A stretch of 55,143 nucleotides of DNA from Acetomicrobium hydrogeniformans (GTDB lineage Bacteria; Synergistota; Synergistia; Synergistales; JAFGMB01). Every line of letters begins with the position of its first letter. Position 1 is the stretch's first letter. The notes under the pieces are model-generated. The model saw nothing but the letters and a program-made list of their open reading frames with translations, was not told where the DNA came from and made no database searches. Below, piece after piece: positions 1 through 55,143 of the stretch. Where the stretch lies: positions 1 through 55,143 of the forward strand of contig JAENYO010000004.1 in NCBI GenBank assembly GCA_016841745.1, read 5' to 3'. A program made the translations under genes and the position numbers.

Positions 1-58
1 ACCTTTTTTGAACCCTATGTCTAATATCCGACTGAAGGGAGAGGAATTATCAAAAAAA

Positions 59-377
59 GGCTGTACAGAATTTTGTATAAATGGTCATAGTCTTAATATC
101 AGATAAGCCCTACAGAGGCAATGAAACTATGGTCAACAAACGGGAAAACAAGATATGCAAAGAACTGTTGGAAGAGTTGCTAAAGGACTACAGCACCTCA
201 TAAGATCTTGCGGATAAAAGCGGTATATTGGCAGAACTGAAGCAGTGTCTCATTGAGTGAACCATGGAAGCCGAGATGGGCAATTACTTTGGTTATGCAA
301 AAACGGCAATATTTAGCTTTTGCGATGGCCAGATTGGACACCAGGCCAAGAAAATGTCCTGGATATGCAACACTTGA
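59..377 (+). pseudogene. IS256-family transposase relic (left end and N-terminus)
   Basis: Reading from the ATG at 129 gives a peptide that begins MVNKRENK and continues with LLEELLKDYSTS, DLADKSGILAELKQ and EAEMG. This is the start of IS256-type (mutator) transposases, which have LLxELLKGYxTPEDLLG...LTKxLLERALEAEM. The frame carries a TAA after the STS segment, a TGA before TMEAEMG and another TGA at 375-377, and nothing recognisable as the DDE catalytic domain follows. The sequence at 59-82 resembles the terminal inverted repeat of IS256 elements, so the left end of the element seems preserved. No right end was found before the next gene. This is a dead, truncated element next to a catabolic island. 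Confidence 0.75.
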
Positions 378-509
378 CAAAGATTTTTTTAGAAAAGAAA
401 AAGTCAGCTTATAAAAATTAAACTAAATTGTACTTGACCTTGAAAATCGCCAGGTAATTCTTTTGAGAAATACTAAATGCGATACATATTTTATTAGGAG
501 ATGTCTTAC

Positions 510-1676
510 ATGAGAATCAAGAAGATTGTTGAAAAAACTGTGCCCTTTGGATCTGCAATTGCAAATTCTTATATCAACTTCAATAAGATGACTTCTAGTG
601 CAGTAGCTGTTGTTACAGATGTAGTTTATGAGAATAAGCCTGTAATTGGATATGGATTCAACTCTGTTGGTCGCTATGCCGCCACCAGTATTATTCAGGA
701 TAGGATGATCCCTAAGATCATGAACGCAGCACCAAAGGATATATATGAAGAAGATGAGAGCAATATTGATCCTTTCAAAATAAATAAACTTTTGAAAAAG
801 AATGAAAAACCAGGTGGCCATGGTGACAGAGCTCATGCAGTAGGAGCAATTGATATGGCCGTTTGGGATGCTGTTGCAAAAATTGAACAAAAACCTTTAT
901 ATAAGTTATTAGCAGAACGTTACAATCATGATAATTATGAAAAGAAAGTCTATACATACGGCGCAGGTGGATATTACTACGAGAGTGACAATATGAACCA
1001 GCTAAAAGATGAACTTAAATCTTATCTGGATAAGGGGTTCACTGACGTAAAAATGAAGATAGGTGGAGCTGATCTGAATATTGATCTACGTAGGATAGAA
1101 ACAGCCTTGGAGGTAGTAAATGGTTGTGGTTCAAGGCTTATGGTCGATGCCAATGGACGTTTTGATCTCAAAGAAGCTTTAGATTATGGTTTTGCCATCA
1201 AGGATTTTGAACTCAAATGGTATGAAGAACCTTTGGATCCCTTGGATTTTGCTAGCCACCAGTTACTCGCTGAGTACTACCCCGGAGCAATTGCTACAGG
1301 TGAAAATCTGTTTTCTTTCGAGGATGCCAGAAACCTCCTGCGGCATGGTGGTTTGAGACCAGATATTGATTCCATTCAGCTTGACCCTCCGTTAAGCTAT
1401 GGATTGGTTGAATACATGAAAATACTTAAGTATATGGAATCGCTGGGTTGGAGTAGTAAATGTTGCATCCCTCATGGAGGAAATCAATTCTGCCTTCATA
1501 TTACGGCAGGGTTAGGTCTGGGGGGCAATGAATGTTACCCTGGTGTTTTTCAGCCCTTTGGGGGTTTTGCTGATGATCTTTCTATCAGGGAAGGATACGT
1601 GATACCTACTGAGATCCCTGGTATTGGATTTGAAGCCAAAGCAAACCTCTGGAAAATATTGCGCAATATAACTTAG
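510..1676 (+). CDS. tarD: D(-)-tartrate dehydratase (enolase superfamily)
   Basis: This 388-residue enolase-superfamily protein most likely converts D-tartrate to oxaloacetate in the cytoplasm. It resembles the characterised Bradyrhizobium TarD from end to end: an N-terminal capping domain (about 1-125, with GYGFNS and PGGHG), then a (beta/alpha) barrel. Catalytic features are visible: the KMK motif (Lys181, Lys183), metal ligands Asp213 (VDANGRF), Glu239 (WYEE) and Glu265 (TGEN), and the general acid His322 (IPHGG). Length equals the family norm. An AGGAG at 496-500 is too close to the ATG at 501 but sits 9 nt before the ATG at 510, so 510 is preferred. The gene stands alone, 145 nt before a LeuC-like gene, in an AT-rich stretch. 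Mandelate racemase relatives with other sugar-acid substrates cannot be fully excluded. Confidence 0.88.
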   Translation: MRIKKIVEKTVPFGSAIANSYINFNKMTSSAVAVVTDVVYENKPVIGYGFNSVGRYAATSIIQDRMIPKIMNAAPKDIYEEDESNIDPFKINKLLKKNEKPGGHGDRAHAVGAIDMAVWDAVAKIEQKPLYKLLAERYNHDNYEKKVYTYGAGGYYYESDNMNQLKDELKSYLDKGFTDVKMKIGGADLNIDLRRIETALEVVNGCGSRLMVDANGRFDLKEALDYGFAIKDFELKWYEEPLDPLDFASHQLLAEYYPGAIATGENLFSFEDARNLLRHGGLRPDIDSIQLDPPLSYGLVEYMKILKYMESLGWSSKCCIPHGGNQFCLHITAGLGLGGNECYPGVFQPFGGFADDLSIREGYVIPTEIPGIGFEAKANLWKILRNIT

Positions 1677-1821
1677 GATAAGCTCTAATCAGATCCATAT
1701 TATGCTAGAAGTAATTTATGAAAATGACATTGTATGATAAAAAACAACAATAAAACCTGTAAATTGACTATTTCTTTCAATAAAGGATTTATAGAAATAT
1801 TTCTGCAAAAGGAGCAATTAA

Positions 1822-3084
1822 ATGGGAAAGACAATTATTGAAAAAATTATTGAAACAAAAACCGAAAAGACAAACTTTAGTATAGGCGATCTTTTAGAAG
1901 TAACAGTAGATTTTGTAGTCGCAAATGACATGACTGGCCCCGTTGCTATAAATCAATTCAAAAGACTTGGAGTAACAAAAGTTTTTGATCCGAATAAAGT
2001 TCTCCTTATGCCCGAACATTACTCACCTGCAAAAGATATTGAAAGTGCAGAAAGTGCTAAGTGTATTCGAGAATTTTCCAGAGAACAGGGTAGTATGTAT
2101 TTTGATGTTGGTCAAATGGGAATAGACCACGTTTTAGTTCCTGAACTAGGACTTTTATCTCCAGGAGATATTTATATAAATGCAGATTCTCATACTTGCA
2201 CTATGGGTGCACTTGGATTATTTGCAATTGGAATGGGATCTACAGATGCTGCAATGGCAATGGTCAATGGCAAAGTTTGGATAAAGGTACCTGAAGTGAT
2301 AAAAGTTAATTTTTCAGGTAGCATGAATAAGGCAGTTTGTTCGAAAGACTTGGCACTATTTCTTTTGGGCATACTTGGAGATAATGGAGCAAATTACAAA
2401 GTTTTGGAAATAACAGGAGAGTGCGTAGAAAAATTAAGCATGGAAGAGAGATTTTCTCTTTGCAATATGGCGGTTGAAGCAGGAGCAAAATCAGCAATAA
2501 TACCTCCAGACGATATAACTAGAAAATATCTAGAGAACAAGACAGAAAGAAAGGGGAAATATTTTAAGAGCGACGAAGATGCAGAGTATTTAAACGTAAT
2601 AGATATAGATGCATCGAAGATAGAACCTATGGTAAGCAAACCTCACCTTCCAACTAATGTTGATAAAGTTGATAACATTAAAAATGTAAGAGTGGATCAG
2701 GTAGTTCTTGGAGCATGTAGTAACGGTAGGATAACTGATTTTGAACAGGCTGCTGAAATTCTTAAAGGAAAGAAAATTGCTCCAGGGGTTAGAATGATAA
2801 TTTTGCCCGGTTCTCCAAAGGTATATCTTGAGGCAGTTAAAAAAGGTTTAATAGAAATATTTATTGAAGCTGGAGCTGCGGTATCAACACCAAATTGTGG
2901 CCCTTGCATGGGAACTCAGACGGGAGTTCTGGCAGAAGGAGAAATATGCCTTACGACGACACCTAGAAATTTTAAAGGAAGAATGGGACATAAAGATAGC
3001 TATATATATTTATCAGGACCTTATGTTGCAGCAGCAAGTGCTCTTAAGGGTCAAATAACTAATCCTAAGGAGATTATGAAATGA
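1822..3084 (+). CDS. Aconitase/LeuC-family hydro-lyase large subunit (pair 1)
   Basis: This is a 420-residue large subunit of the isopropylmalate isomerase/homoaconitase/dimethylmalate dehydratase group, an iron-sulfur hydro-lyase acting on branched or hydroxylated di- and tricarboxylic acids. The [4Fe-4S] ligands are visible as Cys299 (GACSNGR), Cys359 and Cys362 (NCGPCMG). The segments DSHTCTMGALG and GMGSTDAA are also typical. AAGGAG lies just upstream of the ATG. Its stop overlaps the start of the small subunit gene by 4 nt (ATGA), so the two are translationally coupled. The gene is very AT-rich with many ATA isoleucine codons, unlike genes further right, which suggests acquisition by transfer. 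A role in leucine synthesis is possible, but the neighbours (tartrate dehydratase, a second pair, TRAP relic) favour catabolism of a hydroxy-dicarboxylate. The substrate is unknown. Confidence 0.85.
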   Translation: MGKTIIEKIIETKTEKTNFSIGDLLEVTVDFVVANDMTGPVAINQFKRLGVTKVFDPNKVLLMPEHYSPAKDIESAESAKCIREFSREQGSMYFDVGQMGIDHVLVPELGLLSPGDIYINADSHTCTMGALGLFAIGMGSTDAAMAMVNGKVWIKVPEVIKVNFSGSMNKAVCSKDLALFLLGILGDNGANYKVLEITGECVEKLSMEERFSLCNMAVEAGAKSAIIPPDDITRKYLENKTERKGKYFKSDEDAEYLNVIDIDASKIEPMVSKPHLPTNVDKVDNIKNVRVDQVVLGACSNGRITDFEQAAEILKGKKIAPGVRMIILPGSPKVYLEAVKKGLIEIFIEAGAAVSTPNCGPCMGTQTGVLAEGEICLTTTPRNFKGRMGHKDSYIYLSGPYVAAASALKGQITNPKEIMK

Positions 3085-3569
3085 TTTTTAAGGGTAAAGC
3101 TAATCTAATTGGTGACAATATAGATACGGATACTATAATACCAGCTAATTATTGTGCTACTTTTAAGCCAGAGATACTTAAAACTCATTTTTTAGAAAAA
3201 TATGATCCTGATTTTAAAGATAGGGTTAAAAAAGGAAATATACTTTTTGCGGGAGAAAATTTTGGTCATGGATCTTCTAGAGAACATGCACCTATAACCA
3301 TAAAAGCTGTTGGGATTTCAGTCATTGTCGTAAGAAGTGTCGCCAGAATATTTTATAGAAATTCATTTAATATAGGTGTTCCTGTAATAGAGTGCGACGA
3401 AGCTGTTTCTTATGTAAAAAATGGAGATGAGATAACTATAGATATTTTAAATGGTGTAATAACAATAAAAGAAAAAGAATTTAGAATAAAACCTATACCT
3501 AAGTTTATGCAGGAAGTCATAGAAAAAGGAGGACTTATTGAGTATTATTTAGAGAAAAAAAGTTATTAA
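3081..3569 (+). CDS. Aconitase/LeuD-family hydro-lyase small subunit (pair 1)
   Basis: This 162-residue swivelling-domain subunit is the partner of the upstream large subunit. The motifs NIDTDTIIPANY near the N-terminus, GENFGHGSSREHAP in the middle and RIFYRNSFNIG are diagnostic of the LeuD family in its short, archaeal/clostridial form. The HGSSREHA loop contributes the substrate-binding Ser and Arg. The ATG overlaps the upstream stop by 4 nt. The loop just after NIDTDT, which helps set substrate preference in this family, reads IIPANYCATFKPE. This does not by itself identify the substrate. Codon use is as AT-rich as that of the large subunit. Confidence 0.85.
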   Translation: MIFKGKANLIGDNIDTDTIIPANYCATFKPEILKTHFLEKYDPDFKDRVKKGNILFAGENFGHGSSREHAPITIKAVGISVIVVRSVARIFYRNSFNIGVPVIECDEAVSYVKNGDEITIDILNGVITIKEKEFRIKPIPKFMQEVIEKGGLIEYYLEKKSY

Positions 3570-3765
3570 TGAAAATATGAGGAAGGATTCATATTCTGGG
3601 TCATGATTAGAACAGGGTATTTTCTAGAATCGGTTAAACAGGAATCCGTGGATGTCCTTCTCCCGATTATTAGGTCTGAACTCGCATTTTTAGAAATGTA
3701 AAGAAAAAAGTTACCCACTTGTTCCTTTGTACTTTGATAACCTGGTCATGGAAAAGTGTCAGGAA

Positions 3766-4131
3766 GTCTCTATGCCGTTGAGAAGCCTTTTTGTGTATAA
3801 AGAACTGAAATTTAGTGATCTGCCTGAAGTTATCCTCAAGGCTGCTGTAAGTACCTCGATTATAATGATCGTGATCGTGGCTGCAAACGTTTTTGAATGG
3901 GTGCTTACAATTGCTCAGATACCCGTAAAAACTGGACATTATGTTTGCCACCTTTGCGGAAAACCCCACCGTTTTCCTTATGTTTGTCAACATAAGGATG
4001 TTGTTAATATTTTATCGGTTGTATTACCCCCCCCTCAATTTGGATCAGACCTTTTTGCGGTTTTCAGTATCACTGGAATACTGATTGAAAATGTGCCTGG
4101 AGTGTCCTTCCTTATCTTGGGGTTCTCATAG
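3766..4131 (+). pseudogene. Decayed TRAP transporter large permease (dctM) remnant
   Basis: One frame gives SLFVYKELKFSDLPEVILKA followed by AAVSTSIIMIVIVAANVFEW and VLTIAQIP. This matches the C-terminal third of DctM proteins; the intact DctM at 45407-46684 has FVYKELKMDNILQVFTSA in the same place. At about 3935 the reading frame shifts: the expected DctM continuation FATFAENPTVFLMFVNI appears in another frame. A third piece, SDLFAVFSITGILIE, matches the extreme C-terminal region (usually NLFVASSITGI). The roughly 40 residues between these parts are missing. The gene is therefore a relic with frameshift and deletion, lying between two LeuCD-like pairs. It suggests that the island once had its own TRAP transporter. 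The rest of 3570-4284 shows nothing else recognisable. Confidence 0.8.
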
Positions 4132-4284
4132 CTGGCCTGTTAGTCAGAACCTGATATCCCGGATCTGATTCTCATACTTCCAGGACTTCGCTTAAGTCAG
4201 GACAAAGGAGATATAGGCTTTTCTTATTCATCATAGTCAAGTTTAAAATTATTTTACAGAGTTTTGTTGAAGAGGGTGAATATA

Positions 4285-5541
4285 TTGCATGCTCTAGAAA
4301 AAATGCTTGCCAGAGCTTCTGGAAGAGATGTGGTTGAAACGGGAGAAATAGTAAGGGCAAATATAGATCTTGTTGAGGTTAATGATTTATATTTGCAGGT
4401 GGTTAAATCTTATTGGGATCTGAATGGGAAAAAAGTATGGGACCCGGATAAAGTAACTTTTGTATTTGATCATTATGCTCCATGTCCTTCAATGAAAACT
4501 GCTGATAACCATAAAATAATGAGGAAATTCTGCTCTGAACAGGGAATAGAAAAACTATTTGATGTGGGAGATGGGATCTGTCATCAGGTTTTAGTAGAAG
4601 AAGGATTGGTAAAGCCGGGTAATATTATCGTTGAAACAGACTCACATACAACAACTCTTGGGGCTTTTGGTGCATTTGGGACCGGAGTCGGTTCTACTGA
4701 CATGGCCATGATACTGCTTGAAGGAAAGCTATGGTTCAAAGTTCCCGAAATAATTAAGGTAGAGATCAACGGAAAACTCCGGTCGAATGTTATGGCAAAA
4801 GACGTGATACTCCATATCATCGGAAAATTGGGACAAGATGCGGCAGTTTACAAAGCCATTGAATTTACCGGTTCAACTGTAAGAGATATGGAAATTGATG
4901 AAAGAATGGTCTTGTGTAATATGTGTGTTGAGATGGGAGCAAAAGCAACTTACATACAGCCAGATCAAAAAACTCTGAGATTTTTAAAGGATCATGGAGC
5001 TGTGGACTTTACGATCTTCGAGACAGACGAAGATTTTGCGTATGCTCAAAGTTATTCCTTTGATGTATCAGAGCTTGTTCCTCAGGTTGCCCGTCCCCAT
5101 AGTGTAGATAATGTTGATGATCTTGCTTCAGTTGCAGGCGAAAAGATCGATCAGGTTTTCATTGGAACCTGTACCGGAGGAAGATTGAACGATATCTCAA
5201 CAGCTGCAAAGATCCTTGAGAACAAACAGGTTGCTCAGGGAACAAGATTTATTGTTATACCTGCCTCTAAATCGATTTTAAAACAGTCTGTTGAAAGAGG
5301 TTATTTTCAAACGCTCATGGAAAGTGGTGCGGTGTTTGCCACTCCCGGATGTGGCCCTTGTTTAGGTGTACACCAGGGAGTTATCGCTTCTGGAGAATCC
5401 TGTGCCAGTACTTCCAGCAGGAATTTCCCCGGCAGGATGGGGAGCCCGAAAGGAAATATATTTATCGTATCTCCAGCAACAGCGTCTGCAACTGCTATTG
5501 CTGGAAAACTTGCAAGTGCCCCTTGTCAGGAAGAAGGTTGA
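4285..5541 (+). CDS. Aconitase/LeuC-family hydro-lyase large subunit (pair 2)
   Basis: This second large subunit of the LeuC/homoaconitase family has about 418 residues from the TTG at 4285. That start puts GAGGG at a normal distance and gives the usual N-terminus MHALEKMLARASG; an in-frame TTG also exists at 4264. The cluster ligands are Cys296 (GTCTGGRL), Cys356 and Cys359 (GCGPCLG), and DSHTTTLGAFG is present. The protein is clearly divergent from pair 1 (for example TCTGGR against ACSNGR), so the pairs are more likely two enzymes or two acquisitions than a recent duplication. The small subunit follows 5 nt later. Its composition is less extreme than pair 1. The substrate is unknown; isopropylmalate, dimethylmalate, citramalate/citraconate and homoaconitate are family possibilities. 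Confidence 0.85.
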   Translation: MHALEKMLARASGRDVVETGEIVRANIDLVEVNDLYLQVVKSYWDLNGKKVWDPDKVTFVFDHYAPCPSMKTADNHKIMRKFCSEQGIEKLFDVGDGICHQVLVEEGLVKPGNIIVETDSHTTTLGAFGAFGTGVGSTDMAMILLEGKLWFKVPEIIKVEINGKLRSNVMAKDVILHIIGKLGQDAAVYKAIEFTGSTVRDMEIDERMVLCNMCVEMGAKATYIQPDQKTLRFLKDHGAVDFTIFETDEDFAYAQSYSFDVSELVPQVARPHSVDNVDDLASVAGEKIDQVFIGTCTGGRLNDISTAAKILENKQVAQGTRFIVIPASKSILKQSVERGYFQTLMESGAVFATPGCGPCLGVHQGVIASGESCASTSSRNFPGRMGSPKGNIFIVSPATASATAIAGKLASAPCQEEG

Positions 5542-5546
5542 CATTA

Positions 5547-6035
5547 ATGAAAATACTTTCTGGTAAAGCCCTTGTTTTTGGTGACAATATAGATACCGAT
5601 CAGATATATCCGGGGCGATATATAGAACTTACTGACCATGCAGAAATAGCAGAACATGCCATGGAAGGTGTGGACCCACATTTTGTGGAAAAAGTAAGAT
5701 CTGGAGATATAGTAGTGGGAGGGAAAAATTTTGGATGTGGTTCCAGCCGGGAGCATGCGGTAATATGCCTTAAAAACAGTAATATAGGTGGAATTATTGC
5801 AAAATCATTTGCCAGGATATTTTATCGAAACTGTATCAATCTCGGATTACCGGCCATTGAAGTGAAAAACCTTGAAATATCTGAAGGAGAAAGTATCTCT
5901 ATTGATCTGGACAAGGGCAAGGTCTTTGTTGGCAGTAGAGAGTATGCCTTTGCCCCACTGCCTGAGTATGTTCTGGAAATTATCCGTGTTGATGGGATCT
6001 TTAATTACTATGCAAAAAATAACGGGGTAAAATAA
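5547..6035 (+). CDS. Aconitase/LeuD-family hydro-lyase small subunit (pair 2)
   Basis: This 162-residue small subunit begins at the ATG at 5547, five bases after the stop of the large subunit gene; AGGAAG at 5529-5534 can serve as ribosome binding site. A longer open frame exists upstream, but it only overlaps the large subunit gene and is not needed. Family motifs are NIDTDQIYPGRY, GKNFGCGSSREHAV and RIFYRNCINLG. The usual HGSS is GCGSS here, a small difference from pair 1. The loop after NIDTDQIYPGRY (IELTDHAEIAEH) differs from that of pair 1, consistent with a different substrate. A 19-bp perfect inverted repeat lies 18 nt after the stop. Confidence 0.83.
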   Translation: MKILSGKALVFGDNIDTDQIYPGRYIELTDHAEIAEHAMEGVDPHFVEKVRSGDIVVGGKNFGCGSSREHAVICLKNSNIGGIIAKSFARIFYRNCINLGLPAIEVKNLEISEGESISIDLDKGKVFVGSREYAFAPLPEYVLEIIRVDGIFNYYAKNNGVK

Positions 6036-6053
6036 CGACCTAAACAGCGAAGT

Positions 6054-6109
6054 GAAATGCATATATCATTGATAATTTAACAACTATATTTCAATGATAT
6101 ATGCATTTC
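6054..6109. repeat. Perfect 19-bp inverted repeat
   Basis: The arms 6054-6072 and 6091-6109 are exact reverse complements separated by 18 nt, centred on GAAATGCATATATCATTGA. The element lies directly after the second LeuD-like gene and before the IS3-type relic. It lacks a T-run, so it is not a classical intrinsic terminator, although it could still end transcription or be the trace of a mobile element. It does not resemble the composite repeat found to the right of 24 kb. Confidence 0.8.
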
Positions 6110-6165
6110 AGAGCCTGGCTATCCAGGTAAAATTATTCTACGGGCTGCTGAAAAAAACTTCGATT

Positions 6166-6408
6166 TTACTCTTCCAGCTTCCTGAACTTCCTGGTACCGA
6201 TTACTTCCATGCCACCAAACTTATTCTTCAATCTATAGAAGGTTTGCTTACAGAAACCATACTTCCGGGCCAGTTCCCTGATTGGTATTCTGGCTTCGTT
6301 CTCTTTCAGAATGGATATAATCTGCTCCTCCTGAATCACTTTTGCTTCATGTTTCCCCCCCCCAATGGATCCAATCCCAGCAATTTCTTCGCATTTCAAC
6401 TGAACCAC
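6166..6408 (-). pseudogene. IS3-family transposase OrfA fragment
   Basis: Read on the minus strand, the segment contains QEEQIISILKENEARIPIRE, LARKYGFCKQTFYRLKNKFG and GMEV. This is the helix-turn-helix OrfA of IS3-family elements (normally EEQIIxILKExEAGxPVxELCRKHGxSxxTFYxWKxKYGGMEVSE). The fragment ends in KFRKLEE and a stop, where a real OrfA would continue to a leucine zipper. No OrfB follows. A run of nine C (plus strand, 6355-6363) marks the 5' side, where the frame also no longer looks like a genuine start. It is a relic. Confidence 0.75.
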
Positions 6409-6428
6409 TTTTTGGGGAGAAGATTACT

Positions 6429-7202
6429 TTATTTCGGATTTCTGCCAAACCTGGCTATTCCCAGAAGGATGAGGGGTATTATAAGAATGAGAGCGGAAAT
6501 GGGCAGTTGGCCTGTCGTACATCCTCCGCCTCCGGAATCTGCCGGGATATCTGTACCTTCCGTTTCATCTGTGCCGTCAGTTTCATCCGGCTCTTCGGGT
6601 GGTTCTACAATGTCTTCCCGGGTCGCATTGATATATACATCATCGATCCGCAGATCATTTCCACCTTCGCCTATACCAAGGAATCCTATCTGAACTGTCT
6701 CTCCCCCGAATTCGGAAAGATCTACAGTCTGTTGCCTCCATCCGTAGGATGAAGCATAGCGGGAAATGGGATCTCCGGCATTGACCCATGAACTGCCCTT
6801 TTTGACCTGGACCTGGATCCGGTCATCAAATTGTTCCAGAACAGGATCCTTGTATATCCAGAAAGTGAGTGTCACCTTGTTGTACTTGCTTAGATCAAGG
6901 CTGTTGGTATGGTAAAGCCTGGCCCGACCTTCAGTATTTCCGCTGTTCATGTAGATGAGACGGATGGAATTATTGTGAGGTGTGACGGAATAGGAAGAAG
7001 AATTTGTGTACCAGTTTGAACTTCCGCTTACTGTTTGACGCCCCCAGCCTGTGGGCATTCCGGGAGGAACCCCTCAGCAGCTGGAATCAAAGTTTTCATT
7101 AAGGATGGTAGCTGCCTGGACAGCCGTCGGTCCTGCAACTATAGCGCAGAATACAAAGATGACCAGGATGTTTCGTATGGATATGATGTCTCTTATTCTC
7201 AT
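6429..7202 (-). CDS. Exported surface protein with Synerg-CTERM tail; frame interrupted by in-frame UGA
   Basis: From the ATG at 7202 (minus strand, AAGGAGT upstream) the frame encodes a signal peptide (MRIRDIISIRNILVIFVFCA to about Ala31) and the mature start ATILNENFDSSC. A TGA at 7076-7074 (codon 43) follows, and then an uninterrupted 214 residues. The main body (SNWYTNSSSYSV ... SGNTEGRARLYHTN ... LTFWIYKDP ... YGWRQQTVDLSEFGG ... DDVYINA) looks like a secreted jelly-roll or MAM-like beta-sandwich. It is followed by an acidic Glu/Asp/Thr linker, GGGGCTTG, a hydrophobic segment and RFGRNPK. That tail is the Synerg-CTERM sorting pattern, so the protein is probably processed at the cell surface. 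A gene caller would start at the internal ATG at 7058 and lose the signal peptide. The UGA may be a nonsense mutation, a sequencing error or a recoding event. Confidence 0.7.
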
Positions 7203-7511
7203 TCAGCTTCAACTCCTTCTAGATAATTATATTTTCTAACGGAACAGGACGTTCTCAAACAACCATTAATAAAGCAGGTATGACTATCCCTCCTTTTTAG
7301 GACTCATCACCTGAACAGATCGGCAGAAGCAATTCTGCGTAAGCATGGATTTACATATCAACAAAGAAAGAATAAAGGATAAGGAGAAACATTAAGGGAA
7401 ACATCAGGAAGATAAAGATAGAAATAGAGTGATGGATTGATGCTGGATAAACCTGTTCGTGAGATTATACAGATTATGGACCTTCAAATCAAGGTAAAAA
7501 TACGGGGCAGG
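7203..7511. other. Intergenic stretch, no gene seen
   Basis: This gap holds the upstream region of the minus-strand Synerg-CTERM gene and the downstream side of the rubrerythrin-VIT1 gene. No open frame with a ribosome binding site and no RNA gene was recognised apart from the terminator at 7512-7557. Confidence 0.5.
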
Positions 7512-7557
7512 AAAAAAGGGTGTGGGCAAAGAATGTAACCTGATTTTCCACACCCTT
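7512..7557 (-). terminator. Intrinsic terminator of the rubrerythrin-VIT1 gene
   Basis: On the minus strand the sequence AAGGGTGTGG pairs with CCACACCCTT across a loop of about 23 nt and runs directly into TTTTTT. It lies 39 nt after the stop of the minus-strand gene at 7596-8465. Confidence 0.8.
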
Positions 7558-7595
7558 GAGATTATTCTGAGTATTAAGGCATCAAAACTCTGGAC

Positions 7596-8465
7596 TCAGA
7601 TGCCAACTTTAAGGATGGTCCGGGCAAATATTCCTATGAGGAATGATATTCCAGCTACTCCGAAACTGAGCATGATCATTTCTGTAAAGGATCTTCTGAA
7701 GGATGTTTCCTTTACCACTGAAAGGAAAAAAGTGAAAACAACGATTATCAGGGCTGCGTTGAGCAGTGTAAAGAAAAGGGCTGCCAGGGGCAGGGTAAAG
7801 ACAAAATAGGGAATTATAAGTATCAGTGTAGCTGCCACGTACATTATTCCCGTGTATATGGAGGCCTTCAGGGGATCAGTATCTGTCTGGATCTCGCTTT
7901 TCTGGGAAAGGTATTCCGATGCCGCCATGGAGAGAGATGCAGATATACCCGTGATCAATCCCGCAGTGCCCGTTATCCTGGTACTTCCGAGAACGAAGGT
8001 CAAACCGGCCAGGGCTCCGGTAAGCTCTACCAATGCATCATTAACACCCAGCACCATGGAGCTGATGTAGGATAGTCTTTCCTCATCTATAAGGGCAATA
8101 AGCTCATGTTCGTGCCTTTCTTCGTCTTCTTTTATTGCAGCCGCCGCTGGAATCTCTGCAGCAAGCTCGTCATAAACCGTTTCTGCTTCTTCCTCTCCCT
8201 GTTCCAAAAATTTTATAACGAATGTTATGCCGAATATCTTTCCTAAAAGGAGATAGAACCCTATTGTGAAAAAGGAGGGGGTTACAACTTCTTTTGTGAA
8301 AGTCTCCAGGGCCATATAATGCCGAAATTCATCGTTGGCTACCTGGGCCAGTACCTCACCGTTATCTCCGCCGACCTGTCTGGAAAGGCGCAGGTATATA
8401 TGATGCTGGGTTATCTCTGCCTTTTGAAGCTTCAGCAGTTTTTGTCTCATTTCTTCGCTTATCAT
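7596..8465 (-). CDS. Rubrerythrin/ferritin-like domain fused to VIT1/CCC1 membrane domain
   Basis: This 289-residue protein has an N-terminal diiron ferritin-like domain (about 1-135; EITQHH, NDEFRHYMAL, DEERHEHEL supply Glu and His ligands). A VIT1/CCC1-type membrane domain with several hydrophobic segments follows (MVLGVNDALVELTGALAGL, ITGISASLSMAASEYLS, then three further helices). Proteins of this membrane-bound ferritin type (MbfA-like) are thought to export or handle iron or manganese under oxidative stress. The frame extends 7 codons upstream to a TTG, but GGGAGGGG sits 5 nt before the ATG at 8465, which is therefore the start. It is divergently oriented from the lipoprotein gene at 8647 and has its own terminator. 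Specific metal and direction of transport are inferred from the family. Confidence 0.85.
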   Translation of the reverse strand: MISEEMRQKLLKLQKAEITQHHIYLRLSRQVGGDNGEVLAQVANDEFRHYMALETFTKEVVTPSFFTIGFYLLLGKIFGITFVIKFLEQGEEEAETVYDELAAEIPAAAAIKEDEERHEHELIALIDEERLSYISSMVLGVNDALVELTGALAGLTFVLGSTRITGTAGLITGISASLSMAASEYLSQKSEIQTDTDPLKASIYTGIMYVAATLILIIPYFVFTLPLAALFFTLLNAALIIVVFTFFLSVVKETSFRRSFTEMIMLSFGVAGISFLIGIFARTILKVGI

Positions 8466-8646
8466 GTTTACCCCTCCCTTGATCAATTTGTTTGCCGATC
8501 TTTTCGATTATATTTCAATTTTATTGCTATGCAATGGATTATCAGGATCCCTTAACCTGATTGTAACAAATAATCAGATATTTGTTCAGGATCTCTTTTC
8601 TGCACTCTATTGTGATAGTATAGTGAATCGATGGGAGGTGGTTCTA

Positions 8647-9231
8647 TTGTTATTAACAAAGGCAGTCAGGTTCTTTCTTTCGGGAATATTTATTCTTCTC
8701 ATGATCTCTTCCTGCACCCCTGCAGAAGATATGGATTATATTGAGTTTCTTATGAGGACGAAACTGAATGACCAATACGAAGAGGATCTCTTGAAAATGG
8801 CGGGACGCAGTTCTCTTGCTGAACGCTGGGAGGTCATGAGTACTGGTGAAAATGACAGGATCAAGGCTTCGGAGAGTTTTGCCATGACGAGATATCTCCT
8901 GGAAGGAAAAGAGATTTCCAGGCTGGATGAAGTTTCGGGATTCATTACTGAAAGGTCTTTTCTGGAGCTCCATTCCTTTCCGCCAGAACCGGGTATATCA
9001 AAACAGCTGATCATTTTACAGGTTTCCCTCGCGTCCATGGCTTCTCTCTGCCGGATAGGAGAACCGGGATCTCTCGGTCTGGCACAGGAGATATTCCTTT
9101 CCATTGAGAAAACCGATGTAATGAGATCCCTGTCATTCCTTAAGGGAGGGAAAGATCTTCAGGTCCTCTCCGAACACTTTTCTACCTCAAGAGCTCTGTT
9201 TGAAAAGGTTTTTAAAGGAAATTTTACCTGA
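8647..9231 (+). CDS. Putative lipoprotein of unknown family (N-terminal part up to in-frame UGA)
   Basis: The start is TTG at 8647, six nt after GGGAGGTG. The longer open frame upstream lacks a ribosome binding site. The N-terminus has a hydrophobic signal (FFLSGIFILLMISSC) with a lipobox ISSC, followed by TPAEDMDYIEF, so this should be a lipid-anchored exported protein. The 194 residues are mostly helical. The protein is a clear paralog of the product at 9865-10698: DYIEF/DYINF, SRLDEVSGFI/ARLDGVEGFI, and the block starting KQLIILQVSLASMASL against KQVLAIESSLAAISFL. The frame stops at TGA 9229-9231, but the same frame stays open for 93 more codons that also match the paralog (see next entry). 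No function is recognised. Confidence 0.7.
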   Translation: MLLTKAVRFFLSGIFILLMISSCTPAEDMDYIEFLMRTKLNDQYEEDLLKMAGRSSLAERWEVMSTGENDRIKASESFAMTRYLLEGKEISRLDEVSGFITERSFLELHSFPPEPGISKQLIILQVSLASMASLCRIGEPGSLGLAQEIFLSIEKTDVMRSLSFLKGGKDLQVLSEHFSTSRALFEKVFKGNFT

Positions 9232-9513
9232 GCTGATCCGGGCGGAGGAGTTCTTCCCCTTGGATTAGGCAAGTTATCAGGGTACAGTGAAGAAAATATG
9301 AACGCAGAAGATCTCGGGAATCTGCCTGTTCTGTATATAAGCACCAGGGGCATCCTGAATAATATTTCCGGTCCCCAGGTGTTAGACTTGCTTAATGGAA
9401 AGGTGCATCCCTTTACCGATCGCGGTAAAGGATCAGGTGAAACTTCCGGAGTATACTCTTCCCGGAGTTCGAAGGCCCCACTTCGTCTTTCGAAAGGCAC
9501 ACCCTGTACCTGA
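9232..9513 (+). pseudogene. In-frame continuation of the lipoprotein gene beyond UGA
   Basis: Directly after the TGA the same frame encodes ADPGGGVLPLGLGKL and runs 93 codons to a TGA at 9511-9513. The paralog at 9865-10698 has WKDPQKRSLPLNLARL at the corresponding position. The UGA therefore lines up with a tryptophan, and the combined length (288 with the UGA) is close to the paralog's 277. The later part (NGKV...GKGSGETSG) also follows the paralog's NGSITRV...GASGNG. This is consistent with a recent TGG to TGA nonsense mutation, an error in the sequence, or readthrough. An internal ATG at 9298 lacks a convincing ribosome binding site. Confidence 0.6.
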
Positions 9514-9864
9514 GGCCCGAAGTTCGGCAGATAGGGAAGTTTCCCTATGGTAATTGGATAAAGAAACTCATTAAGGATTTCACAGGACTGCCTGTTTAGT
9601 ATTTATATAACACAGAATAAAGATCAGATGTTAGTATATGCTCTCCATGATCACTTTGACCCTTGATCTTGTTTTCAATCCCCTTTCTCTCTGCCAGCCT
9701 TCCTGTTTTTTAGACCTTACATATTTTCCCTGTATCTGATCGATGGAGATGGACCTTCTCATATCCTTAAGAGAATGAGGATATGCCTGGGCTATTCAAC
9801 GTAAGCCATTTCTGGAAGGGATAGTTTTAACAAAATTTGTGCATTGGAAGGGAGAATATAAGAG
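9514..9864. other. Intergenic stretch between the paralogous exported-protein genes
   Basis: A small hairpin (AGGGAAGTTTCCCT, about 9533-9546) is the only structure noticed. The rest is AT-moderate sequence with no convincing gene. The ribosome binding site of the next gene (GGAAGGGAG, 9846-9854) closes the gap. Confidence 0.4.
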
Positions 9865-10698
9865 TTGAAGAGAACAAAATTACTGTTACCCATTTTATGT
9901 ATTACGGCAGTTCTGATGATTATTACATCCGCATCTTTTGCAGGAGACAAGGATGACTACATCAACTTCTGCCTCCAGAAGGAAAGTGGTCAGGAACTCA
10001 AGAAGGAGCTTCTGTCCAGTCAGAATTCACAAGACCCCCAGGCGGTGCGGGATATGGTCTGGAGCAGTTCGAGTGCCCGTGAGGGAGCCTCAAGATCTCT
10101 TCAGCTAATGGAAATCCTTTTACCCGGTGGAGATACAGCCAGGTTGGATGGAGTTGAAGGTTTTATCGGGACTGATGAGAATCTTCCAAAACAGGTTCTT
10201 GCCATAGAGTCTTCTCTGGCAGCCATTTCCTTTCTGGTTGATATCAGAGAGCCCGATGCTCTATGGCTGGCCCATGATATCTTTGAAGGTCTCAATCAAT
10301 CCACTGCCTTCCGGGACATGGCAGGTGTTGTAGATCAAGGGGAATATGATCAACTGAGCCGGACTCTAACTCAGACAAGAGACCTTTTTGGTCTGCTGTC
10401 AAATAACAGTACCCTGTGGAAAGATCCCCAGAAAAGAAGTCTTCCATTGAACCTGGCCAGGCTTGGAAATCCGACCGATCATGAAAGTTCATCTGTATCG
10501 AAGAGGACAGAAGGATTGGTAACCCTGAATAAAGAGGGCAGGATCACCAGGGGGAATTCCTATTACGGATGGGACACAGGAAATGGTTCTATTACAAGGG
10601 TAAACAAGACTGGTGCATCCGGCAATGGTGGAAATAACAGCGGTTCCGGGGGATCTGACAGTTCCGGATCAGGCGGTGGCGCAAGTGGAGGTTCCTGA
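9865..10698 (+). CDS. Exported protein of unknown family with Gly/Ser-rich tail
   Basis: This 277-residue product starts at TTG 9865, preceded by GGAAGGGAG. Residues 1-26 form a signal peptide (KRTKLLLPILCITAVLMII, cleavage near SFA/GDKDD). The mature part has no lipobox and is mainly helical. The region of about residues 30-190 is homologous to the lipoprotein at 8647 (see there). The end is a low-complexity segment made of Gly, Ser and Asn, ending GGASGGS. Such tails are usually flexible or surface-exposed. The two genes are tandem, same strand, separated by about 350 nt, and probably arose by duplication. A terminator follows at 10775. I do not recognise a named domain. Confidence 0.75.
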   Translation: MKRTKLLLPILCITAVLMIITSASFAGDKDDYINFCLQKESGQELKKELLSSQNSQDPQAVRDMVWSSSSAREGASRSLQLMEILLPGGDTARLDGVEGFIGTDENLPKQVLAIESSLAAISFLVDIREPDALWLAHDIFEGLNQSTAFRDMAGVVDQGEYDQLSRTLTQTRDLFGLLSNNSTLWKDPQKRSLPLNLARLGNPTDHESSSVSKRTEGLVTLNKEGRITRGNSYYGWDTGNGSITRVNKTGASGNGGNNSGSGGSDSSGSGGGASGGS

Positions 10699-10774
10699 AG
10701 CTCCACCTGCTGAGAGAGTTTCTCTCGTATTTGAGATCTATATTTTCTTTTTTTGAAAGAAGAGCTTAATTTAA

Positions 10775-10810
10775 GCCAGGGGTCACGAAGTTCGTGGGCC
10801 CTGCTTTTTT
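10775..10810 (+). terminator. Intrinsic terminator after the Gly/Ser-rich exported protein
   Basis: The stem GCCAGGG-CACGAA pairs with TTCGTG-CCCTG across a one-base loop and is followed by TTTTTTT. It lies 77 nt after the stop at 10698. Confidence 0.8.
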
Positions 10811-10965
10811 TGGTACGAAATCCAGCATATTTCTCATAACGGCAGTTTCGAAATACAAGAGCCAAAATGATTCTCTTGCCAGATCAGATATTTCTACGGT
10901 AATAAAAATCAATTCCGGACTTTACGCAAATTTATGTCTTTATCCCCAAAACCCCCTTTTTTGAT

Positions 10966-11007
10966 TCAACGTACTGAATAGGACTTTTAGACTATTCTGT
11001 ACGTTGA
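10966..11007. promoter_or_regulatory. Inverted repeat directly upstream of a strong promoter
   Basis: The arms 10966-10981 (TCAACGTACTGAATAG) and 10992-11007 (CTATTCTGTACGTTGA) match at 15 of 16 positions across a 10-nt loop. No T-run follows on either strand. The right arm ends 3 nt before the -35 box at 11011, a position typical of an activator or repressor site. The protein that would bind is unknown. Confidence 0.5.
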
Positions 11008-11010
11008 TAC

Positions 11011-11039
11011 TTGACATTATAAATTCAAGCTACTATGCT
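11011..11039 (+). promoter_or_regulatory. Sigma-70 type promoter
   Basis: TTGACA at 11011-11016, a 17-nt spacer and TATGCT at 11034-11039 form a near-consensus housekeeping promoter. No protein-coding gene follows before the terminator at 11189-11220, so it probably drives a short RNA. Confidence 0.65.
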
Positions 11040-11045
11040 ATTACT

Positions 11046-11220
11046 TGCATTAGGTGACACGCTAATAAAAAGAGAGATTAAACTATGTTTCTTTTACTGT
11101 AAAGAGTAGAGGAACGAGTGTAACAGTTAATATATTACCCAATGGCAAAAACGTATATTTCTCTTTTCATTAATGGTACTGTCCATTTAAGCCCTAGGGT
11201 TATTTTCCAGGGGCTTTTTT
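11046..11220 (+). ncRNA. Candidate small structured RNA of about 175 nt
   Basis: The segment lies between a near-consensus promoter (11011-11039) and an intrinsic terminator (AAGCCC...GGGGCTTTTTTG, 11189-11220). Long-range pairing is visible: 11068-11078 (AAAAGAGAGAT) with 11157-11167 (ATTTCTCTTTT), and GACA 11056-11059 with TGTC 11180-11183. This gives a rod-like molecule with a smaller hairpin (CTTT...AAAG) inside. There is no plausible open frame; the ATG at 11085 opens only five codons. The family was not recognised. Confidence 0.4.
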
Positions 11221-11814
11221 GTTACGTTGGTCTGATAGAGTTAAATGAATTATTTTAACATTTTTCATTGCCAGGGAGATGAAGGAAATGCCGCCGTAAG
11301 ATCGTTTTAAGGTCTGAAAACTTCCAAGAGTAAAAAAACTGAATATTGATTTACCAAGAGCAGTTATCATTTGGATTCAACTATGATAGACCGTTACTGA
11401 AGCCCTTACATATTTTATTATGATATTTGATAAAGTATTTCTCTCCTGAGAAAAAATCTCTCCCGTCTATTGTTCCCATTGTTTAAACATAACTTTTTCA
11501 GCTTGTTTCCCTCCAGTTCTCTCCCTATTTCCCTGAAACTGTTTTACGGAGCTGCTCGAGCTTTGAAAGTCCCCTGTATTTCCAAATAAGTGGATATGCA
11601 GGAGAACAGATGTTCTGTGGACTTTTAAAAAGGAAAGTTTGTATTCCATAAAAGGGGGGAGAACTATTGAAAACATTGAGAGGGCCTTAATCGCTTTTAA
11701 CATGAACAAATGTTACAGCTTTTGGGAATTAGAGAGACGATTGGTCCCTTCATAAGGGGGGGCGAAAAATAATTCTCTTAAGGGAGGGTAACTCAGTAGG
11801 AAACGTACTCTGGT
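11221..11814. other. Long leader region before the c-di-GMP riboswitch, no gene seen
   Basis: About 590 nt separate the small-RNA terminator from the riboswitch. No open frame on either strand has a fitting ribosome binding site and protein-like composition. An 80-codon minus-strand frame at 11467-11709 looks random. The promoter of the appendage operon should lie here, but I could not pick it with confidence. Confidence 0.4.
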
Positions 11815-11900
11815 TGCTTTTCCGCAAAGGCAAAACCGTCGAGAGGCGGTGACGCAAAGCTGCGGGTCCTCAAAGGGGAGGAAAGCCGGGCTGCCTTAAG
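11815..11900 (+). promoter_or_regulatory. Cyclic-di-GMP-I (GEMM-I) riboswitch
   Basis: The conserved core of the GEMM-I aptamer is present in order: AAAGGCAAAACC (11826-11837), a first stem-loop CCGTCGAGAGGCGG, the invariant GACGCAAAGC (11851-11860), then TGCGGGTCC, a second stem-loop and AGCCGGGCTGCC (11884-11895). The base before CAAAA is G, as in c-di-GMP-binding rather than cGAMP-binding members. The aptamer ends about 38 nt before the ATG at 11933. Between them GGGAGA-AAAA-TCTCTT can form a hairpin just before the Shine-Dalgarno GGGGAGG. Control may therefore act on translation or termination. It should govern the exported-protein operon 11933-17212. Confidence 0.9.
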
Positions 11901-11932
11901 GGGAGAAAAATCTCTTAGGGGAGGTTTAAGAA

Positions 11933-12451
11933 ATGAAAAAGTTTATGTTCCTGTTTCTGGTAGTGGCCTTTGTGGCCATTATGGCAGGAGGGGCGATCGC
12001 GGAAGTGTGTTCATGTAATGAACAATTGACCGATACGTTGTTTGTAGATCTTTCGATACTTCCTTGTAATCGCATTGACATCCAGGATTGTTCAATTGCT
12101 CTGTGTACCTATATTCCTTGTGAGGGTATTTGCGCAGATGAAGCAAGTTTCAACTTTGATTTTTGTGCAACAGGAACTGACCCCACTAGAAAACTGGAGG
12201 TTACTATAGACAAGGGAACCTATCCAGGAGATCCTAATGTGGATCTGAAATTACGTATGCCCCAAGCTACGAGTGGAATGATACTGAACTGGAATGGTGT
12301 AAATGACTTTACTCCGCTACCTGGGAATGGTACGGGTCAAACCGGTTTATTGTCATTGATAGTTCATCCCGGTGCAACTGAAATAATTTGTAATGAACCA
12401 ATAGAACTTGACTTTGAGATTACAAGCACTTGGTGTTGTGTATGTAATTGA
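11933..12451 (+). CDS. Cysteine-rich exported protein, possible main subunit of the appendage
   Basis: This 172-residue protein begins at ATG 11933 behind GGGGAGG. It has a classical signal peptide (KKFMFLFLVVAFVAIMAGGAIA, cleavage before EVCSC). The mature protein carries many cysteines: VCSC near the start, three more pairs in the next 45 residues, and STWCCVCN at the very end, so disulfides are likely. Predicted structure is beta-rich (LEVTIDKGTYPGDPNVDLKL, PIELDFEITST). It is the first gene after the c-di-GMP riboswitch and is followed by a hairpin at 12499-12526 that could lower expression of downstream genes. That is the usual arrangement for an abundant pilin or matrix protein. No family was recognised; the pilin role is inferred from position. 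Confidence 0.65.
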   Translation: MKKFMFLFLVVAFVAIMAGGAIAEVCSCNEQLTDTLFVDLSILPCNRIDIQDCSIALCTYIPCEGICADEASFNFDFCATGTDPTRKLEVTIDKGTYPGDPNVDLKLRMPQATSGMILNWNGVNDFTPLPGNGTGQTGLLSLIVHPGATEIICNEPIELDFEITSTWCCVCN

Positions 12452-12498
12452 CAGGATCCTTGCATGCAATGCTGATTTTGTAAACTCAGCATATATTA

Positions 12499-12526
12499 AC
12501 GGGTCGGGGTTTAAACCCTGACCCGT
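12499..12526 (+). terminator. Intercistronic hairpin after the first appendage gene
   Basis: ACGGGTC at 12499-12505 pairs with GACCCGT at 12520-12526, and GGGT/ACCC extends the stem to a short loop. No T-run follows, so it is more likely an RNA-stabilising or attenuating hairpin than a full stop. It lies 48 nt after the stop of the Cys-rich protein gene. Confidence 0.6.
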
Positions 12527-12564
12527 CCTGGAAAGTATTGGAGGGATAGATCATTAAAAAATGC

Positions 12565-13026
12565 ATGCGATATTATCTTTCATTGTTTTTCATAACTCTG
12601 ATGTTATATTGCCCTGGAAATACAGACGGGGTGGAGCTTGTAACGAGTGGAAACTTTCACCTTTTTCAATCCTCGATTCTGACTGGTACTTATCAAAGTT
12701 TTCTCCAAAGTGATGAAGGTGGGGTTTCTTTATCAATGTACGATGTGCCGCCTGAAATCAGATGGAAAGTAATGGTTTCTCTGGAAAGCAATATTCCGGA
12801 TACATCAAAGCTCCACTATTTCCTGAGAAGGACCGGTGATGGGTTGGGCCCTGGTTATGTTTCGGGAGGCAGATCATATTTACGATTGAGCGATCAAGAG
12901 AAAAAACTATTTTCTGGAGAGGGAGAAATAAATAATGTTGAACTTCAATTAAAAATTGATGGAATATCTCCAACTATTCCGGAGTTCCCCTTTGATATTA
13001 AACTTCACTTCAGGGTGGTGATCTGA
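12565..13026 (+). CDS. Exported beta-rich protein, possible minor pilin-like subunit
   Basis: This roughly 153-residue protein has a signal peptide (MRYYLSLFFITLMLYCPGNT). The mature part is beta-rich (VELVTSGNFHLFQSS, WKVMVSLESNIP, NNVELQLKIDGISP) and ends with a hydrophobic alternating strand, DIKLHFRVVI, as pilin-like subunits often do. The ATG at 12565 lies 19 nt from GGAGGG (12540-12545). Three in-frame codons earlier, ATT AAA AAA TGC at 12553 puts a start 7 nt from that site and gives a typical basic n-region (MKKCMRYY), so an unusual AUU start at 12553 is possible. The stop is only 2 nt before the chaperone-like gene. No domain family is recognised. Confidence 0.65.
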   Translation: MRYYLSLFFITLMLYCPGNTDGVELVTSGNFHLFQSSILTGTYQSFLQSDEGGVSLSMYDVPPEIRWKVMVSLESNIPDTSKLHYFLRRTGDGLGPGYVSGGRSYLRLSDQEKKLFSGEGEINNVELQLKIDGISPTIPEFPFDIKLHFRVVI

Positions 13027-13028
13027 TC

Positions 13029-13850
13029 ATGAAACGACCAAGAGTGACTGTTATTTCGTTGATATTTTTAATAGTGTCTCTATTTTTCGGATATGGAGAG
13101 GCTTTTGATGTACAAGGTGACCTTTTTCGTGTCGACCATCTAAATCCGGGGGGTGAATGTCAGGGAGTAATTGGATTATATAATCCATCAGACTCTCCGG
13201 AAAGTATTCAAGTTTATATTACGGATTATTTCTTTTCTGCGGACGGAACTGTTTTGCATGAAGATCCATCTACCAGTAAACGCTCTAATGCTCAATGGAT
13301 AAACTTTCAACCCAAGGAGATCCGGCTGGAAGCGAAGCAAAGAGGGCGTATAGAATACAGGATCAAGGTTCCTGAAGATGTTACAGATGTGGGGACTTTT
13401 TGGAGCCTGGTACATTTAAAACCTGTTCTCGAGGACTCCTTGATGCCAAAAGATAGTTCAAATGAGAAGAAAGAAGTAAAAATGAAATTCAAGACACGAA
13501 GCGGATATAGCATACAGATGATAACAAATATAGGTAATGGCGGAAATTGTAAACTGGAATTACTTCAACCAAGTTTAGAAAATAGAGCAGGTATGTATTC
13601 TTTAAAGGTTGATTTTAAAAGTGTCGGAAACCTGATGGCAAATGTAATCCCATGGGTAGAGATCTATGACCATACTGGACAGAAGGTGGGTACCGTGGAA
13701 GGGAATAAAAGATCTATCTATCCTGGATGTTCTGTTAGGATATATTTCCCTTTGGGGCAACTGAAACAAGGTGAATATAAGGCTTTACTCATTGCCGACT
13801 GCGGTAACGACCAGGTTTTTGGTGGTCAGTATGAGCTGGAGATCAGGTAG
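13029..13850 (+). CDS. Periplasmic PapD-like fimbrial chaperone (divergent)
   Basis: This 273-residue exported protein has a signal peptide (RPRVTVISLIFLIVSLFFGY, cleavage near GEA/FDVQG). The first mature domain (about 25-140) has the immunoglobulin-like pattern of pilus chaperones: FRVDHLNPGGECQGVIGLYN, then SPESIQVYITDYFFS, PKEIRLEAKQRGRIEYRIKV. The second domain (about 165-273) is also beta-rich (LKVDFKSVGNLMANVIPWVE). Its length and its position before an outer-membrane usher-like gene are as in alternative chaperone-usher operons. Sequence similarity to classical PapD/FimC is low, and a DUF916-like cell-surface adaptor is another possible description. The last 20 nt of the gene overlap the start of the usher-like gene, so the two are coupled. 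Confidence 0.6.
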   Translation: MKRPRVTVISLIFLIVSLFFGYGEAFDVQGDLFRVDHLNPGGECQGVIGLYNPSDSPESIQVYITDYFFSADGTVLHEDPSTSKRSNAQWINFQPKEIRLEAKQRGRIEYRIKVPEDVTDVGTFWSLVHLKPVLEDSLMPKDSSNEKKEVKMKFKTRSGYSIQMITNIGNGGNCKLELLQPSLENRAGMYSLKVDFKSVGNLMANVIPWVEIYDHTGQKVGTVEGNKRSIYPGCSVRIYFPLGQLKQGEYKALLIADCGNDQVFGGQYELEIR

Positions 13851-16695
13851 ACCATTTATTACCAGAGTTAATAATATCCGGTTTTATCCTTTTTTGGTAT
13901 GTATTCTTGTTGCCTTTTTCTGTTCTCCTGTTTTCGCTAAAGGTAACGGGGTGGAAGTCCTTACAGGGGGACCCCGTTTTTTTGAGACGTTGCCTGGCCG
14001 GACTCTTACAATTGCCTTTCTTGTTTCGAATAAAACCCAAAACTCTTTGGAACTGGTAGAAAAACTGGAACTCCCCGAGCAATGGCAGAGGATAATTCCC
14101 CTCTCCTCCTTCCGTCTGCCTCCGAATGGAAGCACCACAAGGATCCTGGCTTTTCATATCCCCCCCTCAAGTCCTGCAAAAGAGTACGAAATTACCTACA
14201 CAGTTCGCGATAAAGACAGGTACTCCATCCAGGACGGTGAGAGGGTAAGGGTAAAGGTCCTCCCTGTGGAGGATGTTTCATTGATGTTGGAGGAGAAGCC
14301 CTTCAATGTAATTGCCGGAAATCCCTACGAGGTAAAAGTGAGACTCATCAACGGAGGCAACTCCGACGAAAATTTTTTAATAAAGGTAAAGAGTCGGCAA
14401 AATAATCCCCTGACCTACTCCCCCTCTGAGGTTTTCCTTAAGTCTGGAGAGAGCGGACTTATAACCATAAATGTTGAAACTCATGCAGATATGGGAACGA
14501 TGAGAGAATATCTGGCAGTTGAAACCTATTCTAAGGAAGATCCCGGTACCAGGCTTGATTATCTGTCCATAGGTGTGGAAAGAATCGGACAGATCGATTT
14601 CAAGGCCGAACCCTATCATTTTATTCCCACGACCCTCTCCTTCGCTGTAGGTGGAGATAACGGGGATGACGGCGAAGATGATTTTTACCTGCAGTGGAGT
14701 GGATACGGCAGCATAGATGAAGAAGGAACCAGGATCGTAGATTTTTTATTCCGAGGGCCTGATACCCAGGGGGGAGGGTATTTTTCAGAAGAAGACGAAT
14801 ATTATTTTAACTATTATGAGCCCCGTTTCGACATACTTCTGGGTGATCAGAGCTACGATCTGTCTGACCTTACAGCCAATTATACCTATGGGCGTGGTTA
14901 TGGAATAAATTACCGTCCCGGAGCCGGTGATCTTGAGGTTGGTGGTCATTATGTTGAGAATCGGGACGAACCTTCAGAAGAAGAACAAGGTTTTCACGCT
15001 AGTTACCAGGTCAGGGAAGATATTGGCCTTCGCCTGAACTACCTGGATAAAAGAGAAGTGCAAAATTCAAGGAATGTAAAGGATGAGATCTGGAGCCTTG
15101 AGGCCGATTATGATCTTGGAAGATACGGGCAGCTTCTGGTTGAATATGGTATTTGCGATTCCACCAGACCCGGTTCAGAAGAAGACGACGCGTACCTTAT
15201 CGAATACAACGGTTATTTTGATGATGTGTCTTTTTATGTTAACCGCATTCATGCGGGTCCCGATTATGAGGGATATTACACTGGTTATGATTATACCTCC
15301 GCCTTTGTGGGCTTTCCCCTGTCTTCGAGGCTGAGAATGGGCCTTTCATACATCGATTACGAGGATCTTATAGATCCCGATGAAAGATCTACTTCATTTA
15401 ACGCGGAAACGACCTGGAGGGCCTACATGGACTACACCCTTGGCAATGGCTGGTACACCACTTTCGGCTATGAGAACTTTGAGCGGGTGGATCAGCTGGA
15501 ACCTAAGGATGATGACTATAATGTGGATTCAGTATGGCTTCGAATAGGACGGTCCCTGCCCATGTGGAGCTATATGGTAGAGGCCCGGAGGGGTAAAAGG
15601 GACGATCACCTAGCTGATGAAACTACCCGGGGCTGGAATTACAGGGTTTACGTTACCCACAGGCCTTCGTCCAGCCTTTTTTTCAGTGTATTTGCAAATT
15701 TTGGTGATGACCTGGCTTCGGATATCAGGGGACTCAGAACATCGAATAGCCTTGGTTTTTTCCTTTCCTGGCAGGTTCGGAACAACTGGCTCCTCAACAT
15801 GTGGTACCGTAAGTCTGGATTTGACTCAGATACTAACGAAGAAGAGGATGAGTATGAGATCCAATCTCTCTATACCTTCAGGAACGGACACTCCCTTGAA
15901 TTTGCCCTTCGCCATGAAGTGGGGGAGGATATTGAGGACGAAACGGAATATCGGCTGACCTACAACATCCCCATAAAGATAAAAACTGAAAAAAGAAAGG
16001 ATCTTGGTACCATTGAGGGCCGGATCTACGACGCCCAGATGGACGGTAACCCTGGTCTGGCAGATGTGATAGTCAAATGTCAGGGAAGGACAACCATAAC
16101 AGCCGTTGACGGATCCTTTATACTGTCTCCTCTTATTCCGGGTGAGCATGTCCTTGAAATTGACCGTCAGTCCATAGGCTGGAACCGGGTGCCGAATCTC
16201 CAAAGCCCCATAACTAATTATATCAAGGGCATGGGTGCAACTACGAATATAGAGATAGGCATAGTGGATAGCTCTACCATTGCAGGGAAAGTGGTTGCTG
16301 TTTCACACCAGGAAAAGGGAGTCGATCCAGCCGGGGATGAACAGAAGGGGAGCGTATCCCTTGTTGGAACTGGAAGGGCAGAAGATTATTCAACTTCAAA
16401 GATACTTCCCAATATTCTAGTCGAAGTAAAGGCGGGAGACCATGTAATACGCAAGCTCACCAATAGTGAAGGGGAGTTCAAATTTGAAGGTCTTTACCCT
16501 GCAAACTGGGCCCTTACTGTATATGATAATAGTCTTCCACCTTACACTTACGTTGAAAATGCGAAAGAAAATCTAGTCCTTCAACCGGGTCAGGAACTTA
16601 TGCTTACGAAGAGAGTACTACCAAAGGTGCGCAATATCCAGATGCTCGTCCAGGGTGAAAAAATAACCAGCAAAAAGGTGAAGGTAACGAATTGA
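13831..16695 (+). CDS. Usher-like outer-membrane beta-barrel protein with C-terminal carboxypeptidase-regulatory-like domains
   Basis: From the ATG at 13831 (overlapping the chaperone gene) the product has 954 residues. A signal peptide ends near CSPVFA (residue 36). Residues of about 40-265 form two Ig-like domains (LVSNKTQNSLELVEKLELPE, KVRLINGGNSDENFLIKVKS). From about 275 to 720 many alternating amphipathic, aromatic-rich strands occur (GYGINYRPGAGDLEVGGHYV, LRLNYLDKREV, YTTFGYENFERVD, LLNMWYRKSGFD), as in an outer-membrane barrel. The C-terminal region has two small beta-sandwich domains of the carboxypeptidase-regulatory type (GTIEGRIYDAQMDGNPGLAD about 732, and EVKAGDHVIRKLTNSEGEFK about 865). 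A barrel followed by such domains and preceded by a chaperone is the design of alternative fimbrial ushers. No classical FimD signature was seen, so usher remains an inference. Confidence 0.6.
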   Translation: MSWRSGRPFITRVNNIRFYPFLVCILVAFFCSPVFAKGNGVEVLTGGPRFFETLPGRTLTIAFLVSNKTQNSLELVEKLELPEQWQRIIPLSSFRLPPNGSTTRILAFHIPPSSPAKEYEITYTVRDKDRYSIQDGERVRVKVLPVEDVSLMLEEKPFNVIAGNPYEVKVRLINGGNSDENFLIKVKSRQNNPLTYSPSEVFLKSGESGLITINVETHADMGTMREYLAVETYSKEDPGTRLDYLSIGVERIGQIDFKAEPYHFIPTTLSFAVGGDNGDDGEDDFYLQWSGYGSIDEEGTRIVDFLFRGPDTQGGGYFSEEDEYYFNYYEPRFDILLGDQSYDLSDLTANYTYGRGYGINYRPGAGDLEVGGHYVENRDEPSEEEQGFHASYQVREDIGLRLNYLDKREVQNSRNVKDEIWSLEADYDLGRYGQLLVEYGICDSTRPGSEEDDAYLIEYNGYFDDVSFYVNRIHAGPDYEGYYTGYDYTSAFVGFPLSSRLRMGLSYIDYEDLIDPDERSTSFNAETTWRAYMDYTLGNGWYTTFGYENFERVDQLEPKDDDYNVDSVWLRIGRSLPMWSYMVEARRGKRDDHLADETTRGWNYRVYVTHRPSSSLFFSVFANFGDDLASDIRGLRTSNSLGFFLSWQVRNNWLLNMWYRKSGFDSDTNEEEDEYEIQSLYTFRNGHSLEFALRHEVGEDIEDETEYRLTYNIPIKIKTEKRKDLGTIEGRIYDAQMDGNPGLADVIVKCQGRTTITAVDGSFILSPLIPGEHVLEIDRQSIGWNRVPNLQSPITNYIKGMGATTNIEIGIVDSSTIAGKVVAVSHQEKGVDPAGDEQKGSVSLVGTGRAEDYSTSKILPNILVEVKAGDHVIRKLTNSEGEFKFEGLYPANWALTVYDNSLPPYTYVENAKENLVLQPGQELMLTKRVLPKVRNIQMLVQGEKITSKKVKVTN

Positions 16696-16738
16696 AGAGA
16701 GTTCCTGCTGGTTTATCTTTGTTAAGATGGTGGTGGTC

Positions 16739-17212
16739 ATGGTTAATTGTAGAAAGTACTTATTGGTTCTTATAATCATTATTGCCCTTACAGGTTCCGC
16801 ATGGGCAAGTGACACGCAAACAGTTACAGTGACCATAGAGATCCCCCAGATAAACTGGATAAAGATGGAGGATCAGGGAGTCTCTATTCAATCTTATATT
16901 GGATTTCCCTCAAAAAGTGATGAGTTTGCCTATACAATTTCGGCTACCGGTCGTCGACCCCGGGTGATCATGGCCCGACTGGAAAACCTCTTACCCAAGG
17001 GGTGGAGGGTAATACTGGAGATGGATCCCCTGGAAGGTGGAAAACCTAACGGTCCCATAATTCTTTCCCTTCAGGAAAAAGTGGTAATGAAAAATATCTG
17101 GGGTATCTTCAATCAGAAAGGAACAGGAAAAATAAAGATCGAAACTGATATGGATGCTTCTCAAGGAACGGGAGGTATGAATATAATATTCGTGGTAAAA
17201 GAGGGTATTTAG
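16739..17212 (+). CDS. Exported beta-strand protein, possible pilin or tip subunit
   Basis: This protein of about 157 residues starts at ATG 16739, a few nt after GGTGGTGG; an in-frame ATG at 16727 has no ribosome binding site. The signal peptide is NCRKYLLVLIIIIALTGSAW with cleavage near WAS/DTQT. The mature sequence begins with a strong strand (TVTVTIEIPQINWIKM) and ends with another (GGMNIIFVVKEGI). Between them is one compact beta-rich domain. This fits a small fimbrial subunit with a donor strand, last in the operon and 43 nt after the usher-like gene. The upstream partner genes, not a family match, support the role. No terminator was recognised in the 211 nt that follow. Confidence 0.6.
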   Translation: MVNCRKYLLVLIIIIALTGSAWASDTQTVTVTIEIPQINWIKMEDQGVSIQSYIGFPSKSDEFAYTISATGRRPRVIMARLENLLPKGWRVILEMDPLEGGKPNGPIILSLQEKVVMKNIWGIFNQKGTGKIKIETDMDASQGTGGMNIIFVVKEGI

Positions 17213-17423
17213 GACCTTGATCCTGAACCTGTTGATATGTTAAACACAATTATCCCCATGCCAGGAATGATCGTTTCCCTCGAAACATTAATCCTTGAGT
17301 TAGAATCCGCACTGTATACTATCGTAAGTTTTAAAATCTGTCCCAATAATGATATGATCAATTAAATAGACTTGTTTAGTCTGGTAAAAGCTTTTTGAGA
17401 GATGCCAGGGAGGCGAATGTTTA

Positions 17424-18026
17424 ATGAATACCCTCGAAGCTATTGAAAAGAGAAGAGCCGTCAAACACTATGATCCCAGTCACAAGATGAGTGATGAGGA
17501 GATAAATCAGTTTTTTTCCCTTGCCATGTTTTCTCCCACAGCCTTCAACATCCAGAACTGGAAGTTTGTTCTGGTACAGGATCCCGAACTTCGAAAGGAA
17601 ATACGGAAAGTGGCCTGGGACCAGGAACAGGTAACGGATGCTTCACTCCTTATTGTTCTTTGTGCAGATCTTAAGGCATGGGAAACGGATGTCCCTCGGA
17701 AGTGGAGAAATGCCCCCCAACAGGTTCAGGATTTCATCCTGACCGCAATTGACCAGTACTACCGGGGAAAAGAACAGGTCCAGCGGGATGAGGCCATGAG
17801 ATCCTGTGGAATAGCAGCCCAGACTATCATGCTTACTGCGAAGGCCATGGGATATGATTCATGCCCCATGGACGGTTTTGATTTCGATGCAGTTGCAAAG
17901 CTCATTGATCTTCCCGAAAATCATGTTATTGCGATGTTCGTCGTGGTAGGCAAGGGAACTAAAGAAGCCTGGCCCCGGGCTGGCCAGCTGTTAAAGGAAG
18001 AAGTTCTTATAAAAGACCATTTCTGA
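17424..18026 (+). CDS. Nitroreductase-family flavoprotein
   Basis: This 200-residue FMN-dependent nitroreductase/NAD(P)H oxidoreductase shows the family features: EKRRAVKHYDPSHKM at the N-terminus (FMN phosphate contacts), FSPTAFNIQNWKFV in the middle and GYDSCPMDGFDFDAV near the C-terminus, followed by FVVVGKGTKEAWPR. It starts with ATG at 17424 behind GGGAGG. Physiological substrate is not predictable; such enzymes reduce quinones, nitroaromatics or flavins in the cytoplasm. It stands alone and is convergent with cobC on the other strand. Confidence 0.88.
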   Translation: MNTLEAIEKRRAVKHYDPSHKMSDEEINQFFSLAMFSPTAFNIQNWKFVLVQDPELRKEIRKVAWDQEQVTDASLLIVLCADLKAWETDVPRKWRNAPQQVQDFILTAIDQYYRGKEQVQRDEAMRSCGIAAQTIMLTAKAMGYDSCPMDGFDFDAVAKLIDLPENHVIAMFVVVGKGTKEAWPRAGQLLKEEVLIKDHF

Positions 18027-18074
18027 TTCTTGTTGAAAAAAGATCTGTCTTTGTATTTTTCACATGTCTGAAAA

Positions 18075-18680
18075 TCAGATTTCGGGTGTCCAGTTCAGTT
18101 TTAGTACTGAAAGAGATTTGTCGAACTGGGAAATCACATGTATTCCGCAATATTCCTGGCGGAAGGAAAAAAGCTGCTGAAAAGATAGACCAAGTATTTT
18201 TATTATGATGGTCTTGAACACCCCGGCGTGGCCGACTATCATAATATCTCCAGTTGTTTTGGATAGAATTTTCTCGAAGGCAGGGTATACTCTTTTCTGC
18301 AGATCGTCGAAGTTTTCTCCTCCAGGGGGTCTGAAGTTCCCGAAGTCTCGTCCCCTTGCCTCGAATGCTTCAGGATCCTTTATCGAAAGTTCCTTCATGG
18401 AAAGGGTCTCCCACTCACCAAAGGCGATCTCTTTGAATTGGGGCACTGTTTCCATTTCTACAGGCCTGTCTTTGAAGATGAGGGATGCCGTCTGGGACGT
18501 TCTCTTCATCCCGCTGTGAAAAACATCTTCGAAATGATGTCCCTTAAATATTTCTCCAAGTCTCTTTGCCTGGCTGATGCCCTCCTCCGAGAGGGGGAGA
18601 TCTGTCCTGCCCAGAAAACGAAGCTCATGATCCGGAAGGGCAGGTCTTCCATGCCTGACTAAATATATGGTTCTTTCCAT
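18075..18680 (-). CDS. cobC: Histidine phosphatase, likely alpha-ribazole phosphatase
   Basis: This 201-residue member of the histidine phosphatase superfamily has the catalytic RHG motif at residues 9-11 (YLVRHGRP) and the second histidine in IMIVGHAGVFK. Other family segments are FHSGMKRTSQTASLI and FGEWETLSMKEL. Two cobalamin genes lie close by (cobO at 18839, cobS at 20423), which makes the CobC role, removal of the phosphate from alpha-ribazole phosphate in nucleotide-loop assembly, the best guess. Another phosphoglycerate-mutase-like activity is possible. It probably forms a unit with cobO upstream on the minus strand, with a gap of about 158 nt. Confidence 0.78.
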   Translation of the reverse strand: MERTIYLVRHGRPALPDHELRFLGRTDLPLSEEGISQAKRLGEIFKGHHFEDVFHSGMKRTSQTASLIFKDRPVEMETVPQFKEIAFGEWETLSMKELSIKDPEAFEARGRDFGNFRPPGGENFDDLQKRVYPAFEKILSKTTGDIMIVGHAGVFKTIIIKILGLSFQQLFSFRQEYCGIHVISQFDKSLSVLKLNWTPEI

Positions 18681-18838
18681 AGTTGGATCAGTTCCTTTCT
18701 TCTTTTCCGGTTTTCAATGCCAGGAAAATAAGTTTTATTTAAGCCATACAATTTTAATATTGATTTCCTTATTCAAACCCGAGAGCATCCCCAGTATTGT
18801 TGACAGAAGAATGGTTCTCCTGATGATGTGGAAATATA

Positions 18839-19360
18839 TTATTTTTCGATCCCTTCTCTTGCCTGGATGCCTTTATCATAATAATGTTTGTTTTCCACCA
18901 TTTCCGTTACCAGGTCTGCCATGGCTATCATCTTCTCTGTTGCATATCGGCCTGTAAGGACAAGTTCTACATTTTCAGGTTTCTGCCTCATCAGGCTGAG
19001 AACATCTTCCTCTTTTAAAAGGCCCAGATGAACTGCGACATTGATCTCATCAGCTATGACAAGGTCATAATCACCGTTGATAAGGGCCTGTCTCAATTCC
19101 TCCAGTCCCTTTCCTGCGAGGATTATATCTTCTTCGGTGGGTGTTTCTCCAATAAACTGGTCCCCTCCGAAAGTTCTCAGGGTCACGGAACTTCCCAGAA
19201 GTTTTATTGCCCTATGTTCACTGTATTTATGCTGTTTCAGGAATTGTCCGATAAAGATCCTGAAACCGGCTCCAACGGCTCTTATGGCAAGTCCCAGGGC
19301 GGCAGTGGTCTTGCCCTTTCCTGTTCCGGTGTAGATCTGGATAAAACCCTTCTCTTCCAT
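18839..19360 (-). CDS. cobO: Corrinoid adenosyltransferase
   Basis: This 173-residue ATP:cob(I)alamin/cob(I)yrinate a,c-diamide adenosyltransferase of the CobO/BtuR type adds the upper 5'-deoxyadenosyl ligand to corrinoids. The P-loop TGTGKGKTTAA is at residues 11-21, followed by FIGQFLKQHKYSEH, and the Walker B-like DLVIADEINVAVHLGLL and ELVLTGRYA are typical. Length equals the family norm. The start ATG at 19360 is preceded by GGGAGGTGATC on the minus strand. With cobC downstream and cobS nearby it supports corrinoid salvage. No cobalamin riboswitch was recognised in its leader. Confidence 0.93.
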   Translation of the reverse strand: MEEKGFIQIYTGTGKGKTTAALGLAIRAVGAGFRIFIGQFLKQHKYSEHRAIKLLGSSVTLRTFGGDQFIGETPTEEDIILAGKGLEELRQALINGDYDLVIADEINVAVHLGLLKEEDVLSLMRQKPENVELVLTGRYATEKMIAMADLVTEMVENKHYYDKGIQAREGIEK

Positions 19361-19445
19361 CTGATCACCTCCCTATCGTAAAAGCTCAAATCCTTTCCAT
19401 TATAACCAATACATCAACACATGGAGGCAGTTGCTGAAAAACTTC

Positions 19446-19506
19446 ACTTCCAACACAGCGAAGGGACTGCCCCTGCAGAGGACAGTCCCTTCGCTGTGTT
19501 GGAAGT
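19446..19506 (-). terminator. Very long perfect hairpin, terminator of the peroxiredoxin gene
   Basis: Arms 19446-19469 and 19483-19506 are exact 24-bp reverse complements around a 13-nt loop. On the minus strand the stem is followed by GAAGTTTTTC. It lies 26 nt past the stop of the minus-strand peroxiredoxin gene and upstream of cobO, so it separates the two units. Confidence 0.8.
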
Positions 19507-19531
19507 GTATCTGTATTAAGGGGGAGAGAGG

Positions 19532-20182
19532 TTAAAGCTTTTTATGACAGAACCACCAGTCGAAACAGGTGTGTTCCTTGCTTTCGAGTCTTTCTCTGGC
19601 GGCATCAACATCCGATGCGGGTGGTACTATGACATTTTCGCCTATAAGCTCGTTATCAGGCCAGTTTGCAGGAAGAGCGACTCCGTTTGCGTCTGAAGTC
19701 TGAAGCCCTTTGACCATTCTCAGGATCTCGTCAAAATTACGCCCCAGTTCCTGGGGATAGTAGAGGATAGCCCTTACAATACCCTCAGGGTCAACGATAA
19801 ATACTGCTCTTACAGTATTGGATCCTTTGCCGGGATGAACCATTCCCAAGATATATCCCACTTCACCGTTATCCGCAATAATTGGAAATTCTATTTCTAC
19901 ATCAAGCTTTTCTTTTATCCATTCTGTCCATTTAATATGCGAGAAAACCTGGTCTATGCTCAACCCTATGAGTTCACAATCAAGATCTTTGAACTCCTGG
20001 TATCTCTTCTGAAATGCTGCAAATTCGGTTGTACATACGGGAGTGAAATCCGCAGGATGACTGAAAAGTACGAACCATTTCCCATTGTAAGAGTCTGGGA
20101 GTACCATCTGTCCCCTCGTTGTATTAACTTCCATTACTGGCATGGGATCCCCGATGAGGGGCATTCTGATCTCTGTTTCCAT
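19532..20182 (-). CDS. Peroxiredoxin, Prx6/archaeal type
   Basis: This 216-residue thiol peroxidase has the peroxidatic cysteine Cys50 in [12 protein letters not shown]. The Prx6-type C-terminal extension contains Cys206 and Cys212 (CFDWWFC), which can act as resolving cysteines as in the archaeal homologs. Other markers are [15 protein letters not shown] and [19 protein letters not shown]. The ATG at 20182 is preceded by AAGGAGG at 7 nt. It detoxifies peroxides in the cytoplasm. The upstream region contains TGTTA-N8-TAACA at 20217-20234, made of the same half-site (TAACA/TGTTA) as the DtxR-type operator at 22401; joint iron or redox control is possible but weakly supported. Confidence 0.92.
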
Positions 20183-20422
20183 TGTAAAACCTCCTTAAGT
20201 GAGATACCAAATAATATGTTAAGTACATCTAACAATATGGATTATAATATTAACTATGAAATGAGTCAAGGGGTATTTTGTTTTTGTTGAAGTATTGAAA
20301 ATTTGTTTTCAGGACTACAGGCTTGGCCTGAAAGTCACAACAGTTGTATCATCTGTTAAGATATTTGATGAAATAATGATTTTCATGAGTGCCGGAGTAT
20401 CCGGACTTAAGGAGGCCATAAT

Positions 20423-21175
20423 TTGGAATTCCTCAACGCTCTTCGCTTTTTGTCGATCATCCCGGTTCCGGGAGATGCAGATATTTCCCTTCAGGACCTT
20501 GGAAGATCAACTGCATGGTTTCCCCTTGTAGGTGCAGTGATCGGGGGGATGCTTCTGTTTTTCCATGGTCTTATGGGTTTTCTCTTTCAGCCTATGCTTT
20601 CCACAGCTCTGACTGTGACCATCTGGGTTCTTGTCACAAGGGGTTTTCACCTGGATGGTTATGGAAGTTCCTTTGATGAAACTGGAGAGGAAAGCGGAGG
20701 GGAGATCAGGCTTTCCATAATGAAACACAGCAGGTTTGGGAGCTTGGGAGCCCTTGCCCTGGTATGCATACTGCTGGTAAAGTTCGCTGCTTTGAATGAA
20801 CTTAAATGGCAGTTCTTTTCCAAGGCCCTTATACTGGCGCCTATCCTGGGATGCTGGGGAATGGTTTTAGCAATTCGCTTCTTTCCCTGTGCTATATCGG
20901 ATGGTAGGGTAGATACATTCAGGAATAGCTGCACAAACAGGGAATTTCTCATCGGAACAGTATCTGCCGTGACGCTGGCAATTCTCCTTGCTGGTACATA
21001 TGGTCTGGTTTTCCTTTTTTTTACAGGAAGTTCGGTCTTCCTGCTGTCATGGATCTTTACAAGAATGTGGGGTGGACTGACAGAGGATGGCTACGGGATT
21101 CTGTGCGAGATTGGAGAGGTGGTATCTCTTCTGTCGGCAAGTCTTATTATGAAAATGTTCCTTTCAGGTTATTAG
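20423..21175 (+). CDS. cobS: Adenosylcobinamide-GDP ribazoletransferase
   Basis: This 250-residue membrane enzyme joins adenosylcobinamide-GDP and alpha-ribazole in the last step of cobalamin assembly. The N-terminus FLNALRFLSIIPVP, the catalytic HLDGYGSSFDE (HLDGxxDxxD in most members) and six to seven hydrophobic helices are the family features. MKHSRFGSLGALALV (usually RxGxxGxLAL) and the C-terminal TEDGYGILCEIGEVV also fit. The TTG start at 20423 lies 6-8 nt after AAGGAGG. The GLAD segment of the motif is replaced by GYGS, a mild divergence. A strong bidirectional terminator follows at 21206-21249. Confidence 0.9.
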   Translation: MEFLNALRFLSIIPVPGDADISLQDLGRSTAWFPLVGAVIGGMLLFFHGLMGFLFQPMLSTALTVTIWVLVTRGFHLDGYGSSFDETGEESGGEIRLSIMKHSRFGSLGALALVCILLVKFAALNELKWQFFSKALILAPILGCWGMVLAIRFFPCAISDGRVDTFRNSCTNREFLIGTVSAVTLAILLAGTYGLVFLFFTGSSVFLLSWIFTRMWGGLTEDGYGILCEIGEVVSLLSASLIMKMFLSGY

Positions 21176-21205
21176 GTCTTTTTATCCTGGACCTTGATAT
21201 TATCA

Positions 21206-21249
21206 TTAAAAAGGGAGCGGCGCTGTTTACCAGGCCGCTCCCTTTTTAA
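21206..21249. terminator. Bidirectional intrinsic terminator
   Basis: TTAAAAAGGGAGCGGC pairs with GCCGCTCCCTTTTTAA over a 12-nt loop. A-rich and T-rich flanks allow it to work in both directions, between cobS (plus) and the ferritin-like gene (minus). Confidence 0.88.
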
Positions 21250-21257
21250 TGAATTAT

Positions 21258-21920
21258 TTAATATTCGTATTTGAAATCCGGATCGGATATTTCGTACTGT
21301 TCCTTCGCAGATCCTACGATCTTGTTATACATATCTTCGGTGATATATTGTGCCCTGTAGGTGCCCCCTGATTTTTCCACCTGACGATGAAAGGTTCTCA
21401 GATGGTTTCTGGATCCCTTCACAAGGTTCAGATAAACGATCTTTATATCATCGTTATCAGTCTCCTTAAGGAGTTTCTCCAGATCTGCGATGTCCAGGTC
21501 TTCGATCATTGTTCCCACTTTAAAAGCATCAAGTCTGGATTTCTGTCCTTCGGCCAGAAGTTCTTCGTAGAGTTTTTTCATTTCCGGGCTTGTAAATACG
21601 CCCCTTGTATCATCCTTTACGGGATCTTCCAGGTCATATTTCGTTACCAGAGATCCCATCTCATCCATATGTTTCTGCTCGCTTTTGGCTATATTAAAAA
21701 AAGTTTTCAGATCCCACTTGTCTCCAAGGGCCAGATAGATGTCCCTGGCTAGTTTTTCTTCTTCTCTCATCAGAAGAATACCTTCAATTTCATTTTCGGA
21801 AAGTTCCTGTTTTTCCATTTTCATAACGTCTCCGGCCTGTGCTGAAGGGGTAAATAGTGATACAGCAAGTAACATTACCATTATGGTCAACAATATTTTT
21901 TTAAAAGCTATTGATCTCAC
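21258..21920 (-). CDS. Exported ferritin-like protein (DUF2202 type)
   Basis: This 220-residue protein has a signal peptide (KKILLTIMVMLLAVSLFTPS, cleavage after AQA) and one ferritin-like four-helix domain. Putative metal-ligand positions occur in ILLMREEEKLARDIYLAL, IAKSEQKHMDEM and KGSRNHLRTFHRQVE. It matches the DUF2202 family, whose function is not well known; iron binding or oxidation in the periplasm is plausible. The start is GTG at 21920, 8 nt after AAAAAGGAGG. It lies 25 nt behind the small exported ferredoxin-like gene, so both form an operon below the iron-box-like palindrome at 22401. Confidence 0.8.
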   Translation of the reverse strand: MRSIAFKKILLTIMVMLLAVSLFTPSAQAGDVMKMEKQELSENEIEGILLMREEEKLARDIYLALGDKWDLKTFFNIAKSEQKHMDEMGSLVTKYDLEDPVKDDTRGVFTSPEMKKLYEELLAEGQKSRLDAFKVGTMIEDLDIADLEKLLKETDNDDIKIVYLNLVKGSRNHLRTFHRQVEKSGGTYRAQYITEDMYNKIVGSAKEQYEISDPDFKYEY

Positions 21921-21945
21921 TTCATATTCCTCCTTTTTCTGATGC

Positions 21946-22248
21946 TCAGGAAATATTAAATACTTCCATAAGGAGCATCTTCAGTTTTTCTCTATCCATA
22001 TTTGTATATATTTTATTCTGGAACTTCAGTACCATCGGTTCATCACAGTATCCAAGGCAGGAAGTGGTCTTTATCTTTACCTGGTCTTCGAGATGGAGCT
22101 CTTCAATAACATTCTTTATTTCAGGGATAAAGCTCCTGCTGCAGGGACGGCATACGTAAATGGCCTCCGACGCGAAGGCGGTAGTTGAAAGTACCGTAAG
22201 GGTGATAATAGCTATGGACAGTAGAAAAAATATTGATCTTATCTTCAA
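21946..22248 (-). CDS. Small exported thioredoxin-fold [2Fe-2S]-ferredoxin-like protein
   Basis: From the TTG at 22248, six nt after GGAGGTG, the product has 100 residues. An ATG at 22263 in the same frame has a poorer site. The signal peptide is KIRSIFFLLSIAIITLTVLS with cleavage near AFA/SEAIY. The mature 75 residues resemble the thioredoxin-like ferredoxin fold: YVCRPCSRSF at the start of the first strand-helix unit and TTSCLGYCDEPMVLKF later, giving a CxxC and a CxxxC pair that could hold a [2Fe-2S] cluster. Such folds normally occur in the cytoplasm (NuoE, hydrogenase subunits), so an exported version is unusual. It is the first gene of a two-gene unit with the ferritin-like protein. Confidence 0.7.
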   Translation of the reverse strand: MKIRSIFFLLSIAIITLTVLSTTAFASEAIYVCRPCSRSFIPEIKNVIEELHLEDQVKIKTTSCLGYCDEPMVLKFQNKIYTNMDREKLKMLLMEVFNIS

Positions 22249-22293
22249 TGAAAACACCTCCATGGGGTAATTCTACCCGGATACAAAAAAAAT

Positions 22294-22353
22294 ACCTGGG
22301 AAAAAGTGCTGTAAAAAATGTAGGTATTTCTACGTACATTCTTTTTCCCAGGT
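22294..22353. repeat. Inverted repeat in the leader of the ferredoxin-like gene
   Basis: ACCTGGGAAAAAG (22294-22306) is the exact reverse complement of 22341-22353, with a second pairing ATGTA/TACAT inside. It falls between the palindromic operator and the start at 22248 and may form a structured 5' leader on the minus-strand transcript. Confidence 0.6.
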
Positions 22354-22400
22354 CTACAATATGCTGTCTATATGAACCTTAGGGGAGGCATCATTAGAAT

Positions 22401-22421
22401 TACCTAACATATTGTTAGGTA
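22401..22421. promoter_or_regulatory. Palindromic operator, probable DtxR-family (iron/manganese) box
   Basis: TACCTAACA-TAT-TGTTAGGTA is a perfect 9-bp inverted repeat with a 3-bp centre. It contains TTAGGT/ACCTAA as in DtxR/IdeR boxes. It lies between the divergent ferredoxin-like gene (minus) and a DtxR-type regulator gene (plus). The half-site ACCTAACA recurs at 22568-22575, just before the regulator's own start. Confidence 0.65.
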
Positions 22422-22590
22422 TATTATATTATAGTCGTTTCAAATATGCAAGCGGAAGTTTTATGTTCAGGATTTGTGTTGTAGAACTTCGATGGGAAGG
22501 GGTTGTTAGAAAAATTAAACTGCTAGTATAGCTTAAGATGAGATTTTGTTGTAGAATAGTTCGAAAGACCTAACAATTGGAGTGAGAATA

Positions 22591-23268
22591 ATGGCTCTTT
22601 CTGAAAGAACCGAAGATTATCTTGAAGAGATATTTTCCCTGGAAATGGAAAGCCAGGAACCTTCTGTAACAGCCCTTGCAAAAAACCTGCATGTCTCAAA
22701 GGCCTCCGTTGTTTCTGCTCTCAAAAAACTGTGTGGGGAAGGTTTTCTTGTTCAGGTAAAATATGGAACTCCCAACCTTACTGAAAAGGGTAAGGAACGG
22801 GCCTTGAAGATCTTCCGGCGTCATCAGCATCTTTCCTATCTTCTCAGGGAGATCATAGGAATAAAACCGGATGTTGCCAGTGAAATAGCATGTGCCATGG
22901 AGCATGTCCTTGATCCGGAGAGTGAAAAAAGACTTGCTGCTTTTGTAGACTTTTACTGTGTTTCCATGAAAGAAGAACGACAGTGGGTCGCAAGACTGCA
23001 GAGCGGACTTGATAATCCCGAGGATCTGTCCCGGCCTCTTTTAATGCTTGAAGAAGGAGAAAACGGGAGAGTAGTGCGTATAACCGCAAGGGAACTTTTA
23101 AGAAAAAGGCTTCTTGATTCGGGCTTTTCCCCGGGTTCCCATGTCCAGTGTATAAACCACAGTTGTGAAGAGCAGCTCATCGAGGTCACCCTGAACGGAA
23201 CACCAGCGGTTATGAACATGAAGGAAGCCCTTGCGGTCTGGGTCCTTCCGGAAGATAGAATCGGATAA
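22591..23268 (+). CDS. DtxR-family metal-dependent regulator with FeoA-like domain
   Basis: This 225-residue transcription regulator has an N-terminal winged helix (RTEDYLEEIFSL, VTALAKNLHVSKASVVSALK), a dimerisation/metal domain (IACAMEHVLDPESEKRLAAF) and a C-terminal FeoA/SH3-like domain (LLDSGFSPGSHVQCINHS to the end). The GTG at 22582 is open too, but GGAG at 22579 is 8 nt from the ATG at 22591. The metal is uncertain; the adjacent ferritin-like, ferredoxin-like and peroxiredoxin genes favour iron. It likely binds the palindrome at 22401-22421 and perhaps the half-site 15-22 nt before its start, controlling itself and the divergent operon. Confidence 0.85.
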   Translation: MALSERTEDYLEEIFSLEMESQEPSVTALAKNLHVSKASVVSALKKLCGEGFLVQVKYGTPNLTEKGKERALKIFRRHQHLSYLLREIIGIKPDVASEIACAMEHVLDPESEKRLAAFVDFYCVSMKEERQWVARLQSGLDNPEDLSRPLLMLEEGENGRVVRITARELLRKRLLDSGFSPGSHVQCINHSCEEQLIEVTLNGTPAVMNMKEALAVWVLPEDRIG

Positions 23269-23381
23269 TAAAAAATTATGTTGAATTCTGAGAAAATGGA
23301 AAAATGTTCTCTGTGAACATTTCATTCATTTTTGAACCAGTTATAGAAATTGTTATAACATAAGGATCAGGAGGCTGGATA

Positions 23382-24293
23382 ATGAAAATAGCTGTGATGG
23401 GTATAGGCGGTATAGGTGGCTTTCTGGGAGGAAAACTGGCCCGGAAATATGCAGGTCATGGAAAGCATGAAGTATGTTTTATCTGCAGAGGGAACCACCT
23501 TGAAAAGATAAAGAAAGATGGATTGAAGATAATCACGCCGGAAGAGGAATTTACGGTCAGGCCCGATGTGGCAACGGCAGATCCTGATGACCTGGGGAAG
23601 GTGGATCTCCTTCTTTTTGCAGTCAAGGGATATGGCCTGAAAGAAGCCGCCAGAATGGCTTCATACATAGTAACTGAAAAAACTGTTGTCATTCCCTTCC
23701 TCAACGGTGTTAATAACAGCCAGGTCCTGGAGGGAGTTCTCCCGAAATGCAGGGTCATGAACGGCTGTGTCTACATATCGGCCAGGATAGAGAAACCCGG
23801 AGTCGTAAGGCAGGTTGGCGGTGCAGGTAAATTTGTCTGGGGACCCGAAAATGGAGGGGTAGACCTTTATGAGCCCATGCAGAAACTCTTTACCGAGGCT
23901 GGGGTCAATTCTGTCCTTTCAGATAATATAACTCTTGATGCGTGGAAAAAGTTCATGTTCATGAGTCCCTATGCAGGGGTAACCTCAGTAATGGCCCAGA
24001 CCTTTGGTGAAGTTCTCTCGGATGAAAAGAGTTTTGAACTTCTCGGAAACATGATCAGTGAGCTTGAAGAGGTGGGTAGAACCCTGGGAGTTCAACTTCC
24101 TTCAGGGATAGTACGGGACTCCATAAATGTGGGAAAGAATTTCCCCCCCCAGACCAAATCCTCCATGCAGCTAGATGTCGAAAAGGGTGGAAATAACGAA
24201 CTCGAACTTTTCATCGGCTACGTGGTTAAAAAAGCTGCAGAACTGGGTATCAGCGTCCCAGCCTATGAAGAGGTCTACAAAGCACTGAAATAG
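23382..24293 (+). CDS. panE: Ketopantoate reductase family protein
   Basis: This 303-residue NADPH-dependent 2-dehydropantoate 2-reductase (ApbA/PanE) would make pantoate for coenzyme A. The Rossmann motif GIGGIGGFLGG lies at residues 7-17. LLLFAVKGYGLKEAA and PFLNGVNNSQVLE are the usual nucleotide and substrate segments, and LDAWKKFMFMSP carries the family's C-terminal lysine. SSMQLDVEKGGNNELE is the conserved C-terminal signature. The ATG follows AGGAGG. A run of eight C occurs within the gene at about 24143-24150. It is a single gene with its own terminator. Paralogs of this family can reduce other 2-oxoacids, so the exact role is probable rather than certain. Confidence 0.87.
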   Translation: MKIAVMGIGGIGGFLGGKLARKYAGHGKHEVCFICRGNHLEKIKKDGLKIITPEEEFTVRPDVATADPDDLGKVDLLLFAVKGYGLKEAARMASYIVTEKTVVIPFLNGVNNSQVLEGVLPKCRVMNGCVYISARIEKPGVVRQVGGAGKFVWGPENGGVDLYEPMQKLFTEAGVNSVLSDNITLDAWKKFMFMSPYAGVTSVMAQTFGEVLSDEKSFELLGNMISELEEVGRTLGVQLPSGIVRDSINVGKNFPPQTKSSMQLDVEKGGNNELELFIGYVVKKAAELGISVPAYEEVYKALK

Positions 24294-24312
24294 ATCTATC
24301 CCATAAATATTT

Positions 24313-24351
24313 CACAGGCAGGGCATCCGCCCTGCCTGTGCCTTTGTTCTT
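24313..24351 (+). terminator. Terminator after panE
   Basis: CACAGGCAGGGC pairs perfectly with GCCCTGCCTGTG around ATCC and is followed by a T-rich stretch. Confidence 0.8.
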
Positions 24352-24403
24352 GCATATGTTTTGACTCAGTGATTATGCTTTCCTCAGATCTCTCTGCTTT
24401 TCA

Positions 24404-24665
24404 TGTAGGGTGCCGTTTCAGCGCACCGACAACCTTAGCACACCCTCAGCGTCCTCCAGGTCGAAAGCATTACCTGGCACAAATCTATGATTTTGTGCCA
24501 TATGAAAACATAGATCAAAGTATCATCTGGTCCAAATGGACAGTATCACGAATAAACACGTAGCTGGATAAAAGTTTTTCGGGTTCCTCCGTGTTTCCTC
24601 TGCGAGAACTCGTCGAGTCCTTTGCGTCCTTAGCGGTAAAACATGTTTTGACTGTTTTATGTCCT
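24404..24665 (+). repeat. Composite intergenic repeat, block 1
   Basis: This block contains the AGCGCACC module (24405-24429), the 26-nt hairpin TGGCAC...GTGCCA (24475-24500), and a run of CTCTGCG-like units (about 24585-24645) that holds the small palindrome CTCGTCGAG. It fills the gap between panE and the aminotransferase; no gene is seen in it. Confidence 0.75.
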
Positions 24666-24721
24666 CCTCCGTATCAGAGCCCTTATGGAGTAATATATAA
24701 GGGGAAAGGAGAGTGGAGAAA

Positions 24722-25867
24722 ATGTCTAGCATAATTGATGAGATCAGGAAGGAAATACCAGTCCTTAAAGAAACAGTTTACCTGGATACAGCAACCACAG
24801 GACCCTTTCACAGAAGAATATATGAAGCAGCGAGAAGCGCCTATGATGAACGATTTGAAAAAGGGATGGCATTCCCTGCCTTCATGCAGTGGGTAGAGAA
24901 GGCTGATAATGCGAGAGCGGATATAGCAAAAGTGCTGAATGCACTGCCGGAAGAAATAGCATATGTAAAAAATGCTTCAGAGGGACTTAATTTTGCCGCC
25001 AATATCATCCCCTTTGTTCCGGGTGATAACATAGTGGTCCCCGAAATGTCCTTTCCTTCTAATGCCTATGCATTTCTGAATCTCGCACAGAAGGGGGTAG
25101 AGGTCAGATTTGCCCCATGCTCTGAAGGCCAGCTGTCCTTCGAAGACCTTGTCAGCCATGTAGATGACAGAACCAGGGCCATAGCCCTGTGCCATGTGGT
25201 ATTCAGCAGCGGTTTCCGCCATGACCTTTCCCGTATAGGGGAATTCTGCAGAGAGAGGAATATCCTTTTCAGTGTGGATGCCACCCAGGCGATCATGGCA
25301 TTGAAAATAGATGTAAAGGAATGCAATATAGATATGCTTTCATTCTCCTCCTACAAATGGCCCTGCTGTCCCTTTGGCATCGGTGTATTTTATTGCTCTG
25401 CCCATCTCCTTGAAAAGAGCGAACCTCCCCATGTGGGATGGTTTGGTATGCGGGATCGCTACGAAACCGGAACACTGCATTATCCCCTTGACCTTTCTCT
25501 GACTGCTGGCCGGTTTGAAGGCGGCAGCCCGGATTTTTCCGGCGTCTTTGCCCTTGAAGCAGCAGCGAAGCTTTACCTGGAGCTCGGAGCGGAATGGGTG
25601 GAGGAGCGGATACTGGATCTGAACGAATATCTGATAGAAGGCATGCTCAAGGAAGATATCCGGATAATGGGACCCTTCCCCGTGGAGAACAGGTCAGGAA
25701 TCCTTTTTGCCCTGTTGCCTGAAGATGAGAAGCTTTCCTGTTCCCTTGAGGAACATAAGGTACAGGTGTATCTGAATCACGGAAAATGCAGGATAGCTAC
25801 CCATTATTTCAATACAAGGAATGATATAGACCGCCTCATGGGAGCAATAAAGGATGGGCTCAATTAA
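24722..25867 (+). CDS. Class V aminotransferase / cysteine-desulfurase-like protein
   Basis: This 381-residue PLP enzyme of fold type I belongs to the class V (NifS/IscS-like) group. The N-terminus VYLDTATTGPFHRRIYEA, the substrate region NASEGLNFAANIIPF, SVDATQAIMALKID (Asp that binds the pyridine nitrogen) and SFSSYKWPCCPFG (PLP-binding Lys) are visible, and GTLHYPLDLSL with FEGGSPDFSGVFAL follows. The catalytic cysteine loop of true desulfurases is not evident, so isopenicillin-N-epimerase-like or an aminotransferase/lyase activity is more likely. The ATG at 24722 is 9 nt from AAGGAGA; a GTG at 24713 is in frame but too close. It is a single gene between two repeat blocks. Confidence 0.85.
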   Translation: MSSIIDEIRKEIPVLKETVYLDTATTGPFHRRIYEAARSAYDERFEKGMAFPAFMQWVEKADNARADIAKVLNALPEEIAYVKNASEGLNFAANIIPFVPGDNIVVPEMSFPSNAYAFLNLAQKGVEVRFAPCSEGQLSFEDLVSHVDDRTRAIALCHVVFSSGFRHDLSRIGEFCRERNILFSVDATQAIMALKIDVKECNIDMLSFSSYKWPCCPFGIGVFYCSAHLLEKSEPPHVGWFGMRDRYETGTLHYPLDLSLTAGRFEGGSPDFSGVFALEAAAKLYLELGAEWVEERILDLNEYLIEGMLKEDIRIMGPFPVENRSGILFALLPEDEKLSCSLEEHKVQVYLNHGKCRIATHYFNTRNDIDRLMGAIKDGLN

Positions 25868-25890
25868 GTATGCCAGATCATGTAACTAAC

Positions 25891-25938
25891 AAAGAGGAGA
25901 GGGTTTTTCAAACCCGCCTCCTCTTCTTTTTCCCATCT
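25891..25938 (+). terminator. Terminator after the class V aminotransferase gene
   Basis: AAGAGGAG pairs with CTCCTCTT, enclosing an inner GGGTTTTTCAAACCC hairpin, and is followed by CTTTTTCCC. Confidence 0.75.
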
Positions 25939-25954
25939 GACTTTCTATTTTATA

Positions 25955-26158
25955 TTCCTGTTTCCCTCTGTGCCCTCCAGGTCTAAATCTTTCCCATGGC
26001 ACAAATCTCTGATTTTGTGACATCCATCAACCTTGATCGTTTCGGTGCGCTAAAGCGGCACCCTACACAAAACGTCTGCATCCCCGCGCAGCGTCCGGCC
26101 GTCCCCGGTTTATTTAAAGGGTTTTGACGGATTTGCGTCTTTGCGGTAAAACAGGGTT
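25955..26158 (+). repeat. Composite intergenic repeat, block 2
   Basis: It carries the 26-nt hairpin (25997-26022), CATCAACC, the module GGTGCGCTAAAGCGGCACC (about 26044-26062), the GCGTCCGRCCGTCCCCGG segment (about 26090-26108) and TTTGCGTCTTTGCGGTAAAACAG. It abuts the stop of the histidine kinase gene. Confidence 0.75.
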
Positions 26159-26159
26159 T

Positions 26160-27638
26160 CTATGGTTTACTGGTTTTCTCACCCATCGGCAGCCCTATCT
26201 CCACCGTCAACCCCCCGCCGGGAGAATTACAAGCCCTTATATAACCCCCGTGGAGTTTGACCGCCCGTTCAGCTATGGACAGACCCAGACCTGTACCGCC
26301 CGTTTTCCTGTCCCTTGCCGAGTCCAGACGGTAAAATGGTTTGAAAATGTTTTCCAGTTCCTTCTCCTCGATCCCATCTCCGTAATCCTGCACCCTTATT
26401 ACCGCCAGATTCCCCTTTGTTGTCGAATAGGAACCTTCCATGATGATCTCAATATCTTTGTCTTCCAGGTTATGTTTAAGAGCGTTCCGTATAACATTTT
26501 CTGTGGCTCGCGAGATCAGGGTCGGATCACCATAGATGTAAATATCCTTTATCGGATCGAACTTGACGTCGCAGTTCTTGCATTCTGCCTCGAATCTGGC
26601 ATCAATAACTATATCCCTTACCAGTTCAGTCAGGTTGATCCTGATCTTCTGCATATTTGTCATATCTGTTTCAAAACGGGAAAGGGACAGCAGCTGGCCT
26701 ATCATATCGTTCAGTCGTTCAGTCTCCAGCTCGATCCTGTTGAGGGCGCTTTCAGCTTCTGTTCCGGAGCGTTTACGGGCAAGGCCAAGGGCTATATTGA
26801 GCCTGGCCAGGGGTGTCCGAAGCTCATGGGAAATATCTCCGATAAGCCTTTTCTGGGCCCCTATAAGATCTTCAAGATGTTCAGCCATAATGTTGAAACC
26901 TTTCCCCAGGTCTCCAATTTCATCATTCCTGAGGGTAAGTTTTTCTTCAACCCTGACCCCGAGATCACCCTGGGCCAGTTTCTGTGTTGCCTCTCGAAGT
27001 TTTCTTATTGGAACTGCCATATTGTTTGCCAGCCAGTAACATGCCGCAGCTCCTGCTGCCAGGACTGCAATCAGCCTGAAGATCATTGTGCCCGCATTTT
27101 CTCTGGACGGAAAGGGAGGCGGAATAAATCTGAAGGCAGCGAAGACATAGTCATTTCCCTTTGCGAAAGTTATCTTTCTGGCCAGGATCCCCAGGGGGCC
27201 GATAAAAGTGAATCTGGTCCCGTTATCTTTCATGGTCTCCATTAAAAACTTTTCAAGCCTGCGGTGGTCCTCTTCCTGATCCTTGTCCTGCCGATCCTGG
27301 CGGAAGAGCCTCAGAATGGGCTTGCCATCAGAGGTGAAAAGCATCATCCTTCCCCGGACCTTCCGGTTTGAAAGTTTCAGAAAGCTGTCGAGGCCTTCCT
27401 TTCCCTGACTTTCATAGATCTCCACCGCCGGGGGTCCATATTCGTCCAGGGCCTCGCCAAACTCGGAGCGAAGTTCTGTCCTTGTAAAACCCTGGTGGGC
27501 AAAATAGGCAGAACTGATACCTACCACAAATATTATTGCAAGGGCAGCCATGAACCAGAGGAAGATCTTCATGAACATCTTCCCCCTGGTGGTTTCATTC
27601 AGTATCATATTTTCACTGACCTGTCCTTTCCTGGACAT
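26160..27638 (-). CDS. CpxA-like sensor histidine kinase
   Basis: This membrane sensor kinase has about 492 residues. TM1 is near residues 23-46, a periplasmic region spans about 47-182, and TM2 is near 186-208. A HAMP linker (MAVPIRKLREATQKLAQGDL) leads to the phosphoacceptor domain with His271 (GDISHELRTPLARL). The ATP-binding domain follows, with the N box (NVIRNALKHN), DYGDGI, and GTGLGLSIAERAVKLHGG. It overlaps the response regulator gene by 26 nt at this start; an ATG at 27608 would remove the overlap. The domain order and the nearby CpxP-like gene make a Cpx-type envelope-stress system likely. The signal is inferred, not shown. Confidence 0.88.
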   Translation of the reverse strand: MSRKGQVSENMILNETTRGKMFMKIFLWFMAALAIIFVVGISSAYFAHQGFTRTELRSEFGEALDEYGPPAVEIYESQGKEGLDSFLKLSNRKVRGRMMLFTSDGKPILRLFRQDRQDKDQEEDHRRLEKFLMETMKDNGTRFTFIGPLGILARKITFAKGNDYVFAAFRFIPPPFPSRENAGTMIFRLIAVLAAGAAACYWLANNMAVPIRKLREATQKLAQGDLGVRVEEKLTLRNDEIGDLGKGFNIMAEHLEDLIGAQKRLIGDISHELRTPLARLNIALGLARKRSGTEAESALNRIELETERLNDMIGQLLSLSRFETDMTNMQKIRINLTELVRDIVIDARFEAECKNCDVKFDPIKDIYIYGDPTLISRATENVIRNALKHNLEDKDIEIIMEGSYSTTKGNLAVIRVQDYGDGIEEKELENIFKPFYRLDSARDRKTGGTGLGLSIAERAVKLHGGYIRACNSPGGGLTVEIGLPMGEKTSKP

Positions 27639-28368
27639 CCCTTTTCTCCTCGCCAGGGCTGGAGGGACTTGAATACAGATAGCCTTCTCCCCTTATGGTC
27701 TTTATTCTCTCTGTGCCATCATTTCCCGGGCCGATCTTTTTCCGCAGGTTGCTGATATGAACGTCAATGCTCCTGTCGAAAGGGGAATAAGACCTCTCCA
27801 GAACCTTTCTCACAAGATCCTGTCTTTTTATAACCTGTCCGGCTTTTTCAAGAAAAGTCTCCAGCAGCCTGAATTCCAGAGAAGTAAGTTCCACTACTTC
27901 TCCCTCTCTTTTTACCACATGTGATCGCGGGTCAAGCTCTATATCAGCCACCCTGAGGATCGGTTCTCCAATTACGGAAGCCGTATTTTTCACTCCGCCC
28001 TCATACCTTCGGAGAACCGCCTTTATCCTGGCTATCAGTTCCCGCGGATTGAAAGGTTTGGGAACGTAATCGTCAGCCCCGATCTCCAGGCCTACTATTC
28101 TGTCCACATCATCGCCCCTGGCAGTGAGCATTATTACAGGTATGGCCGACTCCGCCCGAATACTTTTGAGCACATCGAAACCGTTCATTTCAGGGAGCAT
28201 CACATCCAGTACCACAATGTCATGTTCTCCCCTGAGAGCGGCCTCAACACCTTTCTTTCCGGAGTGGACCGAACTGAAGTAAAAACCTTCCGATCCCAGG
28301 TATTCCGAAAGAAGTTCGCAGAGCTCCACATCATCTTCAATTGCTAATATCCGAGTCATTTCCATCAT
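27613..28368 (-). CDS. CpxR-like OmpR/PhoB-family response regulator
   Basis: This 251-residue regulator has a receiver domain (acidic pocket EDD at 11-13, phosphoacceptor Asp55 in VVLDVMLPEMNG, Thr in MLTARG, Lys in VPKPFNP) and a winged-helix DNA-binding domain (ELTSLEFRLLETFLEKAGQV, RSIDVHISNLRKKIG, KTIRGEGYLY). It is the partner of the overlapping kinase gene. Several ATG codons crowd the start (28368, 28365, 28359); the exact one is not decided. Probable targets are the upstream region it shares divergently with the RNA and aminotransferase unit, and the CpxP-like gene at 30127. Confidence 0.92.
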   Translation of the reverse strand: MMEMTRILAIEDDVELCELLSEYLGSEGFYFSSVHSGKKGVEAALRGEHDIVVLDVMLPEMNGFDVLKSIRAESAIPVIMLTARGDDVDRIVGLEIGADDYVPKPFNPRELIARIKAVLRRYEGGVKNTASVIGEPILRVADIELDPRSHVVKREGEVVELTSLEFRLLETFLEKAGQVIKRQDLVRKVLERSYSPFDRSIDVHISNLRKKIGPGNDGTERIKTIRGEGYLYSSPSSPGEEKRDVQERTGQ

Positions 28369-28485
28369 CCCTGTTGTTTTTAGAAGTAATTTTCTTTATT
28401 TTATCCGAAAAAGAGAACAAAAAAGAGTTAAGAATTGTAAAGAAAGCTTTATTTACCTAAAGGATCCATATTTAATGGTGCAGGT

Positions 28486-28514
28486 TTGACACTCCATGTC
28501 TGGAAGGTTAGAAT
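28486..28514 (+). promoter_or_regulatory. Sigma-70 type promoter of a structured RNA
   Basis: TTGACA at 28486-28491, a spacer of 17 nt and TAGAAT at 28509-28514 form a near-consensus promoter, with an expected start near 28521. Confidence 0.7.
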
Positions 28515-28520
28515 TATTCT

Positions 28521-28710
28521 CAATATTTTTAAATTAGCCAACAAGCTTAACGAGTGGGGGGAATAGTAGAATGCAAGTCCTGTTTATCGTCTTTATTTAC
28601 ATTATAGACATTCTATCCCGCTGCGGGTTTCCCCCTGGAGCTTATGTTGGCGCATAAGCGCTGAAGGTCCAGGCCGGAGCCTTTTTCAGGGGTTCCGGCC
28701 TTTTTGTTTT
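28521..28710 (+). ncRNA. 6S-like structured RNA with intrinsic terminator
   Basis: The transcript predicted from the promoter folds into one long rod. The closing stem pairs 28537-28548 (GCCAACAAGCTT) with 28638-28651, with a 2-nt bulge. A second stem pairs 28556-28563 (GGGGGGAA) with 28629-28636. A third pairs 28566-28573 with 28609-28616 around a 35-nt loop. On the 3' side between stems two and three lies a small hairpin CCCG-CTG-CGGG (28617-28627). A terminator (AGGCCGGA/TCCGGCCT, 28671-28701, then TTTTTGTTTTT) follows. Length of about 185 nt, rod shape and 3' central hairpin are features of 6S RNA (ssrS). The alternative is an attenuator leader for the aminotransferase gene, which starts 30 nt after the T-run. 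Confidence 0.5.
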
Positions 28711-28740
28711 TAGATCACAACATACTTGGGAGGTTTTTTT

Positions 28741-29922
28741 ATGTCAATGAAATTTGCCAGCAGAATGGTAGAGTTTGAGTCATCCGATCTTGCGGAGATA
28801 ATGAAAGTTATCGCCGATCCGGAGATCATTTCCTTTGCGGGCGGTCTTCCCGCACCTGAGCTTTTTCCCGTGGAGGGAATGAAGGAAGCATGCGTTAAAG
28901 CCCTCGATACTGCGGGAATGAAGGCCCTTCAGTATTATAAGACAGAGGGACTTCCCTCTCTCAGGGAAAAGATAGCTTCCAGGATGAACAGGAAGTTTGG
29001 AACATCCGTGACCCTTGACAACATCCTTATCGTCACAGGCTCCCAGCAGGCCCTTGATCTTGCTGGCAAACTATTTCTCGATGAAGGCGATGTTGTTCTC
29101 TGCGAGAGCCCCACATACCTCGGAGCCCTTGATGCCTTCAAGGCCTATTGCCCGAAGTTCGTTGAGGTGGAGACCGACGATGAGGGAATGGTACCCGAAG
29201 ACCTGGAGAAAAAGATCCAGGGAGAAAAGGTAAAACTCATCTATGTCATCCCCGATTTCCAGAATCCCACCGGAAAGACCTGGTCCATCGAAAGAAGAAA
29301 GGCCTTCATGGAGGTTGTCAACAGGTATTCTGTTCCAGTTATAGAGGACAACCCCTATGGAGAACTTCGCTTTACCGGAGAAGTTCCCCCTTCTCTTAAA
29401 TCTATGGACACCAACGACAGCATCCTTCTTTTCGGAACATTCTCCAAGATCCTCAGCCCTGGAATGCGTATTGCATGGATAGCAGGCAATGAAGACCTCC
29501 TGTTGAAGTTTATATACCTCAAACAGGCATCCGACCTCCATACCTCTACCATAAGCCAGTACCAGATCGATGCCTTCATGGAAATGAACGACATCGATGT
29601 CCACGTGGAAAAGCTGATCGAGGTCTATGGTAAAAGGGCAAAGGTGATGGTTCAGGCCATGGAAGAATATTTCCCCGCAGGAGTTAAATTTCTAAGGCCC
29701 GAAGGTGGCCTTTTCACCTGGGTCGAAATGCCCGAAGGTGTGAATGGAAGAGCACTGTTTGCCAGGGCCATCGAAAATAAAGTCGCCTTCGTACCCGGCG
29801 GAGCATTCTATCCCAATGGCGGACACGAAAATACCATGAGGCTCAATTTCTCCAACATGTCTCCTGAAAAGATCCGTGAGGGCATCAAGATACTCGGAGA
29901 GGTAATGGCAGAGTTTGTGTAA
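28741..29922 (+). CDS. PLP-dependent aminotransferase, class I/II (LysN/2-aminoadipate type)
   Basis: This 393-residue fold-type I aminotransferase resembles the 2-aminoadipate/branched-chain/aromatic group found in thermophiles and anaerobes. Features are FAGGLPAPELFPVE near the N-terminus, IVTGSQQALDLAGKL, YVIPDFQNPTGKTWS (Asn and Asp contacts to PLP), IEDNPYGELRF, the PLP lysine in FGTFSKILSPGMRIAW, and MRLNFSN (Arg for the substrate carboxylate). GGGAGG lies 7 nt before the ATG at 28741; the frame's earlier TTG is too close to that site. A perfect terminator follows. The substrate range cannot be told from sequence alone. Confidence 0.9.
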   Translation: MSMKFASRMVEFESSDLAEIMKVIADPEIISFAGGLPAPELFPVEGMKEACVKALDTAGMKALQYYKTEGLPSLREKIASRMNRKFGTSVTLDNILIVTGSQQALDLAGKLFLDEGDVVLCESPTYLGALDAFKAYCPKFVEVETDDEGMVPEDLEKKIQGEKVKLIYVIPDFQNPTGKTWSIERRKAFMEVVNRYSVPVIEDNPYGELRFTGEVPPSLKSMDTNDSILLFGTFSKILSPGMRIAWIAGNEDLLLKFIYLKQASDLHTSTISQYQIDAFMEMNDIDVHVEKLIEVYGKRAKVMVQAMEEYFPAGVKFLRPEGGLFTWVEMPEGVNGRALFARAIENKVAFVPGGAFYPNGGHENTMRLNFSNMSPEKIREGIKILGEVMAEFV

Positions 29923-29943
29923 AACCGGATAAGATAGCATTTC

Positions 29944-29980
29944 AGCCCCAGGGACCTTTCCCTGGGGCTTTTTTATTTTT
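29944..29980 (+). terminator. Terminator after the class I/II aminotransferase gene
   Basis: AGCCCCAGGGA pairs perfectly with TCCCTGGGGCT around CCTT, followed by TTTTTATTTTT. Confidence 0.92.
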
Positions 29981-30126
29981 ATTATTCTTTTCATGAAGAA
30001 AACTATATCCCCTGTTAATCTTTCTTAACATTCCTGAACTGCATCTTTACATAAACCCGTCTAGAATCATTCCGTGATAACGACATTTTCAAGCCAGAAA
30101 ATGATCTATAAAAGGAGTTGAAGAAG

Positions 30127-31050
30127 ATGAAGATTGACAAGTTCAAAAAAAGCGTGATCGCAGTTACAGGAATAGCAGTCGCCGGAGCGGTACTTCTGGG
30201 AAGTTTCAATATGGCCCAGGCCTATACCCGGACTAAAGAATTTGGAGATAAGGATGGATTAACCATGATGAAAGATCTGGGCCTTTCTGAAAGTCAGAAG
30301 GAACAGATCCGGAAAATGGAGCAGGACTGGAAAGAAACAAACCGTGAGAAGAGAAAAAACCTCAGGGAAAAAATGGACAGCTTTGGCGTGGAACCTGGAG
30401 AAAAGGATCTTAATGAAGTCAGGGCTCATATGTCCGAGATGATATACCAGGGAATGAAAAACCGTTACGAATTATTCCAGGTACTGACTCCTGAGCAGCG
30501 TGCAGTCCTTGAAAAGAAAAGAATGGATCCCAGGGAAGACCGGCAGAAAAAAAGAGAGAACAGAGAGGAAAAAAAGGAGCAGTTCAAGGAAAAGCTTACC
30601 CGGGAACTCGATCTTACTCCAGGCCAGCAGCAGAAACTCCATGCAATGAAGCTTCAACATTCCCGAAGAGACAGGACCTCTTTCCTTGCGGAGAAACTGG
30701 ACCTGACCCAAAGCCAGAAAGAACAGATAGAGAATATACTCGAAAAGCACAGGGGTATGTATGGCAAGGGAGAAGACGGTATCCAGAGGAAAGACAAGGA
30801 AAATCTCGATCTTATGAAGGAACTTCATGATTCCCCAACCTTTGATGAGAGTAAGGCACGGGAGTTATCCTCTGCCATGGCAGAAAAGATGGTATCAGGA
30901 TTTATGGAGAGAAAAAAGATCGATTCGGAAATAATGCAGATCCTGAATGAAGACCAGAAAGAAGAATTTATGAAAATGAGAAGGGACTTCAGAAACAGGG
31001 ATGGCGGACATAGAGGTTCCATTCACGGAAAACCGCCAATGAAAGGATAA
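30127..31050 (+). CDS. Spy/CpxP-like periplasmic protein with five LTxxQ-type motifs
   Basis: This 307-residue exported, highly charged helical protein starts at ATG 30127, 9 nt from AAAAGGAG. The N-terminus has a signal (KSVIAVTGIAVAGAVLLGSF, cleavage after AQA). Five copies of the Spy/CpxP motif occur in order: LSESQKEQI, LTPEQRAVL, LTPGQQQKL, LTQSQKEQI and LNEDQKEEF. Ordinary Spy or CpxP proteins have two and about 160 residues, so this is a duplicated or extended version. The first and fourth motifs share SQKEQI, which supports internal duplication. With the CpxA/CpxR-like pair 1.8 kb to the left it probably acts in periplasmic chaperoning or feedback on the kinase. A metal-sensing role (CnrX/ZraP type) is another family option. 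Confidence 0.8.
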   Translation: MKIDKFKKSVIAVTGIAVAGAVLLGSFNMAQAYTRTKEFGDKDGLTMMKDLGLSESQKEQIRKMEQDWKETNREKRKNLREKMDSFGVEPGEKDLNEVRAHMSEMIYQGMKNRYELFQVLTPEQRAVLEKKRMDPREDRQKKRENREEKKEQFKEKLTRELDLTPGQQQKLHAMKLQHSRRDRTSFLAEKLDLTQSQKEQIENILEKHRGMYGKGEDGIQRKDKENLDLMKELHDSPTFDESKARELSSAMAEKMVSGFMERKKIDSEIMQILNEDQKEEFMKMRRDFRNRDGGHRGSIHGKPPMKG

Positions 31051-31088
31051 CTGATCCCGCCACGATCCGATCATTTTTAAAATATCAA

Positions 31089-31114
31089 AGCCCGCCTCTT
31101 CCTCGAGACGGGCT
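31089..31114. terminator. Shared terminator between convergent genes
   Basis: AGCCCGCCTC pairs with GAGACGGGCT with one mismatch; T-rich sequence lies on both sides. It separates the CpxP-like gene (plus) and the phosphoesterase gene (minus). Confidence 0.7.
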
Positions 31115-31127
31115 CCTGTTATTGTTT

Positions 31128-31754
31128 TCAGAACCCGGTTTTATGTTTAAGCAGCCTGTTATCATCCACATACCTTGGATAGGGCAGGGAATAGACTTTC
31201 CCCGTATCCATCTGGATAAGGTTGATCGCCAGGAGACCGTTAAGTATAACTCCTTTTACCTGTTCCTTTTCAGAAGGGTAGAAGGTATCGTGGCCATAGA
31301 GGTTAAAGGTGCCATCTCCACCCTCCAGGAGAAAATAGTAATGGCTCAGGTTAAGTTTCAGATTTCCGATGTGAGCCTCTCCTGTCTGGCTTATTATCCT
31401 GCTCCTTCGGAACAGGCTCCTCACGATCTCTTCACAGTCATGGTTTCCCATAACAAGAATACTCTCGCGGTTTTCATTATGTGTTCCGTATTCAAGGATG
31501 CTGCGAAGTCGTCTGAGCTTCAGCGCATAAAGATCTTTCTGGTTTGGACGGATCTCCAGCTTTACCTGGTCCGCAAGGTCACCCGTGTGGATAACCCAGG
31601 GCGGATCAAGTACCTTGATCAGCCGATCAAGGGCCTGGTAGAAGGAGGAAGGAGTATCAGAAACATGCAGGATCACCTTACCCCGGAGTTCCATTATTTC
31701 CTCAGGAATATCTATAACATCCAGCATCCTGTACATTAGAGACTTTAGATTCAT
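31128..31754 (-). CDS. Calcineurin-like metallophosphoesterase
   Basis: This 208-residue protein has the metallophosphoesterase signature order: HVSDTP (a variant of the DxH block), VIHTGDLAD, LVMGNHDCEE and YGHD near the end. These supply ligands for a two-metal site. The first block has SDT rather than the usual DxH, and the final block has YGHD rather than GHxH, so the site is somewhat atypical. The ATG at 31754 follows GGGTGG at a good distance; an ATG at 31760 is also in frame. The substrate is unknown. Confidence 0.78.
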   Translation of the reverse strand: MNLKSLMYRMLDVIDIPEEIMELRGKVILHVSDTPSSFYQALDRLIKVLDPPWVIHTGDLADQVKLEIRPNQKDLYALKLRRLRSILEYGTHNENRESILVMGNHDCEEIVRSLFRRSRIISQTGEAHIGNLKLNLSHYYFLLEGGDGTFNLYGHDTFYPSEKEQVKGVILNGLLAINLIQMDTGKVYSLPYPRYVDDNRLLKHKTGF

Positions 31755-31844
31755 AGTCATCCACCCATCGAGGAATCATTTCCTCTCAAGGTTAAAGTAA
31801 ATTCATTCAAAAAACTACCCACCCGGCAATTTTAAATTTTGATT

Positions 31845-32345
31845 TTCGATTTCCTCTGCGAGGACTCAACACACCCTCAGCGCTGAAAGTCCGCCACTAC
31901 TTGGGCCTGACGGTTTTATATGAAGGGCAGAATGTCCGGCCAACCAGACTTTATGGGTTTTAAGAAGATCTTTGACGGATTTGCGGCGGAAAGCGTCCGA
32001 CCGACCTCGGTTTTTGACGGATTTGCGCTCTCTGCGGTAAAACAGCTTCTGACTTAGGTTTTATGTTTCCCTCTGTGTCCTCCAGGTTGGATGTTGGCCT
32101 CCTGGCACAAATCTATGATTTCGTGACATCCATCAACCATTATCTTAGTAGGATGTGGTCTTCCCAGACATCATTGTGACAACAGACAAAACAAGATAAT
32201 CAAAGGGTTTATGTCTTCCTCTGCGTTCCTCTGCGTCCTCTGCGGTAAAACAGCTTTTGACTCTGATTTTGTTTTTGACCTGGTTCCCTCAGCTTTACCT
32301 CCGAGCCCACCGTGGTAAAAGATATTTTGATGTTTTGCCGTTTTC
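31845..32345 (+). repeat. Composite intergenic repeat, block 3
   Basis: This long block has the 26-nt hairpin (32103-32128), the segment GTAGGATGTGGTCTTCCCAG with its following 70 nt (almost identical in block 6), and two CTCTGCG...GCGGTAAAACAGC runs (about 32028-32047 and 32217-32254). It also holds the segment CGTCCGACCG. No gene was recognised. Confidence 0.8.
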
Positions 32346-32359
32346 TCTGTACAGATCCC

Positions 32360-34351
32360 CTATTCTATTTTTTCCAGGGCCTTATTCAGATTAAAGTCTG
32401 CCATATTCTTCAACACCATGGGTTTTACCATCTTCTGAAGCTCAGGAATATCCATGGTTTTCCACAGGGGATCCCTTACGATCCCTCCGGAACGGACAGG
32501 ATAATCCTTCCCGGGCTTCAGATCGCTTTTCATTACAGGTTGACTGGAACCGGCTTTTGTAGCCCCGATCTTCAACGCATTCAGGTTCTTGAAGGACGCC
32601 ATGACCGGGTTCTGCATTACCGTGGCATAGACAGAAGGAAGGTCTGGAGGAGTAGGCACGAGGACGGGCGAGAACATATTAGGCCTTAGGGTAGGATCAC
32701 CCAGCAGGGTCTGGTTGTAGTAGCGTTTCGGGTTTACAAAACCGGGTCTGGGTGGATAGGTTGTGGGCCAGTCTTTCCTCCTTGCATAGGACCTCTGGGA
32801 GATCATCTGAGCCTGCCCGATATTCATGCCATAGGCAAGAGATACGTAGAAAGTAGCTGTATCATGGGGTCCCACGGAAGTGTTTCCTAAAACCGCCAGT
32901 GGACTCAACGTCCCTATTGCACCTATACGGTAAAGATAGTTTTCCCCCAGGTTATCCCTGTGTTTATAGTCGCATGCTGAGCAACCATGGTGGTAATAGA
33001 AAAGAGCTTTCAAGTTCCCTCCCTGGAAGAGTTCCGTTCTGTGAAGGCTTTCTGTACCTGAAGCAACGGCAAATTCGTGCAATTCCGGGGCGGAATGCAT
33101 GAATGCCTCTACCCAGAGATAATTTCCGGTCTTCAGCCTTTCTTTATAGTCTGTCTTATTCGTGGTGTTTGTCCCGTTGATTATCCTGGTGTAACCCTGT
33201 GGATGATTATCCCCGGCATAGGAGGTTTCTCCAAAGACAGGTCCCGGCCATTTTATGGAGATCATGTCTGCAGCTGCCTGGGCGAGATCTCTCATGTCAT
33301 CATCGTAATAGATCAGGCGGTTCTTGAATGTAAGATCTTCCACCGTCTCTGAAGACTGGGTTTCCATAACAGTTCTGTAGTTGTGGTTAACTCTCAGGTA
33401 ATTAAGAAGGGCATTGAAGTCGTGGTTGGAGGAAGGGCCTATATTCCCAGGATTGATCCGACCCACCCATATCTCCGGCCGGGCCCCCATCCTGCCCCAA
33501 TCATTTGTATCGCCCGTCCAGTAGAGATCGACTTCATCTCCCGGCACACATTCACTATCCCGCTTTATGGCGGGTTCATCCATGGTCGAGATCAGTGGAA
33601 TGCCCATCTCATCCGTTATGTTCCACGCTCCGTCCATGTCCGTAAGGTAAAGGTCACATGCAAAGACCCCCTCGTAGACAACCTTCTCCATCACTGCTGA
33701 TCCTTCAGATTCCGGCTTCCATACCTGTGTCCTCTTATGGACAAGAGGAAGGGGGAACGAACCTATCAGGACGATGCCGGTACCAACATCAAAGGCATTT
33801 TTAGACAGTTTACCCTCTTCGCACTCTTTAAGGGTTTCCAGCCATTTAGACCTGATGAATCCCTTAAGGTTCTTTATATCAGTAAAGTATGGATTCATGC
33901 TTCCCTCGAATCCTACGGTAAAGAGCCTGACCTTGTAGCCATCTCTGGCCACATCCTCGGCATAAGTCCTGACATAGGGCATAAGCTGTTCAAAATGCCA
34001 TATTTTTTCGCTCAGAAGAATAAAAAAGGTTCCTGAACGAGTTCCCTGGGATTCCCATACTCCCCTGGAAGTGGCCTTGAGGGAGCCGAAAACTTCAGGT
34101 GTTATATTTATACCGCTTATTGTCCCCGGTACTTTTTCCAACTTGACAGGAGGCTTTATCTGTTCCAGGGGCTGGGATTTGATCTGGGGCAATTTCTTTA
34201 TCAGTATCTTCTGAGCATCAGATTCCACAGGCGGTTTTTTAATTGTCATGGTTGCACCCTGGGCAGTGAAAGCCAGGAAGAGAAGGATCACCAGGATCAG
34301 AGATCCGCACAATAAAGAACTTTTCTTGAACATTTTTTTTGTAGAGACCAT
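32360..34351 (-). CDS. Exported C25 (gingipain)-like peptidase, putative
   Basis: This 663-residue protein starts from the ATG at 34351, behind GGGAGGTG, and has a signal peptide (KKSSLLCGSLILVILLFLAF, cleavage near AQG/ATM). A proline/lysine-rich stretch leads into a domain with the order of motifs seen in caspase-like C25 peptidases: VARDGYKVRLFTV, GTGIVLIGSFPLPLV, DLYLTDMDGAWN, PEIWVGRINPG, a candidate catalytic His in LWVEAFMHSAPE, a candidate Cys in YYHHGCSACDY, and LLGDPTLRP at the end. The C-terminal roughly 100 residues are unique and basic. The catalytic assignment is by order of motifs only. It may be a secreted or periplasmic protease or an inactive relative. It is flanked by repeat blocks on both sides. 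Confidence 0.65.
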   Translation of the reverse strand: MVSTKKMFKKSSLLCGSLILVILLFLAFTAQGATMTIKKPPVESDAQKILIKKLPQIKSQPLEQIKPPVKLEKVPGTISGINITPEVFGSLKATSRGVWESQGTRSGTFFILLSEKIWHFEQLMPYVRTYAEDVARDGYKVRLFTVGFEGSMNPYFTDIKNLKGFIRSKWLETLKECEEGKLSKNAFDVGTGIVLIGSFPLPLVHKRTQVWKPESEGSAVMEKVVYEGVFACDLYLTDMDGAWNITDEMGIPLISTMDEPAIKRDSECVPGDEVDLYWTGDTNDWGRMGARPEIWVGRINPGNIGPSSNHDFNALLNYLRVNHNYRTVMETQSSETVEDLTFKNRLIYYDDDMRDLAQAAADMISIKWPGPVFGETSYAGDNHPQGYTRIINGTNTTNKTDYKERLKTGNYLWVEAFMHSAPELHEFAVASGTESLHRTELFQGGNLKALFYYHHGCSACDYKHRDNLGENYLYRIGAIGTLSPLAVLGNTSVGPHDTATFYVSLAYGMNIGQAQMISQRSYARRKDWPTTYPPRPGFVNPKRYYNQTLLGDPTLRPNMFSPVLVPTPPDLPSVYATVMQNPVMASFKNLNALKIGATKAGSSQPVMKSDLKPGKDYPVRSGGIVRDPLWKTMDIPELQKMVKPMVLKNMADFNLNKALEKIE

Positions 34352-34544
34352 AAGGAACACCTCCCAAAATAAGAAACCGGGTTTGAAAAACACTCTCAGG
34401 GAAAACCGGAACTAATTTTCACAACTCTGTCACATTAACAGTATAACAATCTATTTCAGGAGGAAGAAATATTGTTCTACATCTTCAGCCAGGGATGGGT
34501 GTTACAGGGGGGGATACTTGATGGAAAGGGTTTTAGCTGTTCGG

Positions 34545-34870
34545 CTTTACAGGTTTCCCTTTTATGGTCCTCATGTTTCCCTCAACGACCTCCAGGTTAG
34601 AAGTTAGCTTCCTGGCACAAATCTATGATTTCGTGCCATCCATCAACCTTTATCATAGGGTGTGCTTTAGCGCACCGATAGACTGTCCGGACGAATATCA
34701 CATGTTATTCCTGAACAGAGTTACATAAGGGGTTTGTGCTTTCCTCCGTGTACCTCTGCGCCCTCTGCGAAAAATCCGTATCACCCGCGAAGCGTCCGAC
34801 CGTCCCCGGTTTAGTTAAAGGGTTTTGGCGGATCTGCGGTAAAAACGTGTTTTGTTTTTGCCTTTGACCT
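34545..34870 (+). repeat. Composite intergenic repeat, block 4
   Basis: It holds GCTGTTCGGCTTTACAGG, the 26-nt hairpin (34613-34638), the module TAGGGTGTGCTTTAGCGCAC (34656-34675), the GTCCGGACGAATAT...CCTGAACAG module, TCCGTGTACCTCTGCGCCCT, and CGTCCGACCGTCCCCGG. The segment 34352-34544 upstream shows nothing but the leader of the peptidase gene. Confidence 0.8.
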
Positions 34871-34879
34871 GATTTCTAT

Positions 34880-36274
34880 TCAGCGCTTGTAATCGTCCTG
34901 AATGCGGATAATATCATCCTCACCAAGATATTCCCCGTTCTGGACCTCAATTATCTCCAGGGGGACCTTACCGGGGTTTGCCAACCGGTGATGACTGTCC
35001 TTGGGAACAAAGATGCTTTCTCCCTCATGGACAAAAATATCATTATCATCCAGCGTAACAAGGGCAGTCCCCTTTACAACCACCCAGTGTTCACTCCTAT
35101 GGTGGTGATACTGCAGGCTCAGTCTCTTGCCGGGTTCTATTGCGATCTTTTTGATCTTGTAGCGGTCTGCCTCTGTAAGTACCTTATATGTCCCCCAGGG
35201 CCTTGCGCTCTCAGGAGCTTCTGTAGCTTCCTTCCGTCCCTTTGACCTGAGTTCCTTTACCACATCGCGAACCTTCTGGGAACTTCCCTGGGGTGCTACA
35301 AAAAGGGCATCTGGTGTATCCACCACAAGCATGTCATGGAGATCCACACCTACCAGCAGCCTTTCCCTGGAAAACATCAGATTGTTAGTGCTTCCCATGA
35401 GGATGGCGTCACCATGAACGGCATTTCCCGAAGTTTCCTTTTCAGAAATGTCATATACCGCATCCCAGGAACCCACATCGGACCATCCAGCATTCAGTGG
35501 GACCATGGCAGTTTTTTCAAGTTTCTCCATCACACCGTAATCTATTGAAATGGAAGGCATATCCTCAAAGGATCCAAGAAGAGCCTCATATCCCCGTTCT
35601 GCCGCTTCACCGATTTGGGGCATATGTTTTTTCATCGCATTCATCATGTCGCCGATCCGGAATACGAACATGCCGCTGTTCCAGTAATAATTACCGTCCT
35701 CTAAATAGCTCTTTGCCCTTTCGAGATCAGGTTTTTCCACGAACTCCTTAAGTTTGCAGTAACCTTCCCCGTTGAGGTCTCCGGCATGAAGGTATCCAAA
35801 ACCCGTTTCCGGCCCTGTGGGCAATATGCCGAAGGTGGAAATATATCCCCTCTCGCTTGCCTTGACCGCATGTTCTACAGCTGAAGAAAAGGCTGATACA
35901 TCATTGATGATATGGTCACTCGGGCAGATCAGGACAGAGTCTTCTTTCTTGGCTCCAGCCCTGTCAAGGAGGTAGGAAATACCCAGGGCGATGGCAGGTC
36001 CGGTATTTCTGCCTGATGGCTCGGTAATTACTATACTTTCTTTAAAATTGCCAGCCTGTCTGACCTGGTGGTCCACCAGGGCCCTCCAGTTATGGCCAGC
36101 CACGACAAAAAGCTTGTCAGGGTCTGTAAATTCAAGGGTTCTTGTTACTGTATTCTGAAGAAGGGTAGAGTGATTGGTAAGATTCAGGAACTGCTTGGGC
36201 AGTTCTTCACGGGAAAGGGGCCACAGCCTGGTCCCGCTTCCCCCGGCAAGAATAAGAGTGTACAGGTTATTCAA
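34880..36274 (-). CDS. manC: Mannose-1-phosphate guanylyltransferase / mannose-6-phosphate isomerase
   Basis: This bifunctional type II enzyme of about 464 residues makes GDP-mannose for surface polysaccharide. The nucleotidyltransferase domain begins LILAGGSGTRLWPLSREELP (with PKQF next) and has LICPSDHIIND and FVEKP. The sequence NAGWSDVGSWDAV is conserved. The C-terminal cupin isomerase domain has IEPGKRLSLQYHHHRSEHWV (metal-binding His). The TTG at 36274 lies 6 nt after AGAGGTG, while a GTG at 36283 overlaps that site, so 36274 is preferred. It is flanked by repeat blocks and lies with ugd, an epimerase and a GT8 enzyme, a loose polysaccharide neighbourhood. Confidence 0.93.
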   Translation of the reverse strand: MNNLYTLILAGGSGTRLWPLSREELPKQFLNLTNHSTLLQNTVTRTLEFTDPDKLFVVAGHNWRALVDHQVRQAGNFKESIVITEPSGRNTGPAIALGISYLLDRAGAKKEDSVLICPSDHIINDVSAFSSAVEHAVKASERGYISTFGILPTGPETGFGYLHAGDLNGEGYCKLKEFVEKPDLERAKSYLEDGNYYWNSGMFVFRIGDMMNAMKKHMPQIGEAAERGYEALLGSFEDMPSISIDYGVMEKLEKTAMVPLNAGWSDVGSWDAVYDISEKETSGNAVHGDAILMGSTNNLMFSRERLLVGVDLHDMLVVDTPDALFVAPQGSSQKVRDVVKELRSKGRKEATEAPESARPWGTYKVLTEADRYKIKKIAIEPGKRLSLQYHHHRSEHWVVVKGTALVTLDDNDIFVHEGESIFVPKDSHHRLANPGKVPLEIIEVQNGEYLGEDDIIRIQDDYKR

Positions 36275-36414
36275 ATCAGTCACCTCTATATGAAATGTTC
36301 CAGAATAGTTTTTTCCGGTAAAGCACCATATATTGTGTACCCTAACGTAACATTCTTCAACATATTGTTCTCAAAAATTGAAAATCCCTTTAAGCCCACC
36401 ATAACAACATCAAA

Positions 36415-36930
36415 AACACATTTTACCGCAGAGGAAGCAGAGGACTCGATGAGTCCTCGCAGAGGAAACCCAAGTGAAGATCCGAAACCATTTTCTCCTG
36501 CTACATATTTATTCTTGATATCGTCCATTCGGACTATTTCCTACTTTGTTAATAGTTTTATGTGCCATAGAATCGTAGATTTGTGGCAGGTAAAACTTAG
36601 AACCGGAGGTCGCTGAGAAAATCTCTAAATTCTAAACCCATAAAATTTATAAAAATGGTAAAAAGACCAAATATTATTTAAGATCCTATGTTTTCCTCTG
36701 CGACCTTTAGGTCGGAATTTATAAAGTGGCATAAAGCTTTGCTTTGATGCCATCCCACAACTTTCAGGTTAAGTTGTATCCTATCCGGACTGCAAAAAAC
36801 AGGTAAATCGAATAACTTCTGCGGAAGTATTAAAGTTTCTCCTCATTTTTAAGCTCTGCCTTCCTCTGCGCTCTCTGCGCCCTCTGCGGTGAGACAGTTT
36901 TTACCTTAGGTTTTATGTCTTTTAATCCAA
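36415..36930. repeat. Composite intergenic repeat, block 5
   Basis: The left part is in the opposite orientation (TTTACCGCAGAGGAAGCAGA, with palindrome GAGGACTC-GAT-GAGTCCTC, 36417-36467). The right part carries a variant hairpin TGGCATAAAGC-TTT-GCTTTGATGCCA (36727-36752) whose changed bases still pair, and CTCTGCGCTCTCTGCGCCCT (about 36864-36895). A minus-strand open frame here (36286-36528) is an accident of the repeat. Confidence 0.8.
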
Positions 36931-36937
36931 AATTGAA

Positions 36938-38269
36938 CTACCTTCCCACCCCTTCATAATAGAACCCCATACCTTCAACCTCTTCCCGGTCATAGATGTT
37001 CCTGAAGTCGAAGAACCTGTTGCCCTTCATGAGATCCTTCAGCCTCTGAAGATCGAGCCTGCGGAACTGGTTCCAGTCGGTGAGTATAACAACGGCATCC
37101 GCACCCTTACATGCATCATATTCATCAGCAGTGTACAGAATATCTGCGTCGCTCTCAGTAAGAGCCTTCTTTGTTTCACCGATCCCCTGGGGATCGTAGG
37201 CGTGTACCAAAGCACCCCTATGCAGAAGCTCTGGGATTATTACCAGGGCAGGGGATTCCCTAACGTCATCTGTCTCCGGCTTGAAACTCAGACCGAGGAT
37301 CGCTATCTGCTTTCCTGCCACATCTCCGCCAAAGGCCTTTTTTATCTTCTCTGCCATCCTGACCTTCTGCCTGATATTGGAGTCCACCACGGCAGAAACC
37401 ACCAGTGAGTCCACACCATTTTCTCTGGCCATATTCACCAGGGCCATGGTGTCCTTGGGAAAGCAGCTGCCGCCGAAACCGGGGCCAGGGTGGAGGAACT
37501 TGCTGCTTATCCGTCCGTCCATACCCATGGATTTTGCAACCTTATGGACATCTGCGCCGACAGCCTCGCACAGGTTGGCTATTTCGTTTATGAAACCGAT
37601 CTTTGTGGCCAGAAAAGCGTTGGAGGCATATTTTATCAATTCCGCCGTCTCGGGATTTGTCAGCACGAAGGGAACCTCATTGAGCTTCAGGGGACTGTAG
37701 ACCTTTTTCATGATCTCACAGGCCCTCTCCGAATCGGAACCTATAACTATCCTGTCCGGATGGGTGAAATCATGAACAGCCTTGCCTTCCCGGAGAAATT
37801 CCGGGTTTGAAACCACATCGAAGGCAGCATCCATATTCCTTTCAGCCAGTTGACTTCTGATGATGTCATAAACCTTTCGGGCCGTACCAACTGGAACGGT
37901 GGATTTATCTACGATGACCTTGTAGGTTTCCAGATTCTTTCCTATGGTCTCTGCTACCTGCCAGACGTACTTGAGGTCAGCGGAACCGTCTTCTTTAGGA
38001 GGAGTCCCGACGCAGATGAAGATCACATCGCTGTCCCTTACCAGGGTGTCGATCTTCGTGGTAAAGGTAACCCTGCCGAGCTCGGTTACACGATCAAAAA
38101 CGGACTTGAGCCCTGGCTCGTATATGGGGATCTCGCCACTGTTGAGCCTTTCGATCTTTGAAACATCTATATCACCGCAGGTAACGCTGAAGCCGAAGTC
38201 TGCCAGGCAAAGCCCTGAAACCAGCCCCACATAACCTGTCCCTATGACACCTATTTTCATACTGTTCAA
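36938..38269 (-). CDS. ugd: UDP-glucose 6-dehydrogenase
   Basis: This roughly 443-residue enzyme oxidises UDP-glucose to UDP-glucuronate with NAD. MKIGVIGTGYVGLVSGLCLA is the Rossmann start. VDKSTVPVGTA, SNPEFLREGKAV, the lysine region ELIKYASNAFLATKIGF and the catalytic cysteine in FGGSCFPKD are all present, and GLSFKPETDDVRESPA marks the C-terminal domain. GGGGGG lies 6-7 nt before a TTG at 38269; the ATG at 38260 gives the most usual N-terminus but is far from that site. The next polysaccharide gene, a UDP-glucuronate epimerase at 38917, uses its product. Confidence 0.95.
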   Translation of the reverse strand: MNSMKIGVIGTGYVGLVSGLCLADFGFSVTCGDIDVSKIERLNSGEIPIYEPGLKSVFDRVTELGRVTFTTKIDTLVRDSDVIFICVGTPPKEDGSADLKYVWQVAETIGKNLETYKVIVDKSTVPVGTARKVYDIIRSQLAERNMDAAFDVVSNPEFLREGKAVHDFTHPDRIVIGSDSERACEIMKKVYSPLKLNEVPFVLTNPETAELIKYASNAFLATKIGFINEIANLCEAVGADVHKVAKSMGMDGRISSKFLHPGPGFGGSCFPKDTMALVNMARENGVDSLVVSAVVDSNIRQKVRMAEKIKKAFGGDVAGKQIAILGLSFKPETDDVRESPALVIIPELLHRGALVHAYDPQGIGETKKALTESDADILYTADEYDACKGADAVVILTDWNQFRRLDLQRLKDLMKGNRFFDFRNIYDREEVEGMGFYYEGVGR

Positions 38270-38424
38270 ATCTATCCCCCCCAAAAAAAATTTCAGACTT
38301 CAGAAGATGTACTTCCCGAACTACCGGGATGTCCTTGTATTTTACTGCCGGGTTGGTCATGTATCCACCTTGAACTTTGTATATTCATACCACCGAAACA
38401 CTTTAACATGTTTTTATGACTTCA

Positions 38425-38830
38425 TCGCGTAGGATGTGCTTCAGCGCACCATTCTATTGTCATTTTCGATTTTATTTTTCTTCAGCACTATCCATGTTAG
38501 AAGTTAACTTCCTGGCACAAATCTCCGATTTCGTGACATCCATCAACCTTGATCTAAGTAGGATGTGGTCTTCCCAGACATCATTGTGACAACAGACAAA
38601 ACAAGATAATCAAAGAGTTTATGCCTTTCTCTGCGCTCTCTGCGCCCTCTGCGGTAAACAGTCTTTGACTTAGGTTTTATGTTTTCCTCCGTGCCCTCCG
38701 TGGTAGATAGGGTTTGAATTATCAGGTTTTCGGTTTTATTCGTGAAAAATGGAGTCTCATTTTTCGCAGTAAGCCATGATATTTTCAGGGTCCCTTTGCG
38801 GCCTTTGCGCCTTAGCGGTAAACAAGCTTT
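38425..38830 (+). repeat. Composite intergenic repeat, block 6
   Basis: It contains GTAGGATGTGCTTCAGCGCA (38428 on), the 26-nt hairpin (38513-38538), and a stretch from GTAGGATGTGGTCTTCCCAG through CAAAGAGTTTATG that is nearly identical to block 3. CTCTGCG runs follow at 38624-38660, with a TTTGCGGCCTTTGCGCCTTA run at 38793-38825. No real gene was seen; a 99-codon minus-strand frame is composed of repeat. Confidence 0.82.
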
Positions 38831-38916
38831 TCCGGATTTCATATTTATCGCTTCCTGTCTTCTCCTTAAAAATATATTACAATGAACAATGATACATTAA
38901 TTTCCAGGAGGAACCC

Positions 38917-39924
38917 ATGCAAATACTTGTCACCGGTGCCGCCGGTTTTATCGGATACCATGTTTCCCTGAAACTGCTACAGGAAGGACACAAGATCACG
39001 GCCATCGATAATCTCAATGATTACTACGACGTGACCCTCAAGGAAGACCGTCTCGGAGTCCTTAAAAACTATCCGGGGTTCACCTTCCACAGAATGGATA
39101 TTTCAGACAGCACGGCAGTCAGCAGCCTGTTCAGCCATTACAGACCCCGGAGGGTTATCCACCTTGCCGCCCAGGCTGGAGTAAGGTATTCCATAACCAA
39201 CCCCCAGGCCTACGGCCAGAGCAATCTGACAGGGTTCCTCAACATCCTTGAAGCATGCCGCCATAATGGAGTAGAGCACCTGGTCTATGCTTCCTCCAGT
39301 TCGGTATACGGGGCCAATACCAGCAAACCCTTTAGGGTATCAGACAACGTGGACCACCCCGTAAGTCTTTACGCCGCTACCAAGAAGGCAAACGAACTAA
39401 TGGCTCATTCCTACAGCCACCTCTACGGACTTCCCTGCACCGGTCTCCGGTTCTTTACCGTATATGGACCCTGGGGCAGACCCGACATGGCCTATTTCCT
39501 CTTCACCAGGGCCATACTTGAAGATCGGCCCATAAAGGTATTCAACAACGGAGAAATGAAAAGAGACTTCACCTGGATCGATGATATCGTCGAAGGTGTT
39601 GTAAGGACAATGAACAGGCTTCCCCAGCCCGATCCGGACTGGACCGGCAATTCTCCCGAACCCGGCCGGAGCTATGTCCCATACAGGGTCTATAACATAG
39701 GGAACAACAGACCTGTAAAGCTAATGGATTTCATAAGAACCCTGGAAAAATGTATAGGCAGGGAAGCAAAAAAAGAATTTCTCCCCATGCAGCCAGGAGA
39801 CGTGGTGGAAACCTTTGCAGATATTGATGACCTCGCAGCAGAAGTCGGCTACAGGCCAGACACGCCCATAGAGGTAGGCCTTGAAAGGTTTGTTTCCTGG
39901 TACAGGGATTATTACAAAGTCTAG
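38917..39924 (+). CDS. NAD-dependent epimerase, UDP-glucuronate 4-epimerase type
   Basis: This 335-residue extended short-chain dehydrogenase starts at ATG 38917 behind AGGAGG. GAAGFIGYHVS is the NAD-binding motif, and the catalytic set is Ser-Ser-Ser in YASSSSVYGAN with YAATKKANE (YxxxK). The substrate region FFTVYGPWGRPDMAYFLFTR and GEMKRDFTWIDDIVEGVVR are strongly typical of capsular UDP-glucuronate 4-epimerases, giving UDP-galacturonate. ADIDDLAAEVGYRPDTPIEV ends the family signature. It uses the product of the ugd gene on the other strand. Confidence in the family is high, in the exact sugar moderate to high. Confidence 0.9.
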   Translation: MQILVTGAAGFIGYHVSLKLLQEGHKITAIDNLNDYYDVTLKEDRLGVLKNYPGFTFHRMDISDSTAVSSLFSHYRPRRVIHLAAQAGVRYSITNPQAYGQSNLTGFLNILEACRHNGVEHLVYASSSSVYGANTSKPFRVSDNVDHPVSLYAATKKANELMAHSYSHLYGLPCTGLRFFTVYGPWGRPDMAYFLFTRAILEDRPIKVFNNGEMKRDFTWIDDIVEGVVRTMNRLPQPDPDWTGNSPEPGRSYVPYRVYNIGNNRPVKLMDFIRTLEKCIGREAKKEFLPMQPGDVVETFADIDDLAAEVGYRPDTPIEVGLERFVSWYRDYYKV

Positions 39925-39949
39925 GGAGTCAGACGAAACAGGCCAGCAT

Positions 39950-40325
39950 ATGTCAAGCGGGTCAGTGACCTTCAGGTTTTCGTCCTTTGCGGGAAATCGG
40001 TTTTGACTTATGTTTTTTGCTTCCCTCAGATCTTCCTCCATGGTGAAAGGGTTTTAACGGTTCAGCTTTACAGGTTTCCATGGCACAAATCTCCGATTTC
40101 GTGACATTCATCAACCTTGATCTAAGTAGGATATGGTCTGTACGGACGAATATGGGATTTTATTCCTGAACAGTTATCCCAAGGGTTTACGCTTTCCTCT
40201 GCGCCCTCTGCGCTTACAGTCCGCCTTAACGTCTTTGTAGGATGGTTTGCGGCGGATTACTCTGCGCAACCTCAGCGTCCTCTGCGGTAAAATATGTCTT
40301 GATCCTGATTTTGCCCTGGCCTAGT
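39950..40325 (+). repeat. Composite intergenic repeat, block 7
   Basis: It contains GGTGAAAGGGTTTTAACGGT, the 26-nt hairpin (40081-40106), the GTACGGACGAATATGGGATT module ending CCTGAACAGTTATCCC, and two CTCTGCG runs (about 40195-40215 and 40258-40294). It fills the gap between the epimerase and the GT8 gene. Confidence 0.8.
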
Positions 40326-40407
40326 TAAAGTCTATGCTAAACTAATCAAGGTTAAATGCACAGCAGATGTATCTCCGAATTGTCAGGAACAGGCGGTGTG
40401 TCCCAGT

Positions 40408-41319
40408 ATGAATATTATTTTTGCAACAGATCAGGCATTCATACCTCATATGGGGGTCACCATGACCTCAATTCTCATAAACGCTGCCCCCAGCGACAGG
40501 ATACACTTTTTCGTACTTTCCGAATCCCTCCCCGAACATGAAAAGGAAAGGATCCGGAGCCTCAATAGTATAAAAAGTTTCGACTTCACGCACATCCCGA
40601 TAACCTCTATCGACGAATTCTTACACATATCTACACTGAATCATTCTCCTAGCCATGTCACCCTCCCTACATACTTCCGCCTCAAAATAGGATCATTTAT
40701 TCCCTGGATTGACCGGGCCCTCTATCTTGACTGTGACATTATCGTTCGGAGAAGTCTGAAAGAACTCTGGGACCTTGATCTCCAGGGGAAAACCATTGCA
40801 GCAGTTGAAAACTTCTCCTTTCCTGGTGATAAGCAGAAGAGACTTTTCGGTGCCGATAAATATTTCAATTCAGGGGTCATTCTTTTTGATCTGAAAAAGT
40901 GGCGTGAAAGGGACTATGAAAATAAAGCCTTTAATTTGGACAGGAGCCTTCTTGCTCATGCACGCTTTCACGACCAGGATATTCTGAACCATACCCTTAA
41001 AAACGACGTATTATATTTAGGAAACAGATGGAACTTCATGATCCATATTTTCGATGACATATTCCGGGAATCGGATTGTACTAATATAGAGATGCCCGAT
41101 CCGGTCATAGTTCATTTCACTACCGACAGAAAACCCTGGCTATTCAGTCCTAAAAAGATCACCTTTGCCGAAGAATATCTTCAATACCGCCGAAAGGGTC
41201 CCTGGAAAGATGTTGGTCGGACCACATGGTTTTACCACGCCCTCCGCTACTGTTACCGCCATCCCGGAGCAGCCATCCTCTATGGTCTTAAGCGGGCCTG
41301 TAATATCCTTCATTTCTGA
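40408..41319 (+). CDS. Glycosyltransferase family 8 protein
   Basis: This 303-residue retaining glycosyltransferase (GT8, LgtC/GspA/RfaI-like) starts at ATG 40408; an upstream in-frame GTG at 40396 gives only four more codons. NIIFATDQAFIPHMGVTMTS is the typical start. The metal-binding DxD motif is Asp108-x-Asp110 (ALYLDCDIIVRR), and YFNSGVILFDLKKWR and FHDQDILNHTL follow the family pattern. The end (IVHFTTDRKPW) supplies the second His. It probably adds galactose or glucose in lipopolysaccharide or capsule synthesis. No strong ribosome binding site is visible. Confidence 0.9.
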   Translation: MNIIFATDQAFIPHMGVTMTSILINAAPSDRIHFFVLSESLPEHEKERIRSLNSIKSFDFTHIPITSIDEFLHISTLNHSPSHVTLPTYFRLKIGSFIPWIDRALYLDCDIIVRRSLKELWDLDLQGKTIAAVENFSFPGDKQKRLFGADKYFNSGVILFDLKKWRERDYENKAFNLDRSLLAHARFHDQDILNHTLKNDVLYLGNRWNFMIHIFDDIFRESDCTNIEMPDPVIVHFTTDRKPWLFSPKKITFAEEYLQYRRKGPWKDVGRTTWFYHALRYCYRHPGAAILYGLKRACNILHF

Positions 41320-41495
41320 AAGGTCTGTCCTGCTGTGGATCTTCAAATTCAAGCCTCATTGTAGCTAATACATTGGTATTGATGGAGACACGTTCTTTCC
41401 TATAACAGATTCCAGGCCCTCTCGATAAGATTTACTTTTAGCATTGCCCCCTTAATGTTTATATTATTCAAAATTTACTATCTTGTTCTTTTAAA

Positions 41496-41522
41496 TATAA
41501 TGTGTAATAATTACGTTATTAC
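41496..41522 (+). promoter_or_regulatory. Promoter -10 and overlapping operator of the GntR regulator
   Basis: TATAAT at 41496-41501 is directly followed by GTAATAA-TTACG-TTATTAC (41504-41522), a perfect 7-bp inverted repeat covering the likely transcription start. A second palindrome ATGTCGACAT follows at 41525-41534. The -35 is weak. Autoregulation by the GntR product is likely. Confidence 0.5.
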
Positions 41523-41557
41523 GAATGTCGACATACGTATTAAGGAGTTGTTGCTTA

Positions 41558-42244
41558 ATGACCGGAATAGTACTTGAGGATAGCTTAAGTACCCAGGTAG
41601 CCAACTATATTAAAGAAAAAATCCTCTTGGAAGGAAGTTTTACGAATGGAAATCATATTCTTGAGGCTGAAATTGCAGCCACTCTTAATGTTAGCAGGAC
41701 TACTGTAAGAGAGGCTTTAAAAGAGCTACAGAGTCAGGGTTTTGTTGAGTATATCCCGCGAAGGGGTGCTCATGTTCTTGAGTTTACGGAAGTCGATATA
41801 GAAGAAATTCTTAATATCAGGTTTCTTTTAGAATCTCAGATTTATCGAGAGATCATTGATGAAAATATGTTAACAGAAGATGATTTCGTAACACTTTACA
41901 AAATAATAGATGAAATGGTTCTTCTTACACGTACTGAAGACGATACAGTAAAGAAGACATATCTTTTTTCGAAGAAAGATTTGTCGTTCCATCAGTACCT
42001 ATGGGAAAGAGCAGGCAAAAAATGGTCTCTCAAAATCATGACAAACCTTTATTACCAGTTTCTTATAGCGATTATGAAAGACTTATTCCTGGAGGCGAAC
42101 CTGGAACAATCAGCCCGTGCTCATTATAAATTACTTGAAAAAATAAAAGCCAGGGACTACGAAGGTCTTATCGAAACCTATGTAGAGCATGTTCTAACGT
42201 TGAAGAAAAAAAGTTCATCCTTATCTATTCACGTTTTACCATGA
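41558..42244 (+). CDS. GntR-family regulator, FCD subfamily
   Basis: This 228-residue regulator has an N-terminal winged helix-turn-helix (STQVANYIKEKILLEGSFTN, LNVSRTTVREALKELQSQGF, YIPRRGAHV). A helical FCD ligand domain follows (EVDIEEILNIRFLLESQIYR, FHQYLWERAG, ARAHYKLLEKIKARDYEGLI). FCD regulators sense organic acids and commonly control the adjacent catabolic operon. AAGGAG lies 10 nt before ATG 41558; the ORF also has an ATG at 41525 that lies upstream of that site. It is transcribed in the same direction as the TRAP/dehydratase cluster starting 334 nt further on. Confidence 0.88.
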   Translation: MTGIVLEDSLSTQVANYIKEKILLEGSFTNGNHILEAEIAATLNVSRTTVREALKELQSQGFVEYIPRRGAHVLEFTEVDIEEILNIRFLLESQIYREIIDENMLTEDDFVTLYKIIDEMVLLTRTEDDTVKKTYLFSKKDLSFHQYLWERAGKKWSLKIMTNLYYQFLIAIMKDLFLEANLEQSARAHYKLLEKIKARDYEGLIETYVEHVLTLKKKSSSLSIHVLP

Positions 42245-42375
42245 TATATCTATCCCATGTTCCAGGATAAAAGAAAAAATTACTATAAATTATCTAAAGA
42301 TTAAACATAATAAAACATCACATTTCATCTACCCTGATTCTATGGCCTTGGAATTATTTTTCTTTTCCATATTCA

Positions 42376-42394
42376 TTTTACAAAAGTTGTAAAA
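42376..42394. promoter_or_regulatory. Palindrome in the leader of the catabolic cluster, possible GntR operator
   Basis: TTTTACAA-AAG-TTGTAAAA is a perfect 8-bp inverted repeat. It lies in the 333-nt gap between the GntR gene and the first catabolic gene; the gap holds no other recognised element. It differs in sequence from the palindromes before gntR. Confidence 0.45.
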
Positions 42395-42577
42395 CATAAA
42401 TGAACAAATCCATATTTTCAATATCGATCTTGTTTTTCTATGACACAGGTTTTTTCCTATACATACATTGGACTACATCAAAGGTTACCCGGCTTAGTCA
42501 ATTGACATCATTTATAGATTAACCAGGTTATGCTAATTAACTTATGTTTATATAAATAAACCAAGGGGGTAATAGTA

Positions 42578-43534
42578 TTGTATGTTGCAAAAAAGCTTAA
42601 AGAAATTCAAGGATTCATGGAAACAATGGGAGTTCCCGGCAGGGACGGATGGTCATTGCCCGATTCGAAGAAATCATTTCCCGACGGTTGTCACTACAGG
42701 ATAGAGATCGCAGGAGTAGAAAGATACAGCACCATGGTCGCCATGGTGGATGAGGCCAAAAAGAGGAACCTCAATGTCCACCGGGCCATCTGTACCGTAG
42801 GAGGTTCTACCTATTGTGACTTCCAGGAATTGAAGGATATGGCAAAACTTGCTCATGATGAGCAGATCGAGATCATCATGACCATAGGCCACCGTAAGGC
42901 CTGGGACGTGGGCTCCAAGGAGTCGGGTTATCCTGAAGGCACTGTTCAGGGACCAAGGCACAGGGGATCGGACAACATGGCCTACTGGATCGAGGATATG
43001 ATGCGCAATCTGGAGGCCGGTGTCAGGGGATTTCTGGTCTATGATGAAGGAGCCCTCCGAATAGTCAACGGAATGAGAGAAGAAGGATTCATCCCGCCAG
43101 AGACCGTATTCAAGTGGTCTGTCTTCGGAGGACAGTGCAGTCCTGCGGGAGCCCGGCTTCTTGAAGAACTTGGAGCGAACTCAATGAATCCCCTGTCTGA
43201 CGTAAGTCTACCCATTCTTTCAAGCATCCGTAGCACAGTTGACATTCCCCTGGATGTCTACATGATCATTGTCGATTCCTTCGGAGGAATGTTCCGTGCC
43301 TACGACGTACCGGAGATAGTACGGGTCGCAGCACCAGTCTACTTCAAAATTGAACCCGGCACCTCCGAAGCCGATATATACAAGCCCTGGGTTACCGAGA
43401 GCTGGCATGACGAATTCATCCGTCAGAAGGTAAAGATCGCATCCATCCTTCAGGAGATCATGGAAAGAAGAGCCCCGGAACTCAGAATGTCAGAGGTAGG
43501 CCCGAAAGACCTGAGCCTGCCTGTAGTGGACTAG
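42578..43534 (+). CDS. TIM-barrel-like protein, possibly U32-peptidase-related; function unknown
   Basis: This 318-residue cytoplasmic protein starts at TTG 42578 behind AAGGGGG. The alternation of short strands and helices (HYRIEIAGVERYSTMVAMVD, IEIIMTIGHRKA, VRGFLVYDEGALRIV, TVFKWSVFGGQCSPAGARLL, IPLDVYMIIVDSF, APVYFKIEPGTSEADI) is that of a (beta/alpha) barrel. The fragment in which a Cys and Ser are followed by LLEELGANSMN recalls U32-type barrels, but I cannot place it firmly. It precedes a TRAP transporter and follows a GntR gene, so it probably takes part in the same catabolism, perhaps as an aldolase or lyase. Its codons look richer in G and C than the next seven genes. No signal peptide is seen. 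Confidence 0.6.
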   Translation: MYVAKKLKEIQGFMETMGVPGRDGWSLPDSKKSFPDGCHYRIEIAGVERYSTMVAMVDEAKKRNLNVHRAICTVGGSTYCDFQELKDMAKLAHDEQIEIIMTIGHRKAWDVGSKESGYPEGTVQGPRHRGSDNMAYWIEDMMRNLEAGVRGFLVYDEGALRIVNGMREEGFIPPETVFKWSVFGGQCSPAGARLLEELGANSMNPLSDVSLPILSSIRSTVDIPLDVYMIIVDSFGGMFRAYDVPEIVRVAAPVYFKIEPGTSEADIYKPWVTESWHDEFIRQKVKIASILQEIMERRAPELRMSEVGPKDLSLPVVD

Positions 43535-43691
43535 ACTTTAACCCAGATCTTTCCTATTGGTAACACTAAGAATTGTCTGGGTGGAATGATTCTAGAAAGG
43601 AGGGATATCGTTTATTACACAGGTGGAATCTGTTACCTTGGATTTTGAGAGCAAGTCGTAAATGGTCAAATTTGAAAGGGGAGAGCGAGAA

Positions 43692-44702
43692 ATGTTTTTA
43701 AAGAGTAGAAAGCTCAGAATATTTTTTGCCACAGTTTCATTGTTACTTCTGGTTGTAAGTTCAGCCTGTGCCAAAACGGAGTTGGTCTTTTCTCATGTCC
43801 TTCCGCCAGAACACCCATACCAGGCAGCATGTGAAAAAATGAAAGAGATAGTTGAAGAAAAGACAAATGGCGAAATAACCATTACTATCCATGCAAGCGC
43901 TTCTCTTGCAGAAGAGCCGGAAGCAGTCGAAGGACTGAAGATGGGTACGATTGGTCTCACTACTGTATCTGCGGCTCCCTTAACCGGGTTTGTCAAAGAA
44001 TACATGGCCTGTGATTTACCATTCCTTTTCAAGACTCCTCAGGAAGCTTATGAATTTTATGATGGGGAAATTGGAGTCGAACTGTTTAAGTTAACAGAAA
44101 AGATAGGGCTAGTAGGCTTGGCCTGGTGGGACAATGGTTTCAGGAATTTCACAAATAATGTCAGGCCTTTAATGAAGCCAGCTGATTTTAAGGGATTAAA
44201 GATCCGTCTGATGAATAGTCCTGTTCACATGGCTTCTGTTCGAGCTCTTGGAGGGAATCCTGTTCCCATAGATTTTGGTGAACTTTATACCGCTCTTCAG
44301 CAGGGAGTTGTCGATGGACAGGAGAATCCCGTGGCAAATATCTATACATCAAGATTCCAGGAAGTACAGAAGTATCTTACGATGTCAAGACATTTTTATG
44401 ACCCATCTCCTACGTTTATCAGTGCAAAAATATGGAAGAAACTCACTCCGGAACAGCAGCAGATAGTTAAGGAAGCAGCGATTGTTGCCAGGGATCACAT
44501 GCGTAAAATTACCAATGACCAGGAAGCCGGTTTAATAGAAAAATTAAAGCAGGAAGGCATGGAAGTTGCATTCCTTACTCCGGAAGAAGCCGGCGCTTTC
44601 CAGGAAGCTACAAAAGATGTGTGGAAAGATTTTGAAAGTCAGATAGGGAAAGAGTTCCTTACGAAATATCTGGATGCCGCAAGTAAGGTGGGCAAGAAGT
44701 AG
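43692..44702 (+). CDS. dctP: TRAP transporter solute-binding protein
   Basis: This 336-residue periplasmic binding protein of the DctP family starts at ATG 43692 after AAAGGGGAGAG; the longer frame from 43662 would place extra charge before the signal. The signal peptide is KLRIFFATVSLLLLVVSSAC with the mature start near AKTEL. FSHVLPPEHPYQAACEKMKE, GLAWWDNGFRNFTNNVRP (with KPADFKGLKIRLMNSP next) and FGELYTALQQGVVDGQENP are the strongly conserved elements. The Arg of LKIRLMNSP normally binds the substrate carboxylate, so an organic acid is expected. DctQ and DctM follow, after a hairpin. Confidence 0.95.
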   Translation: MFLKSRKLRIFFATVSLLLLVVSSACAKTELVFSHVLPPEHPYQAACEKMKEIVEEKTNGEITITIHASASLAEEPEAVEGLKMGTIGLTTVSAAPLTGFVKEYMACDLPFLFKTPQEAYEFYDGEIGVELFKLTEKIGLVGLAWWDNGFRNFTNNVRPLMKPADFKGLKIRLMNSPVHMASVRALGGNPVPIDFGELYTALQQGVVDGQENPVANIYTSRFQEVQKYLTMSRHFYDPSPTFISAKIWKKLTPEQQQIVKEAAIVARDHMRKITNDQEAGLIEKLKQEGMEVAFLTPEEAGAFQEATKDVWKDFESQIGKEFLTKYLDAASKVGKK

Positions 44703-44719
44703 GTTTAGTTTATACGCTT

Positions 44720-44765
44720 AAGGGCAGGCTTTCTCTGTGTAACTTAGAGAGACCTGCCCTTCATA
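44720..44765 (+). terminator. Intercistronic hairpin between dctP and dctQ
   Basis: AAGGGCAGG-CTTTCTCT pairs with AGAGAGA-CCTGCCCTT around a loop of about 10 nt and is followed by a modest T-rich tail (CATAATTTC). It may partly terminate or stabilise the dctP message so that the binding protein is made in excess. Confidence 0.75.
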
Positions 44766-44879
44766 ATTTCAATAAATCTTATCCTGGTTATAGGAAAAAC
44801 GATATTTTTAGCCGGATAGAAGGTTATTAACTCCTGTAGAGTTGAAATCTACTATGCAGGTATTGAAAGGGGTAGTGGG

Positions 44880-45389
44880 ATGTCTGCCTTGGAAAAACCT
44901 CTTAAGAAAAAGAAAGAGGGGATATTACATCATTCGTGGGATGCCCTGGAGATATGGATATCATTTATCTGTATGAGCGGAGCCCTTATTCTCTGTTTTA
45001 CACAAGTCATAGTGAGGTATGTTTTTCAGTCCTCCATATCCTGGTCTGAAGAAATAGCAAAATGGTTTGTAGTGTGGGTTACTTTTGCTGGTTCTGCTTA
45101 TGCGTTTAAAGTAGGAGCACATATAGGGGTAGAGGCATTTGTAAATCTCCTTCCAGCGAAACCTCGCAGGATAATCCAATGGATAGCTAACATATTAACC
45201 ATTATTTTTGTTCTTTTAATGATTTTTTATGGAGCTCTTTTTCTTGGTGAATCCATTGAAATGGGTCAGGTTGCTCCTGCATCAAGATTGCCAATGGCAA
45301 TAGCCTACTCGGCTCTACCAATTGGTTTTACTCTTGTCCTGTTCAGACTTCTGTACATGAACTTTGTTCAGATAACCGGTAGAGATTGA
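44880..45389 (+). CDS. dctQ: TRAP transporter small permease
   Basis: This 169-residue membrane protein has four hydrophobic helices (WISFICMSGALILCFTQVIV, WVTFAGSAYAFKVGAHIGVE, IANILTIIFVLLMIFYGALF, YSALPIGFTLVLFRLLYM). The DctQ hallmark RYVFQSSISWSEEIAKWFVV is present. ATG 44880 is preceded by GAAAGGGG. The gene lies 17 nt before dctM and forms the transporter with dctP and dctM. Confidence 0.95.
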   Translation: MSALEKPLKKKKEGILHHSWDALEIWISFICMSGALILCFTQVIVRYVFQSSISWSEEIAKWFVVWVTFAGSAYAFKVGAHIGVEAFVNLLPAKPRRIIQWIANILTIIFVLLMIFYGALFLGESIEMGQVAPASRLPMAIAYSALPIGFTLVLFRLLYMNFVQITGRD

Positions 45390-45406
45390 AGGTGAGGTGA
45401 AAAACC

Positions 45407-46684
45407 ATGACAGCTGTTGTCTTGTTTTCTTCGCTCATAGGTTTTTTGATTTTGAATATACCCATTGCGGTAGCGATAGGTTTAGCCTCCATAGTCGGAT
45501 TCGTCTATTCAGGTATAGATCTTATGGCAGTTGCACAGCAGATGCTGGCATCAGTAAACAGTTTTACATTGCTCGCCATACCTTTCTTTATGCTTGCAGG
45601 CTCTCTTATGCAGACCGGGGGCATGTCCAGACGATTGGTCAGATTCGCCCATGCCCTTGTTTCTACCTGGCCTGGAGGTCTTGGACATGTTCAGGTCCTG
45701 GCATCTATGTTTTTTGCAGCACTTTCAGGGTCTTCTCCGGCTACGACAGCTGCAATAGGTTCTGCCCTTATCCCCCAGATGGAGGAAAAAGGTTATCCCC
45801 CGGAATTTGCCGGTAGCGTGCAGGCTGTTTCCGGTACCATAGGTACTATTATTCCCCCTAGTATTCCTATGGTTGTTTATGGTGTAGCTACGGGACAATC
45901 TATAGGCAAACTGTTTGCAGCAGGTTTTGTTCCTGGAATTCTCATGGGGCTTGGTCTGATGTTAGTTGTTTACTATAAATCAAAAAAACATCACTATGGT
46001 ACCATCGAAAAATTTTCCTCTCAAGAATTATGGTCCAGCTTTAAGGACGCTTTTTGGGCTTTAATGGTTCCTGTCATAATACTTGGTGGAATATATTCGG
46101 GGATGTTCACCCCCACTGAAGCAGGGGCAGTAGCTTCAGTTTATGGACTGTTCATCGGAGTGTTTGTCTATAAGGAACTGAAAATGGATAACATCCTTCA
46201 GGTTTTCACTTCTGCCACGGCCAACACGGCCATGGTCCTCCTGATAATAGCTTCATCCAGTGTCTTCAGTTGGCTTATGACTATCAAAGGAGTAGCTGCA
46301 GCTGTTGGCCAGTGGTTTGGTTCAGTCTCTGGATCTCCGAGTGGTTTCCTGATCCTGTTCATATTACTGGGATTATTTTTAGGCTGTTTTATGGAAACGG
46401 TATCAATTATTCTCATAGTAACTCCTGTTCTGTATCCGGTTGCCATAAAATTCGGAATTGATCCCATCCTTTTTGGAATAGTTATGACCATGACACTTTC
46501 TCTTGGAATGGCAACTCCTCCAGTAGGGGAGAACCTTTATATAGCTGCGAGTATATCGAAAGTGAGATTTGAAAAGATCTGCAAAAATATACTGCCTTTT
46601 ATCGCTATATCGATTGCAATCATCTTTCTAGTTGCCTTTGTTCCTAAAATTGCTCTCTTTTTACCAGGACTCTTGTACAATTGA
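45407..46684 (+). CDS. dctM: TRAP transporter large permease
   Basis: This 425-residue integral membrane protein of the DctM family has about a dozen helices. Its conserved parts include LAIPFFMLAGSLMQTGGMSR, LASMFFAALSGSSPATTAAI, AVSGTIGTIIPPSIPMVVYG, PTEAGAVASVYGLFIGVFVY, and TLSLGMATPPVGENLYIAAS. It drives sodium-coupled uptake of the organic acid delivered by DctP. AGGTGAGG is 10 nt before ATG 45407. The relic at 3766-4131 is a decayed relative but not a recent copy. Confidence 0.96.
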   Translation: MTAVVLFSSLIGFLILNIPIAVAIGLASIVGFVYSGIDLMAVAQQMLASVNSFTLLAIPFFMLAGSLMQTGGMSRRLVRFAHALVSTWPGGLGHVQVLASMFFAALSGSSPATTAAIGSALIPQMEEKGYPPEFAGSVQAVSGTIGTIIPPSIPMVVYGVATGQSIGKLFAAGFVPGILMGLGLMLVVYYKSKKHHYGTIEKFSSQELWSSFKDAFWALMVPVIILGGIYSGMFTPTEAGAVASVYGLFIGVFVYKELKMDNILQVFTSATANTAMVLLIIASSSVFSWLMTIKGVAAAVGQWFGSVSGSPSGFLILFILLGLFLGCFMETVSIILIVTPVLYPVAIKFGIDPILFGIVMTMTLSLGMATPPVGENLYIAASISKVRFEKICKNILPFIAISIAIIFLVAFVPKIALFLPGLLYN

Positions 46685-46759
46685 TCATTTTTATCAGCGA
46701 AAAGTTTCCAGGAGATAATCATAAATAGATCTATTTTCCTGTGAGATTGGAGGAAGAAA

Positions 46760-48016
46760 ATGTTCCCTCAAATGGTAAGGATCAGACAGATTATTGAATC
46801 GCCCTGTGTCTTGGATACACCATCTGTAATGTCTGAAAATCTCCAAAAGTACGCCCAAAGCATTGGATTGAATTCCCTTGCAGGGAAGAAGATCGGCATA
46901 ACAGCTGGGAGCAGGGGAATCGATTCTATTCCTTTGATTTTGAGATCCATAGCAGATTTCGTAAAAGAACTGGAAGGTTGTCCCTTTTTAATCCCTGCCA
47001 TGGGAAGTCATGGAGGGGCCAACGTAAATGGTCAGATAGAAATTCTTAATGATCTTGGTATTACGGAAAAAGCCGTTGGTGCTCCTATCATCAGAAATAT
47101 TGAAACGACCCTTATAGGTAATACAGAGACAGGGGTTCCCGTTCATATTAACCGTGCTGTCCTGGAATTGGACGGTTTAATTGTCGCAAATCGGATAAAA
47201 TCACATACTGATTTTGAAGGGAAAATTGAAAGCGGTATCTGCAAGATGTTTGCCATAGGCTTAGGCTCTTACCAGGGAGCTTTGACAACTCATTCCTACG
47301 CATTAACCCGGGGTTACGAAGAAACGATCATTGGTGTGGCTTCAAAAATGATGGAGAAAGTGCCGGTAATAGCAGCGGTTGGAATACTCGAGAACTGGAA
47401 AGGGAAAACAGCCCGGATCGAGGTGTTTTCAGGCAGTGAAATCTTTTCAAAGGAACCACTGTTACTTATCGAAGCAAAACAGCTTATGGTAAAACTGCCC
47501 GTGGACAAAATTGACGTTCTTATTATTGATGAGATAGGAAAAAATATCTCAGGGACAGGTATGGATACTAAAGTTGTTGGCAGAATTATGGTTAGAGGCC
47601 AGAAGGAACCCGTAAAACCGGTAATATCAAGAATAGTGGTCATTGATACTACCCCGGAATCACATGGCAATGTCCTGGGTATAGGTCTGGCCGATATTAC
47701 AACAAAAAAAGTATTCGAAAAAATTGATTTTAACAGCACTGCTTTAAATGCAATTAGTTCCATGAGTCCGGAACAGGGCAGGATCCCTGTTGTAATGAAC
47801 TCTGATAAAGATGCGTTGAATGCGGCTTTGAGCAGCCTGGGAGCTATAAACAGCGATGAAAGCAGAATAATTCACATAAGGAACACTTCCTGTATGGATG
47901 AAATGGAAATATCTTTGCCTCTTCTGGCGGAACTGTCCTCCCGGGGATCTATAAACGTTTTAGGTTCCCCTTCTTCGATGCAATTCAGTCCCGATGGAAC
48001 ACTTGTAAGGATTTAA
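46760..48016 (+). CDS. LarA-like nickel-pincer racemase/epimerase family protein (DUF2088)
   Basis: This 418-residue protein of the lactate racemase A family starts at ATG 46760 behind TTGGAGG. The N-terminal domain has KIGITAGSRGID and the highly typical AMGSHGGANVN (His84). The middle has RIKSHTDFEGKIESGICKMF (His149, Lys155) and THSY (His178), in the order of the LarA residues that hold the pincer nickel nucleotide and act in catalysis; exact equivalence needs an alignment. LarA homologs racemise lactate, malate and other 2-hydroxyacids or epimerise sugar acids at C2. Its place between a TRAP transporter and two dehydratases suggests an epimerase that feeds them. No larB/larC/larE maturation genes are in this window. 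Confidence 0.8.
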   Translation: MFPQMVRIRQIIESPCVLDTPSVMSENLQKYAQSIGLNSLAGKKIGITAGSRGIDSIPLILRSIADFVKELEGCPFLIPAMGSHGGANVNGQIEILNDLGITEKAVGAPIIRNIETTLIGNTETGVPVHINRAVLELDGLIVANRIKSHTDFEGKIESGICKMFAIGLGSYQGALTTHSYALTRGYEETIIGVASKMMEKVPVIAAVGILENWKGKTARIEVFSGSEIFSKEPLLLIEAKQLMVKLPVDKIDVLIIDEIGKNISGTGMDTKVVGRIMVRGQKEPVKPVISRIVVIDTTPESHGNVLGIGLADITTKKVFEKIDFNSTALNAISSMSPEQGRIPVVMNSDKDALNAALSSLGAINSDESRIIHIRNTSCMDEMEISLPLLAELSSRGSINVLGSPSSMQFSPDGTLVRI

Positions 48017-48044
48017 CTTTATATTGTGCAAATAGGGGGTCGAA

Positions 48045-48371
48045 ATGAAGAAGGCCATTCAGATCGATATGCAAGATAATGTAGCCACTGTTATTGAAAA
48101 CGTAAGTGAAGGCCAGCAGGTTGAAGTGATTGATAAAGAAGCAAATTTAATCACAGACCTGAAGTCAGTTGAATCTATATCTCTAGGTCACAAAATTGCC
48201 CTCAGAGACTTCTCAATAGGTGAATCGATCATAAAATATGGCTTTCTCATTGGTAAATCAACCAATGATATAGTCAAAGGAAGTCATGTCCATGTTCATA
48301 ATATGGAAAGCCGGAAAGGCAGAGGGGATCTTGTAAAAAACATTCCATCGCCGAAGGGATGTTGTAAATGA
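48045..48371 (+). CDS. UxaA-family lyase, small (SAF-domain) subunit
   Basis: This 108-residue SAF-domain protein matches the N-terminal portion of altronate/galactarate dehydratases, which in some bacteria is a separate gene. DNVATVIENVSEGQQVEVID and LGHKIALRDFSIGESIIKYG followed by IGKSTNDIVKGSHVHVHN are typical. The terminal part (KGCCK) carries a Cys pair. It starts at ATG 48045 behind AGGGGG, and the next gene starts 4 nt before its stop. Families with this split include the (2R)-sulfolactate sulfo-lyase SuyA, so the substrate is not certain. Confidence 0.85.
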   Translation: MKKAIQIDMQDNVATVIENVSEGQQVEVIDKEANLITDLKSVESISLGHKIALRDFSIGESIIKYGFLIGKSTNDIVKGSHVHVHNMESRKGRGDLVKNIPSPKGCCK

Positions 48372-49534
48372 AAAGCCCAATGTCCTTCAAGGGTTATCGA
48401 AGACCCGATGGTTCTTTCGGTATCAGAAACCATATAGCAGTTATATCTACAGTTGCCTGTGCAAACCATCTTGCTGAATCAATATCACGGGATTATCCGA
48501 ATGCGGTACCCATAACGCATCAGCACGGTTGTGACCAGTTGGGAAAGGATCTGGATCTTTTCTTCAGAACCCTTCTTGGCATCGCATGTAATGGAAATGT
48601 CGCAGCAGTGCTGACTGTAGGTCTGGGTTGTGAAGAGATAAGTGCCTTTGATCTTGCAAAAGCAATAGAAAAAACTGGAAAACCCGTTGCCTCCCTTATC
48701 ATGCAGGAAGTTGGTGGAACGTCAGACTCGATCATCGAAGGTAGAAAGAAACTGGATTTCCTCTCTTCTTCCCTTAATCTGAAGGAAGAAGAGATTGATT
48801 TTAGTAAATTGATCATAGGATTGGAATGCGGCGGCTCAGATTTCAGCTCTGGTATCGTGACTAATCCGGCTGTTGGAGAAGCAGTTGAACTGATGCTGAA
48901 AGAGGGGGCTAAGGTGGTTTTTTGCGAAACTACAGAATTGTTAGGTGCCGAAGAGATCATCAGGCAAAAATCAGCAAACCCTGGGGTAGAAACCTTTATA
49001 TTAAACAAGATTAAACAGACTGAAGAAATGGCTGTTGCAATGGGAGTGGATATTAGGGGTGCCCAGCCTTCTCCTGGAAATATTAAGGGGGGTCTCTCTA
49101 CAATTGAAGAGAAATCATTGGGTGCCATATGCAAAGTTGGGAACTCTCAAATACAGAATGTGTTGAATTTTGCTGAACCTTGTGCAAATTCTGGACTCAG
49201 TTTCATGGATACTCCCGGAAATGACATAGAGTCCATGGCAGGATTAGCTGCAGGCGGAGCTCAAATAATGATTTTCACAACTGGAAGAGGAACTCCTATG
49301 GGTTTTGCCATAGTTCCAGTAATAAAAGTCACAGCTACTCCAAGGACGGCACGGATAATGAAAGAGAATATTGATGTAGATCTTTCAGCTTTCTTCTCCC
49401 ATGGCCTTTCTATTAAGGAAGCAGGCAAAATGGTATTTAACTCTGTAATAGAGATAGCAGAAGGTAATCTTACCAAGGCAGAAATGCTTGGCCATAGAGA
49501 ATTTGCCATACATAGAATTGGGCCGACACTTTAA
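48368..49534 (+). CDS. UxaA-family lyase, large subunit (altronate/galactarate dehydratase-like)
   Basis: This 388-residue catalytic subunit of the UxaA/GarD family overlaps the small subunit gene by 4 nt (ATGA). Its N-terminus FKGYRRPDGSFGIRNHIAVI is the family signature. Next come THQHGCDQLGKDLD, VLTVGLGCEEIS, GLECGGSDFSSGIVTNPAVG (conserved Cys and Ser) and a C-terminal FTTGRGTPMGFAIVPVIKV. The enzyme family is iron-dependent and eliminates water from sugar acids such as altronate or galactarate, or sulfite from sulfolactate in SuyB. The neighbours (LarA-like epimerase, IlvD-like dehydratase, TRAP) point to a sugar or hydroxy acid. No sulfite-handling gene is present, which weighs against sulfolactate. 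Confidence 0.87.
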   Translation: MKSPMSFKGYRRPDGSFGIRNHIAVISTVACANHLAESISRDYPNAVPITHQHGCDQLGKDLDLFFRTLLGIACNGNVAAVLTVGLGCEEISAFDLAKAIEKTGKPVASLIMQEVGGTSDSIIEGRKKLDFLSSSLNLKEEEIDFSKLIIGLECGGSDFSSGIVTNPAVGEAVELMLKEGAKVVFCETTELLGAEEIIRQKSANPGVETFILNKIKQTEEMAVAMGVDIRGAQPSPGNIKGGLSTIEEKSLGAICKVGNSQIQNVLNFAEPCANSGLSFMDTPGNDIESMAGLAAGGAQIMIFTTGRGTPMGFAIVPVIKVTATPRTARIMKENIDVDLSAFFSHGLSIKEAGKMVFNSVIEIAEGNLTKAEMLGHREFAIHRIGPTL

Positions 49535-49606
49535 TCGGTGCTATCTTTTATTATCCGAACCTTTCAAAAAGCTATTTCTTGAACTAAAAAAGGGGAGTGA
49601 AAGCTT

Positions 49607-51346
49607 GTGAAAGAAAAAGCCGAAAAATACACACCCAAAATCGAAAATATAAAAGAAATAGGACCCGAAGTAGAGCCTCTTCTATATGGGACAGGCTGGT
49701 TATCTGAAGATATGGTGAAAATGCAGGTTTTGGTTGAAAGTACATACGGTGACAGTCATCCGGGAAGTCAGCATCTGAATGATCTTGCGTATGCTGTTTC
49801 TACGGGTGTTTACAGTTGCGGAGCCAAACCAGCATCCTTTTATGTCACAGACATCTGTGATGGAATTGCTACTGGCCATGATGGAATGAATTTTTCTCTT
49901 GTTTCCAGAGACATAATTTCAGCAATGGTTGAAATCCATGCCAGCGTATTTCCCTGGGATGCCCTTGTCCTTATTTCCAGTTGTGACAAGGCTATTCCTG
50001 CACATCTGATGACAATGGCCCGACTGGATATCCCAGCTATTTATGTTCCAGGAGGGTCCATGGATCCTGGCCCTGACCACCTATCTCCTGAAAAATGCTA
50101 TGAGTGCCTGGATCTGGTCCATAAGGGAATGATGCCCAGGGAAGAACAGAGATACTATCAGGTTAATGCCTGTCCCACCAGTGGAGCCTGCCAGTACATG
50201 GGAACCGCAACCACGATGCAGTGTCTTTCTGAAGCATTAGGGCTTTGCCTGCCAGGAAGCGCCTTGGTCCCGGCAAAATCAAATATGGCAAAAAGATATG
50301 CAAATGCATCAGGAAAACAGGTTTTAGAGCTGGTTAAAAGAAAAATTAGTCCCAGCAGGATATTGACTCCTGAGGCATTCGAAAATGCCATAATTGTTCA
50401 TTCTGCCATCGGCGGTTCAACCAATGCCCTGCTTCATCTTCCTGCCATTGCAGGACAATTGGGAATTAAGCTTGATCCCCATATCTTTAACTTAGTTAAT
50501 GAAAAAATACCAGTTTTAGCGGATATCAAAACTACCGGTAGGTGGCCATCTCAATTTTTATGGTATGCAGGAGGTATCCCTGCTGTAATGAAAGAGATCA
50601 AGAGCTTTCTTAACCTCGATTGTCTTACAGTTACAGGGAAAACCCTTGGAGAAAATCTTGAAGAACTTGAGAAAGAGAATTTTTTTGAAAGAAGACAATC
50701 CTATTTACATAATTTCGGAATGAAACCTGCAGATGTCATAAGACCCCTGGATGATCCGCTTTCCCCTGATGGTGGCTTACGAATACTGAAAGGCAATCTT
50801 GCCCCTGGTGGGGCTGTGATAAAACATTATGCCTGTGCTAAGGAAATGCTTATCCATGTTGGGCCTGCAAGGGTTTTCAACTCTGAGGAAAGTGCAGTAG
50901 AGGCTATTCTCCAGGATAGGATCAAACCTGGAGATGTGATAGTCATAAGGTATGAAGGTCCAAAAGGTGCAGGAATGCCTGAAATGTTGAGGACTACAGA
51001 GGCCATTTTTACAAATCCTGCCCTCGTAGCAACTACAGCCCTGGTCACAGACGGTAGATTTTCTGGTGCAACCAGGGGACCCGCAATCGGTCATGTCTCA
51101 CCCGAAGCCGCTGAGGGGGGACCCATTGCCCTGATAGAAGAGGGTGATCTGATCAAGATTGATGTCCTTGGAAAAACTCTCGATATTGTAGGCATTTCTC
51201 TCCAGGAGCGAACTGTTAAGGATGTTCATGAAGCTCTTGAAAAGAGAAAGAAAGAATGGTCTAACCCTCTAAAACCGAAAAAAGGAGTATTGAAGATATT
51301 TGAAAAAATGGCAGGTTCGCCAATGGATGGCGCTTCAATTTATTAG
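49607..51346 (+). CDS. IlvD/Edd-family dehydratase, sugar-acid type
   Basis: This 579-residue iron-sulfur dehydratase has the cysteine ligands of the cluster in DICDG (Cys84), SSCDK (Cys126) and ACPTSGAC (Cys189/195). Other family segments are IGGSTNALLHLPAIAGQLGI, RPLDDPLSPDGGLRILKGNL and VIRYEGPKGAGMPEMLRTTE followed by VTDGRFSGATRGP. It belongs to the dihydroxyacid/sugar-acid dehydratase group (aldonate dehydratases, phosphogluconate dehydratase, DHAD). The start is GTG at 49607 after AAAAGGGGAG. The catabolic context argues against valine biosynthesis. With the UxaA-like pair it gives the cluster two different dehydratases. Confidence 0.88.
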   Translation: MKEKAEKYTPKIENIKEIGPEVEPLLYGTGWLSEDMVKMQVLVESTYGDSHPGSQHLNDLAYAVSTGVYSCGAKPASFYVTDICDGIATGHDGMNFSLVSRDIISAMVEIHASVFPWDALVLISSCDKAIPAHLMTMARLDIPAIYVPGGSMDPGPDHLSPEKCYECLDLVHKGMMPREEQRYYQVNACPTSGACQYMGTATTMQCLSEALGLCLPGSALVPAKSNMAKRYANASGKQVLELVKRKISPSRILTPEAFENAIIVHSAIGGSTNALLHLPAIAGQLGIKLDPHIFNLVNEKIPVLADIKTTGRWPSQFLWYAGGIPAVMKEIKSFLNLDCLTVTGKTLGENLEELEKENFFERRQSYLHNFGMKPADVIRPLDDPLSPDGGLRILKGNLAPGGAVIKHYACAKEMLIHVGPARVFNSEESAVEAILQDRIKPGDVIVIRYEGPKGAGMPEMLRTTEAIFTNPALVATTALVTDGRFSGATRGPAIGHVSPEAAEGGPIALIEEGDLIKIDVLGKTLDIVGISLQERTVKDVHEALEKRKKEWSNPLKPKKGVLKIFEKMAGSPMDGASIY

Positions 51347-51453
51347 ATAAATGGAGAAAATGACGGACCGTTCTATTCCCGGTCCGGTATAATCTCTTTA
51401 TTAACAGGACCATCAATGGTCTTTTGCATCAGAGTTCTGGAGGTGAATGGCGT

Positions 51454-52251
51454 TTGAATATTATTATTCCGGTCAAACAGGTACCGGAGACCAGCAACGT
51501 AAAAATGGATGAAAAAACAGGAACCATGATAAGAGATGGTGTCGAAAGCATTATCAATCCCCTTGACCTTTATGCCATAGAAACGGGCATTCAGCTGAAG
51601 GAAAAATTCGGAGGCCTTGTAACTGTAATATCAATGGGCCCTCCTGCAGCCGAAAGAGCAGTCAAGGAAGCCATGGCCATGGGCTGTGACGGGGGAATTG
51701 TCCTTACAGGTAAAGAATTTGCCGGGTCAGATACGTGGGCTACCTCCTATGCCCTCTCGGAAGCTATCCGAAAGATAGGAACCTGGGACCTTATCCTTTG
51801 TGGAGAAAGGGCCACCGATGGAGACACAGGGCAGGTCGGACCGGGAATAGCATCCTTTCTTGACATCTCCCTCGCTACCTATGTGAGCTCTGTCGAAGAT
51901 ATCGATAACGGCCTCATGGTGGTAGAACGTCTTGTCGAAGGTGGCTATGAAAAACTCCAGATGGAACTTCCGGCCCTTCTTACAGTGGTAAAGGAGATAA
52001 GCTATCCCCGTCTGCCCACGCTCAGGGGAAAACAGAAGGCCAGAGTCACAGAAGTGCCCCGGTGGTCTGTCGATTCTGCAGGCATTGATAAAAACCGGAT
52101 CGGCCTGAACGGATCGCCCACCCGGGTGGTGAAGATCGAAACCCCAAAGGTTGCAAGGGGCGGAAAGATCTTTGCCGCAAAGGATGAAGAAAGCCTGGGC
52201 AGAGCCGTAGATGAACTTGTCGATTTCCTTGTAATGAAGGAACTGATCTAA
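51454..52251 (+). CDS. etfB: Electron transfer flavoprotein, beta subunit
   Basis: This 265-residue EtfB/FixA-type subunit starts at TTG 51454, eight nt after GGAGGTG. The frame is open from 51424 but without a site. It begins NIIIPVKQVPETSNVKMDE and contains INPLDLYAIETGIQLKEKFG (with VISMGPP) and the AMP/FAD-binding LCGERATDGDTGQVGPGIAS. Its C-terminal segment LPALLTVVKEISYPRLPTLR is characteristic. EtfA and a GlcD-like oxidase follow, the arrangement of confurcating lactate dehydrogenase (LctBCD) in Acetobacterium-type anaerobes. It would accept electrons from the GlcD-like subunit. Confidence 0.93.
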   Translation: MNIIIPVKQVPETSNVKMDEKTGTMIRDGVESIINPLDLYAIETGIQLKEKFGGLVTVISMGPPAAERAVKEAMAMGCDGGIVLTGKEFAGSDTWATSYALSEAIRKIGTWDLILCGERATDGDTGQVGPGIASFLDISLATYVSSVEDIDNGLMVVERLVEGGYEKLQMELPALLTVVKEISYPRLPTLRGKQKARVTEVPRWSVDSAGIDKNRIGLNGSPTRVVKIETPKVARGGKIFAAKDEESLGRAVDELVDFLVMKELI

Positions 52252-52275
52252 GTGTATCAAAAGGAGGATCTTTCA

Positions 52276-53277
52276 ATGCCCCACAGAGAAGTATGGACCC
52301 TTGCCGAAGCCGGAGAAGGAAAACTCCGCCAGGTATCCTTCGAGCTGCTTTCAAGAGGAAGAAAGCTGGCAGACAAGCTGGAAACACAGTTATGTTCAGT
52401 GCTCCTTACCGGCAGCATGTCAGATGAGGACCTGGAGCAGCTTATAAAAAGAGGCGCAGACAAGGTTTATGTAGTTGAATCCCCGGCCCTCGAGAACTTT
52501 ACAGTTGAAACACACAGCAATGTGCTGCTGGACCTCATAAAACAATACAAACCGGAGATATTTATCGCTGCAGCAACTACAACGGGAAGGACCCTTATGC
52601 CCCATGTCTCCATAAGGGCCAATACAGGCCTTACGGCAGACTGCACCGGCCTGGAGATCGAGGATGGCACCGGTAACCTCCTCCAGACCAGACCTGCCAT
52701 CGGAGGCAATATCCTTGCCACGATCAAGACCCCTGAACACCGTCCCCAGATGGCTACGGTCAGACCCCGTTCGACCAGGCCTGCACCTATTGATGAAAAC
52801 AATGCAGGCAGGATCATCAGGGTGGAATTCAAAAATAACCTGGAGGATAAACGGGTTCGGAGGATCGGTTTCCGAAAGAATGAAGATCAGGGTATAGATA
52901 TCCAGTCAGCCGACGTGGTCGTATCAGGCGGCAAGGGATTGAAGAAGAAAGAGAACTTCGCACTTATACGGGACCTCGCAGACAGACTTGAAGGAGTAGT
53001 CGGAGCCAGCAGGGATGCCGTTGACAGAGGATGGATAAGCTATCCCCATCAGGTTGGGTTAAGCGGTAAAACCGTTACGCCAAAGCTATACTTTGCAGTG
53101 GGTATATCGGGTGCCATCCAGCATCTGGCCGGAATGAAGACAGCGGATACCATCGTTGCCATAAATTCCGATCCTGAAGCACAGATCTTCAAAGTGGCCG
53201 ATTTTGGGATCGTGGGAGACCTTTTCGAAGTACTCCCATCCCTGAACGAAAAACTTGAGGAGGTGCGATCCAGATGA
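52276..53277 (+). CDS. etfA: Electron transfer flavoprotein, alpha subunit
   Basis: This 333-residue alpha subunit starts at ATG 52276 (AAAGGAGG at 52259-52266). The N-terminal domain ([20 protein letters not shown]) packs on EtfB. The C-terminal FAD-binding domain has [40 protein letters not shown], and [20 protein letters not shown]. The stop codon overlaps the following gene by 4 nt (ATGA). Compared with simple EtfA it has no ferredoxin insert, unlike some confurcating forms, so whether it bifurcates or merely passes electrons is open. Confidence 0.94.
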
Positions 53278-54698
53278 AATACAACCAGGTGACCCCTGCG
53301 ATAGTTTCACAGCTTTCTGACATAGTCGGGAAAAAATATATCATCACCGATGAAGAAAAAATGTCAACCTACTCCCATGACGAAACCCCTCCCCAATATG
53401 CCCACATGCCTGAAGCCGTAGTAATACCGAGAAAGGCAGAAGAGATCGCAGAAATTGTAAAGCTTGCCAATCGTGAACTAATACCCATAACTCCCCGGGG
53501 AGGGGGTACAGGCCTTTCCGGCGGATCCATACCCTCATTCGGAGGGATAGTTATATCCTTTGAAAGAATGAACAGCATACTGGAGATCGATTACAACAAT
53601 ATGCTCATAGTAGTGGAGCCAGGTGTCATTACAAGTGAGATCAATGTCTCCCTTGAGGGAAGTGGCTTATTTTATGCCGGTTACCCCATGAGCCTTCTAT
53701 CATGTTTCATCGGCGGAAACGTAGCCGAAGATGCAGGGGGCGGTAAAGCCATCAAGTACGGCGTCACCAGCCGATATGTCATAGGCCTCGAAATAGTGAC
53801 TCCAACAGGAGAGATAGTGCAGTTGGGTGGAAAGCTGGTAAAGGATGTTACCGGATACAATCTCAAGCAGCTCATAGTCGGCTCAGAGGGAACACTGGGG
53901 ATAGTAACAAAAATAATACTCAAGTTATCCCCCATGCCCAGGTACATGGTGGACCTTCTCGTACTCTTCAAAGACACCCGGTCTGCAATAAGATTAGTGC
54001 CCAAAATAATGATGGAATGCGGAATAACACCCACTTCCATAGAATACATGGATCAGCTTTCAGTAAAAACCACCTGTGACTATCTGAATGAAAGCCTTCC
54101 CTACCATAATGCCGGAGCCATGCTGCTTATAGAAGTTGACGGTAACAAGGAAGAGCATGTAGATGCCGATGCCGATCTCATCGGTGAACTCTGCTTCCAG
54201 AATGAAGCCATAGAGGTCTACGTTGCCGATAACAACACCACGCGAGAACGGATCTGGAGTGTCAGAAGGAATATTGATGAAGCCCTCAGAATACTGAGCC
54301 CCGTGCAGACAGATGAGGACACGGTAGTTCCCATTGCTGCCATAACTGAATTTGTCGAAGAAATAGAAAAGATAGCTGAAAAATATAATATCCTTATACC
54401 CAGTTTTGGACATGCAGGAGACGGAAATCTTCATCCAACCCTCTTAAAAAACCCCGATTCCACAATGGAAGAGTGGTTTGAAACAGAAGAAAAAGCATTG
54501 CGGGACATTTATGGCCTCTGCAAAAAGCTTGGAGGAAAAATAACAGGAGAGCATGGCATAGGATGCAAGCGGAAAAAATACCTGAACATAGTAACAAGCG
54601 AAGCAGAGGTTGAAATGATGAAAAAGATCAAGCAGGCCCTGGATCCCAACAACATCATGAACCCCGGCAAGATATTCGACATCACCTGCTCCAGCTGA
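53274..54698 (+). CDS. FAD-binding 2-hydroxyacid (lactate/glycolate) dehydrogenase, GlcD/LctD type
   Basis: This 474-residue flavoenzyme belongs to the VAO/PCMH family. The FAD domain has [20 protein letters not shown] and [20 protein letters not shown], with [20 protein letters not shown] next; the C-terminal domain ends with [27 protein letters not shown] and NPGKIF. It oxidises a 2-hydroxyacid such as D-lactate or glycolate and passes electrons to EtfAB encoded just upstream. It is the last gene of the cluster and has a strong terminator at 54725. With the LarA-like protein upstream the cluster may handle both enantiomers of a 2-hydroxyacid. Confidence 0.92.
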
Positions 54699-54724
54699 CC
54701 CATAAACGTCAATCCTTAATTCTT

Positions 54725-54760
54725 AACCTGCTCCTCTTAAGGGAGCAGGTTCTTTTTTTC
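54725..54760 (+). terminator. Terminator at the end of the catabolic cluster
   Basis: AACCTGCTCC pairs with GGAGCAGGTT around TCTTAAG and is followed by CTTTTTTTC. Confidence 0.92.
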
Positions 54761-54761
54761 T

Positions 54762-55143
54762 CCTAGGGTGGCCTTCAGCGCACCATATCTAATCTTTTCC
54801 CATGGCACAAAGCTGTGCTTTCGTGCCTCCCCAAAACCTTTATCATAGGGTGTGCTTTAGCGCACCGATAGAGTGTCCGACGAAAATTCCATGTTACTCC
54901 TGAACAGTTATCCCTAGGGTTTATGCCTTCCTCTGCGTTCTCTGCGTCCTCTGCGGTTAACCGATTTTAGATTTTGGATTTTCGATTAGACCCATTAAGT
55001 TTCTCCGTGGTGAAAGGGTTTTAGCGGTTTAGTTTTACGGGTTTTCCTGGCACAAATCTCCGATTTCGTGACATATATCAACCTTGATCTTAGTAGGATA
55101 TGATCTGTACGGACGAATATGGGATTTTACCCCTGAACAGTTA
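54762..55143 (+). repeat. Composite intergenic repeat, block 8 (runs off the window)
   Basis: It holds CTAGGGTGGCCTTCAGCGCA, a variant hairpin TGGCACAAAGC-TGT-GCTTTCGTGCC (54803-54828) with compensatory changes, TAGGGTGTGCTTTAGCGCAC, and the CCTGAACAGTTATCCC end. CTCTGCGTTCTCTGCGTCCT, a second hairpin copy (55048-55073) and the GTACGGACGAATATGGGATT module follow. The order of modules matches blocks 4 and 7. Confidence 0.85.

Follow-up and report, generated by a model that had tools for sequence, protein, structure and literature searches.

A putative c-di-GMP-responsive operon for a chaperone-usher-like surface fibre in Acetomicrobium hydrogeniformans

Chaperone-usher pili are textbook machines. 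Their subunits are joined by donor-strand exchange, in which rod subunits carry an N-terminal donor strand and tip subunits lack it. The described systems (FimC/FimD, PapD/PapC, Caf1M, archaic Csu) combine small exported subunits with a two-Ig chaperone and a barrel usher. The WxL/WxLIP (DUF916-DUF3324) clusters of Gram-positive bacteria also contain a partner protein of two Ig domains that has a long loop, and WxLIP has been proposed and modelled to insert a strand of this loop into WxL, thereby completing the sandwich of its client (PMC10599100). WxLIP carries a transmembrane helix and binds WxL proteins that are attached to the peptidoglycan.

The operon analyzed here lies on a stretch of 55,143 nt from Acetomicrobium hydrogeniformans, referred to as the window, and encodes five proteins, P1 to P5. 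With the chaperone-usher pathway it shares the three kinds of components, the domain order of the predicted usher P4 (N-domain, barrel, two C-terminal sandwiches) with ushers as top PDB matches, and rod-type subunits with an alternating-hydrophobic N-terminal extension next to a tip-type subunit without one. It differs in that Pfam or PROSITE-type usher, chaperone and pilin signatures are missing, in that the predicted chaperone P3 is nearer to WxLIP, and in that the tip-type subunit P2 is single-domain. P4 departs from the known ushers by its 26 predicted strands, a plugless barrel, two Ig domains ahead of this barrel and C-terminal domains of the CarboxypepD_reg type. In contrast to the WxL/WxLIP clusters, the operon encodes a putative outer-membrane barrel (P4), and neither a transmembrane helix in P3 nor a WxL domain was found. 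The anatomy is chaperone-usher-like, yet, since the signatures and the chaperone and subunit comparisons were negative, the operon is not a member of the pathway by the sequence definitions tested.

We consider it probable that positions 11820 to 17212 form a single operon which responds to c-di-GMP and makes a surface fibre by chaperone-usher-like donor-strand exchange. This reading is built on the gene order, the aptamer match, the predicted folds, the conserved gene set and the extension pattern of the subunits.

Aptamer, leader and gene order

The features of the operon are the following.

11820-11899, forward strand: c-di-GMP-I (GEMM-I) riboswitch aptamer (cmscan, RF03167 and RF01051)
11900-11932, forward strand: expression platform with Shine-Dalgarno sequence GGGGAGG at 11918-11924 (sequence)
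11933-12451, forward strand: P1, 172 aa, Cys-rich type-1 subunit (ORF; type-1 profile, E 3.3e-8; alignments)
12499-12526, forward strand: hairpin in the gap from P1 to P2, strongly folded (-24.6 kcal/mol, z -3.1)
12565-13026, forward strand: P2, 153 aa, type-2 subunit without N-terminal extension (type-2 profile; alignment)
13029-13850, forward strand: P3, 273 aa, predicted PapD/WxLIP-like two-Ig periplasmic chaperone (AlphaFold2, Foldseek)
13831-16695, forward strand: P4, 954 aa, predicted usher-like outer-membrane protein (AlphaFold2, Foldseek, hhalign)
16727-17212, forward strand: P5, 161 aa, the other type-1 subunit, its extension 17 residues long, behind the usher gene (type-1 profile)

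The GEMM-I aptamer that the first-pass annotation had placed ahead of the operon was recovered as the sole Rfam match within the window, scoring 61.8 bits with RF03167 (c-di-GMP-I-GGC; gathering score 59, E 3.1e-12) and 65.8 bits with RF01051 (threshold 35). The five exported-protein genes of that annotation were likewise confirmed in place as same-strand ORFs, all with signal-peptide-like N-termini. P1 starts 33 nt past the aptamer end, and the P3 and P4 genes share 20 nt. Judging from their translations, the genes after P5 have no relation to the operon, one ORF being nitroreductase-like and others of the cobalamin type. Upstream of the riboswitch, the window encodes two exported proteins (8464-9231 and 9865-10698) that look mutually paralogous and match no family; the latter ends in a Gly/Ser-rich tail.

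The residues G20 and A47 of the Vc2 aptamer are of the c-di-GMP type. In an alignment to Vc2, the window aptamer carries G and A at these positions; c-di-GMP is therefore to be expected as ligand even though the GGC variant is the best Rfam model. An altered ligand, considered because of this variant assignment, was rejected since A and not G occupies the position of A47. Among c-di-GMP-I riboswitches the window aptamer is an ordinary member, and the unusual part is the genes it would control. The platform sequence, CTTAAGGGGAGAAAAATCTCTTAGGGGAGGTTTAAGAA, has a near-identical copy in a relative of the same family (L037), where an aptamer of 57.1 bits also precedes the operon. When the RNA was folded with the aptamer and without it, the Shine-Dalgarno region stayed mostly paired in both states, and therefore neither an ON nor an OFF switch is called.

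A GEMM-I aptamer (59.6 bits) was also found ahead of a homologous operon in a different, unrelated small phylum (L047). There, the aptamer is followed by an intrinsic-terminator-like hairpin with a U-run (both within L047:2220-2360), then by an ORF for a small exported protein and by the pilus operon; this genome has 18 GEMM-I matches above cut-off. Four other Synergistota operons examined had no aptamer, so the predicted riboswitch control seems to be lineage-specific. Just upstream of one of these aptamer-less operons (L033) are genes which, from their translations, read as a response regulator of the LuxR type and a kinase-like protein.

The source genome (3.04 Mb, 15 contigs) contains 18 GEMM-I riboswitches and 10 GGDEF domains. 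Two clusters of four GEMM-I aptamers each (G000:C1:13648-18728, L012; G000:C4:227961-237358, L014) precede large secreted proteins, several of which have Synergist-CTERM-like C-termini. These clusters suggest a broad c-di-GMP surface regulon in this genome. A change from G20 to A is the mark of cGAMP-type GEMM-Ib riboswitches. Two aptamers of the second cluster (G000:C4:234426-234511 and G000:C4:227961-228047) have A in place of G at the G20 equivalent, and one of the two is apparently also altered near the C92 position.

The hairpin noted behind P1 in the first-pass annotation indeed folds strongly, but as an intrinsic terminator it is ruled out, because a U-tract is missing. It is a probable mRNA processing or stability element. 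A hairpin of this kind would fit an element that sets a highly expressed first gene apart from the rest of the operon.

Subunits and conservation of the gene set

The subunits fall into two types that differ at the N-terminus of the mature protein. P5 starts with SDTQTVTVTIEIPQINW followed by IKM, and P1 has a longer, Cys-rich version of this extension, EVCSCNEQLTDTLFVDLSILPCNR. The profile assignments of P2 and P5 are to be read with the fact that both are within the seeds of the respective type-2 and type-1 profiles. In all 19 tabulated type-1 subunits, P5 among them, exactly 17 residues separate the cleavage site from the first conserved core strand, with signal-peptide cleavage sites and the table itself set by eye. 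Positions 8, 10, 12 and 15 of this extension are hydrophobic in 19 of 19, position 9 never and position 11 seldom. The extension is missing in all 12 tabulated chaperone-adjacent subunits, whose mature proteins start 0-1 residues before the core strand and whose genes all begin 437-599 nt ahead of the chaperone gene. These 12 include P2 and type-1-like proteins that stand in for type 2 at three loci (L043, L047, L051).

Extension-bearing and extension-less subunits together reproduce, as far as their sequences indicate, the rod/tip pattern of donor-strand exchange. P2 is probably a tip or initiating subunit, because the donor-strand-like extension is missing, and P1 is the probable major subunit. 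The two types share at most a distant kinship, with hhalign values of 69% including and 35% excluding the signal peptides. An apparent link of the subunits to K-12 pilins (hhalign 47.5%) proved to be a signal-peptide artefact and fell to 0.1-0.8% once the signal peptides were removed. P1 and P5 matched nothing in Pfam, and P2 gave a chance-level match only. At one locus of an Acetomicrobium MAG (L035:6375-7496 and L039:5928-7049), type-1 and type-2 subunits are fused into a protein of 373 residues. The subunits of a Bacteroidetes MAG (L059) depart from the extension/no-extension pattern, and the genes downstream of its operon look like those for GldM and GldL of type IX secretion/gliding (L059:11205-13628).

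The nearest relative with the operon is the Synergistales MAG of the same family mentioned above (L037, genome G001), with a P4 of 71% identity, which bears out the Synergistota-like affiliation given in the first-pass annotation. Homologues of P3 and P4 are neighbours in 5 of the 60 relatives sampled, and a profile search found P4 matches, a few of them partial, in 14 of 188 Synergistota genomes. A contig search by a single P4 sequence gave no match; a six-sequence P4 profile yielded 23 loci in named genomes. Outside the Synergistota these were assigned to Zixibacteria, Armatimonadetes, Deltaproteobacteria, Syntrophales, Desulfobacula, Krumholzibacteriia, Verrucomicrobiota, Clostridia, Bacteroidetes GWF2, Nitrococcus and the isolate Thiohalocapsa marina DSM 19078 (L054), where individual taxon assignments may be wrong because most of the genomes are MAGs. 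Full-length P4 occurs in about 6 of 96 sampled genomes of the Thiohalocapsa family, in 4 of 119 of the phylum of L040 and in 3 of 3 of that of L047. Weak partial matches in Zixibacteria and the Thiohalocapsa family mostly reflected C-terminal domains that are shared, and they were left out of the count of systems. Hence, going by these homologues, the distribution appears patchy yet widespread over many phyla.

The gene set is well conserved. In all 23 loci a chaperone (P3) homologue is directly ahead of the usher (P4) homologue, and upstream of it are type-1 subunits and usually one type-2 subunit adjoining the chaperone gene. In-frame TAG codons were flagged in three P4 homologues; recoding was rejected for the one inspected (L047), in which the TAG precedes the real start.

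P3 and P4 between known systems

The AlphaFold2 model of P4 (20 sequences; pLDDT 85, pTM 0.61) consists of a signal peptide, two Ig domains (41-143 and 149-252), a 26-strand barrel (262-721) and two C-terminal sandwiches (726-826 and 853-931). This agrees with the layout of an usher, for which a barrel of about 24 strands, an N-terminal domain and two C-terminal sandwiches are characteristic. In Foldseek the top PDB match was FimD (4e-13), followed by PapC (3e-8) and LptD (8e-8). TM-scores were only 0.25-0.33, and other kinds of beta-rich proteins also scored well, so the matches support the domain order rather than the precise fold. Pfam contributed CarboxypepD_reg (5.8e-9), a weak Porin_4 match (8.6e-6) and Ig-like domains. 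Accordingly, the barrel, the Ig-like and the CarboxypepD_reg-like parts described in the first pass hold, but the in-barrel plug does not: the longest gap between strands of the model is about 14 residues, which leaves P4 without a plug of the FimD type.

For P3, AlphaFold2 (22-sequence alignment; pLDDT 88.3, pTM 0.77) predicts two beta-sandwich domains with a disordered loop of about 25 residues (~134-158) between the strands 122-132 and 160-168. PapD-type chaperones have their F1-G1 region at the place that matches this loop. Two Ig-like domains, a donating strand and an F1-G1 loop are thus all present in the model. The best PDB match is Enterococcus WxLIP bound to WxL (6e-15); the next ones belong to the PapD family, Caf1M (3.5e-10), CfaA (6.5e-10) and CsuC (4e-9), then FimC. 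Hence, the two-domain PapD-like architecture proposed for P3 is borne out by the model and its PapD-family matches, but among solved structures it is the Gram-positive WxLIP, not PapD, that comes nearest to the chaperone. With P4 modelled as a barrel and P3 as a two-Ig protein, two of the three outcomes that the first-pass annotation named as refuting did not arise, and the chaperone-usher-like interpretation of the operon is retained.

None of the usher, PapD and pilin models of Pfam and NCBIfam matched P1 to P5. Pfam returned general beta-domains only and NCBIfam nothing functional, and scans of the homologues gave the same picture. Searches of PDB sequences with all four family profiles revealed no usher, pilin or chaperone. 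The open-access papers searched dealt with chaperone-usher and WxL systems separately, and none was found on this system or joining both. Within Pfam, NCBIfam, PDB sequences and these open-access papers, the system is therefore undescribed. To this extent the earlier suggestion of an undescribed system in the Synergistota holds; a phylum-specific system it is not, since it occurs in many phyla.

The operon could encode a divergent true member of the chaperone-usher pathway, e.g. near the archaic class, that has drifted past the reach of the HMMs and lost its plug. We regard this as possible, if somewhat doubtful. The gene order and fold assignments are the same as in chaperone-usher systems, and the P4 family aligned with the seven E. 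coli K-12 ushers over ~349 collinear columns at an hhalign value of 61.5% (59.7% without signal peptides), compared with 1.0% for TonB receptors, 1.7% for LptD and 3.5-7.0% for reversed profiles. This points to a weak usher-specific signal in the sequences, and an LGD...RG motif in the P4 barrel resembles the LGD...FRG of the K-12 ushers. Against this stands the lack of Pfam usher, PapD and pilin matches in all operons scanned. PF00577 matched neither P4 nor the homologues scanned, and none of the 188 Synergistota genomes searched gave a match, not even the 14 in which P4 was matched, although the E. coli control was positive; Pfam PapD matched neither P3 nor its homologues scanned. The PROSITE-type fimbrial usher signature, [VL][PASQ][PAS]G[PAD][FY]x[LI][DNQSTAP][DNH][LIVMFY], was found in 0 of 20 P4 homologues versus 7 of 7 K-12 ushers, and the PROSITE-type chaperone signature in 0 of 22 P3 homologues versus 6 of 8 K-12 chaperones, these K-12 proteins having served as positive checks. 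A link of P3 to PapD-family chaperones (hhalign 17.6%) was a signal-peptide artefact and dropped to 1.3% upon its removal. The plugless P4 and a P3 that is structurally nearer to WxLIP than to any PapD-family chaperone also speak against this explanation.

The similarity to WxLIP raises a second explanation, a diderm counterpart of the WxL/WxLIP clusters in which P3 would stabilize surface Ig-like proteins by strand insertion, no polymer would be formed, and P4 would act as anchor or exporter. WxLIP bound to WxL is the best structural match of P3, and a strand of its loop completes the WxL sandwich in a model (PMC10599100). The WxLIP_PGBD model (PF06030) matched P3 below cut-off (18.8 bits versus 27.3, E 0.0017), and weak matches were found in 5 of 6 P3 family members. 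However, P3 has no C-terminal transmembrane helix, its last beta-strand being at residue 272 of 273, and the WxL domain model found nothing in the subunits searched. The co-occurrence of extension-bearing and extension-less subunits and the usher matches of P4 argue against it as well, and we consider it unlikely. Still more improbable is that P4 is an unrelated outer-membrane porin or receptor beside secreted Ig proteins, its usher likeness being convergence among beta-rich models, as the Porin_4 match, the low TM-scores and the presence of LptD, BtuB and axonemal Ig proteins among the Foldseek matches might suggest, since ushers outrank LptD and TonB receptors by at least 5 orders of E-value, the hhalign values separate them just as clearly, and the linkage of P4 to P3 and the subunits is invariant.

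Proposed assembly and implications

For the favoured reading, a fibre built by donor-strand exchange, the following assembly may be envisaged. In the periplasm, P3 would donate a strand of the long flexible loop in its first domain to incomplete Ig-like subunits and so cap them, and P4 would provide the outer-membrane assembly pore. P2, without a donor strand, would enter first as the tip. The Cys-rich P1 would polymerize behind it as the rod, with each N-terminal extension entering the preceding subunit, and P5 may be an additional subunit with a donor strand, either minor or terminal. Through the leader aptamer, production would be coupled to c-di-GMP. In this scheme the polymerization, the part played by each subunit and the export through P4 are inferred, as are the ligand and the sign of regulation.

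The operon may represent a separate class of diderm donor-strand-exchange fibres, with a WxLIP-type chaperone, a plugless 26-strand usher, subunits outside the known families, occurrence in many phyla (among them the Synergistota, in which no usher profile matched) and, in some lineages, direct riboswitch control. We advance this tentatively, as a serious candidate that falls just short of being our expectation. Such a class could be an evolutionary link from the Gram-positive WxL clusters to the Gram-negative chaperone-usher pili. Once structures and a phylogeny exist, there is a fair chance that the plugless operon type will be given a class of its own.

The operon gives the Synergistota and parts of many other phyla a candidate assembly line that follows the logic of chaperone-usher pili but is made of proteins that current databases do not recognize. 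The missing in-barrel plug makes the gating of P4 a direct question, and the likeness of P3 to WxLIP opens a shared origin of WxL surface complexes and pilus chaperones to testing. Control by the riboswitch, if true, would link fibre output directly to c-di-GMP, with no protein regulator in between.
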